DNA of 42,652 nt from an uncultured Pelagibacteraceae bacterium (GTDB taxonomy: Bacteria; Pseudomonadota; Alphaproteobacteria; Pelagibacterales; Pelagibacteraceae): positions 1 to 42,652 of the forward strand of contig CAJXBA010000010.1 of NCBI GenBank assembly GCA_913050185.1, given 5' to 3'. The notes beneath the pieces were generated by a model. The model did not search any database. It saw nothing but the letters and a program-made list of their open reading frames with translations, and had not been told where the DNA came from. The position numbers and the translations under genes were made by a program. Each line of letters opens with the position of its first letter. Position 1 is the first letter of the stretch. Below, piece after piece: positions 1 to 42,652 of the stretch.

Positions 1-1
1 A

Positions 2-931
2 AATATATCAAATGTACTTCCAGAATCGATTGGTAAAGGTGGACAAGGAACTCTTGTACCTTACCTTATCAATACGATTGGGGATGCGGCTCCATGGTTT
101 GTAGGTCTTCTTGCGGTATGTGCACTTGCAGCGATGCAATCAACGGGTGCTGCATACATGTCAACTTGCGCATCAATGCTAACTAGAGATATCTACAAAA
201 AATTCTTCTCTCCAAAAATGACTCACGCAGAACAAAAATTTGTGGGTCGTGTTTGTGTTGTAGTAGTTGTAGGAGCAGCTTTAATGGTTGCAACATTCTC
301 TCAAGATGCACTGGTTCTATTAGGAGGATTAGCCGTAGCGTTTGGTTTCCAAATGTGGGTACCATTGGCTGCTGTTTGTTATTTCCCATGGTTGACTAGA
401 GAAGGAGTATCTTGGGGTCTGTTAGCAGGAATTGTAGGTGTTATGATGACGGAAAGTATCGGCCAAAATATATTTGGCGATGCTATTCCTTGGGGTAGAT
501 GGCCTTGGACGATGCATTCAGCATTCTGGGGTATTTTCTTCAACCTATTGGTAGCAATACCTATTTCTGCCATGACGCAAAATGATAAAAAGGCTCGTGC
601 ACACAGACAAAAATACCACGACTTCTTAGCAGATACAGCTGGCCTACCGGCGAAAAAGCAAAGTTTAAAACCGGCGGCTTGGATTATAACTATTGCTTGG
701 TTATTTTTCGGAATTGGACCAGGAGCTGTTATAGGAAACGATATCTTTGGATCACCAAATGATATCAGTACGTGGACATTTGGAATTCCTTCCATCTGGG
801 CTTGGCACATTCTCTTCTGGATACTAGGAGTTGGAATGATGTGGTTCTTAGCCTACAAAATGGAGATGTCTACTATTCCTAGGAAATCGGTAAGTGCATT
901 AGTAGAAGATATCGGAGATGCAAGAGCTTAA
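2..931 (+). CDS. Sodium:solute symporter (SSS family), C-terminal part
   Basis: The reading frame is already open at base 2 and has no start in the window, so this is the 3' part of a gene that begins upstream. The visible 309 residues are hydrophobic with several membrane segments. They carry the small-residue stretch AAMQSTGAAYMSTCASML followed by TRDIYKKF, which matches the conserved Na+-site helix and following loop of solute:sodium symporters (the LeuT-fold group that includes acetate, proline and pantothenate carriers). It should be an inner-membrane Na+-coupled uptake carrier; the substrate cannot be told. Its base composition is clearly less AT-rich than that of the following genes, as expected of an abundant transporter or an acquired gene. 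A strong terminator follows the stop codon by about 25 bases. Family confidence is high; substrate is unknown. Confidence 0.85.
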   Translation, partial: NISNVLPESIGKGGQGTLVPYLINTIGDAAPWFVGLLAVCALAAMQSTGAAYMSTCASMLTRDIYKKFFSPKMTHAEQKFVGRVCVVVVVGAALMVATFSQDALVLLGGLAVAFGFQMWVPLAAVCYFPWLTREGVSWGLLAGIVGVMMTESIGQNIFGDAIPWGRWPWTMHSAFWGIFFNLLVAIPISAMTQNDKKARAHRQKYHDFLADTAGLPAKKQSLKPAAWIITIAWLFFGIGPGAVIGNDIFGSPNDISTWTFGIPSIWAWHILFWILGVGMMWFLAYKMEMSTIPRKSVSALVEDIGDARA

Positions 932-954
932 CGACTAAATTAATACATATTCGA

Positions 955-987
955 GAAGGGCGGGAAATTCCGCCCTTCTTTTTTTTT
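955..987 (+). terminator. Rho-independent terminator after the symporter gene
   Basis: The perfect GC-rich stem GAAGGGCGG / CCGCCCTTC has a 6-base loop and is followed by a run of nine T residues. It lies just after the symporter stop codon and separates that gene from rpe. Confidence 0.93.
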
Positions 988-1021
988 GACATAATTCAAA
1001 TATAAAAATATAAATTTTCCT

Positions 1022-1681
1022 ATGTCTTCCGTCAAAATATCACCATCAATTTTATCTGCAGATTTCAGTAAATTAGGTAGTGAAATTAAGGATCTGGAAA
1101 AAGCGGGAGCAGATCTAATACACATAGACGTAATGGATGGACATTTTGTTCCAAACATTACTATTGGTCCAGAAATAATACATAAACTGAGAAAATATTC
1201 ATCTCTACCTTTTGATGTACATTTGATGATTTCCCCAGTTCATGATTTTATAAAAAATTTTGCTCAAGCAGGTGCCGATATTATAACAATTCATCCAGAA
1301 GCAACTGACAATCTGAATGATTCTGTTAAAAAAATTAAGTCGTTTAACAAAAAAGCTGGAGTGTCACTCAATCCTGAAACTCCAGTAAATAAAGTTATAC
1401 CTGTATTAAATTTGATTGATTTAGTTTTGGTAATGAGTGTAAATCCAGGTTTTGGAGGACAAGAGTTTATTGATAGTTCCCTAGACAAAGTAAAACAGCT
1501 AAGACAAGAAATCGACAACAGAAAACTCAAAGTTCAAATTGAAATTGATGGAGGTGTCAGCTTTGAAAATTCGATGGCTATAAAGAATGCTGGTGCAAAT
1601 ATTTTAGTTTCTGGAAATACAATTTTTAAGGAAAATAATGGTAACTTAAAAAAAAATATTCAATTGCTAAGAACGAATTAA
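1022..1681 (+). CDS. rpe: Ribulose-phosphate 3-epimerase
   Basis: This cytoplasmic TIM-barrel enzyme interconverts ribulose 5-phosphate and xylulose 5-phosphate in the pentose phosphate pathway. The 219-residue length is normal for the family. Visible signatures are ISPSILSADF at the N-terminus, HIDVMDGHFVPN around residue 35 (metal-binding His and catalytic Asp), DVHLMI, VMSVNPGFGGQ (phosphate loop) and EIDGGV near residue 175 with the second catalytic Asp. The ATG at 1022 places the first beta strand at the usual position. The heparinase-like gene follows after only four bases, so rpe, that gene and purH are probably cotranscribed; the order recalls the conserved alphaproteobacterial rpe/heparinase/purH cluster. 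Confidence 0.97.
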   Translation: MSSVKISPSILSADFSKLGSEIKDLEKAGADLIHIDVMDGHFVPNITIGPEIIHKLRKYSSLPFDVHLMISPVHDFIKNFAQAGADIITIHPEATDNLNDSVKKIKSFNKKAGVSLNPETPVNKVIPVLNLIDLVLVMSVNPGFGGQEFIDSSLDKVKQLRQEIDNRKLKVQIEIDGGVSFENSMAIKNAGANILVSGNTIFKENNGNLKKNIQLLRTN

Positions 1682-1685
1682 AGAA

Positions 1686-3341
1686 ATGTATAGACTAAAA
1701 GGTATTAAACTATACTTTTTATCTGTTCTGAAGTTGCCTCTTTTGATCTTTAAAAATTATTACCTTAAAAGTCTATTTTATAACCGAAAATTAGTTACAT
1801 ATATCCCTTCCAGAATTTTTTATACACCCAGTTCGTTTTTATGTGAATCCCTAACTACAACAAAAAATGATTTTTATAATATCAACAGCACAGCGCCGAC
1901 ATCTCTTTGGAAAATAAGTTCTAAAGATAAATTAAAATTTGACAATCTGCACAGCTTTCTCTGGTTAACTAAATTAAACAGAAAACATAGCAAAATTTAC
2001 ATAAAAGATATTATTAATAGCTGGATAAACAATTTTTCAAATTATGATCCTGACGCATGGAAAATGGAAATCACTAGCAAAAGAATTATTGCTTGGTCAT
2101 CTAATTCTGACATAATTATGCAAGACGCTGACAAAATATATAAAGAAAAGCTTTTTTCAAGCTTGATAAAACAGTCAAATTTTTTAATAAAAAATTTAAG
2201 TTACGTGCCGGATGATTCTACTAAAATTATTTGTTGTACGGCAATAATATTATCAGGAATAATTTTTAGTGAAAATGATTTAAATTATAAAATCGGAATA
2301 AAAGAATTAGAAAAAATTATAAGAAATTATTTTGATGAATCGGGATTTCCCAAATCAAGAAACCCGGAAGAGGTTTTCGTTTGTATAAAATATTTAATTT
2401 TAATAAGGGAGTGGCTTAAAGAAGCTCAAAAGTTTGTCCCAAATTTTTTGGATGAAATTATTCTCAGACTAGGAAACTGTTACTCTTTTTTGTCATGTTC
2501 AAACAAACAATTTCCTCTTTTTAACGGAGCTACGGAAATTAATTATAAATATTACGATATTTTCTTAAAAAATCTAAAATACAAATTTAATAATAAAAGT
2601 TACAGGATTGCTGATCTAATAAAAATTAAAAAAAAAAAATTGGAACTATTTATAGACTGTGGAAATCCTCCCGCCGACAACTTTGCAAAATATTATCAAG
2701 CAGGTTGTTTGGCGATTGAACTTTTCTCTGGAAAACACAAAATTATATCCAATTCTGGGTATGGAAAGTACTTATCTTCAAAATTTGAATCGCTAAGTAG
2801 ATCAACAGCCGCTCATTCAACTTTATACATGAATGATACTTCGTCATGTATTTTTCAAAAAAATAATATTGTAAATAAAATTTATGGTAATTTATTAATG
2901 GAAAAACTTAGAGTTGTTAACAAAAGTTATACTGAAAATAAAAATTCTTACTTGTTATCTGCGTCACATAATGGTTATGAAAAAAAATTCGGTTATGCAC
3001 ACACAAGATCAATTAAAATTATGAAACGAGAAGACAAAATTTTTGGTACAGATGAATTAAAAAAAGCTAATAACTATTCAAATCCAGTAACTTTTTCTGT
3101 AAGATTTCATATTTATCCAGATAATAAAATTGTTAAAACCAAAGCTGGGAATTCAGTCTTGATTAATTTAACAAATGGCGAAGGATGGATGCTGCGTTGT
3201 AGTACACATAATTTTGAAATTGAAAAAAATATTTTTTTTGGTAATAAAAGTAAAATAATAAATAATAAATCAGTATCCATTTCGAGTAATTCAAACGAAA
3301 AAAAAATCTCTGTTAATTGGTCAATCGAAAGAATAGCTTAA
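1686..3341 (+). CDS. Heparinase II/III family protein
   Basis: The 551-residue protein has an all-alpha N-terminal part, with segments such as SLWKISSKDKLKFDN, FLWLTKLN and NYDPDAWKMEITSKRI, and a beta-rich C-terminal part. That matches the heparinase II/III-like proteins that sit just upstream of purH in many alphaproteobacteria. The DAWKMEITSKRIIAW segment corresponds to the YEIGLRIISW-like signature of the helical domain, and YYQAGCLAIELFSGKHKII to the start of the beta domain. Members are polysaccharide lyases or lyase-like proteins; the substrate is not known and activity is unproven. There is no signal peptide that I can see, although residues 8-25 are hydrophobic. It lies between rpe (4-base gap) and purH (2-base gap), so it is likely part of one operon. 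The call rests on domain similarity plus context. Confidence 0.75.
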   Translation: MYRLKGIKLYFLSVLKLPLLIFKNYYLKSLFYNRKLVTYIPSRIFYTPSSFLCESLTTTKNDFYNINSTAPTSLWKISSKDKLKFDNLHSFLWLTKLNRKHSKIYIKDIINSWINNFSNYDPDAWKMEITSKRIIAWSSNSDIIMQDADKIYKEKLFSSLIKQSNFLIKNLSYVPDDSTKIICCTAIILSGIIFSENDLNYKIGIKELEKIIRNYFDESGFPKSRNPEEVFVCIKYLILIREWLKEAQKFVPNFLDEIILRLGNCYSFLSCSNKQFPLFNGATEINYKYYDIFLKNLKYKFNNKSYRIADLIKIKKKKLELFIDCGNPPADNFAKYYQAGCLAIELFSGKHKIISNSGYGKYLSSKFESLSRSTAAHSTLYMNDTSSCIFQKNNIVNKIYGNLLMEKLRVVNKSYTENKNSYLLSASHNGYEKKFGYAHTRSIKIMKREDKIFGTDELKKANNYSNPVTFSVRFHIYPDNKIVKTKAGNSVLINLTNGEGWMLRCSTHNFEIEKNIFFGNKSKIINNKSVSISSNSNEKKISVNWSIERIA

Positions 3342-3343
3342 AC

Positions 3344-4888
3344 ATGAATTTCAAAAAAATTAAAAGAGCAATTATTTCTGTTTCAGATAAATCAAATTTA
3401 AAACTTATATTGCCTGTTCTAAAAAAACATAAAGTAGAAATTATTAGTTCGGGTAACTCATATAAAAAAATAAATAGAATGAACTATAAATGTACCGAAG
3501 TTTCAAAATACACTGGATTTTCGGAAATCCTTGACGGAAGAGTAAAAACTTTACATCCAAAAATTCATGCGGGAATACTTAGTATAAGAAATAATAAAAA
3601 GCATAGACAAACTTTATATAAATTAAATATACCTGATATAGATCTGGTGATTGTAGATCTATATCCATTTACGAAAAAAGTTAATAAAAAAATTAGTTTA
3701 AATAAATTAATTGAATATATAGATATTGGCGGACCTACTCTAATAAGAGCAGCAGCAAAGAATTTTAATGACGTTACTGTAATTTCTAGTATTTCAGATT
3801 ACTCAAAACTTTCAAACGAACTGAAAACTAATAATGGCAGAACATCAATAAATTTCAGAAAACTAATGTCGGCAAAAGCTTTTGGTCTTACTGCATATTA
3901 TGATTCTAATGTCGCAAACTGGTTAAATGATAAACTTAAAATAAAATTTCCTGATAAAAAAACCTTGGGTGGAAAATTAGCGGAAAGTCTTCGTTATGGT
4001 GAAAATCCACATCAGCAAGGAAGCTTGTATAAAATCGATAATAATTTGGGTTTAAAAAAACTTCATGGAAAAGACCTCAGTTACAATAATTACAATGATA
4101 TTTATTCAGCTCTAGCTATTGTATCTTCTTTTAAAAAAAATCAAGGGACAGTTATAATAAAACATACCAATCCGTGTGGAGTTTCAATAGAAAAAGATCG
4201 GGTCAAATCTTTTAAAAATGCTTTAGCGTGTGATCCTACAAGTGCTTTTGGTGGTGTCGTAGCCATTAATTCTATAATTTCAAAAAAACTAGCTTTAGAA
4301 TTAAACAAAATTTTTTTTGAGGTAATAATAGCCAATGGTTTTCAAAAAAAAGCACTAAAAATTTTAAAAAAGAGAAAAAAAATAATACTAATTGATTGTA
4401 ATAAAATTAATTTAAAAGATAGCAAACATTATATTTTTTTTGGAAATTCTTTTTTGGCTCAGGATATAAATAATAAACTTTTCGATAAAAAGAAGTTTAG
4501 AACGGTAACAAGAAAAAAACCATCTCCCAATCAACTTGCTGGCCTCAAATTTGCATTTAATATTTGCAAATTTACAAAATCTAATGCTATCGTTTTAGCA
4601 AATAACAAATCTACAATTGGTATTGGTTCAGGGCAACCAAGTAGAATTGACAGTTGTAGGATCGCAGCAGATAAAGCTCTTCGATTCTTGCCTGAAAAAA
4701 TCATTAACTCGGTAGCAGCATCAGATGCATTTTTTCCTTTTCCTGATACAATTCAAGAATTAGTAAAAGCAGGCGTGCGGGCTATAATTCAACCAGGAGG
4801 CTCAATAAATGACCGAAAGGTGATTAAAGCTGCAAATAAAGCTGGAATAGTTATGGTATTTACCGGAATGCGACATTTCAGACATTAA
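3344..4888 (+). CDS. purH: Bifunctional AICAR transformylase / IMP cyclohydrolase
   Basis: PurH carries out the last two steps of purine synthesis: formylation of AICAR with 10-formyl-tetrahydrofolate, then ring closure to IMP. The N-terminal cyclohydrolase domain shows AIISVSDKSN, SSGNSYKKI, SEILDGRVKTLHPKIHAG and DLYPF. The C-terminal transformylase domain shows RYGENPHQQG, KHTNPCG with the catalytic Lys-His pair, DPTSAFGGVVA, and near the end SDAFFPFPD and IQPGGSINDRKVI. I chose ATG 3344, two bases after the preceding stop, because it gives the standard N-terminus; the frame is open a further 27 bases upstream into the previous gene. The length of 514 residues is normal. It converges with the dehydratase gene, with only two bases between the stops. 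Confidence 0.97.
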   Translation: MNFKKIKRAIISVSDKSNLKLILPVLKKHKVEIISSGNSYKKINRMNYKCTEVSKYTGFSEILDGRVKTLHPKIHAGILSIRNNKKHRQTLYKLNIPDIDLVIVDLYPFTKKVNKKISLNKLIEYIDIGGPTLIRAAAKNFNDVTVISSISDYSKLSNELKTNNGRTSINFRKLMSAKAFGLTAYYDSNVANWLNDKLKIKFPDKKTLGGKLAESLRYGENPHQQGSLYKIDNNLGLKKLHGKDLSYNNYNDIYSALAIVSSFKKNQGTVIIKHTNPCGVSIEKDRVKSFKNALACDPTSAFGGVVAINSIISKKLALELNKIFFEVIIANGFQKKALKILKKRKKIILIDCNKINLKDSKHYIFFGNSFLAQDINNKLFDKKKFRTVTRKKPSPNQLAGLKFAFNICKFTKSNAIVLANNKSTIGIGSGQPSRIDSCRIAADKALRFLPEKIINSVAASDAFFPFPDTIQELVKAGVRAIIQPGGSINDRKVIKAANKAGIVMVFTGMRHFRH

Positions 4889-4890
4889 AA

Positions 4891-5225
4891 TTAAATTTTA
4901 TCAATTTTAGCAGCTAAAATAAAATCACTTTCTGCAAGTCCTTTAATTTTATGTGTAAATATTTTTATCTTGGCATAACCCCACCCAAACATAACATCTG
5001 GATGATGACCCTCTACTTCAGCAATATTTCCTAGATTATTAACAAATTTTTGGCTTTCAGAAAAATTTTTAAATTTGAAATTTTTTTCAAGAAAATAAAC
5101 TTCATCTTTATTTTTTTTACATACCAACCATTTATCTTCTTTAAATATTTATGTATTTCAGAAATATCAAAAGGTATCACTCCATCTTGACAGGAAATAC
5201 AACTTTTTTTGTGTAGATCAATCAT
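4891..5225 (-). pseudogene. Pterin-4a-carbinolamine dehydratase, split by a -1 frameshift
   Basis: The dehydratase recycles the 4a-hydroxypterin made by aromatic amino acid hydroxylases. Two overlapping frames together make one complete protein. The first, from ATG 5225, gives MIDLHKKSCISCQDGVIPFD then SEIHKYL, the normal Cys-x-x-Cys N-terminus. The second continues with KEDKWLVCKKN, FKFKNFSESQKFV, VEGHHPDVMFGWGYAKI, FTHKI and ESDFILAAKID, including the catalytic His-His motif. The join needs one -1 step near 5139-5145, where the sequence reads T TTA AAG in the first frame. Three explanations remain: a true inactivating deletion of one A, an assembly error in an A run, or programmed frameshifting. 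All core family residues are intact on both sides, which argues for recent or apparent damage, or for a functional shift. I used the pseudogene type because the frame is broken as written. Confidence 0.85.
5139..5145 (-). other. Candidate -1 slippery heptamer in the dehydratase gene
   Basis: On the minus strand the seven bases are TTTAAAG, read in the upstream frame as T TTA AAG. This is the X XXY YYZ pattern of -1 ribosomal slippery sites. A -1 slip here joins the two dehydratase frames exactly as ...HKYLK then EDKWLV. I see no convincing stem-loop immediately downstream and no clear Shine-Dalgarno-like stimulator, so a simple base deletion remains possible. Confidence 0.45.
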
Positions 5226-5275
5226 TCGTAATTAATGAACAAATATATGTTAAGTGGTGAAGAATTTAATATTTT

Positions 5276-6685
5276 TTACTTTCTTTCTCTTAGTTTATCT
5301 CTTTTCCATATACCTGAATCGACTCCTCCATCTGTATATGTTGTGGTTCCTTTTCCGTGTCTTTTAGAATTGAACCATTCGCCAATATATATATCTCCAT
5401 TGACATAATTCATGGTTCCTTGCCCGAACATTTTATCATTCCTCCATCCTCCTTCGTATTTAACGTATTGAGGATGTCCTTTCTTAAATTTCATAGTACC
5501 TTGCCCATCTCTTTTATTTTCTATCCATTCTCCAGCGTACATTCCACCATCATCATATCTAAAGGTTGCCTGTCCATTTTTTTCAATCAATTTATTTTCT
5601 TCCCAAATACCTTCTTGAACAATTCCATCAGAAGTAATGAAGGTTCCCTGTCCATTGCGTTGACCTTTGGTATAGAGTCCTGAATATTTACTTCCATTTT
5701 TATATTCGATATCTACTTGTCCATTCGGTCTACCTTCTATCCAATCTCCGGTGGTTTCTCTTCCATCAGTAAATGTAAAAGTTCCTTTTCCATGATAAGC
5801 GCCCTTTTGGAACTCACCAACATATTTGCTGCCATTAGGATGTGTTTCTACCCCTTTTCCGTTCTTTAGATCATTTTTGAATTCTCCAACATATTTTTCT
5901 CCACTCTGGAATGTATAAGTCCCTCTTCCGTTAGACTTGCCGCCGCTAAATTCTCCTGCATATACCGATCCATCGCTATAAGTGTAAATTCCATATCCCG
6001 AAAATTTTCCACGTACAAACTCACCTTCATATTGTTCGTCCTTATAATAAACAACACCCTCACAATCATTCCATTTAAACATCATCAAACCTACAGAAAA
6101 TTTATTTTTTGCCTCACGCGGACTTCCCTCACACTCTGGTAGAGAACTTTCTGTTCTAATTGATTCTTCTTTTTTAACTACTTGAGCTTCGTCTTTTTCA
6201 GACTCTTTCTTGGGCGCCGTGGCCCCTTCTTCAAGTCGTTCGATTAACTCACCCTTTTCCCAGATACCATAATCAAATCCTCCACCGTAAAATGTATATT
6301 TTCCTAATCCTGAAAATTTTCCACGTACAAATTCACCAGCATATATATCGCCATTACCATATTTCATAGTTCCATAACCATCAGATCTACCTTCAAAGAA
6401 ACTACCTTCATATAATGTCCCATCATTATATGTGTAGGTTCCTTGCCCTGAAAATTTTCCTTTTTCAAATTCACCAACATATTGGGAGCCATTTTTTTTA
6501 ACTAAAGTACCAAGGCAACTTCCCCATTTCATTAACTTAACCTTTGCTGCAGTATTCCCCCCCATGACTGAAAATTTCTTAATTATAAGAGGGCTTCCCT
6601 CACACTCGGGTAGTGAACTTTGCGCTAGTGCTGTATTACAACAGAACACTAAAACCAGAAATAAGTACATTAAAAGTTTTTTCAT
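5276..6685 (-). CDS. Secreted MORN-repeat protein
   Basis: The 469-residue protein begins with a clear signal peptide, MKKLLMYLFLVLVFCCNTAL then AQ, so it is exported. The mature part is almost entirely MORN repeats of about 23 residues with the pattern Y-x-G-E-F-x-x-G-x-x-x-G-x-G-T. I count roughly fifteen including degenerate copies. The layout is duplicated: SSLPECEGSP stands at the mature N-terminus and again near residue 180, each followed by its own MORN block; the first block has about four repeats and the second about eleven. A charged linker rich in Lys and Glu separates the halves. MORN repeats form elongated beta sheets that bind lipids or proteins; the function here is unknown. 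The gene is less AT-rich than its surroundings and starts 17 bases beyond the tRNA-Gly 3' end, which suggests acquisition. Confidence 0.88.
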   Translation of the reverse strand: MKKLLMYLFLVLVFCCNTALAQSSLPECEGSPLIIKKFSVMGGNTAAKVKLMKWGSCLGTLVKKNGSQYVGEFEKGKFSGQGTYTYNDGTLYEGSFFEGRSDGYGTMKYGNGDIYAGEFVRGKFSGLGKYTFYGGGFDYGIWEKGELIERLEEGATAPKKESEKDEAQVVKKEESIRTESSLPECEGSPREAKNKFSVGLMMFKWNDCEGVVYYKDEQYEGEFVRGKFSGYGIYTYSDGSVYAGEFSGGKSNGRGTYTFQSGEKYVGEFKNDLKNGKGVETHPNGSKYVGEFQKGAYHGKGTFTFTDGRETTGDWIEGRPNGQVDIEYKNGSKYSGLYTKGQRNGQGTFITSDGIVQEGIWEENKLIEKNGQATFRYDDGGMYAGEWIENKRDGQGTMKFKKGHPQYVKYEGGWRNDKMFGQGTMNYVNGDIYIGEWFNSKRHGKGTTTYTDGGVDSGIWKRDKLRERK

Positions 6686-6702
6686 ATTAAGCTCCCATAA
6701 AT

Positions 6703-6777
6703 TGGAGCGGGAGAAGGGAATTGAACCCTCGGCCTAAACGTTGGCAACGTTTCGCTCTACCACTGAGCTACTCCCGC
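6703..6777 (-). tRNA. tRNA-Gly (anticodon GCC)
   Basis: Read on the minus strand, the gene folds into a full cloverleaf: acceptor GCGGGAG with CTCCCGC, a D arm GCTC/GAGC, an anticodon stem AAACG/CGTTT closing the loop TTGCCAA, and a T arm with the TTCAATT loop. The 3' CCA is encoded. The anticodon GCC reads GGC and GGU codons. The MORN-repeat gene begins 17 bases downstream in the same direction. Confidence 0.97.
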
Positions 6778-6848
6778 TTAATAAAATATTATAAAACAAC
6801 GATTTTTTATAAGCAAGAGTTTCAAAAATCAAGTGAATTTATAATTAA

Positions 6849-6986
6849 TTACTTAGAGATGGGACAGATAGATTAGTATTAACAACGAAGGCAGCTATTG
6901 GATAATATCCTAGAGATGCAGTTATATCTCTAATAAGAGTAAAAAAGGTTTTAGAAAAAAATAAACAATTAAAATATAAATTTTAA
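6849..6986 (+). pseudogene. Decayed fragment of pyruvate kinase
   Basis: Between the tRNA and ftsK, one frame reads LLRDGTDRLVLTTKAAIG, then a TAA stop at 6903-6905, then YPRDAVISLIRVKKVLEKN and a short tail to a second stop. This lines up with the pyruvate kinase segment whose consensus is DGTDAVMLSGETAxGKYPxEAV, with the internal TAA at the position usually occupied by Lys, Glu or Gln (all one base away). No other part of pyruvate kinase is visible here and there is no start codon, so it is a non-functional relic of an ancestral pyk gene that was mostly deleted. The identification comes from motif recognition in a short stretch, but the match is specific. Confidence 0.72.
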
Positions 6987-7018
6987 CAATTATTAATAAA
7001 TGATACAAAGTGAATTAA

Positions 7019-9148
7019 TTGATAAAAAAAATTATGAATTCTCATATTTTAATAAAGATTAATAACTTTGTTAAAAACAGATTGGTCGAATTTTCCGGTA
7101 TATTATTAACAATAATTGGCATTTTTCTCTTAATATCAATTGTAAGTTATTCTCCCGCGGACCCCAATTTTATATATACCCCAGATGATGTTGAAATCAA
7201 AAATATTGGAGGATTTTATGGTAGTGTTATCTCAGATTTTTTACTCCAATCGATTGGTCTTATTTCATTTTTAATGGTTATAAATTTATTAAATTGGGGA
7301 TTAACACTTATTGTAAGAAAAAAAATTAGTAATTTTATAGCAAAAATTTTTTTTACAATTTCTTATACAATCTTTGGATCAACTTTTATTAATATTTTCT
7401 ATAACAACTCTTTCTGGCTAATTGACAATGGTAATGGTGGTTTTCTTGGACGTATAATCAAAGAAAATTTTTATTCCCTTACCAATTTAACAGAAAATCG
7501 ATACATATTTTTTTCACTTCTGTTATTAACGATTACATTTTTTATATTAAGCATAAATATAGAAATAAGGGGAATTGCAAAAATTTTATCTTTTCCTTAC
7601 TTAATAATTAAGAAAATTATATATTTCTTAAAAAAAAATAAGGAAAATAATTCGAAGACTGACAATGTAAATTTAAATACAGGCATAAAAGATCTATCAG
7701 ATGATGTTCTAAAAGAAACTCAGCAAATATTACCTTTTGCGACCAAGAAAGAACCTGCCATTTCTGGTGGTGATTTTAAGCTGCCTCCGTTAAATTTTTT
7801 AGAAAAAAATAAAAATTTAAAAAATTACAACAATGTAGAATTAAATGTAAATTCAGAATTTCTAGAAAAAATCCTACTTGATTTTGGTGTAGAGGGTAAA
7901 ATTAAAAGAGTTAGTTATGGTCCGGTAGTGACATTAAACGAATTCGAGCCAGCCCCAGGAATAAAAGTATCAAAAATTATTAACTTATCAGATGATATAG
8001 CAAGAAATACTAGTTCTGTTTCTGCTAGAGTCGCTACAATACCAGGTAAAAATACAGTTGGTATAGAAATACCCAATACTAAAAGAGAAAATGTGTTTTT
8101 AAGTGAAATTGTTTCTGATGAAAAATTTGAAAAAAAAGAAATAAAATTACCAATAGCATTAGGAAAAAGCATTTCTGGCATCCCGATTGTTGGAGATTTA
8201 TCAGTAATGCCTCATTTATTAATAGCAGGAACCACAGGTTCTGGAAAATCTGTTTGTGTAAATAGCATTATATTATCTTTGCTTTATAGACATCCTCCGG
8301 AAAAATGTAACTTGATCTTGGTTGATCCTAAGATGCTGGAGCTATCTGCCTATGAAGGAATACCTCACCTTCTGTGTCCAGTAATTACTGAAGCAAAAAA
8401 GGCAACAGCCGCATTAGGATGGACGGTAAAAGAAATGGAAAATAGATATAAATTAATGACAGGTATAGGAGTGAAAAATATTGATGGTTACAATTCTAAA
8501 AATAAGAAACACATGCCTTATATTGTATTAATAGTTGATGAAATGTCAGATCTAATGCTAATTGCTGGCAAAGAAATAGAAAACTACATACAGAAATTAT
8601 CACAAATGGCTAGAGCAGCTGGAATTCATATAATTATGGCAACACAAAGACCAAGTGTAGATGTAATAACAGGTACCATTAAGGCAAATTTTCCAACTCG
8701 GATCTCGTTTCAGGTTAGTTCAAAAATAGATAGTAGAACAATTTTAGGTGAACAAGGAGCTGAACAATTACTAGGTAAGGGTGATATGTTATTTATGTCT
8801 TCCGCAAACAGAATTGTAAGAATTCATGGTCCCCATGTCACGGAATCAGAAATAGAAAAGGTTAATGGTTATCTAAGATCACAGGGAAAACCTGATTACA
8901 TTGATGAAATTACAGTAATTAAAGATAACGAATTAGACAGTAATAAAAATATTAATAATGAAAATAAAAAAGATGAATTATATTTTGAAGCACTAAATAT
9001 TGTAAAACTTGAAAAAAAAGCTTCTACCAGTTTTTTGCAAAGAAAGTTGCAAATCGGATACAATAGGGCGGCGAGAATTATGGAGATGATGGAAAAAGAG
9101 GGAGTTGTGGGTCAAGCCAATCATGTGGGTAAAAGAGAAATTTTATAG
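7019..9148 (+). CDS. ftsK: DNA translocase FtsK
   Basis: FtsK is a septum-anchored ATP-driven DNA pump that clears the chromosome terminus and activates XerCD recombination. The first about 190 residues hold several membrane helices. A linker rich in Lys and Asn follows, then the motor domain with VSYGPVVTLNEFEPAPGIK (alpha part), the Walker A loop AGTTGSGKSVCVNS, VDPKMLELSAYEGIPHLL, the Walker B region IVLIVDEMSDLM, and MATQRPSVDVITGTIKANFP. The last about 60 residues, with YFEALNIV, SFLQRKLQIGYNRAARI and MEKEGVVG, form the winged-helix gamma domain that reads the polar guide sequences. At 709 residues it is a short-linker version typical of compact genomes. The ATG at 7019 is used; an in-frame ATG five codons later is also possible. 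Confidence 0.97.
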   Translation: MIKKIMNSHILIKINNFVKNRLVEFSGILLTIIGIFLLISIVSYSPADPNFIYTPDDVEIKNIGGFYGSVISDFLLQSIGLISFLMVINLLNWGLTLIVRKKISNFIAKIFFTISYTIFGSTFINIFYNNSFWLIDNGNGGFLGRIIKENFYSLTNLTENRYIFFSLLLLTITFFILSINIEIRGIAKILSFPYLIIKKIIYFLKKNKENNSKTDNVNLNTGIKDLSDDVLKETQQILPFATKKEPAISGGDFKLPPLNFLEKNKNLKNYNNVELNVNSEFLEKILLDFGVEGKIKRVSYGPVVTLNEFEPAPGIKVSKIINLSDDIARNTSSVSARVATIPGKNTVGIEIPNTKRENVFLSEIVSDEKFEKKEIKLPIALGKSISGIPIVGDLSVMPHLLIAGTTGSGKSVCVNSIILSLLYRHPPEKCNLILVDPKMLELSAYEGIPHLLCPVITEAKKATAALGWTVKEMENRYKLMTGIGVKNIDGYNSKNKKHMPYIVLIVDEMSDLMLIAGKEIENYIQKLSQMARAAGIHIIMATQRPSVDVITGTIKANFPTRISFQVSSKIDSRTILGEQGAEQLLGKGDMLFMSSANRIVRIHGPHVTESEIEKVNGYLRSQGKPDYIDEITVIKDNELDSNKNINNENKKDELYFEALNIVKLEKKASTSFLQRKLQIGYNRAARIMEMMEKEGVVGQANHVGKREIL

Positions 9149-9734
9149 GTTAAGTTTGAAAAAAAAATTTTATCTCATTTTTAAAATTCTTTTTATATAT
9201 TTTATTTGTACTGGTATATCCTTTTCAGATTTTCAAAAAAAACTTGTTGATAAATTGGAAGCTACTAATACTTTATCTTTTGATTTTAGACAAAAAATTG
9301 CAGAAAAGGAAGAAATAGGAAAGTGTTACATTAAGTATCCATTGCTAATGAAATGTGACTATGAAGATTTAAAAAAGAAAAGTGTAATTTCCAACGGGAG
9401 AACAGTTGCAATAATAAAAAAAAAATATAAAAAAATTTATTATTATCCTATAAAGACAACGCCCTTATTCACTATTTTAAAAAAAAAACAAATTTTAGAT
9501 TTGGTTAAAAATAATAAACCAAAAAAAATAAATTCAAAGCTAATTGAATACGAATTAATCGGGAAAAAAACAAATACAATAAAAATTTTTTTTGATAAAA
9601 ATTCACTAGAATTTAAAGGATGGGAAACAAATGATGCCTATTCTAACAAAGTAGTTTTTTTAATTAGTAGCCTGAAAACCAATATAATAATTAGTAGTGA
9701 TTTTTTTAAAATTCCAAGAGAAGAAGATCTTTAG
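9123..9734 (+). CDS. lolA: Outer-membrane lipoprotein carrier protein LolA-like
   Basis: LolA-type proteins ferry lipoproteins across the periplasm. The product has a basic N-terminus, a hydrophobic signal segment FYLIFKILFIYFICTGISFS, then a divergent LolA domain: FQKKLVDKLEATNTLSFDF (the usual opening helix, often QKLNSIKTLSADFxQ), GKCYIKYPLLMKCDY (matching G-x-x-x-x-x-P-x-x-x-R-x-x-Y) and repeated beta strands. The position directly after ftsK is the usual alphaproteobacterial place for lolA and supports the call. The start is uncertain: the frame is open from 9105, ATG 9123 overlaps the ftsK end, and a TTG at 9156 just after the ftsK stop would give a more compact signal peptide beginning MKKKFYLIFK. 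Sequence divergence is high, so the call leans on context. Confidence 0.78.
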   Translation: MWVKEKFYRLSLKKKFYLIFKILFIYFICTGISFSDFQKKLVDKLEATNTLSFDFRQKIAEKEEIGKCYIKYPLLMKCDYEDLKKKSVISNGRTVAIIKKKYKKIYYYPIKTTPLFTILKKKQILDLVKNNKPKKINSKLIEYELIGKKTNTIKIFFDKNSLEFKGWETNDAYSNKVVFLISSLKTNIIISSDFFKIPREEDL

Positions 9735-9743
9735 TTTACTTTT

Positions 9744-10112
9744 TTATGAAACCATTTTTCCAACTTTTTCACCACCAAAAATATGGAAATGTAAGTGAGG
9801 TACTTCCTGTCCTCCATTTTCACCAACATTCACTAAAGATCTGTATCCGCCGCCTTTTGCTGAGTCAGAAACACCAACTTTATTAGCAACTGTTACTATT
9901 CCTTTTATCAAACCAGCAATCTCCTTTTCTGATGCTTTCGAAGAAAAATCATCTAAATTTACATACTCACCCCTAGGAATAATGAGAGCATGCACTTTTT
10001 TTTGTGGATTTATATCATAAAAAGCAAGAACAAATTCATCTTCATATATTTTTTTACAAGGAATTTCCCCTCTCAAAATTTTGGCAAAAATATTATTTTT
10101 GTCGTAAGTCAT
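9744..10112 (-). CDS. hinT: HIT-family nucleotide-binding hydrolase
   Basis: The 122-residue protein has the full histidine-triad signature HLHFHIF near residue 106 and the family N-terminus NIFAKILRGEIPCKKIYEDE, followed by AFYDINPQ and HALIIPR. HinT enzymes hydrolyse purine nucleotide phosphoramidates and acyl-adenylates. It is the last gene of the histidine operon and overlaps hisE by four bases, the arrangement seen in many alphaproteobacteria. Translational coupling with hisE is likely. Confidence 0.95.
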   Translation of the reverse strand: MTYDKNNIFAKILRGEIPCKKIYEDEFVLAFYDINPQKKVHALIIPRGEYVNLDDFSSKASEKEIAGLIKGIVTVANKVGVSDSAKGGGYRSLVNVGENGGQEVPHLHFHIFGGEKVGKMVS

Positions 10113-10420
10113 GGTTGCCTATTTTGTTTCTCTTCAAATCCCGAAATGTCTTCCCTTTTTTTAAGTTCTTTTATTATATCATCAAAATTTATATTGGCGG
10201 ACTGTAAAGTCACCAACAAATGATAAATAACGTCTGCTGTTTCATGTACTGTATTCTTTTTGTTCTTAATGGCATCCTCGAGTTCAGCAATTTCTTCTTT
10301 GAGTTTATTTAAACAGTAATCATTTCCCTTTGATAGCAAAAAAGAAGTGTATGATGATTTAGTATCACTTTCTTTTCTTGATCTAATCGTTTTGACAAGT
10401 CTTTCTATAGTCTCTGACAT
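10109..10420 (-). CDS. hisE: Phosphoribosyl-ATP diphosphatase
   Basis: HisE removes pyrophosphate from phosphoribosyl-ATP in the second step of histidine synthesis. The 103-residue protein has the MazG-like all-helical fold, with SYTSFLLSKGNDYCLNKL, KEEIAELEDAI (metal-binding E-E) and HETADVIYHLLVTL (E-x-x-D). It is a stand-alone HisE, not fused to HisI. It lies two bases after hisF and overlaps hinT by four bases, so it is clearly within the operon. Confidence 0.95.
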   Translation of the reverse strand: MSETIERLVKTIRSRKESDTKSSYTSFLLSKGNDYCLNKLKEEIAELEDAIKNKKNTVHETADVIYHLLVTLQSANINFDDIIKELKKREDISGFEEKQNRQP

Positions 10421-10422
10421 GA

Positions 10423-11178
10423 TTAAATTCTAACAGGTATACCTTTTGAGTCCAAATATTGCTTAGCTTCTAATATGGTATGTTCTCCAAAATGAAAAAT
10501 AGATGCTGCCAAAACGGCACTTGCCTTACCAATCTTAATACCTTGATATAAGTGTTCCAAATTCCCCACTCCACCCGATGCTATAACGGGTATATTAAGA
10601 GAGGCTGATACCTTCTTCGTAAGATCCAAATCGTAGCCTTTTTTTGTACCATCTCTATCCATTGAGGTGAGTAGTATTTCTCCAGCACCTAATGATTCCA
10701 TTTTTATTACAAATTTTATAACATCTTTGCCTGTGGGTTTCCTGCCGCCATGAGTAAAAACTTCCCATTTATTGTTAGCTTTTTTTGCATCAACAGCAAC
10801 AACGGTACATTGGGAACCAAATTTTTCTGCACTTTCCTTAATCAAATCTTTATTAGTAACAGCAGATGTATTAATTGAAACTTTATCCGCTCCATTACCA
10901 AGCAATTTATTGATATCTTCTAAATTTCTTACACCGCCTCCGACGGTTAGAGGTATGGAAATATTTTTTGCGGTTTTTTTAACTACTTCTAACATAATAT
11001 TTCTGTTTTCATTTGAAGCTGTAATATCTAAAAAGCAAATTTCATCTGCACCTTGTTCATCATATATCCTTGCTTGTTCAACTGGATCACCTGCGTCTAT
11101 CAAATTCACAAAATTAATACCTTTAACGACCTTTCCATTTTTAACATCTAAACAAGGTATAATTCTCTTTTTTAACAT
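10423..11178 (-). CDS. hisF: Imidazole glycerol phosphate synthase, cyclase subunit
   Basis: HisF is the TIM-barrel half of imidazole glycerol phosphate synthase. It uses ammonia delivered by HisH to turn PRFAR into imidazole glycerol phosphate and AICAR. Visible signatures are [16 protein letters not shown] (catalytic Asp near residue 10), [24 protein letters not shown] (second catalytic Asp near residue 130), [16 protein letters not shown] and [10 protein letters not shown]. The 251-residue length is normal. It begins directly after the hisA stop with no gap. The glutaminase partner hisH, usually next to hisA, is not in this cluster. Confidence 0.97.
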
Positions 11179-11898
11179 TTATATAATTTTACTAAGTTTA
11201 CGAAGATCAATATTGCCATCATAAATTGCCTTTCCAACAACAACACCTTCGATATTGGGAGATTTTTTTTCTTTTATATTTAAAATATCTTTTATTGAAG
11301 CAATCCCACCGGAAATCACAGTCGGAACATTTATTACTTTTGAAAAATCTATTGTGCCTTCTATATTGGGACCGGTTTTTGTACCATCTCTATTTATATC
11401 CGTATAAATTATTCTAGAAATTTTTGTTTGTGCAATTTTTTTAATAAAGTCCAAAGCTAAAATATCAGTTTGCTTTTTCCATCCTGATAGAGCAAGAAAT
11501 CCATTACGCACATCTAAAGATAAAGCAATTTTTTTTTTATATTTGTCGCAGGCCATTTTAAGAAATTCTTGATTTTTTATCGCTGCGGTTCCAATAATAA
11601 CTTTATCTACACCAACATCTATCCAGTTTTTTATATTTTCTAAAGATCTAATTCCTCCACCAACTTGAATTTTAAAATTATTTTTTTTAATTATTTTTTC
11701 AATTATACTTTTATTAACCAATTTTCCTTCTAAAGCTCCATCTAAATCTATTACATGAATGTTTTTAAATCCTAAATGAAAAAATTCGTCAGCCTGTTCT
11801 AGGGGAGATTTTTTATAATGTGTAACATTATTGTAGTCACCTTTCAAAAGCCTAACACACTTGCCATCTTTAATATCTATGGCGGGGAATATAATCAT
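11179..11898 (-). CDS. hisA: ProFAR isomerase
   Basis: HisA opens the ribose ring of ProFAR by an Amadori rearrangement to give PRFAR. The 239-residue TIM barrel shows IFPAIDIKDGKCVRLLKGD (catalytic Asp near residue 8), IDLDGALEG, IQVGGGIRSLE, IIYTDINRDGTKTGPN (second catalytic Asp near residue 170) and PTVISGGIAS. Both phosphate-binding GG sites typical of the HisA/HisF half-barrel repeat are present. It follows hisB by eight bases and abuts hisF. Confidence 0.97.
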   Translation of the reverse strand: MIIFPAIDIKDGKCVRLLKGDYNNVTHYKKSPLEQADEFFHLGFKNIHVIDLDGALEGKLVNKSIIEKIIKKNNFKIQVGGGIRSLENIKNWIDVGVDKVIIGTAAIKNQEFLKMACDKYKKKIALSLDVRNGFLALSGWKKQTDILALDFIKKIAQTKISRIIYTDINRDGTKTGPNIEGTIDFSKVINVPTVISGGIASIKDILNIKEKKSPNIEGVVVGKAIYDGNIDLRKLSKII

Positions 11899-11906
11899 TA
11901 TAAAGA

Positions 11907-12497
11907 TTATAATATTCCTTTTGTGGATGGAATTTTTGACTTAATTCTTTTATCAATTTCTAAAGCTTGTCTCAGTGATCTCGCAAGTCCTTTAAAACAT
12001 GATTCGATTATGTGATGACTATTTTCACCGTATATATTTTCTACGTGCAAAGTAACTCCTGCTGATTGTGTAAATGCCTGAAACCATTCTTTAAAAAGTT
12101 CAGTATCCATTTCCCCCAATTTTTCCACTTTTAATTTAATCTTCCATATTAAATACGGTCTGTTCGACACATCAATAGAAACCCTAGTTAAAGTTTCATC
12201 CATGGGTATTAAGCTATTAGCATATCTCTTTATTCCCTTTGAAGAATGTAGTGCTTTTTTTATACATTCTCCTACGGCTAGACCTACGTCTTCAGTTGTG
12301 TGGTGTAAATCAATATGTGTGTCACCCTTTGCTTTTATTTTTAGATCAATCAAAGAATGTTTAGATAATTGTTCCAACATGTGATTAAGAAAACCTATTC
12401 TGGTGTCTATCTTGTATGACCCGCTACCATCTATATTTGCTTCTACAGTGATGCTGGTTTCTTTGGTCTTTTTGACTACTTTAGCTTTTCTTACCAT
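11907..12497 (-). CDS. hisB: Imidazoleglycerol-phosphate dehydratase
   Basis: This Mn-dependent dehydratase makes imidazole-acetol phosphate. The 196-residue protein contains only the dehydratase domain, with no fused phosphatase. Signatures are [38 protein letters not shown] (metal-binding His and Glu), [18 protein letters not shown], and the second repeat HHIIESCFK. It is the first gene of the leftward histidine operon, and its promoter should lie in the 106-base gap shared with the divergent hslV. Confidence 0.97.
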
Positions 12498-12564
12498 GGC
12501 TCAATTCCGTAATAATAGGGTATATAAATAATTCAAGAATATAGCAATAAAATGAATATTCGAT

Positions 12565-12594
12565 CTTGAAGATAATAAATTAACCTCCACATAG
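12565..12594 (+). promoter_or_regulatory. Heat-shock (RpoH-type) promoter candidate for hslVU
   Basis: CTTGAAG at 12565-12571 and CCACATAG at 12587-12594 match the sigma-32 pattern CTTGAA - about 16 bases - CCCCAT with one mismatch in the -10 core. hslVU is a classic heat-shock operon, which supports the reading. The expected transcription start would fall at or only a few bases before the hslV ATG, so the mRNA would be almost leaderless; no Shine-Dalgarno sequence is visible. Confidence 0.45.
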
Positions 12595-12603
12595 ATTGGT
12601 ACA

Positions 12604-13143
12604 ATGAGTGATAATTCAAATTGGCATGGTACTACGATTGTTCTAATCAGGAAGGATAAAGACGTTGTTGTTGCCGGTGATGGACAAGTAAGTCTTGGTA
12701 ATACAGTAATTAAAAGTACAGCAAAAAAAGTGAGAAAAATTGAGAAGAGAAATGTTATTGCTGGATTTGCTGGATCAACTGCGGATGCCTTAACATTATT
12801 TGAAAGATTAGAAGCAAAACTAGAAAAGCACGCTGGCAACCTTACAAGAGCAGCCGTTGAATTAGCAAAAGACTGGCGAACAGATAAATACTTAAGAAGA
12901 TTAGAGGCTCTCATGGCTATTGCAGACAAAGAAAAAAGTTTTATAATTTCTGGTACGGGAGATGTGTTAGAACCCGAAGAAGGAATTATAGGTATAGGCT
13001 CGGGTGGCAATTATGCTCTGGCTGCAGCAAAAGTATTAATGGATACAAAAATGTCGGCAGAAGAGATTGCAAAAAAATCAATACAAGTTGCATCTGAAAT
13101 ATGTGTATTCACTAATAGCAATATAACTCTAGAAAAAATTTAA
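12604..13143 (+). CDS. hslV: ATP-dependent protease, peptidase subunit HslV
   Basis: HslV forms the proteolytic double ring of the HslUV (ClpQY) protease. The chain starts [17 protein letters not shown]: the catalytic Thr is the first T of TTIV after propeptide removal, and the WHG-type extension ahead of it is usual in alphaproteobacteria. Further signatures are [34 protein letters not shown] and [14 protein letters not shown]. The length of 179 residues is normal. ATG 12604 is the only reasonable start before the catalytic Thr. The hslU ATG follows the stop with no gap, so the two are cotranscribed. Confidence 0.97.
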
Positions 13144-14517
13144 ATGAAACAAAAATCAAATATAACATCGTTGCCCACAAAAGATCTAAAACAAGAAAAA
13201 GATGATAAATCTACAGTTTCATCTTTATCTCCCAGGGAAATAGTTTCTGAATTAGATCGATATGTAATTGGCCAAAAAGCAGCTAAAAGAGCTGTTGCAA
13301 TTGCACTTAGGAATAGATGGAGAAGACAAGCATTAAAAGGTGATATGAAAGATGAAGTTTTACCAAAAAATATTCTTATGATAGGGCCGACTGGTGTTGG
13401 TAAAACAGAAATATCTAGAAGACTTTCAAAATTAGCCGAAGCACCTTTTATAAAAGTCGAAGCCACGAGATTTACGGAAGTTGGATATGTGGGAAGAGAT
13501 GTGGAGCAAATAGTTAGAGATTTGCTTGAAATCGCAATAGCTATTGAAAAAGAAAAGATGAGAAAAGAAGTGTATGCCAGAGCCCAGCTAGCTGCGGAGG
13601 AAAGAGTTCTTAATACACTAGTGGGAAATAAGGCGAGCGTTGCTACTAGGGAAAGTTTCAGAAAAAGATTAAGAAGTGGTGATTTGGATGATAATGAAAT
13701 CGAAATTGAGATAAATGATGCAATTAGCATGCCTAGTTTTGAAATACCTGGTATGCCTGGAGCAAATGTTGGAATGTTAAATTTATCTGAAATCTTAGGA
13801 AAAAATATCAAAAAAGGTAAGAAGAAAAAAATGACAGTAAAAGAATCTCACGAAATCCTAATAGCTGAAGAATCTGATAAAATGATAGAACAAGATAAAA
13901 TTATAAAATCTGCTAAAATATCAACTGAAAATAATGGAATTGTTTTTTTAGATGAAATCGACAAAGTTTCAGCAAGGGGCGAACGCATAGGGGGTGATGT
14001 TTCAAGAGAAGGAGTTCAAAGAGATTTGTTACCTTTAATTGAAGGAACTACCGTTAGCACAAAGCACGGTCCAATAAAAACTGATCATATATTGTTTATC
14101 GCATCTGGAGCATTTCAACTTGCTAAGCCATCAGATTTACTACCAGAACTTCAAGGAAGATTGCCAATTAGAGTAGAATTAAATGCACTAACTAGTGATG
14201 ACTTTAAAAGAATTTTAGAAGAGCCAGATAATAGTTTAATCAAACAATATGTTGCTTTATTGAAAACCGAAAAAGTGAATCTTGAATTTACGAAAGATGG
14301 GATTGAAACAATTGCTAAATTAGCTACAGAAATTAACTCAAGTATAGAAAATATAGGAGCGAGAAGATTACACACAATTATCGAAAAAGTTTTAGACGAA
14401 ATCAGCTTTTCTGCGACAGATCGCGGCGGAGAAACAATTATAGTTGATAATAATTATGTGACAAAAAACCTAGGTGCGCTTACTAAAGATGCTGACTTAT
14501 CGAAGTTTATTTTATAA
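13144..14517 (+). CDS. hslU: ATP-dependent protease, ATPase subunit HslU
   Basis: HslU is the AAA+ unfoldase that feeds substrates to HslV. Key elements are [20 protein letters not shown], Walker [24 protein letters not shown] (pore-loop region GYVG), an intermediate domain at roughly residues 130-260, Walker [32 protein letters not shown], and sensor 2 IGARRLHTI. The 457-residue chain has a somewhat longer N-terminus, rich in Lys and Ser, than E. coli HslU. It ends with LSKFIL, the kind of C-terminal tail that docks into HslV. The gene converges with smr, and the ends overlap by six bases. Confidence 0.97.
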
Positions 14518-14940
14518 ATTTTTTTTTCCCAAAAAAACATAAAACGCCCCTTCTCCTCCGTCACTTAAAGACGCCGTCGATATTGAGTTGATTTTGTTAA
14601 ATAAATCTTCATCATTTTTAATAAAATCTGGAACAGAATACTTTAATACATTCATTTGTTCGGAAAGATAAGGATTCTTATGAACTTTTGACCTTAAACC
14701 CTTGCCCGTAATAATTAAAAGCTTTTTATATCCTTTTTCGAAGGACTTGAGTATAAATTTTTTTACCAATTTATTTGCCTTACTTAACGAACATCCATGT
14801 AAATCTAGCTTTTGTAATTTGGTTGATTTAATATTTTGTTCAACAAAATTTGCATCTTTATCGTGAACATCTCCTAAATTTTTTGTAAAAGCAAACCAGT
14901 CTGCTTTATCCTTGAATGTGGCAGAATATTTCTTTTTCAC
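14512..14940 (-). CDS. Smr-domain protein
   Basis: The 142-residue protein has a short basic N-terminal part and then a Smr domain with the hallmark [19 protein letters not shown], followed by [14 protein letters not shown] (the H-G-K-G-like motif reads TGKGLRS) and [10 protein letters not shown] at the end. Smr domains are nucleases acting on RNA or branched DNA; small stand-alone proteins of this type are common in proteobacteria, and their substrate is poorly defined. It starts directly after the Tim44-like gene stop and is convergent with hslU, overlapping it by six bases. Confidence 0.88.
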
Positions 14941-15543
14941 TTATTTGCTGGATGTATCAAATAGATACCAGGTAGGATCTTGACTCCACATATTTTTTGA
15001 AAATTTCCATACATCATTTACTGTCTTTATGGTATCTGTACTACCTTCTATTATATTATCATTTTTGTCTTTTGTGCATGTAATTATCTCACTAATAAAA
15101 TTCACAGTAACTCTATAGATATTTTCAATTTTTTTATATTCTAATATTTTTGACGATTTGAGCCCTATAAAAGTCGTTTCATATTTTAGTTGTTTAGCTT
15201 TTCTTTCATCAATTACCTCGGAAAAACGGCTAAACATATTCTTTTCCAATAACCCTTTGAGTGATTTTTTATCTCCTTTTGCAAAAGACATGATTATTTT
15301 TTCGTATGCTATCTCAGCGCCTTTTAAAAATTGTTTTTTAACATTTTCATCTATATTGCCTGATTTGATTGCTTCATTATTTTCTATATCTTTAAGAGCT
15401 TCTATTTTTCCTGAGAAAAATTTATTAGTAGATTTACCTTGATATCCTGTCTTTCTTCCTAAAATATTTCTAAGTCTCAAAATAATAAAGCCAGCTAACA
15501 TAGCTAACAAGATTAAATCCAGAAATCCAAAACTACTACTCAT
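14941..15543 (-). CDS. Tim44/TimA-like domain protein
   Basis: The protein begins MSSSFGFLDLILLAMLAGFI, a single N-terminal membrane anchor, followed by a charged linker and a C-terminal domain of about 130 residues that matches bacterial Tim44-like proteins (KQFLKGAEIAYEKIIMSFAK, LKGLLEKNMFSRFSEVI, VNDVWKFSKNM, DPTWYL). In alphaproteobacteria this gene typically neighbours secB, fxsA and smr, as here. The role is thought to relate to membrane protein handling or respiratory chain assembly, and is not settled. I chose ATG 15543 because it puts the anchor at the N-terminus; the frame is open further upstream, but the extra sequence overlaps the divergent promoter region. Confidence 0.85.
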   Translation of the reverse strand: MSSSFGFLDLILLAMLAGFIILRLRNILGRKTGYQGKSTNKFFSGKIEALKDIENNEAIKSGNIDENVKKQFLKGAEIAYEKIIMSFAKGDKKSLKGLLEKNMFSRFSEVIDERKAKQLKYETTFIGLKSSKILEYKKIENIYRVTVNFISEIITCTKDKNDNIIEGSTDTIKTVNDVWKFSKNMWSQDPTWYLFDTSSK

Positions 15544-15601
15544 ATGATTTTTGATTATAATACTTAAATGATATAGTATGCAAATACAAATAGTTAAACA
15601 A

Positions 15602-16030
15602 ATGAATGTTGTTCTCCTTTTTATAATTGTCATCCCTTTAATTGAAATTTACTTAATGATTGAAATTGGAGGTGTAATTGGTGCATTAAATACTATTTTC
15701 ATAATTTTTTTTACTGCCATAACGGGAATATATTTCGCAAAATTAGAGGGATTGAATACAATACGCTCAGCTTTAAGCCAAATAAAGAAAGATGAAATTC
15801 CTGTATACGAAATAATATCTGGAGCAACTCTGGCATTCGCCGCTCTGTTGCTTATTATTCCAGGGTTTTTAACAGATATAATTGGTTTTTTATTGATAAT
15901 ACCATTTACAAGAAACAAGCTTATTAAAATTATTTCGCCAAAATTTGATACAAAAGAAACAAAAAAAAAGATTATCGAAGGTGAATCCGAAGAAATTAAT
16001 CCAAATAATGATAATAGTATTAGTAATTAA
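15602..16030 (+). CDS. fxsA: FxsA family membrane protein
   Basis: This is a polytopic inner-membrane protein of about 142 residues. Family landmarks are LLFIIVIPLIEIYLMIEIG with the conserved P-x-x-E-I, TAITGIYFAKLEGL (G-x-x-x-x-R/K-x-x-G) and LLIIPGFLTDIIGFLLIIP (the P-G-F-x-T-D-x-x-G signature). FxsA affects phage exclusion in E. coli; its native role is unclear. ATG 15602 fits the family start; an upstream in-frame ATG at 15578 would add eight residues. secB starts directly after the stop. Confidence 0.92.
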   Translation: MNVVLLFIIVIPLIEIYLMIEIGGVIGALNTIFIIFFTAITGIYFAKLEGLNTIRSALSQIKKDEIPVYEIISGATLAFAALLLIIPGFLTDIIGFLLIIPFTRNKLIKIISPKFDTKETKKKIIEGESEEINPNNDNSISN

Positions 16031-16489
16031 ATGAGTTACAAAATTGTATCAAAGTTTATTAAAGATATTTCATTCGAAATTCCGAACACTGAAACTTTTC
16101 TTATGCTAGAGAAGGAAATTTCAAAATATAATTTAAATTTTGATGTAAAGGGTATACCTCTAAAAAATAGAATAATTGAAGTAAATACTATTTTAACCCT
16201 AGCACCCAACCAAGAAGTTAAACATAAAATATTAACTGAGGTAAATTTTGCTACTTTAATTTCAATAGATAAAAATTTTGAAGATAAAAAAGAATTAAAA
16301 AAAATAATTTTAGTAGAAATTCCTAAAGCAATATATCCTACTTTGTATGGAATTTTTGTATATTTATTTAAACAAGCTGGAATAAATAATATTAGTATCG
16401 AAAAAGAAGTTAATTTCGAAAAAATGTATTTAGATAAAAAACTAAATCCCGTAAATAAAAATCTGATTAAAGAAAAAACCTTATCTTAA
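16031..16489 (+). CDS. secB: Protein-export chaperone SecB
   Basis: SecB tetramers keep precursor proteins unfolded and hand them to SecA. The 152-residue chain matches the family: KFIKDISFEIPNTE at the N-terminus, NFDVKGIPLKNRIIEVNTIL, ATLISIDKNF, and the conserved PKAIYPTLYGIFVYLFKQAG in place of [20 protein letters not shown]. Alphaproteobacterial context (fxsA upstream, dnaQ downstream and convergent) agrees. The 3' end overlaps the dnaQ 3' end by four bases. Confidence 0.92.
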   Translation: MSYKIVSKFIKDISFEIPNTETFLMLEKEISKYNLNFDVKGIPLKNRIIEVNTILTLAPNQEVKHKILTEVNFATLISIDKNFEDKKELKKIILVEIPKAIYPTLYGIFVYLFKQAGINNISIEKEVNFEKMYLDKKLNPVNKNLIKEKTLS

Positions 16490-17163
16490 TTAAAAAAATT
16501 CTTTCTAAGTTGAGATTCCAGGTATGTATTATGAAGTTCTAATTCCCTTTTACTGGGTTTAATTATTTTTCTTAGATTATTGTTTTTTTGCATAGATGGA
16601 TCTGCAAATTTTTTGCTGTAAACTTCTACATTTTTTAAATTTAACTGGGGTTCTTTTTGATCTATCAAATTAATATATATTTCTTTCAACAATTGACAAT
16701 CAATCAATGCATTATGCTTTTCTCTTTTCGAATTATCAATATTAAACCTTTTGCAAAGTGCGTCCAATGAGTTTGACGATCCTGGATATTTCTGTTGGGC
16801 AATTGTTAATGTATCTATTACATTGTTGTTATTTATTTTCTTTTTATTAATAAGTCCTAATTCATAATTCAAAAAAGACAAATCAAAAGCCGCATTATGA
16901 ATTATTATTTTTTTATCTTTTATAAAATCCAAAAAACTTTCAGCTATTTCAGCAAAAGTTTTTTTATCGGACAAAAATTCATCTGAATATCCGTGAATTT
17001 TATACGCTTCTTCTGGTATAGATCTTTGTGGGTTTAAATACTCATGAAAAATCTTATTTGTCGGAATTTGATTTTTTAACTCAATACATCCTATTTCAAC
17101 AATTCTATGCTTTTGTGTAATTGATAGCCCTGTTGTTTCTGTATCAAGAATAATTTCAAACAT
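16486..17163 (-). CDS. dnaQ: DNA polymerase III epsilon subunit (3'-5' proofreading exonuclease)
   Basis: DnaQ provides proofreading to the replicative polymerase. Exonuclease motif I is ILDTETTGLS (residues 5-14), motif II is IIIHNAAFDLSFL, and motif III is REKHNALIDCQLL with the catalytic His and Asp. The 225-residue length includes the short C-terminal tail that binds the alpha subunit. It is the last gene of the leftward ppsR-maf-aroE-coaE-dnaQ series and starts immediately after the coaE stop. Confidence 0.96.
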   Translation of the reverse strand: MFEIILDTETTGLSITQKHRIVEIGCIELKNQIPTNKIFHEYLNPQRSIPEEAYKIHGYSDEFLSDKKTFAEIAESFLDFIKDKKIIIHNAAFDLSFLNYELGLINKKKINNNNVIDTLTIAQQKYPGSSNSLDALCKRFNIDNSKREKHNALIDCQLLKEIYINLIDQKEPQLNLKNVEVYSKKFADPSMQKNNNLRKIIKPSKRELELHNTYLESQLRKNFFN

Positions 17164-17733
17164 TTATAAAATCTTTTCCAAAATCTTTTTAACACTTTTT
17201 TTAACTGAATTAATCTTAAAATTATTTTTAATTATAAAATTCGATCGTTTTTTTTTAAACTTTAAAGGTAGCTGAAGTTTTTCAAATTTTTTTACAATTT
17301 CTAGGTTAATATTTGGTCTTTTTTTCAATCTTTTATTAATTTCACTTTTGCGAGCATCAACAAAAATTAAAATATCTTTTTTTTTATTTATTTTATTTTC
17401 CATTAACAATGGAATATCCAAAACAACAAATTTCCTATGTTTGTTTTTTTTAATAAAATTATTCATATTAAATCGGACTTCAGGATGAACAATTTTAACT
17501 ATTTTTTGTAAATTATATCGGCTAGCAACAATAGCTTTGGAAATCTCAATTTTTTTTACTGGGTAAGAAAATATATACCTAGGAAGGGCTTTTTTTAATT
17601 TATTGTAACATTTTCTGCTTTTTTTATATATCTTAGAAACTTCAACATCAGCATTAAAAACTGGATAACCAATTTGTCTTGCTACATAACTTTTGCCTGA
17701 ACCAATATCTCCTACTACTGCAAGTCTAATCAT
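17164..17733 (-). CDS. coaE: Dephospho-CoA kinase
   Basis: CoaE phosphorylates the ribose of dephospho-CoA, the last step of coenzyme A synthesis. The P-loop is VVGDIGSGKSYVARQI at the N-terminus, NADVEVSKIY carries the conserved Asp, VHPEVRFNM matches the family H-P-x-V, and VVLDIPLLMEN is the usual D-x-P-L-L-F-E variant. The 189-residue chain is a little short and very Lys-rich, as are other proteins here. It overlaps the aroE end by eight bases, suggesting coupling. Confidence 0.93.
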   Translation of the reverse strand: MIRLAVVGDIGSGKSYVARQIGYPVFNADVEVSKIYKKSRKCYNKLKKALPRYIFSYPVKKIEISKAIVASRYNLQKIVKIVHPEVRFNMNNFIKKNKHRKFVVLDIPLLMENKINKKKDILIFVDARKSEINKRLKKRPNINLEIVKKFEKLQLPLKFKKKRSNFIIKNNFKINSVKKSVKKILEKIL

Positions 17734-18520
17734 TTAACAAATTAACTATTTCGTTATCTATTTTAGGTAAAATACCATGCCATATTTCAAATGATAATTG
17801 TGCTTGGTAAATAAACATCATCTTTCCATTTTCAATTTGATTTCCAAATTTTTTTCCCCTTATTAGAAAGTTTGTTTCGGAGGGGCTATAAATTACATCA
17901 TAAAATAATTTGTTCGGTCCAATATCAGAGTAATTTAATTTTATCTCGTCATCATTTTTAAAACCTAAACTTGTGGCATTAATTATCATATTAAAATCAG
18001 GAATTTCTCCCCAATTTATAATTTCTAAATCTGGATATATTTTTTTCAAATTTTCAGCTTTTTCTTTTGTTCTATTGCTTAAAGTTATTTTAGCTGCTCC
18101 CAACCTCCGCAAAGCTATAATAATTGAAGGAACCACTCCACCCGCTCCTAAAATAAAAACTTTCCTATTTTTAAGATCGTAATTAATATGTTTTAATCCA
18201 AGCTCGAATCCACCGATATCTGTGTTGTCTCCAACAACTTTACTATCTTTTTTATAAATCGTATTAACTGATTGAGCTTCTTTCGCAAGTGAAGTTAGTT
18301 GATCAAGAAAAGGAATGGCCGATTTTTTAAAAGGAGCAGTAACATTAATTCCATCAATTTTACTATTTTTTACTTCCGAGACTATTCTTTCAATATCAGT
18401 TTCATTTAGTTGCCTTTTATCATAAACAGCAGCAATATTATTTTCTTTAATCCAATAATTATGAATTTTAGGTGACAGAGAATACTTAATTGGATTTCCT
18501 ATAACTAAATATTTTTTCAT
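17726..18520 (-). CDS. aroE: Shikimate dehydrogenase
   Basis: AroE reduces 3-dehydroshikimate with NADPH in aromatic amino acid synthesis. Substrate-site motifs are NPIKYSLSPKIHNYW, NVTAPFKKSAIPFLD (catalytic Lys) and VNTIYK with VVGDNTDIGGF. The NADP-binding part has VFILGAGGVVPSIIIALRRLG and ITLSNRTKEKAENL. The last helix has FIYQAQLSFEIWHG. The length of 264 residues is normal. It overlaps both coaE (eight bases) and maf (four bases). Confidence 0.96.
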   Translation of the reverse strand: MKKYLVIGNPIKYSLSPKIHNYWIKENNIAAVYDKRQLNETDIERIVSEVKNSKIDGINVTAPFKKSAIPFLDQLTSLAKEAQSVNTIYKKDSKVVGDNTDIGGFELGLKHINYDLKNRKVFILGAGGVVPSIIIALRRLGAAKITLSNRTKEKAENLKKIYPDLEIINWGEIPDFNMIINATSLGFKNDDEIKLNYSDIGPNKLFYDVIYSPSETNFLIRGKKFGNQIENGKMMFIYQAQLSFEIWHGILPKIDNEIVNLLND

Positions 18521-19104
18521 TTTAGTGTACTTAAATATTCCTTTATTTGTTTAACCGGCAAACCCATAATAGCGTCTTCATCTCCTTCGATTTTTGAAAA
18601 CAAAGATCTTCCATCCGCCTCAATTTGATAAACGCCGTAAGCATATAATTCTTTATCCTTTATCTTTACCAAATATGATTTAATTTCATCCGAATTAAGT
18701 TGTTTCATTGTTAAAGCAGACACGTCTGTATAATTCCAAATCATTGCTCCATTTTTAGATATACAAACAGAGCTGATTAATTGGTGTTTTTTACCATTTA
18801 ATTTTTCAAGAATAGCTAAAGCTTCGCCTCTATTTGTAGGTTTTGAAATAAGTTCTTCATTTAAATCTATAACACTATCCGCTCCTAAAACCAGATGGTT
18901 ATGTCTTTTTTTACTTACTTCGTTTGCTTTTAATTCTGCAAGATTTTTAGAAATTATCTCTGGAGAAGCTTTTTCTTTAAGCAACGAATCTTTAATCGAC
19001 TCTTCATCAATATTGGCTGGCATTACCTCACATCCGATGCCATTTTGGTCTAATATCTTTTTTCTCACCCCGCTTCTTGATGCAAGAATAATATTATTAA
19101 TCAT
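18517..19104 (-). CDS. maf: Maf-family nucleotide pyrophosphatase
   Basis: Maf proteins hydrolyse non-canonical or methylated nucleoside triphosphates and can affect septation. Signatures are ILASRSGVRKKIL at the N-terminus, LVLGADSVID with the catalytic Asp, ISKPTNRGEALAILEKLNGK, and YAYGVYQIEADGRSLFSKIEG, where the family usually has GxAGxYxIQG. The substitution of the usual second G-A-G with AYGVYQ is typical of the alphaproteobacterial YceF-type branch. The length is 195 residues. It sits between ppsR and aroE with four-base overlaps on both sides. Confidence 0.93.
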   Translation of the reverse strand: MINNIILASRSGVRKKILDQNGIGCEVMPANIDEESIKDSLLKEKASPEIISKNLAELKANEVSKKRHNHLVLGADSVIDLNEELISKPTNRGEALAILEKLNGKKHQLISSVCISKNGAMIWNYTDVSALTMKQLNSDEIKSYLVKIKDKELYAYGVYQIEADGRSLFSKIEGDEDAIMGLPVKQIKEYLSTLK

Positions 19105-19922
19105 TTAGAATTTAATATATCTAATATTTTTATAATAGACGCGGCTGTTTCTTCAACTGACTTTCTTGTTACGTCTATAATTGGCCAGTTATTCTTTTTA
19201 AATATTTTTTTTGAATTTTCTATCTCATTTAAGATTTCTAATTCATTAGTATAATTTACTTGTCTATCTTCGTGCATAGATTGAGTTCTGTTTCTTCTCA
19301 CATCCAATAATCTATTCACATCACAGATAAGACCTACAATAAAAATTTTATTGGGGTTTTCTATAAGTTCCTTTGGTAAATTTTTATTTGGAATAATTGG
19401 TATATTTGTAACTTTATAACCTCTATTGGCTAGATAAATTGAGGTTGGGGTTTTGCTGGTTCTGCTTATACCAACTAAAACAACATCTGATTTATCAAGA
19501 TCTGATATTATTTTTCCATCATCATGGGACATAGTAAATTGAATTGCTTCTATCCTATTATAATAATCTTTACCTAAAATATGCTGTCCACTGGGTTTGT
19601 GGCTTGCTTCTTGTTTAAGTAATTTTGCAAAGTTAGTAATTAAATTACCCAAAACCTCAAAACAAGGAATATTATTTTTTCTACATTTGGTGATTAAATA
19701 TTTAGCAAGCGATCCATCAACTATAGTATATAAAATTATAACATTTTGTTCAGAGTTGCATTTAGTAATAATCTTGTTTATTTGATTTTCTGTTCTAGTA
19801 AAAGAATAATGAATAGTTTTACACTTAAAATTAGAAAATTGTGCTTTGATAGCTAAAAAAATTCTATCTAGCGTCTCCCCAGTTGAATCTGAAACTTGAT
19901 AAACTTGATAGATCTTGTTCAT
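19101..19922 (-). CDS. ppsR: PpsR-type kinase/pyrophosphorylase (DUF299)
   Basis: Members regulate PEP synthase or pyruvate phosphate dikinase by ADP-dependent phosphorylation and phosphate-dependent dephosphorylation. Landmarks are QVSDSTGETLDRIF at the N-terminus, YTIVDGSLAKYL, SHKPSGQHILGKDYYNRIEAI, the P-loop VLVGISRTSKTPTSIYLANRG, and the basic stretch RLLDVRRNRTQ. The length of 273 residues is normal. It is the first gene left of the candidate replication origin, as in many alphaproteobacteria, where this family flanks oriC opposite hemE. Given the pyruvate kinase relic in this window, control of pyruvate/PEP flux through a dikinase may matter here, but that is inference. Confidence 0.95.
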   Translation of the reverse strand: MNKIYQVYQVSDSTGETLDRIFLAIKAQFSNFKCKTIHYSFTRTENQINKIITKCNSEQNVIILYTIVDGSLAKYLITKCRKNNIPCFEVLGNLITNFAKLLKQEASHKPSGQHILGKDYYNRIEAIQFTMSHDDGKIISDLDKSDVVLVGISRTSKTPTSIYLANRGYKVTNIPIIPNKNLPKELIENPNKIFIVGLICDVNRLLDVRRNRTQSMHEDRQVNYTNELEILNEIENSKKIFKKNNWPIIDVTRKSVEETAASIIKILDILNSK

Positions 19923-19927
19923 AAAAG

Positions 19928-19936
19928 TGTTAATAA
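19928..19936 (-). promoter_or_regulatory. DnaA-box-like 9-mer 1
   Basis: TGTTAATAA on the plus strand is the reverse complement of TTATTAACA, which differs from the DnaA box TTATNCACA at one fixed position. It lies just ahead of the ppsR start codon and overlaps a TTAA-N7-TTAA motif (19930-19944) of the CtrA type. Confidence 0.45.
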
Positions 19937-20023
19937 ATATTTAATTAAAAACAAATATACATAAATATTTTCTATTCAATAAATAACTAAACAAACTTAA
20001 CAGTTCGCCAACATGTTTATCTA

Positions 20024-20032
20024 TGTTAATAA
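20024..20032 (-). promoter_or_regulatory. DnaA-box-like 9-mer 2
   Basis: A second exact copy of TGTTAATAA, in the same orientation as the first and near the middle of the ppsR-hemE gap. A weaker half-match, TGTTTATCT, lies ten bases to the left. Confidence 0.45.
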
Positions 20033-20151
20033 AATATAAACAAATTATTAAATTAATTAACAAAAAATAACATATATAATAAAATCAATAATTTATAACA
20101 TATTTTAATAACAGATTTAGATGATAGGCTGTATACAATTATTTAATCACA

Positions 20152-20160
20152 TTATTAACA
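20152..20160 (+). promoter_or_regulatory. DnaA-box-like 9-mer 3
   Basis: TTATTAACA is the same 9-mer in the opposite orientation. It directly precedes the CTA/ATA triplet run, the relative placement expected for a box that loads DnaA onto DnaA-trio repeats. Confidence 0.5.
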
Positions 20161-20164
20161 TACA

Positions 20165-20182
20165 CTAATACTACTAATACTT
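20165..20182 (+). repeat. DnaA-trio-like triplets / 9-bp tandem repeat
   Basis: The bases read CTA ATA CTA CTA ATA CTT, starting four bases after DnaA box 3. They also form a tandem 9-bp repeat ACTAATACT (20164-20172 and 20173-20181). The triplets resemble the origin-unwinding DnaA-trio motif of Bacillus subtilis (3'-GAT-5' type on the complementary strand). They are followed by a T/A-only tract up to hemE. Confidence 0.45.
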
Positions 20183-20198
20183 ACTTTATATAATATAT

Positions 20199-21209
20199 AT
20201 GGAAAACCATCTGTTAAATTGCATAACTCAAAAAAAAACGAATTATGTTCCAATTTGGTTTATGAGGCAAGCTGGTAGATACTTACCAGAATTTAGAGAA
20301 ATAAGAAAAAAAAATCCTAATTTCATAAAATTATGTTTAAATTCTAATCTGATTAACAAAATAACACTTCAACCAATAAAAAGATTTGGCCTTGATGGAG
20401 TTATAATTTTTTCAGATATTTTGATGATACCTTATGGATTGGGTCAAAAAATTGAGTTTAAAAAAGGATACGGTCCAATTCTAGGAGATATTAATCTTAA
20501 TAATATTATAAATATAGACCCAATAAATTTTATTCAAAGATTACAACCTATTTATAAAGGAATAAAAAAAGTTAAAAATAATTTAAAAGAAAAAAGTCTT
20601 ATAGGGTTCGTTGGGGCACCCTGGACTTTGTTGCTTTATATGTTGAATAAAGGATCTCCAAAAAATAATTTTGATTTTAGTAAAATTAATGAAGATAAAT
20701 ATGTAATTCGTAAACTATTAAAAAAGATAGAGGAAATTATATGTCTGCACGCTGATAAACAAATTGAAGCAGGAGCAGACTTAATTCAAATTTTTGATTC
20801 TTGGGCAGGACTATTACCTAAAAAAGAACTTTCAAATTATTGCTATACTCCAACTTTAAAAATTGTACAACATATTAAATCTAAAAAAATACCAGCAATT
20901 TGTTTTCCAAAGGGAATTCGTAAAAATTATGTAGATTTTTGTTCGATAGTTAAACCCGATTGTATTAGCATAGATCACGAAATTGATCCAAAGTGGATAA
21001 AGGAGAAATTAAATGGAACCCCAATACAAGGGGGGCTAAATCCCAAAATATTATTAGAAGACAGTGAAAAAATTAAAAAAAATACCGAAAACTACCTAAA
21101 TATATTTAAAGATTACCCTTATATATTTAATTTAGGACATGGGGTTTTACCGGGAACGAAACCAGAAACAATAGAGTATGTTGTCCAAATTATTAGAAAT
21201 AAAAAATGA
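20199..21209 (+). CDS. hemE: Uroporphyrinogen decarboxylase
   Basis: HemE converts uroporphyrinogen III to coproporphyrinogen III in heme synthesis. Signatures are VPIWFMRQAGRYLPEFREIR at residues 18-37 (active-site Arg pair), GVIIFSDILMIPYGLG (catalytic Asp), GFVGAPWTLLLYML, IQIFDSWAGLL, and FNLGHGVLPGTKPE near the C-terminus. The 336-residue length is normal. It is the first gene right of the candidate origin, as in Caulobacter. It overlaps hemH by four bases. Confidence 0.97.
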   Translation: MENHLLNCITQKKTNYVPIWFMRQAGRYLPEFREIRKKNPNFIKLCLNSNLINKITLQPIKRFGLDGVIIFSDILMIPYGLGQKIEFKKGYGPILGDINLNNIINIDPINFIQRLQPIYKGIKKVKNNLKEKSLIGFVGAPWTLLLYMLNKGSPKNNFDFSKINEDKYVIRKLLKKIEEIICLHADKQIEAGADLIQIFDSWAGLLPKKELSNYCYTPTLKIVQHIKSKKIPAICFPKGIRKNYVDFCSIVKPDCISIDHEIDPKWIKEKLNGTPIQGGLNPKILLEDSEKIKKNTENYLNIFKDYPYIFNLGHGVLPGTKPETIEYVVQIIRNKK

Positions 21210-22228
21210 AAAAAGCTGTTATTCTATTTAATCTTGGGGGTCCTGATAAATTAGAAAGCGTAGAACCATTCCTTTTTAATTTATTTAATGATCCAGCGAT
21301 GATTAACATCCCAACAATTTTCAGATATTTATTAGCAAAATTTATTTCCAAAAGAAGAGTTTCTATTTCAAAAAATATATATAAAAAAATTGGAAACAAA
21401 TCTCCGATTCTTAAATTAACGAAAAATCAAGCAAAGAATTTGGAAAATAATTTATTAAAGAAAGGTGATTATAAATGTTTTGTTGTGATGAGATATTGGC
21501 ATCCGCGTGCTTTTGCTGTAATTAAAAAGGTTAAAGAATATAATCCTGAAGAAATAATACTTTTACCTCTTTATCCTCAATTTTCAGCGTTGACCTCAGG
21601 ATCGTCCATTAATGAATGGAACGATTTATGTAGAAAAGAAAATTATAAAGTTAAAACTAAAACTATTTGTTGTTATCCTACGGAAAGTAATTTTATTGCA
21701 TCACACGTTTCTCTTATTAATAAAACTACGGAAGATGTAGAAAATAATAATTTTAAGCTAATTTTTTCTGCACATGGTTTGCCAGAAAGTAAAATTAAAA
21801 AAGGAGACCCATATCAGCGGCATGTGGAAGAAACTGTAAAAGAAATAATGTCCAAACTAAATAATAAAAATATAAATCATGTCATAAGCTACCAAAGTCG
21901 AGTGGGTCCGATGAAATGGATTGGCCCTTCTACTAATGAAGAAATTATCAAACATTCTAAAGAAAAAAAAGGAATAGTTATAGTTCCTGTTGCATTTGTA
22001 TCGGAACATTCAGAAACACTGATGGAATTAGATATTGAATATAAAAAATTAGCAGAAGAAAATGGTTGTAGTTTTTATAAAAGAGTACCAACTTTAGGAG
22101 TGGAAGCAAATTTTATAAAAGGTTTGGAAGAACTAGTTTTAAAACAACAAACAGGAAACAATTTTGTTTCATTAACAACATGTCCAAATAAATTTGTTAA
22201 ATGTCCTCACCATACCCTTAGAATATGA
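21206..22228 (+). CDS. hemH: Ferrochelatase
   Basis: HemH inserts Fe2+ into protoporphyrin IX. Visible elements are AVILFNLGGPDKLESVEPFL at the N-terminus, MRYWHPRA, LLPLYPQFSALTSGSS, FSAHGLPESKIKKGDPY with the metal-site His, YQSRVGPMKWIGPST, and VPVAFVSEHSETLMELD with the catalytic His and Glu. The 340 residues match the family. The ATG overlaps the hemE stop by four bases, and the pentapeptide gene in turn overlaps its end, so translational coupling is likely. Confidence 0.97.
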   Translation: MKKAVILFNLGGPDKLESVEPFLFNLFNDPAMINIPTIFRYLLAKFISKRRVSISKNIYKKIGNKSPILKLTKNQAKNLENNLLKKGDYKCFVVMRYWHPRAFAVIKKVKEYNPEEIILLPLYPQFSALTSGSSINEWNDLCRKENYKVKTKTICCYPTESNFIASHVSLINKTTEDVENNNFKLIFSAHGLPESKIKKGDPYQRHVEETVKEIMSKLNNKNINHVISYQSRVGPMKWIGPSTNEEIIKHSKEKKGIVIVPVAFVSEHSETLMELDIEYKKLAEENGCSFYKRVPTLGVEANFIKGLEELVLKQQTGNNFVSLTTCPNKFVKCPHHTLRI

Positions 22229-22710
22229 AAAAACTATCTCTATACGTATTTTTGGTTTTGATGTTATTTGTAAGTGGCGCTAGAGCATCGTGCGATGACA
22301 AACCGGGTGATGGCGTTGATTATTCTAGCTGCCAGTTTGCTGACGAGCAAGACTTGAGCGGCACGTATATGCCTAAAGCCAATTTATCTTTTACAGGTTT
22401 CATTAAAGTTATGTTTGATAAAAGCATTATGATGAACTCGACTTTAGCGAATGGTAACTTTCCAGAATCTTCCTTCTACCGAGCCAATTTATACGAGGCA
22501 AATCTTGAAGGAGGGAACTTTGAAAAGACAAATTTTGAAAGTGCCAATTTAACTCGTGCTAACTTCAAAGGCTCTTCTCTGGTTGAAGCGTCATTCAAAA
22601 ATAGCAATCTTTTCGAATCTGATTTTATTGGCGCTAATATTCTAAATGCAAGCTTTGAAGGCGCTAACTTAAATAACGCCACTTGGATCAACGGAAAAAA
22701 ATGTGCCTAG
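22225..22710 (+). CDS. Exported pentapeptide-repeat protein
   Basis: The 161-residue chain begins with a signal peptide (MKKLSLYVFLVLMLFVSG, then ARAS) that is strikingly like that of the MORN-repeat protein. Mature residues up to about 45 include two Cys (SCDDKPG, SSCQF). The remainder is a pentapeptide solenoid of A-(N/D)-L/F-x-x units: KANLSF, RANLYEANLEGGNF, SANLTRANFKGSS, ANILNASFEGANLNNA, ending with a Cys two residues from the C-terminus. Such repeats form right-handed quadrilateral beta helices; the function here is not predictable. It overlaps the ferrochelatase end by four bases yet is unrelated to heme synthesis, and its base composition is less AT-rich than that of hemH. Insertion into the hem cluster is therefore likely. 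Confidence 0.85.
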   Translation: MKKLSLYVFLVLMLFVSGARASCDDKPGDGVDYSSCQFADEQDLSGTYMPKANLSFTGFIKVMFDKSIMMNSTLANGNFPESSFYRANLYEANLEGGNFEKTNFESANLTRANFKGSSLVEASFKNSNLFESDFIGANILNASFEGANLNNATWINGKKCA

Positions 22711-22729
22711 GTTCGATTGGTGAATGTAA

Positions 22730-22963
22730 GACAGAATAAATGGAAAAGTTTCTAGCGATCTTGGTTTTCTCGATGATTTATTTGTTGATCCGAAATATAG
22801 AGGTCAAAAAATTAGTGAAAAATTAATTAATAAAACGAAAGAGATATCAAAGTCCAAAGGATGGAATTTAGTAAGGTGGATAACACATAATGATAATGTT
22901 AGAACTAAATCTTTATATGGTAGGGTTGCAAAAAAAAACGAATTGAAATGTATACGAATTAAA
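22730..22963 (+). pseudogene. Remnant of a GNAT acetyltransferase
   Basis: After the pentapeptide gene, an open stretch with no usable start codon reads DLGFLDDLFVDPKYRGQKI, then SEKLINKTKEISKSKGWNLV, then RWITHNDNVRTKSLYGRVAK. This is the C-terminal half of a GNAT N-acetyltransferase: beta-4 with LDDLFVDPKYRGQKIS (acetyl-CoA loop R/Q-x-x-G-x-G/A), then the N-x-x-(A/T)-x-x-LY motif. The N-terminal half is absent; a possible scrap in another frame (RLVNVRQNKWKSF) lies just upstream. The remnant runs without a stop into hemJ, so a start codon upstream of 22964 would add GNAT residues to HemJ. Confidence 0.8.
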
Positions 22964-23407
22964 ATGAACACGTATTTATTATTCAAATCAATTCATCTAA
23001 TTGCAGTTATTTCCTGGATGGCAGGACTTTTATATTTGCCTAGGATATTTGTTTACCACAGCGAGGCTGTTGCAAATAATAAATCTGAAGATCTGATGTC
23101 CACTTTTAAAATCATGGAAAGAAGACTTTTTATTTTTATTATGAATCCAGCGATGATTGTATCTTGGGTTTTTGGAGGTTTGTTAATTTACTCTATTGGT
23201 ATAGATAATTTTGACTACCTCTGGCTACAGTTAAAGTTGTTTTTTATTGCGATTTTGACCATCTATCATTTCTTTTTATTTCAGTGCTTGAGAAAATTTT
23301 CAAAAAATAGTAACTCATATTCGCCCAGATTCTATAGAATAATCAACGAAATACCTACTTTTTTGCTTATAAGTATTATATTTATTATAGTCTTTAAACC
23401 GTTATGA
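22964..23407 (+). CDS. hemJ: HemJ-type protoporphyrinogen IX oxidase
   Basis: HemJ is the membrane enzyme that oxidises protoporphyrinogen IX where HemG and HemY are absent, completing the heme route with hemE and hemH upstream. The family N-terminus is complete: SIHLIAVISWMAGLLYLPRI with the conserved His and W-M-A-G-x-x-Y-x-P-R, then FVYHSEA, MERRLFIFIMNPAMI and WLQLKLFFI. Four transmembrane segments are predicted by eye. The length is 147 residues. I chose ATG 22964 because the frame is open farther upstream only through the GNAT remnant; the ATG at 22943 would add seven residues that belong to that remnant. Confidence 0.93.
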   Translation: MNTYLLFKSIHLIAVISWMAGLLYLPRIFVYHSEAVANNKSEDLMSTFKIMERRLFIFIMNPAMIVSWVFGGLLIYSIGIDNFDYLWLQLKLFFIAILTIYHFFLFQCLRKFSKNSNSYSPRFYRIINEIPTFLLISIIFIIVFKPL

Positions 23408-23410
23408 TAC

Positions 23411-23438
23411 TTGTAATTATTCGATGAATTATTATATA
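23411..23438 (+). promoter_or_regulatory. Possible sigma-70 promoter for rho
   Basis: TTGTAA (23411) and TATATA (23433-23438) are separated by 16 bases, about 40 bases before the rho start. Both boxes are imperfect, and AT-rich DNA produces such matches easily, so support is modest. Confidence 0.3.
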
Positions 23439-23477
23439 GTATGGACATAAGTTTCTCATTAACAAATCACCGAAAAT

Positions 23478-24749
23478 ATGAACTTACAAGAATTAAAAAA
23501 GAAAGCGCCAGCCGAACTTATTTTAGAAGCTGAAAAATTAGAAATAGAAAATCCTAGTACTTTGCGTAAGCAAGAAATTTTATTTGCGATTTTAAAAAAA
23601 CTTGCACAAAAAAATGAACAAATAACCGGTGGCGGGGTTATAGATGTTTTACAAGATGGGTTTGGATTTTTAAGAGCTATAGAATCCAACTATTTACCAG
23701 GTCCAGATGATATTTATGTTAGTCCAAGTCAAATAAGAAAATTTGGTTTACGAACAGGAGACACAATTGAAGGTGAAATTAGAGGACCTAAAGATAATGA
23801 AAGATATTTTGCACTGCTTAAAGTAGATAAAATAAATTTTGATAATCCAGAAAAGGCCAGAAATAAGATTGCATTTGATAATTTAACCCCCTTATATCCA
23901 GACGAACAACTCAAAATGGAAGTTGAAAAAAACAAAATTGAAAAAAAACCAGATCAAACAGCAAGATTAATTGATTTGGTAAGTCCTATTGGTAAAGGTC
24001 AAAGATCCTTAATCATTTCGCCTCCTAAAGCTGGGAAAACAATAATACTACAAAATATTGCTCATTCGATAGCCGCTAATCATCCGGAGTGTTATCTAAT
24101 GGTTTTGCTTATTGATGAGCGTCCAGAAGAGGTAACTGACATGCAGAGAACAGTTAAAGGTGAAGTAATAAGTTCCACATTTGATGAGCCCGCATCAAGA
24201 CACGTGGCAGTAGCAGAAATGGTCATTGAAAAAGCAAAAAGACTAACCGAACATAAAAAAGATGTTGTTATTTTGTTGGATTCAATCACACGTCTTGGCA
24301 GAGCTTATAATGCGGTAGTACCAAGTTCGGGAAAAGTTTTAACAGGTGGTGTGGATGCTAATGCCCTTCAAAGACCCAAAAGATTTTTCGGAGCAGCAAG
24401 AAAAGTAGAACAGGGTGGTTCTCTTACGATTATTTCAACAGCATTAATTGATACAGGAAGCAGAATGGATGAGGTAATTTTTGAAGAATTTAAAGGAACA
24501 GGAAATAGTGAATTAATACTGGATAGAAAAATTTCTGATAAAAGAATTTTTCCTGCTGTTGACATTACCAGATCGGGGACAAGAAGAGAAGAATTGTTGT
24601 TTAAAAATGATGATTTATTAAAGATGAATGTTTTAAGAAAAATATTAAGCTCCATGGGTACAATGGATGCAATAGAATTTCTTCTTTCTAAATTAAAAGC
24701 CACAAAAAATAATGCAGATTTTTTTATTTCAATGAATAAACCTGTATAA
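23478..24749 (+). CDS. rho: Transcription termination factor Rho
   Basis: Rho is the hexameric RNA helicase that ends transcription at unstructured C-rich RNA. The N-terminal helical domain [19 protein letters not shown] is followed by the cold-shock-like RNA-binding domain ([33 protein letters not shown]), Walker [30 protein letters not shown], Walker [17 protein letters not shown], the Q-loop [20 protein letters not shown] and the R-loop. At 423 residues it has no large insertion in the RNA-binding domain. It follows hemJ by 70 bases and probably has its own promoter. Confidence 0.97.
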
Positions 24750-24772
24750 TATACCCAAGAAGCAAGCCAAAA

Positions 24773-25501
24773 TTATAATTTTAAAATTTCTTTCTTAAAT
24801 TTTGAGTACAAAATAGTTGAAAAAATATTCATTTGTTTCATATTTGCTTTAGCTTCTTGATCAAATTTTTCTAACGCACCTTCTCCGAATTGAGCTTCTA
24901 AAGCCGACTTATATTCTGGTACACAGCCCCAATCATTAACTGTTGTGTTTTTAATTTCGATATGAAATTGAATCCCATAGGCATGATTCTGGTATTTAAA
25001 AATTTGGTATTTTGTAGTTGGAGAAGATGCCAGTAAAGTCGTATCTTTATTTTTTTCAAGATTTTTTACTTCATACGAATGCCATTGCAGGGCCTTAATT
25101 TTATCAGGGAATGTAGAAAAAAGGATGTCATTTTTCTTATTTTCTAAAAAATCTACATTCATTATGCCGATTTCAGTGGGATTGGATTTTACTACTTTGC
25201 CACCAACCACCTCGCCCAGAAGTTGACATCCGAGGCAAAAGCCCAAAAAAGGTTTTTTTAAATCAATGACAAATTCTTTTATAACTTTTTTTTCTTTGGT
25301 CAACCAAGGATATTGGTCTTCCATCCATGTGTCCATCGGACCTCCCATACAAAACATTCCATCAAATTTACCTAAATCTTGAGGAATTTTTTCGCCCTCA
25401 TCTAATTCAATGGTTGTTAAGTTAAAACCATCTGAAAGCATAAGGTCTTTAATATATCCGGGATCTTCAACTTTTATATGCTGTAGAACAATTATTTCCA
25501 T
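24773..25501 (-). CDS. Class I glutamine amidotransferase-like protein
   Basis: The 242-residue protein has the class I amidotransferase fold: GMFCMGGPMDTWMED (oxyanion strand), the nucleophile elbow GFCLGCQLLGE with Cys near residue 89, ALQWHSYEV, and the catalytic His in YGIQFHIEI. This matches stand-alone GMP-synthase-like amidotransferases (the GATase1 type often annotated near yfeJ/guaA), which act on glutamine or gamma-glutamyl compounds. No acceptor subunit is adjacent, so the substrate is unknown. It does not look like HisH, which has a distinct and shorter signature, so it should not be counted as the missing histidine glutaminase. Its start overlaps the end of the alkyltransferase gene by ten bases. 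Confidence 0.85.
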   Translation of the reverse strand: MEIIVLQHIKVEDPGYIKDLMLSDGFNLTTIELDEGEKIPQDLGKFDGMFCMGGPMDTWMEDQYPWLTKEKKVIKEFVIDLKKPFLGFCLGCQLLGEVVGGKVVKSNPTEIGIMNVDFLENKKNDILFSTFPDKIKALQWHSYEVKNLEKNKDTTLLASSPTTKYQIFKYQNHAYGIQFHIEIKNTTVNDWGCVPEYKSALEAQFGEGALEKFDQEAKANMKQMNIFSTILYSKFKKEILKL

Positions 25502-25944
25502 GATGTTTCAAATTCTAATAATTTTTTTTTTAATTTTACTCCACCTATAGATGAAAATCCTCCCAAACTTCCATCAGACTTTATAAATCTGTGACACGGT
25601 ATTGCTAACAAAAGTTTATTTTGCCCACATATCTTACCGACATGACGTGGTGAGAGTTTATATTTTTTTGCAATTTCCCCATAGGTTTTGGTCGTTCCTA
25701 GTCTAATTTTTTTTAGCTCAGACCATACTTTTCTTTGAGCTTGGTTTCCTTCCACTTTGTAAGGAGCTTTAATATTTGAGGATGCCTTTCTAAAGAATTT
25801 GAGTAAGTTTTTTTTAAAGTTCTCCAATACCCGGCTTTGTGATCGCGTTTGTATCTTTCCAAATTTAATTTTGAATATTTTTCCCTCATTTTCAAATGCA
25901 GAAATCCAGCCTAATTTTGTTTTTACGGATATTTTTTTTATCAT
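25492..25944 (-). CDS. ogt: Methylated-DNA--protein-cysteine methyltransferase
   Basis: This suicide repair protein transfers alkyl groups from O6-alkylguanine to its own cysteine. The active-site loop reads LLAIPCHRFIKSDGSLGGFS, with the P-C-H-R acceptor Cys. The DNA-binding helix is TKTYGEIAKKYKLSPRHVGK, and QRKVWSELKKIRLG matches the family's Q-x-x-V-W-x-x-L-x-x-I-x-x-G. The length is 150 residues. The glutamine amidotransferase follows with a ten-base overlap. It diverges from the TPR-methyltransferase gene across a 46-base gap. Confidence 0.93.
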   Translation of the reverse strand: MIKKISVKTKLGWISAFENEGKIFKIKFGKIQTRSQSRVLENFKKNLLKFFRKASSNIKAPYKVEGNQAQRKVWSELKKIRLGTTKTYGEIAKKYKLSPRHVGKICGQNKLLLAIPCHRFIKSDGSLGGFSSIGGVKLKKKLLEFETSWK

Positions 25945-25990
25945 TTATTTTTTAACAGTATCATTTAAAGTTATAATAGAATTATAAAAA

Positions 25991-27685
25991 ATGAAAAAAA
26001 AGTTGACAATTCAAGAAGTTTTTACTTTGGCTCTTCGAAATCATAAAAATAACAATTTTAAAACTGCCGCTAATCTTTATATGGAAGTATTAAAAACAAA
26101 ACCCAACCACATAGATGCTGTAAATAAGCTCACTGCTTTATTAGGTAACACTAAAATAGATTTATTAATGCAAATTGATAGAGGCACTGCAAAAAGATTA
26201 TTATTATTTTTATTTCGGAGAAATGATATCGACCATAAGGATATTTTTTTAATTACAAGATTTTTATTACTCAAAGAAGAAAATCATAGCTATGATCAAA
26301 TAAAAAAAATAGTTATATCGGATTCTTTATTACTAGAGAATCAAATTATCAAAAACTTAATAGACGAAGAACTTTTCCAATTAATGCTTCAAAAATCACT
26401 AATTACAGACTTTTTCTTGGAGAAAATTTTAATCAAAATAAGATATGAAATACTTTTTGCATTGGTTAACAAAAATCAAAAAATTTTATCAAATTATTTT
26501 AATTTTATCATTTCTCTTGCAGAACAATGTTTCCTTAACGAATATATTTATTTTCAACAACCAAAAGAAATTGATTACATACTTCAATTAAAAAATTTAA
26601 TAATAAATAAAGAAAAAATAAATGAAATGGAAATAATCGTTTTAAGCTGTTATGTTCCACTATATTCTTTGAAAAATATTATAAGCAAATTATCAAATTA
26701 TAAATCTGAAAATGTTTTATTTAATAATTTGATCAATATGCAAATTAAGGAGCCATTAAAAGAAAAGAAATTAGTAAATTCAATTAAATCACTTGGAGAA
26801 ATTTCTGATGCTGTATCTAAGAAAGTAAGAGATCAATATGAAAAACATCCCTATCCAAGATGGAGATATTTTTATAGCAATACACCGGCTAATTTTTTAA
26901 CCATTATAAATGCTTTAGTAAGGCCAAACAAAATCGAAATTAATAACAAATTTGACAACCCCAATGTTCTCATTGCTGGTTGTGGAACAGGAAAACAGAT
27001 CCTTGTAGCTAATAATTATTTAAATGCGAACATACTTGCGGTTGATTTAAGTTTAACAAGTCTTGCTTATGCCAAAAGAAAAATAGAAGAATTAAATTTA
27101 AAAAATATAGAATTTTTACATGCGGATATTTTACAATTAAAGAATTTAAACAAAAAATTTGATATTATAGAATGTGCTGGAGTCCTACATCATATGCGCG
27201 ATCCTTTGGAAGGATTAAAAGCATTATTGGAGTTGTTGGACCCTCACGGCTTATTGCGACTAGGCTTATACAGCGAATTAGCAAGACAAGATATAATTGA
27301 AGTAAGAGAATTTATAAAAAAAAAAAAATATATGAATACAATTAATGATATCAGAAAATGTAGAAAGGCAATAATTGAAAATAAAGAAAATAGATTACTC
27401 AAAAAAGTACTTTATAGAAAAGATTTTTACTCAACATCAGCAGCAAGAGACCTGATGTTTCATATTCAAGAACATCGATTTACATTAAAACAAATTTCCA
27501 AAATATCAAAAAATTTTAATTTAGAATTTTTAGGTTTTGTTGGTCAATCATTAAAAAATAAATTTTCCATAATTTTCCCAAATGACAAAAATAATGCTTC
27601 TCTAGATAATTGGAATCAATTTGAAAAAAAAAATCCAGATGCTTTTATTGGAATGTATGATTTTTTAGTAAGGAAGATAAAATGA
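25991..27685 (+). CDS. TPR-containing SAM-dependent methyltransferase
   Basis: The first about 60 residues hold a TPR-like helical pair (FTLALRNHKNNNFKTAANLY, MEVLKTKPNHIDAVNKLTAL). A helical middle of about 200 residues follows, without recognisable motifs. From about residue 280 comes VRDQYEKHPYPRWRY and then a class I methyltransferase domain: NVLIAGCGTGKQILVANNY (motif I), ILAVDLSLTSLAYAKRK (acidic end of beta 2), IEFLHADIL, and FDIIECAGVLHHMRDP. The Q-Y-E-x-x-P-Y-P-R-W segment ahead of the domain is characteristic of a family of TPR-methyltransferases frequent in marine alphaproteobacteria. The substrate is unknown; an RNA, protein or lipid target cannot be told apart. It lies upstream of mnmE with a 41-base gap. 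Confidence 0.85.
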   Translation: MKKKLTIQEVFTLALRNHKNNNFKTAANLYMEVLKTKPNHIDAVNKLTALLGNTKIDLLMQIDRGTAKRLLLFLFRRNDIDHKDIFLITRFLLLKEENHSYDQIKKIVISDSLLLENQIIKNLIDEELFQLMLQKSLITDFFLEKILIKIRYEILFALVNKNQKILSNYFNFIISLAEQCFLNEYIYFQQPKEIDYILQLKNLIINKEKINEMEIIVLSCYVPLYSLKNIISKLSNYKSENVLFNNLINMQIKEPLKEKKLVNSIKSLGEISDAVSKKVRDQYEKHPYPRWRYFYSNTPANFLTIINALVRPNKIEINNKFDNPNVLIAGCGTGKQILVANNYLNANILAVDLSLTSLAYAKRKIEELNLKNIEFLHADILQLKNLNKKFDIIECAGVLHHMRDPLEGLKALLELLDPHGLLRLGLYSELARQDIIEVREFIKKKKYMNTINDIRKCRKAIIENKENRLLKKVLYRKDFYSTSAARDLMFHIQEHRFTLKQISKISKNFNLEFLGFVGQSLKNKFSIIFPNDKNNASLDNWNQFEKKNPDAFIGMYDFLVRKIK

Positions 27686-27726
27686 AAAATAAATATGAAA
27701 AACAATACTCTTGGTTTAACTAATAA

Positions 27727-29058
27727 ATGACAATTTATGCTTTATCTACTGGTCCCGGAATATCAGGGATAGCTGTAATTAGAGTTTCAGGGAAAAATAC
27801 GACTGAAGTAGTTAAAAAAATCACTGGTTCAAAGTTACCAAAGCCGAGAGTTGCGACCCTCGTAAAATTCAACAAACATAAGGGAAAAGAGCTGATCGAT
27901 GAGGGTGTAATTATATGGTTCCCGGCTCCAAATAGCTATACTGGTGAAGATTTAGCAGAATTTCATGTTCATGGTAGCAGAGCCGTGATTAATGCTATGC
28001 ACTCATTTATTTCAAGGATAAAAAATTGTCGTTTAGCAGAGCCTGGAGAGTTTACAAAAAGAGCATTTCAAAACGGCAGAATAAATTTACTAAAAGCTGA
28101 AAGCATTGCTGATTTAATTTCAGCAGAAACAGAAATTCAAAGAAAACAAGCTCTAAAAATTATGAGCGGAAAATCATCGGACAAATTTAATTCATGGAGG
28201 GAAAAGCTTTTAAAAATTTTATCTCATATAGAGGCAAAAATTGATTTTCCAGATGAAGATCTACCAAAAAATATTATTAATGAAGTTAAAAAAACATCAA
28301 ACAAAGTTCTCACTGAAATAAAAAAAACATTAGATGATCAAAAAGTTGGAGAAAGAATTAGAGAAGGCTTTAAGATTGCAATCGTAGGTCCTACAAATTC
28401 TGGAAAATCTAGCTTATTAAACTACCTTTCAAAAAGAGATGTTGCTATAGTTTCAGAGATTGCCGGAACAACAAGAGATGTAATTGAAACTCATCTTAAT
28501 CTAGATGGATATCCAGTAATTGTTTCAGATACTGCTGGAATAAGAAATTCAAAAAATGAAATTGAAAAAAAAGGAATAAAAATAGCTCTAAATAGAGCAG
28601 AAGATGCTGATTTAAAGCTGGTTATCGTATCTGTTAAAAAAGTTGATTTTGCTAATGTTTTGAAGGACTTACTAACAAAAAATGCTATTTTAGTAATCAA
28701 TAAATCTGATTTATTAAAAGGAAAGTTAAATAGTAAATTTAAAAAACACGAACATGTTTTGATATCCATTAAAAGGGATTTAAATTTAGATAAATTAATT
28801 TTAAAAATAAAAAATAAATTAAAAAATAAATTTACAACTTCTGAAGATATTTTAATTACAAGAGAAAGACACAGACAAAATTTAATAAATTGTGTACAGC
28901 ATTTAGAGAAATTCAAAAAAAAAAATTCCAGCCAAGACGTTGATAAAGCTGCAGAAGATCTTAGGCTAGCCACAAGACATCTGGGAATGATAGTCGGGAA
29001 AGTAGATGTAGAAGAACTATTAGGTAGTATTTTCAACGATTTTTGCATCGGTAAATAA
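27727..29058 (+). CDS. mnmE: tRNA modification GTPase MnmE
   Basis: MnmE works with MnmG to install carboxymethylaminomethyl or aminomethyl groups on wobble U34 of certain tRNAs. The N-terminal folate-binding domain starts IYALSTGPGISGIAVIRVSG and contains SYTGEDLAEFHVHG and EPGEFTKRAFQNGRINL. The G domain has G1 VGPTNSGKSSLLN, IAGTTRDVIE, G3 SDTAGI, and G4 NKSD. The chain ends with FCIGK, the family C-terminal motif whose Cys is conserved. The length of 443 residues is normal. It leads the mnmE-mnmG-rsmG-parA-parB block. Confidence 0.97.
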   Translation: MTIYALSTGPGISGIAVIRVSGKNTTEVVKKITGSKLPKPRVATLVKFNKHKGKELIDEGVIIWFPAPNSYTGEDLAEFHVHGSRAVINAMHSFISRIKNCRLAEPGEFTKRAFQNGRINLLKAESIADLISAETEIQRKQALKIMSGKSSDKFNSWREKLLKILSHIEAKIDFPDEDLPKNIINEVKKTSNKVLTEIKKTLDDQKVGERIREGFKIAIVGPTNSGKSSLLNYLSKRDVAIVSEIAGTTRDVIETHLNLDGYPVIVSDTAGIRNSKNEIEKKGIKIALNRAEDADLKLVIVSVKKVDFANVLKDLLTKNAILVINKSDLLKGKLNSKFKKHEHVLISIKRDLNLDKLILKIKNKLKNKFTTSEDILITRERHRQNLINCVQHLEKFKKKNSSQDVDKAAEDLRLATRHLGMIVGKVDVEELLGSIFNDFCIGK

Positions 29059-29105
29059 ATCAGTAATCAGCTTGTAAATCTATAAACGATCTATAAATTC
29101 ATGGC

Positions 29106-30980
29106 ATGAATGACGATTTGTCATTTGATGTAGTAGTGATTGGTGGAGGCCATGCTGGATGTGAAGCTGCAGCTGCTGCAGCTCGCATGGGAATAAATAC
29201 TGGTTTGTTCACTCATAAAATTGAAACTATTGGAGAGATGTCATGTAACCCGGCTATCGGAGGTTTAGGAAAAGGACATCTTGTTAAAGAGATAGATGCA
29301 CTTGATGGTGTGATGGGCGTTATAGCTGATAAATCTGGAATTCAATTTAGATTGTTAAATAGGAGCAGAGGTCCAGCCGTGAGAGGTCCCAGAACACAGT
29401 CAGATCGGGTTTTATACAAGAAATATATGCAAGAAACGCTTCTAAGCTATTGTAATTTAAGGGTTTTTTCTGACCCCGTTATTGAGTTAATTTTTGGTCA
29501 AAATCGAGTAATTGGCTTTCGCACACAGTCTGGAAAAAAAATAAAATGTAAAAAAATGATTTTAACTACTGGAACTTTTTTAAATGGACTAATTCATATT
29601 GGTGATAAAAAAATTCCTGCGGGACGTCACGATGAAAAACCATCAACAGGTCTAAGTGAACAACTAAAAAAATTTAAAATAAAAATAGGAAGATTAAAAA
29701 CTGGAACACCACCAAGATTAGATGGCTCAACAATTGACTATGATAATTTAGAAAGACAAGATGCAGATACTGATCCAGAATATTTTTCTTTTTTGACAAA
29801 TAAAACTTACAATGAACAAATTTCATGCAGTGTCACTTACACGAATAAAAAAGTTCACGACATTATAAAAAAAAATTTAAATAAAAGTGCTATGTACTCT
29901 GGAAGTATTAAAGGTGTTGGACCGAGATACTGTCCTTCTATCGAAGATAAAATTGTAAAATTTTCAGACAAGACTAGACATCAAATTTTTTTAGAACCCG
30001 AAGGTTTGAATGATAAAACAGTTTATCCAAACGGTATCTCAACCTCTTTACCAGCCGATGTTCAGGCTGAAATATTGAGTAAAATCAATGGGTTAGAGCG
30101 AACTCGCATAATACGACCTGGCTATGCTATCGAATACGATTATGTTGATCCGCGAGAACTAAATTACACTTTGGAAACCAAAAAAATAAAATCACTTTAC
30201 CTAGCTGGTCAAATTAATGGAACTACTGGCTATGAGGAAGCTGCCGCTCAAGGACTTATGGCAGGAATTAATGCGGCACTATCGATTCAAAAACAAGAAT
30301 CATTAATTCTTGATCGAGCCCAAGCTTATATTGGAGTGATGATTGACGATTTGGTTACAAAAGGAGTGGCAGAACCTTATAGAATGTTTACATCTCGTGC
30401 AGAGTACCGATTAAGTTTAAGGGCAGACAACGCAGATGCAAGATTAACTCAAATTGGAATTAATATTGGTGTTGTAAATCATTCAAGAAGTAGAATATTT
30501 ACTAAAAAACTTAATAAAATCAAAGAGTTAAGTAATAGCTTAAAAACCCTCAATATATCACCTAACCAAGCTGAAAAATTTGGAGTAAGAATTGCTAAAG
30601 ATGGCGTCAGAAGATCTGCATTTGAAATATTATCCCACGATGGAGTTACATTTAACAAGTTAAGAGAGATATGGAATGAAATACCAATTGCATCAAGAGA
30701 CGAAGAAGAGCAAATTGAAATTAGCGCTCATTATTCTGGTTATTTGGACAAACAAAAGTCAGATATTATAGCTTTTAGAAAAGACGAAAGCTTAAAAATA
30801 CCAGAAAGTATTGATTATAATAATCTAAGCGGATTGTCTAATGAAGTTAAAAGCAAATTTAACCTTATAAAGCCTAAAACATTAGGTCAGGCACTTAGAA
30901 TTGATGGTATAACGCCAGCTGCTGCTTATATTTTACTTGCACATGTAAAAAAAGGGTATAAAAAGCATAAAAGCGCATAA
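29106..30980 (+). CDS. mnmG: tRNA uridine-5-carboxymethylaminomethyl modification enzyme MnmG
   Basis: MnmG is the FAD- and NADH-binding partner of MnmE. The FAD site is [20 protein letters not shown]. Other signatures are [57 protein letters not shown], the conserved Cys in [34 protein letters not shown] and [20 protein letters not shown]. The length of 624 residues is normal. rsmG starts directly after the stop. Older names are gidA and trmF. Confidence 0.97.
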
Positions 30981-31616
30981 ATGGATAAATCTATCCAGAT
31001 AGATACTTTTAGTAGATATACTCGTGTTTCACGTGAAACAATCATAAGTTTAAAAAAATATGAAAGTTTACTATTAAAAGCTCATAAAAAGCTGAATCTA
31101 ATTGGAAATTCAACAATTGAGCAATTATGGATAAGGCATTTCCTAGATAGCTCGCAAGTCATTGATTATATTGATAAAAATGATAAAAGCTTGATAGATA
31201 TAGGTTCTGGAGCAGGTTTTCCAGGATTAGTATTGTCTATAATCTCCAGAGATAGAAAAATTGCTCTGAAAACAAAATTAATTGAAAAAAGTTCTAAGAA
31301 AGTAAATTTTTTAAACGATGTAATTAACAAACTTCATTTAAATGTTGATGTGGTCCATAAAAATATTATGGAAGAACCATATTATTTTTCTGGAGATGTA
31401 ATTGTAGTCAGAGCTTTTAAACCCTTAAAGGTGACACTGCAACTTATTCACAATAAAGCTCGAAATTGGAAAAAAATTTTCATTTTTCTAGGGAAAACAG
31501 GAAAACATGAATTACTTCAAGCTTCTAAAATTTGGGATATTGAGTATAAGCAAAGGGCAAGTGCTACGAGTAGTGATTCGAGTGTTATAGAAATTAATAA
31601 ACTTAAAAAAAAATAA
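30981..31616 (+). CDS. rsmG: 16S rRNA (guanine527-N7)-methyltransferase RsmG
   Basis: RsmG methylates G527 of 16S rRNA. The SAM-binding motif is LIDIGSGAGFPGLVLSI, preceded by LWIRHFLDSSQVI and followed by LIEKSSKKVNFLNDVI. Near the N-terminus the residues RVSRETI are encoded by the parS palindrome, so this part of the protein is constrained by the DNA site. The 211-residue length is normal. It sits directly after mnmG, and parA begins one base after its stop. Confidence 0.96.
   Translation: MDKSIQIDTFSRYTRVSRETIISLKKYESLLLKAHKKLNLIGNSTIEQLWIRHFLDSSQVIDYIDKNDKSLIDIGSGAGFPGLVLSIISRDRKIALKTKLIEKSSKKVNFLNDVINKLHLNVDVVHKNIMEEPYYFSGDVIVVRAFKPLKVTLQLIHNKARNWKKIFIFLGKTGKHELLQASKIWDIEYKQRASATSSDSSVIEINKLKKK
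31025..31040. promoter_or_regulatory. parS centromere site
   Basis: TGTTTCACGTGAAACA is a perfect 16-bp palindrome identical to the canonical parS consensus bound by ParB. It lies in codons 15-20 of rsmG, about 0.6 kb before parA and about 11 kb from the candidate oriC. I found no second perfect copy in the window. Confidence 0.96.
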
Positions 31617-31617
31617 A

Positions 31618-32415
31618 TTGAAAAATAGTCAAATTATTTCGGTAATTAATCAGAAAGGCGGAGTGGGGAAAACTACCACTGTGATAAATTTAGCAACAGC
31701 CATTTCGTTTCTTAATAAAAAAGTTTTAGTTATTGATTTAGATCCACAGGGTAATGCCACTACAGGTTTTGGTTTAACCAGTGCCGGTGAAAAGACAGTC
31801 TACGATGTGTTAAATGGCAACTGTAATTTTGAAGATGCTATCAAAGATACAAAAATAGATAATCTCAAAATAGTTCCATCAAATGTAGATTTGTCAGGAT
31901 TAGAAGTAGAGACTGCTAATGAAAACAGAAGAGCTTTTTTGTTAAAAGATAAGATTGAAAATTTTGTGAATAGTGAAAAAAATAATTTTTCCTATATCTT
32001 TATAGATTGCCCACCTTCACTAAGCCTTTTAACGGTCATGGCTTTGGTGGTTGCCAAATCATTAATCGTTCCTCTACAGGCAGAATTTTTTGCACTCGAA
32101 GGATTAAGCCAACTAGTTAAAACTATAGATAGAATAAAAATTAAATTAAATCCTGAAATCGATATTAGAGGGGTTCTTTTAACTATGTTTGATAAGAGAA
32201 ATAAACTTTCTTCTGAAGTAGATGCGGAAGCCAGAAAATTTTTTAAAAATAAAGTTTATCAAACAGTTATACCAAGAAACGTAAGGCTCTCCGAAGCCCC
32301 TTCTCATGGTATTCCAGTGTTAATTTATGATAAATCATGCTCAGGAAGCAGATCTTATTTAAATTTTGCTGATGAATTTTTACGACAAGAAAATGTAATG
32401 GAAAGTGCAGCATAA
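31618..32415 (+). CDS. parA: Chromosome-partitioning ATPase ParA
   Basis: ParA forms a nucleoid-bound ATP gradient that moves the ParB-parS complex. The deviant Walker A box is VINQKGGVGKTTTVINLA, followed by VLVIDLDPQGNATTGFG (A' box with the Asp), YIFIDCPPSLSLLTVMAL, and VIPRNVRLSEAPSHG, a signature of chromosomal ParA. The length of 265 residues is normal. The start codon is TTG at 31618, one base after the rsmG stop; an ATG is not available before the ATP-binding site. The stop overlaps the parB ATG as TAATG. Confidence 0.97.
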   Translation: MKNSQIISVINQKGGVGKTTTVINLATAISFLNKKVLVIDLDPQGNATTGFGLTSAGEKTVYDVLNGNCNFEDAIKDTKIDNLKIVPSNVDLSGLEVETANENRRAFLLKDKIENFVNSEKNNFSYIFIDCPPSLSLLTVMALVVAKSLIVPLQAEFFALEGLSQLVKTIDRIKIKLNPEIDIRGVLLTMFDKRNKLSSEVDAEARKFFKNKVYQTVIPRNVRLSEAPSHGIPVLIYDKSCSGSRSYLNFADEFLRQENVMESAA

Positions 32416-33263
32416 TGATTGATTCTAGATTAAAAAAAGGTTTAGGAAGAGGACTGTCATCTTTGTTAGGAGACTCATCAAATAAAATTGAAACAAATAA
32501 GGTTTCAATAAACGATCTTTCAAGAAACAAATTTCAACCCAGAAAACATTTTAGCGAAGAAGGTTTGGAAGAATTATCTAATTCCATTAAAGAACAAGGA
32601 ATTATACAACCAATCGTCGTTAGGCCAGATAAATCCAAAAAAGGACAATATGAAATCATAGCTGGCGAAAGAAGATGGTTAGCTGCTCAAAAAGCAGGAC
32701 TTCACGAAGTACCAGTTGTTGTCTTAAGCGTTGATGATATAAAATCTCTTGAATTTTCCATTATTGAAAATGTTCAAAGACAAGACTTAAACCCAATAGA
32801 GGAAGCTCGTGGTTATCAAAGATTGATAGACGATTTCAATTACGACCATGATAAATTGTCTAAGTTTATTGGCAAAAGTAGAAGCTATATAGTAAATTCG
32901 ACAAGACTACTATCTCTTCCAGATGAGATTCTGTCGATGGTTGAACAAAATAATTTGTCAGCCGGACACGCTAGAACATTAATAGGTTTGCAGAATTCCA
33001 TTCATATTGCAAAAAAAATAATTCGAAAAAAGCTTTCCGTGAGACAAGCAGAAGTTTTGACAAAACAATATAAAAACAAAAAATTTACATTAATTCATAA
33101 AAAAGACGCTAACATTCTAGATTTACAAAGATTATTAGAAGAAAAAACAGGACTATCTGTATCTATTAATAATAAAAAAAGCAACTCAGGAACAATTACC
33201 TTTGCGTATCAAGATCTTGATCAATTGGAGAAAATTACCGACACAATTAAGAATAACTATTAG
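32415..33263 (+). CDS. parB: Chromosome-partitioning protein ParB
   Basis: ParB is a CTP-dependent clamp loaded at parS. The N-terminus LKKGLGRGLSSLLGD carries the ParA-activating basic segment. The CTPase region has NKFQPRKHF, ELSNSIKEQGIIQPIVVRP, IIAGERRWLAAQKAGL, and ENVQRQDLNPIEEARGYQRL. The helix-turn-helix is KLSKFIGKSRSYIVNSTRLL. The C-terminal dimerisation segment follows. The length is 282 residues. Its end overlaps the convergent holA by 17 bases. Confidence 0.97.
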   Translation: MIDSRLKKGLGRGLSSLLGDSSNKIETNKVSINDLSRNKFQPRKHFSEEGLEELSNSIKEQGIIQPIVVRPDKSKKGQYEIIAGERRWLAAQKAGLHEVPVVVLSVDDIKSLEFSIIENVQRQDLNPIEEARGYQRLIDDFNYDHDKLSKFIGKSRSYIVNSTRLLSLPDEILSMVEQNNLSAGHARTLIGLQNSIHIAKKIIRKKLSVRQAEVLTKQYKNKKFTLIHKKDANILDLQRLLEEKTGLSVSINNKKSNSGTITFAYQDLDQLEKITDTIKNNY

Positions 33264-34266
33264 CTTTTTTGCATAGCTTAGTAAAAAAGTTGAAAAAAAT
33301 TATTTTTGATATTTGAGGATTTTTTTTACACAAAAGTTCAGTATTACTAATTTCGTTAATTGCTATTTTTAAATCATTAATATTCCAAATAGTTAATTGT
33401 TTTTTTACTAGCGGTTTTTCTTTCCAAAAAATGAGAGGCTTAGATGTATTTAATAAATTGTCCAAGCTACTGTAATTATTCTCTAACTTCTTCATGTTGA
33501 GCAGTCTTTGTATTTTATTGCCTAATATTCTCAGGAGAAATATATAATTCACAGTATCTTTATATAGTTCTGATAAGATTTTTTTATATTGTAATATGTT
33601 ACCGCACAAACATTCATTAATTAGGCTATCTGATTTGTAGTCACCAGAAAAATTAATTATAGACTTTACCTCATTTATTTCTACATTTTTTTTATTTAGT
33701 GCAAAAGATTTTATTTTCTCAATTTCATTTTTTAAATTATTGCGATCATAATTCGCTTTATCAATAAGTAAATTAATTGATTCTCTAGATATAGTTATAT
33801 TATTTTTTTTTAGTTCAGTTTCCGCAATAGTTTTCAAATCTCTATCGGTATCCAAATAACATGGAATGCATAAAGTAGTGGTATTTGTTTCAAAAAAGCT
33901 TCTTAACTTGGATTTTTTTTCTAGTATATCTGCAAAAATTATTAAAAAAACATTTTTAGGAAATTGTTCAATTATATTTTCTACCTGTTCGATTATTTTA
34001 TCTGTTCCACCACTGATGGTAATTATTTTTTTATCACTAAACAAGGATCCAGAATAAATAGAATTATAAAAACATTCTTCATTATCAACAATGTCGTTTT
34101 CATAAAAAGACAAAAATTCTGCATTAGTAGTTTTTTTATTCAGTGCTACTTTAATTGATTCCTTAATATCCTTTTTCAATCCATTATTTTCCCCATATAA
34201 TAAAAATAAATTATACCTTAAAATATTTGATGGATTTTTTTGTATTTCATAACTTTTTATAATCAT
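33247..34266 (-). CDS. holA: DNA polymerase III delta subunit
   Basis: HolA is the clamp-opening wrench of the replication clamp loader. The chain of 339 residues fits the family: LFLLYGENNGLKKDIKESIK at the N-terminus (degenerate P-loop), SLFSDKKIITISGGTDKIIE, FPKNVFLIIFADILEKKSKL, and the conserved TLCIPCYLDTDRDLKTI. C-terminal helices such as LRILGNKIQRLLNMKKLE follow. Sequence divergence is considerable, as usual for this subunit. The order leuS-lptE-holA is conserved in proteobacteria and supports the call. It overlaps lptE by four bases. Confidence 0.92.
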   Translation of the reverse strand: MIIKSYEIQKNPSNILRYNLFLLYGENNGLKKDIKESIKVALNKKTTNAEFLSFYENDIVDNEECFYNSIYSGSLFSDKKIITISGGTDKIIEQVENIIEQFPKNVFLIIFADILEKKSKLRSFFETNTTTLCIPCYLDTDRDLKTIAETELKKNNITISRESINLLIDKANYDRNNLKNEIEKIKSFALNKKNVEINEVKSIINFSGDYKSDSLINECLCGNILQYKKILSELYKDTVNYIFLLRILGNKIQRLLNMKKLENNYSSLDNLLNTSKPLIFWKEKPLVKKQLTIWNINDLKIAINEISNTELLCKKNPQISKIIFFNFFTKLCKKANSYS

Positions 34267-34757
34267 TTTGTTGTAATATTGTGTGATAATTTAATTAATA
34301 TTTCTTGAAATATTTTATTTATTAAGTTCTCAACTAATTTATTTTCTAATTTTATTGTATCGGAATATTGATCTTGTACCTTATAAGTTAACGAAGAAAT
34401 AAAAGTTTGATTTAGTATTTTTTCATCGGTTATAAAATCTGTTGTTATTATTTTTGTTTTTATGGTAATTTTGTATTCCAATATTTTTCCAACACTATCC
34501 TTGACCGTCGCTTCTTTGTTTTTTAATGTATCGATTAAAAGCTTTACGCTTGTGATATTTTGATCATTTTTTACAGATTTAGATAATCCGTGTAATTGGG
34601 AATAAATTTTTTTTCCTATAATTTTATCTCCCTTTATATCATAATCAACGATATCAAATTGTATATTTGTTGAGCCAAAAATTGGTTTATAACCAGTGCA
34701 TTCACTAATAAAAATAAGCATGATAAACGCAAAAATAAGATAAGTTATTTTTTTCAT
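34263..34757 (-). CDS. lptE: LPS-assembly lipoprotein LptE-like
   Basis: LptE plugs the LptD barrel that inserts lipopolysaccharide into the outer membrane. The 164-residue product starts with a lipoprotein signal, [20 protein letters not shown], with the Cys in a lipobox-like position and C-G-(F/Y)-x-P-(L/I) after it. This is the typical LptE mature N-terminus. The rest is alternating beta strands and a final helix [14 protein letters not shown]. The placement between leuS and holA, with four-base overlaps on both sides, is the standard lptE position and makes the call reliable despite low sequence conservation. Confidence 0.88.
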
Positions 34758-37300
34758 TTTTTTGTTATGAAGTTTACTAGTTTATTTTTAATATAAATAT
34801 TTTTTATAATTGAGCTACTTTCTATATGTTTTATAACATTATCAATTTCTTTTGATTTCTCTATAATTTTTGCTTCCTTTGAATTTTTTGGCATTTCTAG
34901 CGTGCCTCTTTTCCTTCCATCTACCTGTACTACAATTATACAATTTTCTTCATCAAGTAATTTAGGATCATATTTGGGCCAATAGAATTTTTTGTTTATT
35001 TTTTCATAACATTCACAGGCCAAATGTGGAGCAAGTGGCATTAGCAACATTGTTACTTTTTCCCATTCGTTTTTCAAAGTATTATTTGAAGTTTTATTGT
35101 TGATAACGTGATCATAAAACAAGTTATATATTTCGTGAATATTAGCCACAACAACATTATACTGAAAATTATCTAGGTTTTTGGTTACATTATAAATTGT
35201 CTTGTTAACAGCTTTTTTTAACTCAATATCTTCAGATTTAAATGGCGAGTTCTCCTTATTTTTATTTAAAATTTCGCTATTTAATTTCCAAAGTTTTTGA
35301 ATAAATTTATGAGCAGCAGAAACTCCTTCCAGAGACCATTGAACATCCCTTTCCGGAGGACTATCCGATAACATAAACCATCTGATGGAATCTGCTCCAT
35401 AAATATTAATCATTTCCTCAGGATCTACTATGTTTTTTCTAGATTTGGACATGGCTTCAGGAGAACCTAGCACAACTCTTTTTTTATCTTTTTTTGTAAC
35501 TAAGTTTCCATCAGAATTTTTTTCGACTTCATTTGGATATAACCATTGATTTTTTTCATTTTTATAAGTTTCGTGGCAAACCATTCCTTGGGTAAACAAG
35601 CTTTTAAATGGTTCAATATAATTAAATTGTTTGTTATTGAACGCTAACGCTCTCATGAAAAATCTAGAATACAGTAAGTGTAAAATTGCATGCTCAACTC
35701 CTCCGATATATTGATCGACGGGCATCCAATATTTAATGTCACTTAGTTTATATCCATATTTTTCATTTTTTGGTGAACAAAATCTTACAAAATACCACGA
35801 CGAATCAACAAAAGTATCAAGAGTATCTGTTTCTCTGATAACTTTTTCTCCTGAAGAAAGCGTAGTATATTTCCAGGTCGTATGTTTTTCTAGAGGGTTT
35901 CCTTTTACATTAAGATCCACATCTTCAGGCAACAATACAGGTAAATCTTTTTTTTTAATTGGGATTGCATCGCCCTTGTTATTATAAACTATAGGAATGG
36001 GGCAACCCCAATATCTTTGTCTGGAAACACCCCAATCTTTAAGACGAAAAGTAATTTTTTGGTTTCCTAATTTTTTTTCAGTAATTACATTAATAATTTT
36101 TTGTATAGCTTGGTTAACAGTAAGATTATCTAAAAAATTAGAATTAAATAATATTCCATCTTCTGTAAAGGCTTCATTTTTTATAGTGAATTTGTCAACT
36201 TCTATATTTTTTGGTCTAACTACAGGCAACACTTTAAGTTTGTATTTGTAGGCAAAATCTAAATCTCTTTGATCGTGAGCCGGACAGCCAAAAATTGCTC
36301 CCGTTCCATAATCCATCAAAACAAAGTTCGCGATATAAATTGGAAGTTTGATTTTTTTGTCTAATGGATGTATCGCAAATAAATCAGTATTAAAGCCAAT
36401 TTTTTCAGCATTTGCTAGTGCCTCTTCCGTAGTTCCCATTTTTGAACATTCTGATTTAAAGGCAAGAAAGTTCTTATTCCTTTCAAAATTTTTTGCAATC
36501 GGATGATCAACCGAAAGCGCAATAAAGGAGGCACCAAATATAGTATCAGGCCTAGTTGTAAAAACTTTTATTTTATCAAATTTATTTTCTTCAAATATTT
36601 TGAAATTTATTTCACAACCATAAGATTTACCTATCCAATTTTTTTGCATTAATTTGACTTTTTCAGGCCAATTTTTTAGTTTTTCAAGTTCATCCAACAA
36701 ATTTTGTGAAAATTTTTTAATATTAAAAAACCATTGAGAAAGTTTCTTTCTCTCAACCATCACGCCTGATCGCCATCCTCTGCCGTTAATTACTTGTTCG
36801 TTGGCCAAAACCGTTTGTTCAGCGGGATCCCAATTTACATAAGTATCTTTTTTGTAAACTAAATTTTTTTCATATAACTCCAAAAAAAATTCTTGCTGAT
36901 GTTTGTAATATTCAGGATCGCAAGTTGATATTTCTCGGTCCCAATCTATTGAAAGACCAAGTGATTTTAGTTGTTTTTTCATGGTTTCTATATTTTTTTT
37001 TGTCCACTCTTTGGGATGAAGATTATTTTCACGCGCTGCATTTTCTGCAGGCAACCCGAAAGAGTCCCAGCCCATCGGATGTAGAACATTGAAACCTTTG
37101 AGTTTTTTATATCGAGCCAAAACATCCCCTATTGTATAATTACGAACATGACCCATGTGAATCTTACCGGATGGGTAAGGAAACATTTCTAGGCAGTAAA
37201 ATTTTTTTTTATCTTTATCGACTTCAACAGCATTGGTTTTTTTTTTAGACCAATAATCTTGCCATTTTTTTTCGATATTTTTTATATTGTACCGCTCCAT
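34754..37300 (-). CDS. leuS: Leucyl-tRNA synthetase
   Basis: LeuS charges tRNA-Leu. The catalytic core shows [20 protein letters not shown] (HIGH variant HMGH), [16 protein letters not shown] and [16 protein letters not shown]. The editing domain shows [14 protein letters not shown] and [19 protein letters not shown]. Later come [34 protein letters not shown] and the KMSKS loop, written here as [10 protein letters not shown] chose ATG 37300, which gives [17 protein letters not shown] and 848 residues; a TTG nine bases earlier is also in frame. The first Lys of KMSKS is replaced by Ala. The gene heads the leftward leuS-lptE-holA operon. Confidence 0.97.
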
Positions 37301-37344
37301 GAATCGCAAAAAACTAAAGTTTCATAAATTTAGAAAATTATGTG

Positions 37345-37905
37345 TTATTTAAGATCTGGTCTCTTTGTTCTATTTTTCTTTTTTGTTTGTTTTTCAAAAA
37401 CAACAGCCTTTTTAAGAATAGCGACTTGTAATTCATTTTCCAAAGCAGAAGTTATTTTTTTAACCGTACATTCCTGTTGGGGATTACATTTTTTTTTATG
37501 TATAATTACTTTTATTCCATCAGCTCTTATTTGGTTTGTTAGAAATCTTACAGAAATTTTAATTGATTCATTTGTTGCCGCTCCTTCATTGTACCAATCA
37601 GTACTTATAATTCCCCCAGAGTAATCAACTATAGATAATGGCAAAAAATCAAGTATTTCTAATGTGGCGCGCCACATAGGATTAGAAGTGGCAAATTGAT
37701 AAGTGGTATTCTTATTTCCCCCCATCAACCCACCTAATGTTACACCTCTACCTTCTTCTAAATTTTTTTTGACCCTCTCATCAGCATTAGGTGAAACTTT
37801 TCTGGCGTCAGCTGGATCCCAAATTCCACAAGAATTTAAAAGGCCAAACAAAACAATTCCAGCAAAAAATATAACAATCTTCTTTGGGTTGTAAATTAAA
37901 AACAT
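37345..37905 (-). CDS. DUF3576 lipoprotein
   Basis: The product starts with a lipoprotein signal peptide, IVIFFAGIVLFGLLNSC, and the mature chain begins CGIWDPADARKVSPNADERV, the usual N-terminus of DUF3576 proteins. It continues with FATSNPMWRATLEILDFLPL and VDYSGGIISTDWY, both conserved in the family. Members are alphaproteobacterial outer-membrane or periplasmic lipoproteins of unknown function, commonly upstream of leuS as here (45-base gap). ATG 37905 gives a normal signal peptide; an ATG at 37923 is also possible. A basic tail rich in Lys and Arg ends the 186-residue chain. Confidence 0.85.
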   Translation of the reverse strand: MFLIYNPKKIVIFFAGIVLFGLLNSCGIWDPADARKVSPNADERVKKNLEEGRGVTLGGLMGGNKNTTYQFATSNPMWRATLEILDFLPLSIVDYSGGIISTDWYNEGAATNESIKISVRFLTNQIRADGIKVIIHKKKCNPQQECTVKKITSALENELQVAILKKAVVFEKQTKKKNRTKRPDLK

Positions 37906-38096
37906 TATCACCGAAATATACATCAATATTGGCTTGTAAATTACTAATAAATCTTACAAAAAAATCAACAATAGCGAGGATTTTAGTGGCATCGAATATT
38001 AATGTGATAAATGTACAACAGTATAAAAAAATATATATGTTTTCATACTTTTTTAATTTTTATTGCAGTTAGTGATGATAATTTGGCTTCATTCAT

Positions 38097-38117
38097 ATGA
38101 ATAAATTAACAAAATAG
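38097..38117 (+). repeat. Duplicated porin start: six-codon leader ORF (MNKLTK)
   Basis: ATG AAT AAA TTA ACA AAA TAG at 38097 repeats exactly the first 18 bases of the porin gene at 38128, 31 bases downstream, then stops. The stop codon overlaps the Shine-Dalgarno sequence GGGAG (38117-38121) of the porin. It could be a leader ORF that couples or tunes porin translation, or just the scar of a small tandem duplication. Confidence 0.6.
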
Positions 38118-38127
38118 GGAGTAATTT

Positions 38128-39129
38128 ATGAATAAATTAACAAAAATCGGAGCATCTGCATTGTGCGGATCTCTGGCTGCCGTATCGGCTGCACACGCAG
38201 GCTCGATGGCAGTAACAGGCGGTGCGACTGCAACGTATACTCAGGTTGAAGGTAAAGTTACTGGAAACCCTTTGGGTATGGCTTCTGCATTAACGTTCAA
38301 AGGTACTGGTGAACTTGATAGTGGAGTCGGAATTACGTTAACGGTAGCACACAACGATAAAAATGCCTACTCGACCTCTGCGATAGCCGCAGACGTTCCG
38401 GGATTAGGAGTGTTTACGTTCGACCAAGGTGGCGGAACAGGTTTAGACCGTATCGACGATATGATGCCAACAGCTTGGGAAGAATCATATGACACTGGAA
38501 CAGGTGCAAATTTAAGATCTGTAGCTGGTGCAGGTGGTTCAACTGATATCGAATGGGCATTAAGTGGAGATCTGTTACCAGAAGGTTTGGCGACATACAT
38601 TTCATGGTCACCACATCCAGACGGCTCAACGAACAATGACAAAGGGTATAGCGGAGATACATCTCCAAATGTTATTGGTCATGGTTGGGATATAGTCTTA
38701 GATTATGCTAATCCACTTGGAATGGTTGAAGGATTAACACTCTTCGGCGGATATTCTCTAATTGAGACAGTTGGTTCTGATCATAAGCAAAGTGGTTGGG
38801 GAGCTAAATATGCGGTTGGAGGACTTACAGTTGGATACCAAGAAACATCAGAAGAAAATCCAAAAGATGGTAGCAACGTAAACGGTTATGACAACCAAGC
38901 TTACGGTGTATCGTTTAATATAAACGATAATCTATCCGTGAGTTATGGAGCTCATAAATCAACACAAGATAATGTCGGTGCTGATGTTGATTTGGAAACA
39001 AAATCAGCTCAGATTGCATATACATTAGGAGGAGCAGCGATTAAGATAGCAGAATCTGACGTAGAGAATGCTACTTATGGAACAAGCGACTACAATGGTA
39101 CGCTTATCGGTGTAACACTAGCATTTTAG
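38128..39129 (+). CDS. Porin 1 (outer-membrane beta-barrel)
   Basis: The 333-residue protein has a 24-residue signal peptide ending SAAHA, a mature N-terminus GSMAVTGGATATYTQVEG, alternating amphipathic strands throughout, and a terminal aromatic residue (IGVTLAF) as required for barrel assembly. That fits a 16-stranded Gram-negative general porin of the alphaproteobacterial type. Several Asp- and Gly-rich loops such as VDLETK and TSPNVIGHG lie between strands. The gene is much less AT-rich than flanking housekeeping genes, as expected for a very highly expressed protein. It is followed after 19 bases by a paralogue. Confidence 0.9.
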   Translation: MNKLTKIGASALCGSLAAVSAAHAGSMAVTGGATATYTQVEGKVTGNPLGMASALTFKGTGELDSGVGITLTVAHNDKNAYSTSAIAADVPGLGVFTFDQGGGTGLDRIDDMMPTAWEESYDTGTGANLRSVAGAGGSTDIEWALSGDLLPEGLATYISWSPHPDGSTNNDKGYSGDTSPNVIGHGWDIVLDYANPLGMVEGLTLFGGYSLIETVGSDHKQSGWGAKYAVGGLTVGYQETSEENPKDGSNVNGYDNQAYGVSFNINDNLSVSYGAHKSTQDNVGADVDLETKSAQIAYTLGGAAIKIAESDVENATYGTSDYNGTLIGVTLAF

Positions 39130-39148
39130 TAGAAAGGAGAGTTAAGTT

Positions 39149-40222
39149 ATGAAAAAAATAACTAGATTAGGCCTCTCTGCTTTGTGCGGCTCGTTGGCGA
39201 TGGCATCTGCAGCTAATGCAGGTGATATCAGCGTGACTGGATCAGCAGAAATCACTTACCTAACGGTTGACGGTAATACTACTGGACACCCGTTCGGCAT
39301 GAAGTCAAACCTGGGTTTTTCAGGATCAGGTGAACTTGATGGTGGTCAGAAAGTTGCGTTGACTATAGACAACACTGACAAAAGTGCATTTTCAGCTGCA
39401 AGCATCGCTCTAACGACTAATAATATAGGTACAATTAAACTAAGTAACGGAAGTGGTGCCGATCTCGGAGATTATGATGATAAAGCACCAACTGCTTGGG
39501 AAGAAGCTTGGGATGGTGGACAGGGCGCAACTACGGATAAGATTAGTGGTGTTGCTAGCTCTACCAACATCAATTGGGTTTCTCCAGCTACTACCGGAAA
39601 AATTATGGGAGGAACTAAATTGATCCTCGCATATGCACCTCGTAACAACGCCACGCAGCAAAACGATAAGACTGCCTCTGGTGACACAGGTACTACTGGG
39701 AAAGGGTTGGATATAATCTTGGATCTGAGATCAGGTAAGAAACTATCTGGTTTCCTAGGTTACTCAACAACCGACAGACATGGAAATGATCTGAAGGGAC
39801 ACGACCATACTAAGCCCGACGGCAACAAAGAGGAAGCTGTTATTGGTTTAAATTACAAGCTAGGACCTTTCTCAATGGGGTATCAACATAGTGCTGAGGA
39901 TTTGAAGGCTCAAGGTAATGGATCCTCTGCAGAGAATGATATGTACCTTAACAAATCATGGGGAGTTGCGATGAACATTAATGGTGGTTTATCGGTTTCT
40001 TATGGTGAGGCAACCTCTAATCAGATCTTCACTGCGGTGACTAATGGAGCAGGGGCTAATAAGTTTACTAAAAAGAGGAAGCAGAAAAGTAAAGCTTACA
40101 ACGCCGCGTACACGATTGGTGGAGTAACAGCGAAGTGGTCAAGTACAGAGACTAAAAATGCTGCATATTCAGAAGGAAGCGATAAAGAAGCAACACTTCT
40201 TTCATTGGGTATAGCATTTTAA
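39149..40222 (+). CDS. Porin 2 (tandem paralogue)
   Basis: The 357-residue protein is homologous to porin 1 along its length: the signal peptide MKKITRLGLSALCGSLAMAS ending AANA is close to that of porin 1, and the mature start DISVTGSAEITYLTVDGN, the APTAWEEAWD motif (PTAWEESYD in porin 1) and the LGIAF terminus all correspond. It is longer through expanded loops, including a polar KKRKQKSK stretch near the end. A strong Shine-Dalgarno sequence AAAGGAGA lies nine bases before the ATG. A bidirectional terminator follows. The pair probably arose by tandem duplication and then diverged, perhaps for different pore selectivity, though that is inference. Confidence 0.9.
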   Translation: MKKITRLGLSALCGSLAMASAANAGDISVTGSAEITYLTVDGNTTGHPFGMKSNLGFSGSGELDGGQKVALTIDNTDKSAFSAASIALTTNNIGTIKLSNGSGADLGDYDDKAPTAWEEAWDGGQGATTDKISGVASSTNINWVSPATTGKIMGGTKLILAYAPRNNATQQNDKTASGDTGTTGKGLDIILDLRSGKKLSGFLGYSTTDRHGNDLKGHDHTKPDGNKEEAVIGLNYKLGPFSMGYQHSAEDLKAQGNGSSAENDMYLNKSWGVAMNINGGLSVSYGEATSNQIFTAVTNGAGANKFTKKRKQKSKAYNAAYTIGGVTAKWSSTETKNAAYSEGSDKEATLLSLGIAF

Positions 40223-40242
40223 AAGCTAAAATATTTATTTAT

Positions 40243-40809
40243 TTAAAAAACCGGCCTTTTAAAGGCCGGTTTTTTTTTGAACATTCTTATCCCCCCGAAT
40301 CCTTTAATATGTAACAATTTTAGTTTGTGTATATTATTTTTATTAATGCCTCCTAATGCCAAGATATTAATTTTGTTTGAGCGAGATATTAGATTAAATT
40401 TATGAATATCAAGGATATGCTTTGATTTTTCTACGTAAAAAATTGGTGAAAGAAATATAGCACTACACTTTTGTAAAATTTTTTCCTTAATTTCTTTTTG
40501 GTTATGGGCTGATCCTAAAATTATTAAATTTTTTTTTTCTAGATTAGAAAAGTTTTTTGTTTTGTTAAAGGAAGGAATATAAATACCATCTGCTTTTGTT
40601 TTTATGGTTAATCTAATGTCATTTGAAACAAACAGTTTATGTCTTTTTTTTTTACAAACTTTAGCTATTTTAATTAATTCGGTCTCCCTTTTTCTTTTTT
40701 GGGCGTTATAATTTCTGTAAATAATTCCTACATTTGTGTTAATATTTTTAAATATTTGATTATTATATCGATCTAGGAAAACAAATAAATTGGGTAAGTG
40801 TTTATGCAT
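40243..40809 (-). CDS. ThiE/TenI-like thiamine-phosphate synthase family protein
   Basis: The 188-residue chain matches the ThiE/TenI TIM barrel: LFVFLDRYN at the N-terminus, KLFVSNDIRLTIKTKADGIY (family pattern N-D-x-x-x-A-x-x-x-x-A-D-G-x-H), IILGSAHNQKEI (S-x-H), AIFLSPIFYVEKSKH and ILALGGINKNNI. The usual H-L-G-Q and the phosphate/Mg residues are poorly conserved, so synthase activity is uncertain; a TenI-like role is equally possible. Its last eight residues (PAFKRPVF) are encoded by the terminator hairpin that follows porin 2. ATG 40809 shares an ATGCAT palindrome with the divergent yggS start. Confidence 0.72.
   Translation of the reverse strand: MHKHLPNLFVFLDRYNNQIFKNINTNVGIIYRNYNAQKRKRETELIKIAKVCKKKRHKLFVSNDIRLTIKTKADGIYIPSFNKTKNFSNLEKKNLIILGSAHNQKEIKEKILQKCSAIFLSPIFYVEKSKHILDIHKFNLISRSNKINILALGGINKNNIHKLKLLHIKGFGGIRMFKKKPAFKRPVF
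40245..40278. terminator. Bidirectional terminator after porin 2
   Basis: A run of A, the perfect inverted repeat CCGGCCTTT / AAAGGCCGG around one T, and a run of T form a symmetric hairpin that can work on both strands. On the minus strand it lies inside the end of the thiE-like reading frame. Confidence 0.9.
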
Positions 40810-41469
40810 ACATGTTCGCAAAGGTTAGACTTAATTAAAAACAAAGTTAAAGAAATTATTGATAAAAAACAACTTAAAACTGTTCCTAACATTATAGCTA
40901 TTACAAAGACATTTTCTTTAAACACGATTACTCCACTTTTAGAGATGGGACACATTCATTTTGGTGAAAATAAAATTCAGGAGGCAGAAAGTAAATGGAT
41001 TGGAGTCAGAAATAAATACAGCAATTTACAATTACATATGGTCGGCAAATTACAATCTAATAAGGCCAAAAAGGCGATTAAATTATTTGATTATATTCAT
41101 TCACTCGATAGCGTAAAATTGGCCACAAAAATCTGTCAATACGAAAAAGAACTAAACAAAAAAATTAAATTATTTATTCAAGTTAATATAGCTAAAGAAC
41201 ATCAAAAATCAGGTATTTTATTGTATGATCTTGATAAATTTTATAATTATTGCACCAAAGAACTTTCTTTAAATATTATTGGTTTAATGTGTTTGCCCCC
41301 AATCAATAATAATTCTAGTCAATATTTCAAAATTTTTAAAAAAAAATCAGAAGAACTCAATTTAACCGATCTAAGCATGGGAATGAGTTCGGATTACGAA
41401 CAAGCTACATTAAATGGATCAACCTTTTTGAGGTTAGGAACAATAATTTTTGGTGAAAGAAATATCTAA
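40804..41469 (+). CDS. PLP homeostasis protein (YggS/PLPBP family)
   Basis: This cytoplasmic PLP-binding TIM-barrel protein buffers pyridoxal phosphate. Signatures are IIAITKTF with the PLP Lys, MGHIHFGENKIQEAESKW, LHMVGKLQSNKAKKAI (H-x-I-G-x-L-Q-x-N-K), IHSLDSVKLA, QVNIAKEHQKSG, GLMCLPP, and LSMGMSSDYEQA with RLGTIIFGER at the end. The 221-residue length is normal. ATG 40804 begins the palindrome ATGCAT whose other strand starts the thiE-like gene; GTG 40798 is a possible alternative. Its end overlaps the L,D-transpeptidase-fold gene by four bases. Confidence 0.95.
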   Translation: MHTCSQRLDLIKNKVKEIIDKKQLKTVPNIIAITKTFSLNTITPLLEMGHIHFGENKIQEAESKWIGVRNKYSNLQLHMVGKLQSNKAKKAIKLFDYIHSLDSVKLATKICQYEKELNKKIKLFIQVNIAKEHQKSGILLYDLDKFYNYCTKELSLNIIGLMCLPPINNNSSQYFKIFKKKSEELNLTDLSMGMSSDYEQATLNGSTFLRLGTIIFGERNI

Positions 41470-41957
41470 TTGATTAAAATTTTTGTTTTTTTGTCAATCA
41501 TAGGAAGTATTATTAAAAAATCTTTTTTCGATATAGCTATACATCCTTTTGTAGGCTCATATTTTTTATTGGCTATGTGCAAAAAAATAGCACTTCCTTT
41601 TTTTTTAATAACCGGACGAGAATTATATTCAATATTAATAAACAAGTCATATATCATATTTTTTCTATAAAGTTTTTCCGCTCCGTATTTAAATGGGAAA
41701 TTTATTTCCTTGTTATATTTTTTACTTCTACTGTCATTACACCAACCCATGTTTTTTTTTATAATCCTTTTTTTTATATTACATTTTATTTGCTTAATTC
41801 TATCTTTTCTGTAGTAAAGTCGACCAAGTTCAAATGTCCCCTTTGGTGTTGCCAAATCAGCCTCTTTTTTTAAATCAACTATTCCGGATTTACCAATGGC
41901 ACATTTTAATTTATAACCTTCATAGAACAGAAAATTATTATTTATTTTAATATTCAT
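41466..41957 (-). CDS. L,D-transpeptidase (YkuD) fold protein
   Basis: The 163-residue chain matches the YkuD catalytic domain: KCAIGKSGI near the start, DLATPKGTFELGRLYYR (A-T-P-x-G-x-F), and FLHIANKKYEPTKGCIAISK with the conserved His and the S/T-x-G-C nucleophile Cys. Such domains crosslink peptidoglycan through 3-3 bonds. No signal peptide is visible, which is odd for a periplasmic transpeptidase, although this compact form without a leader is common in alphaproteobacteria. It is separated from the divergent winged-helix regulator by only 13 bases. Confidence 0.85.
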   Translation of the reverse strand: MNIKINNNFLFYEGYKLKCAIGKSGIVDLKKEADLATPKGTFELGRLYYRKDRIKQIKCNIKKRIIKKNMGWCNDSRSKKYNKEINFPFKYGAEKLYRKNMIYDLFINIEYNSRPVIKKKGSAIFLHIANKKYEPTKGCIAISKKDFLIILPMIDKKTKILIN

Positions 41958-41970
41958 AAATGTTCTTTTA

Positions 41971-42609
41971 ATGGATAATTTAACTATATCAATTTTAGGA
42001 AATCAAATATTTTCGGAAATTATAAGTGAACTTAAGTTATTTTCTAGATTTAAAATTAAATTCTACGAAGATTTGGATTCATACGTAAAAGATATCACAC
42101 AATCCGAACAATTAATCATTTTCTTCTTAACAAGTGCAAATCAAAAGGATTATGAAAAAGTGGGTAGATATAATTTTCCTTTAATTATTATTTCCAAGCT
42201 TCCAATAACACAAAACAAATTACCGCATGAATTTGTAGAGCAATCAGCCATACCTTTTAGCATACTAGATTTGGAAAAAAAAATTATTTCACTTTTAGCA
42301 AGATATAAATTTAAAAAGAGTTCCTTAATTCATTTATGTGGTTATACATTAAATAAAAATGAAAAAAAAATTGAAAAAAATAATTTAAAACTTCAACTTA
42401 CAGAAAAAGAAATTGATTGTCTTATTTTGTTTAGCCAAATTGATAAACCTCTAAGTAGAAGTTTTATCTTAAATAATATTTGGAAATATTCTCCAGAAAG
42501 CGATACACATACTGTTGAAACACATATTTATAGACTTCGAAAAAAAATATTAGAGAAATTTGATGACAATAATTTTATCAAGAATAACAATAAAGGGTAT
42601 TACATCTGA
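41971..42609 (+). CDS. Winged-helix regulator of OmpR type with degenerate receiver
   Basis: The C-terminal part is a clear OmpR/PhoB winged helix: LQLTEKEIDCLILFSQIDKP, LSRSFILNNIWKYSPESDTH, TVETHIYRLRKKI and KNNNKGYYI (recognition helix and wing). The N-terminal about 100 residues have receiver-like length and alternating strands, but the strand that should end with the phosphoacceptor Asp reads IIFFLTS, and the acidic pair after strand 1 is missing. It is therefore unlikely to be phosphorylated. No histidine kinase is adjacent. It may regulate the neighbouring envelope genes, but that is only suggested by position. Confidence 0.85.
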   Translation: MDNLTISILGNQIFSEIISELKLFSRFKIKFYEDLDSYVKDITQSEQLIIFFLTSANQKDYEKVGRYNFPLIIISKLPITQNKLPHEFVEQSAIPFSILDLEKKIISLLARYKFKKSSLIHLCGYTLNKNEKKIEKNNLKLQLTEKEIDCLILFSQIDKPLSRSFILNNIWKYSPESDTHTVETHIYRLRKKILEKFDDNNFIKNNNKGYYI

Positions 42610-42652
42610 AAAAAAAAACACGAAATCCTATTGCTAGAGATTTATTTTCTTC
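42606..42652 (+). CDS. Start of a small basic protein (truncated by the window)
   Basis: After a run of ten A, one frame reads KKTRNPIARDLFSS to the window edge. The N-P-x-A motif near the N-terminus after basic residues resembles the start of short conserved basic proteins in proteobacteria. No ATG, GTG or TTG is present in this frame; only CTG at 42606 overlaps the previous stop. The true start may use CTG, or the A run may hide an indel. This is a tentative call. Confidence 0.35.
   Translation, partial: MKKKTRNPIARDLFS

Follow-up and report, generated by a model that had tools for sequence, protein, structure and literature searches.

The non-coding gap between ppsR and hemE raises the question of where chromosome replication starts in a Pelagibacteraceae (SAR11) bacterium. 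The gap lies in the window, the stretch of 42,652 nucleotides that was analyzed. In Caulobacter (Cori) and in Rickettsia, the origin sits between hemE and a COG1806 gene (PMC1914354). A literature search, with DoriC listings and the supplement of the unwinding paper outside it, found no paper describing SAR11 origins. We consider the ppsR-hemE gap to be the chromosomal oriC of this bacterium with a probability of about 0.94. The position of the gap, its conserved anatomy and the GC skew in relatives were computed and form the basis of this reading; protein binding, DNA bending, unwinding and initiation at the gap are what we infer from them. The features of the locus, in window coordinates, are as follows.

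19101-19922, minus strand: ppsR (COG1806, DUF299), left flank of the gap, with its start at 19922
19923-20198, no strand: proposed oriC, the divergent ppsR-hemE gap, 276 bp, 85% AT
19928-19936, minus strand: DnaA box 1, TTATTAACA, separated from the ppsR start codon by 5 bp, position fixed in nearly all relatives
20024-20032, minus strand: DnaA box 2, TTATTAACA; most of the genus has YGTTARTAA at the same spot
20083-20095, plus strand: predicted IHF site AATCAATAATTTA, a full match to WATCARNNNNTTR (0.07 expected by chance), called by sequence match only
20130-20138, minus strand: weak box-like site TTGTATACA, from alignment and letters, low confidence
20152-20160, plus strand: DnaA box 3, TTATTAACA, 3' end toward the trinucleotide repeats, in one of the best-conserved stretches when the family is aligned
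20165-20182, minus strand: six DnaA-trio-like triplets, 3'-GAT TAT GAT GAT TAT GAA-5', 4 bp past box 3
20183-20198, no strand: AT-rich tract reaching the hemE start, read from the sequence, likely within the unwound region
20199-21209, plus strand: hemE, right flank of the gap
31025-31040, plus strand: parS TGTTTCACGTGAAACA, perfect, 16/16
31618-32415, plus strand: parA
32415-33263, plus strand: parB

Flanked by hemE and COG1806 (ppsR), the gap occupies the classic location for its class and very probably belongs to the hemE/COG1806-type alphaproteobacterial oriC. A preliminary description of the window had proposed an origin beside hemE on the strength of a divergent, very AT-rich gap of 276 bases, three identical DnaA-box-like 9-mers, and parS and parAB about 11 kb away. 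The coordinates of the gap proved exact, and its AT content exceeded the 58-76% of the 2-kb stretches of the window; parS and parAB are likewise where they had been placed.

The window encodes other proteins: one with eight MORN-repeat stretches (5276-6685), one of 564 aa that is encoded between rho and mnmE (25991-27685) and has a methyltransferase-like domain, and an OmpR-type DNA-binding protein (41971-42609) in which Pfam found no receiver domain. G024, G045 and G026 have similar matches at a distance of about 18-27 kb from their putative origins.

All three TTATTAACA copies were found in the gap as described, a number reached in 0 of 20,000 dinucleotide shuffles of its sequence. Across the bacterium's own genome the 9-mer showed no overall enrichment (66 occurrences vs. 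73 for the reversed control), and boxes were denser in the gap than elsewhere. The next-best cluster in that genome comprised two copies 162 bp apart on contig C1. Equal density of the 9-mer in other gaps, which had been posed as a check, was not observed, the remaining long gaps of the window holding zero or one box each. The weak site at 20130-20138 adjoins the spot where most congeners have TATGGATAA (TTATCCATA), which appears eroded in the window's gap.

The arrangement was conserved among relatives. Across 11 genera, the 33 gaps compared varied little in length (252-294 bp). Both genes were present in 29 of the first 30 loci, all divergent and with gaps of 257-294 bp, and four deeper genomes had gaps of 252-276 bp. 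A second set comprised 80 named loci, almost all of which are Pelagibacteraceae according to their titles; some came from genomes already in the first set. In 79 of them hemE was present, always divergent from ppsR and separated from it by 257-289 bp. Conserved positions within the gap were near the ppsR start, near gap position 102 and about 40 bp before hemE.

Since the bacterium's own genome comprises 87 contigs, its skew was computed within the window only, where the cumulative minimum fell at 19-21 kb, and whole-chromosome skew was taken from relatives; gene strand accounts for most of the skew in these genomes. In G045, a complete genome on a single contig (1,308,759 bp), skew peaked at 996 kb, and its minimum was broad, covering 307-368 kb. 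The equal-replichore optimum was at 336 kb and the ppsR-hemE gap at 335.5 kb. In a second complete relative, G026, one-third of which was sampled, the optimum included 1090 kb and the gap lay at 1090.1 kb. The cumulative minimum of a sister-family contig (G060:C1) also spanned the hemE gap. The skew check proposed in the preliminary description, run here in relatives, gave an optimum close to the gap or including it in both complete genomes. The G045 optimum was broad, with all positions from 307 to 344 kb within 2%, and skew might therefore merely bracket an oriC located elsewhere nearby, for example in another gap within about 30 kb. We regard such a location as extremely improbable: the densest 280-bp box stretch of the whole G045 genome, its best box cluster genome-wide, was its ppsR-hemE gap, and the listing for the bacterium's own genome contained no second site with three TTATTAACA copies inside 300 bp. 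Another G045 box cluster, at 861.8-862.1 kb, was set aside because it appears to read as coding sequence.

Rearranged genomes bear on whether the gap is an origin or a mere regulatory region shared by ppsR and hemE, with the boxes serving as a transcription-factor motif and no initiation by DnaA. Shared regulation would fit the divergent gene arrangement, the placement of the final conserved block roughly 40 bp before hemE, and the fact that DnaA boxes can also act in gene regulation. In genus g9 (G030, G042, G050; L134-L136), however, hemE is unlinked from ppsR, the start of the new neighbor reads as rho, and the ppsR-rho gap retains the boxes and CTAATA repeats. The skew shift in G030 was found at this gap: ppsR, at 141.3 kb, gave the maximum score of 8474, and hemE, at 718 kb, scored -6170. 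The skew minimum was thus at ppsR-rho (141 kb) and hemE was near the skew maximum, near the terminus; therefore, the origin signal follows the ppsR gap, not hemE. In the sister family f2, the module occupies the maf-hemE gap, adjoining hemE with a different gene on its other side. A module that persists beside either gene when its partner is replaced, and that the skew minimum follows in g9, makes a purely regulatory role very unlikely, if slightly less so than an origin elsewhere nearby. The proposal of an oriC beside hemE is instead supported by the skew of relatives, the conserved gap and boxes, and the persistence of the module in g9.

The window's boxes have two mismatches to TTATCCACA and depart from the strict TTATNCACA consensus because they deviate at position 6. 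The 33 gaps contained TTATNNACA 80 times compared to 11.6 +/- 3.3 expected, a 7-fold enrichment, and 49 of these 80 boxes had the TA form, TTATTAACA, compared to 2.1 expected (23-fold); the classical CC form accounted for one box. In the named gaps, TTATTAACA made up 100 of 183 boxes, and its dominance across the family goes beyond base composition. Judged from these counts, the AT-shifted DnaA box TTATTAACA is a lineage-specific form. Other forms occur in the family (TTATAAACA, TTATCAACA, TTATTCACA and TTATCTACA), and the boxes of the sister family have AC, AA, CA and CC forms. DnaA domain IV is for the most part conserved with that of Escherichia coli (1J1V), and it retains the RDHTT motif used in recognition. 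In DnaA of Pelagibacteraceae (L111-L119), SN, AN, TG or SG replaces the GG directly before the RDHTT helix. Altered recognition residues were considered as the source of the box form and rejected, as RDHTT is unchanged and the GG substitution does not track box form cleanly. The suggestion of a lineage-specific DnaA preference therefore stands only in part, as far as the dominance of TTATTAACA is concerned; a change in DnaA specificity is so far unsupported, given the other box forms and the conserved protein motif.

Neither the trinucleotide module beside hemE nor the IHF site was part of the preliminary description. Read on the plus strand, box 3 is followed by CTA ATA CTA CTA ATA CTT, and a run of five [CA]TA had p=0.001 by shuffling. 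The box-plus-repeat pattern occurred once in the bacterium's own genome and matched in 11 of 60 genomes, directly upstream of hemE in nine. At least three consecutive [CA]TA were present in 18 of 79 named gaps, with 0.6 expected. The triplets were strong in several genera (Fisher over genus medians, p=1.2e-6), and weak or absent in g2, g4 and one g12 member. In the maf-hemE gap of the sister family, a CACAG/AACAG box is followed by CTACTACTACTA at the corresponding position. Published DnaA-trio criteria ask for a box with at most two mismatches, a spacer of 0-16 bp and at least three NAN triplets; here, box 3 is followed by a 4-bp spacer and six triplets. The box and triplets at 20152-20182 are likely a DnaA-trio unwinding module beside hemE; the degraded run in g2 and g4 makes this assignment less secure than that of the origin.

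Of 12 gaps from the genus, 10 retain the IHF consensus, and its regular retention is confined to the genus. The genome encodes IHF-alpha-like and IHF-beta-like proteins, identified as best matches that fall below curated cut-offs. A single palindromic TTAA-N7-TTAA site for CtrA (19930-19944, about 0.2 expected) is absent in many relatives; CtrA control of the gap, which was considered, would rest on this one unconserved site. No CtrA was detected above the curated NCBIfam cut-off in four genomes, with a narrow model that passes in only 1 of 14 control genomes. CtrA sites are dispensable, as some Rickettsiales origins do without them (PMC1914354). The genome encodes a CcrM-sized, CcrM-type methylase, as already published for SAR11 (PMC3973325). 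GANTC occurred 0 times in the 33 gaps, compared to about 10.6 (mononucleotide shuffle) or 8.5 (AT-rich G045 stretches) expected, and 6 times in the 79 named gaps compared to 27 expected, counts that are not independent since the gaps are related by descent. By these counts, GANTC is avoided in the putative origin gaps despite the predicted CcrM-type methylase.

The gap resembles the origins of Caulobacter crescentus and Rickettsia (PMC1914354) in its flanking genes, AT-rich composition, several DnaA boxes and an IHF site. It differs in being shorter (about 276 vs. more than 400 bp), in having mostly TTATTAACA boxes rather than TTATNCACA, in the lack of a CtrA over the curated cut-off and in its avoidance of GANTC. 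The basal unwinding system of Bacillus subtilis, a DnaA box with DnaA-trios, is predicted in most bacteria (PMC8287927, PMC6669920). The gap shares with it a box within two mismatches and, a short distance away, three or more NAN triplets, of which the one nearest the box is 3'-GAT-5'; the triplets are on the 5'-tail strand, as in published scaffolds. In contrast to B. subtilis, GAT and TAT alternate, the run is degraded in some genera, and the module here is a sequence-based prediction.

These features suggest how initiation might proceed. DnaA would bind all three boxes, two toward ppsR and one toward hemE, and IHF would bend the DNA at 20083-20095, bringing the boxes together. DnaA-ATP would then extend from box 3 onto the minus-strand triplets, a step that we consider probable, with some room for doubt. 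The AT-rich tract beside hemE would melt and the helicase would be loaded there.

The gap may represent a stripped-down origin of Pelagibacteraceae in which DnaA sites have moved to TTATTAACA, CtrA control is absent and GANTC is avoided despite a CcrM homolog. DnaA, IHF and the triplets would then be the only control in sight, and one genus would have split the origin from hemE; we advance this view tentatively, at slightly less than even odds. The anatomy offers concrete sites at which to test initiation control in a bacterium seemingly without the known replication brakes of Caulobacter, and a test of whether the DnaA of SAR11 has drifted in its DNA preference.
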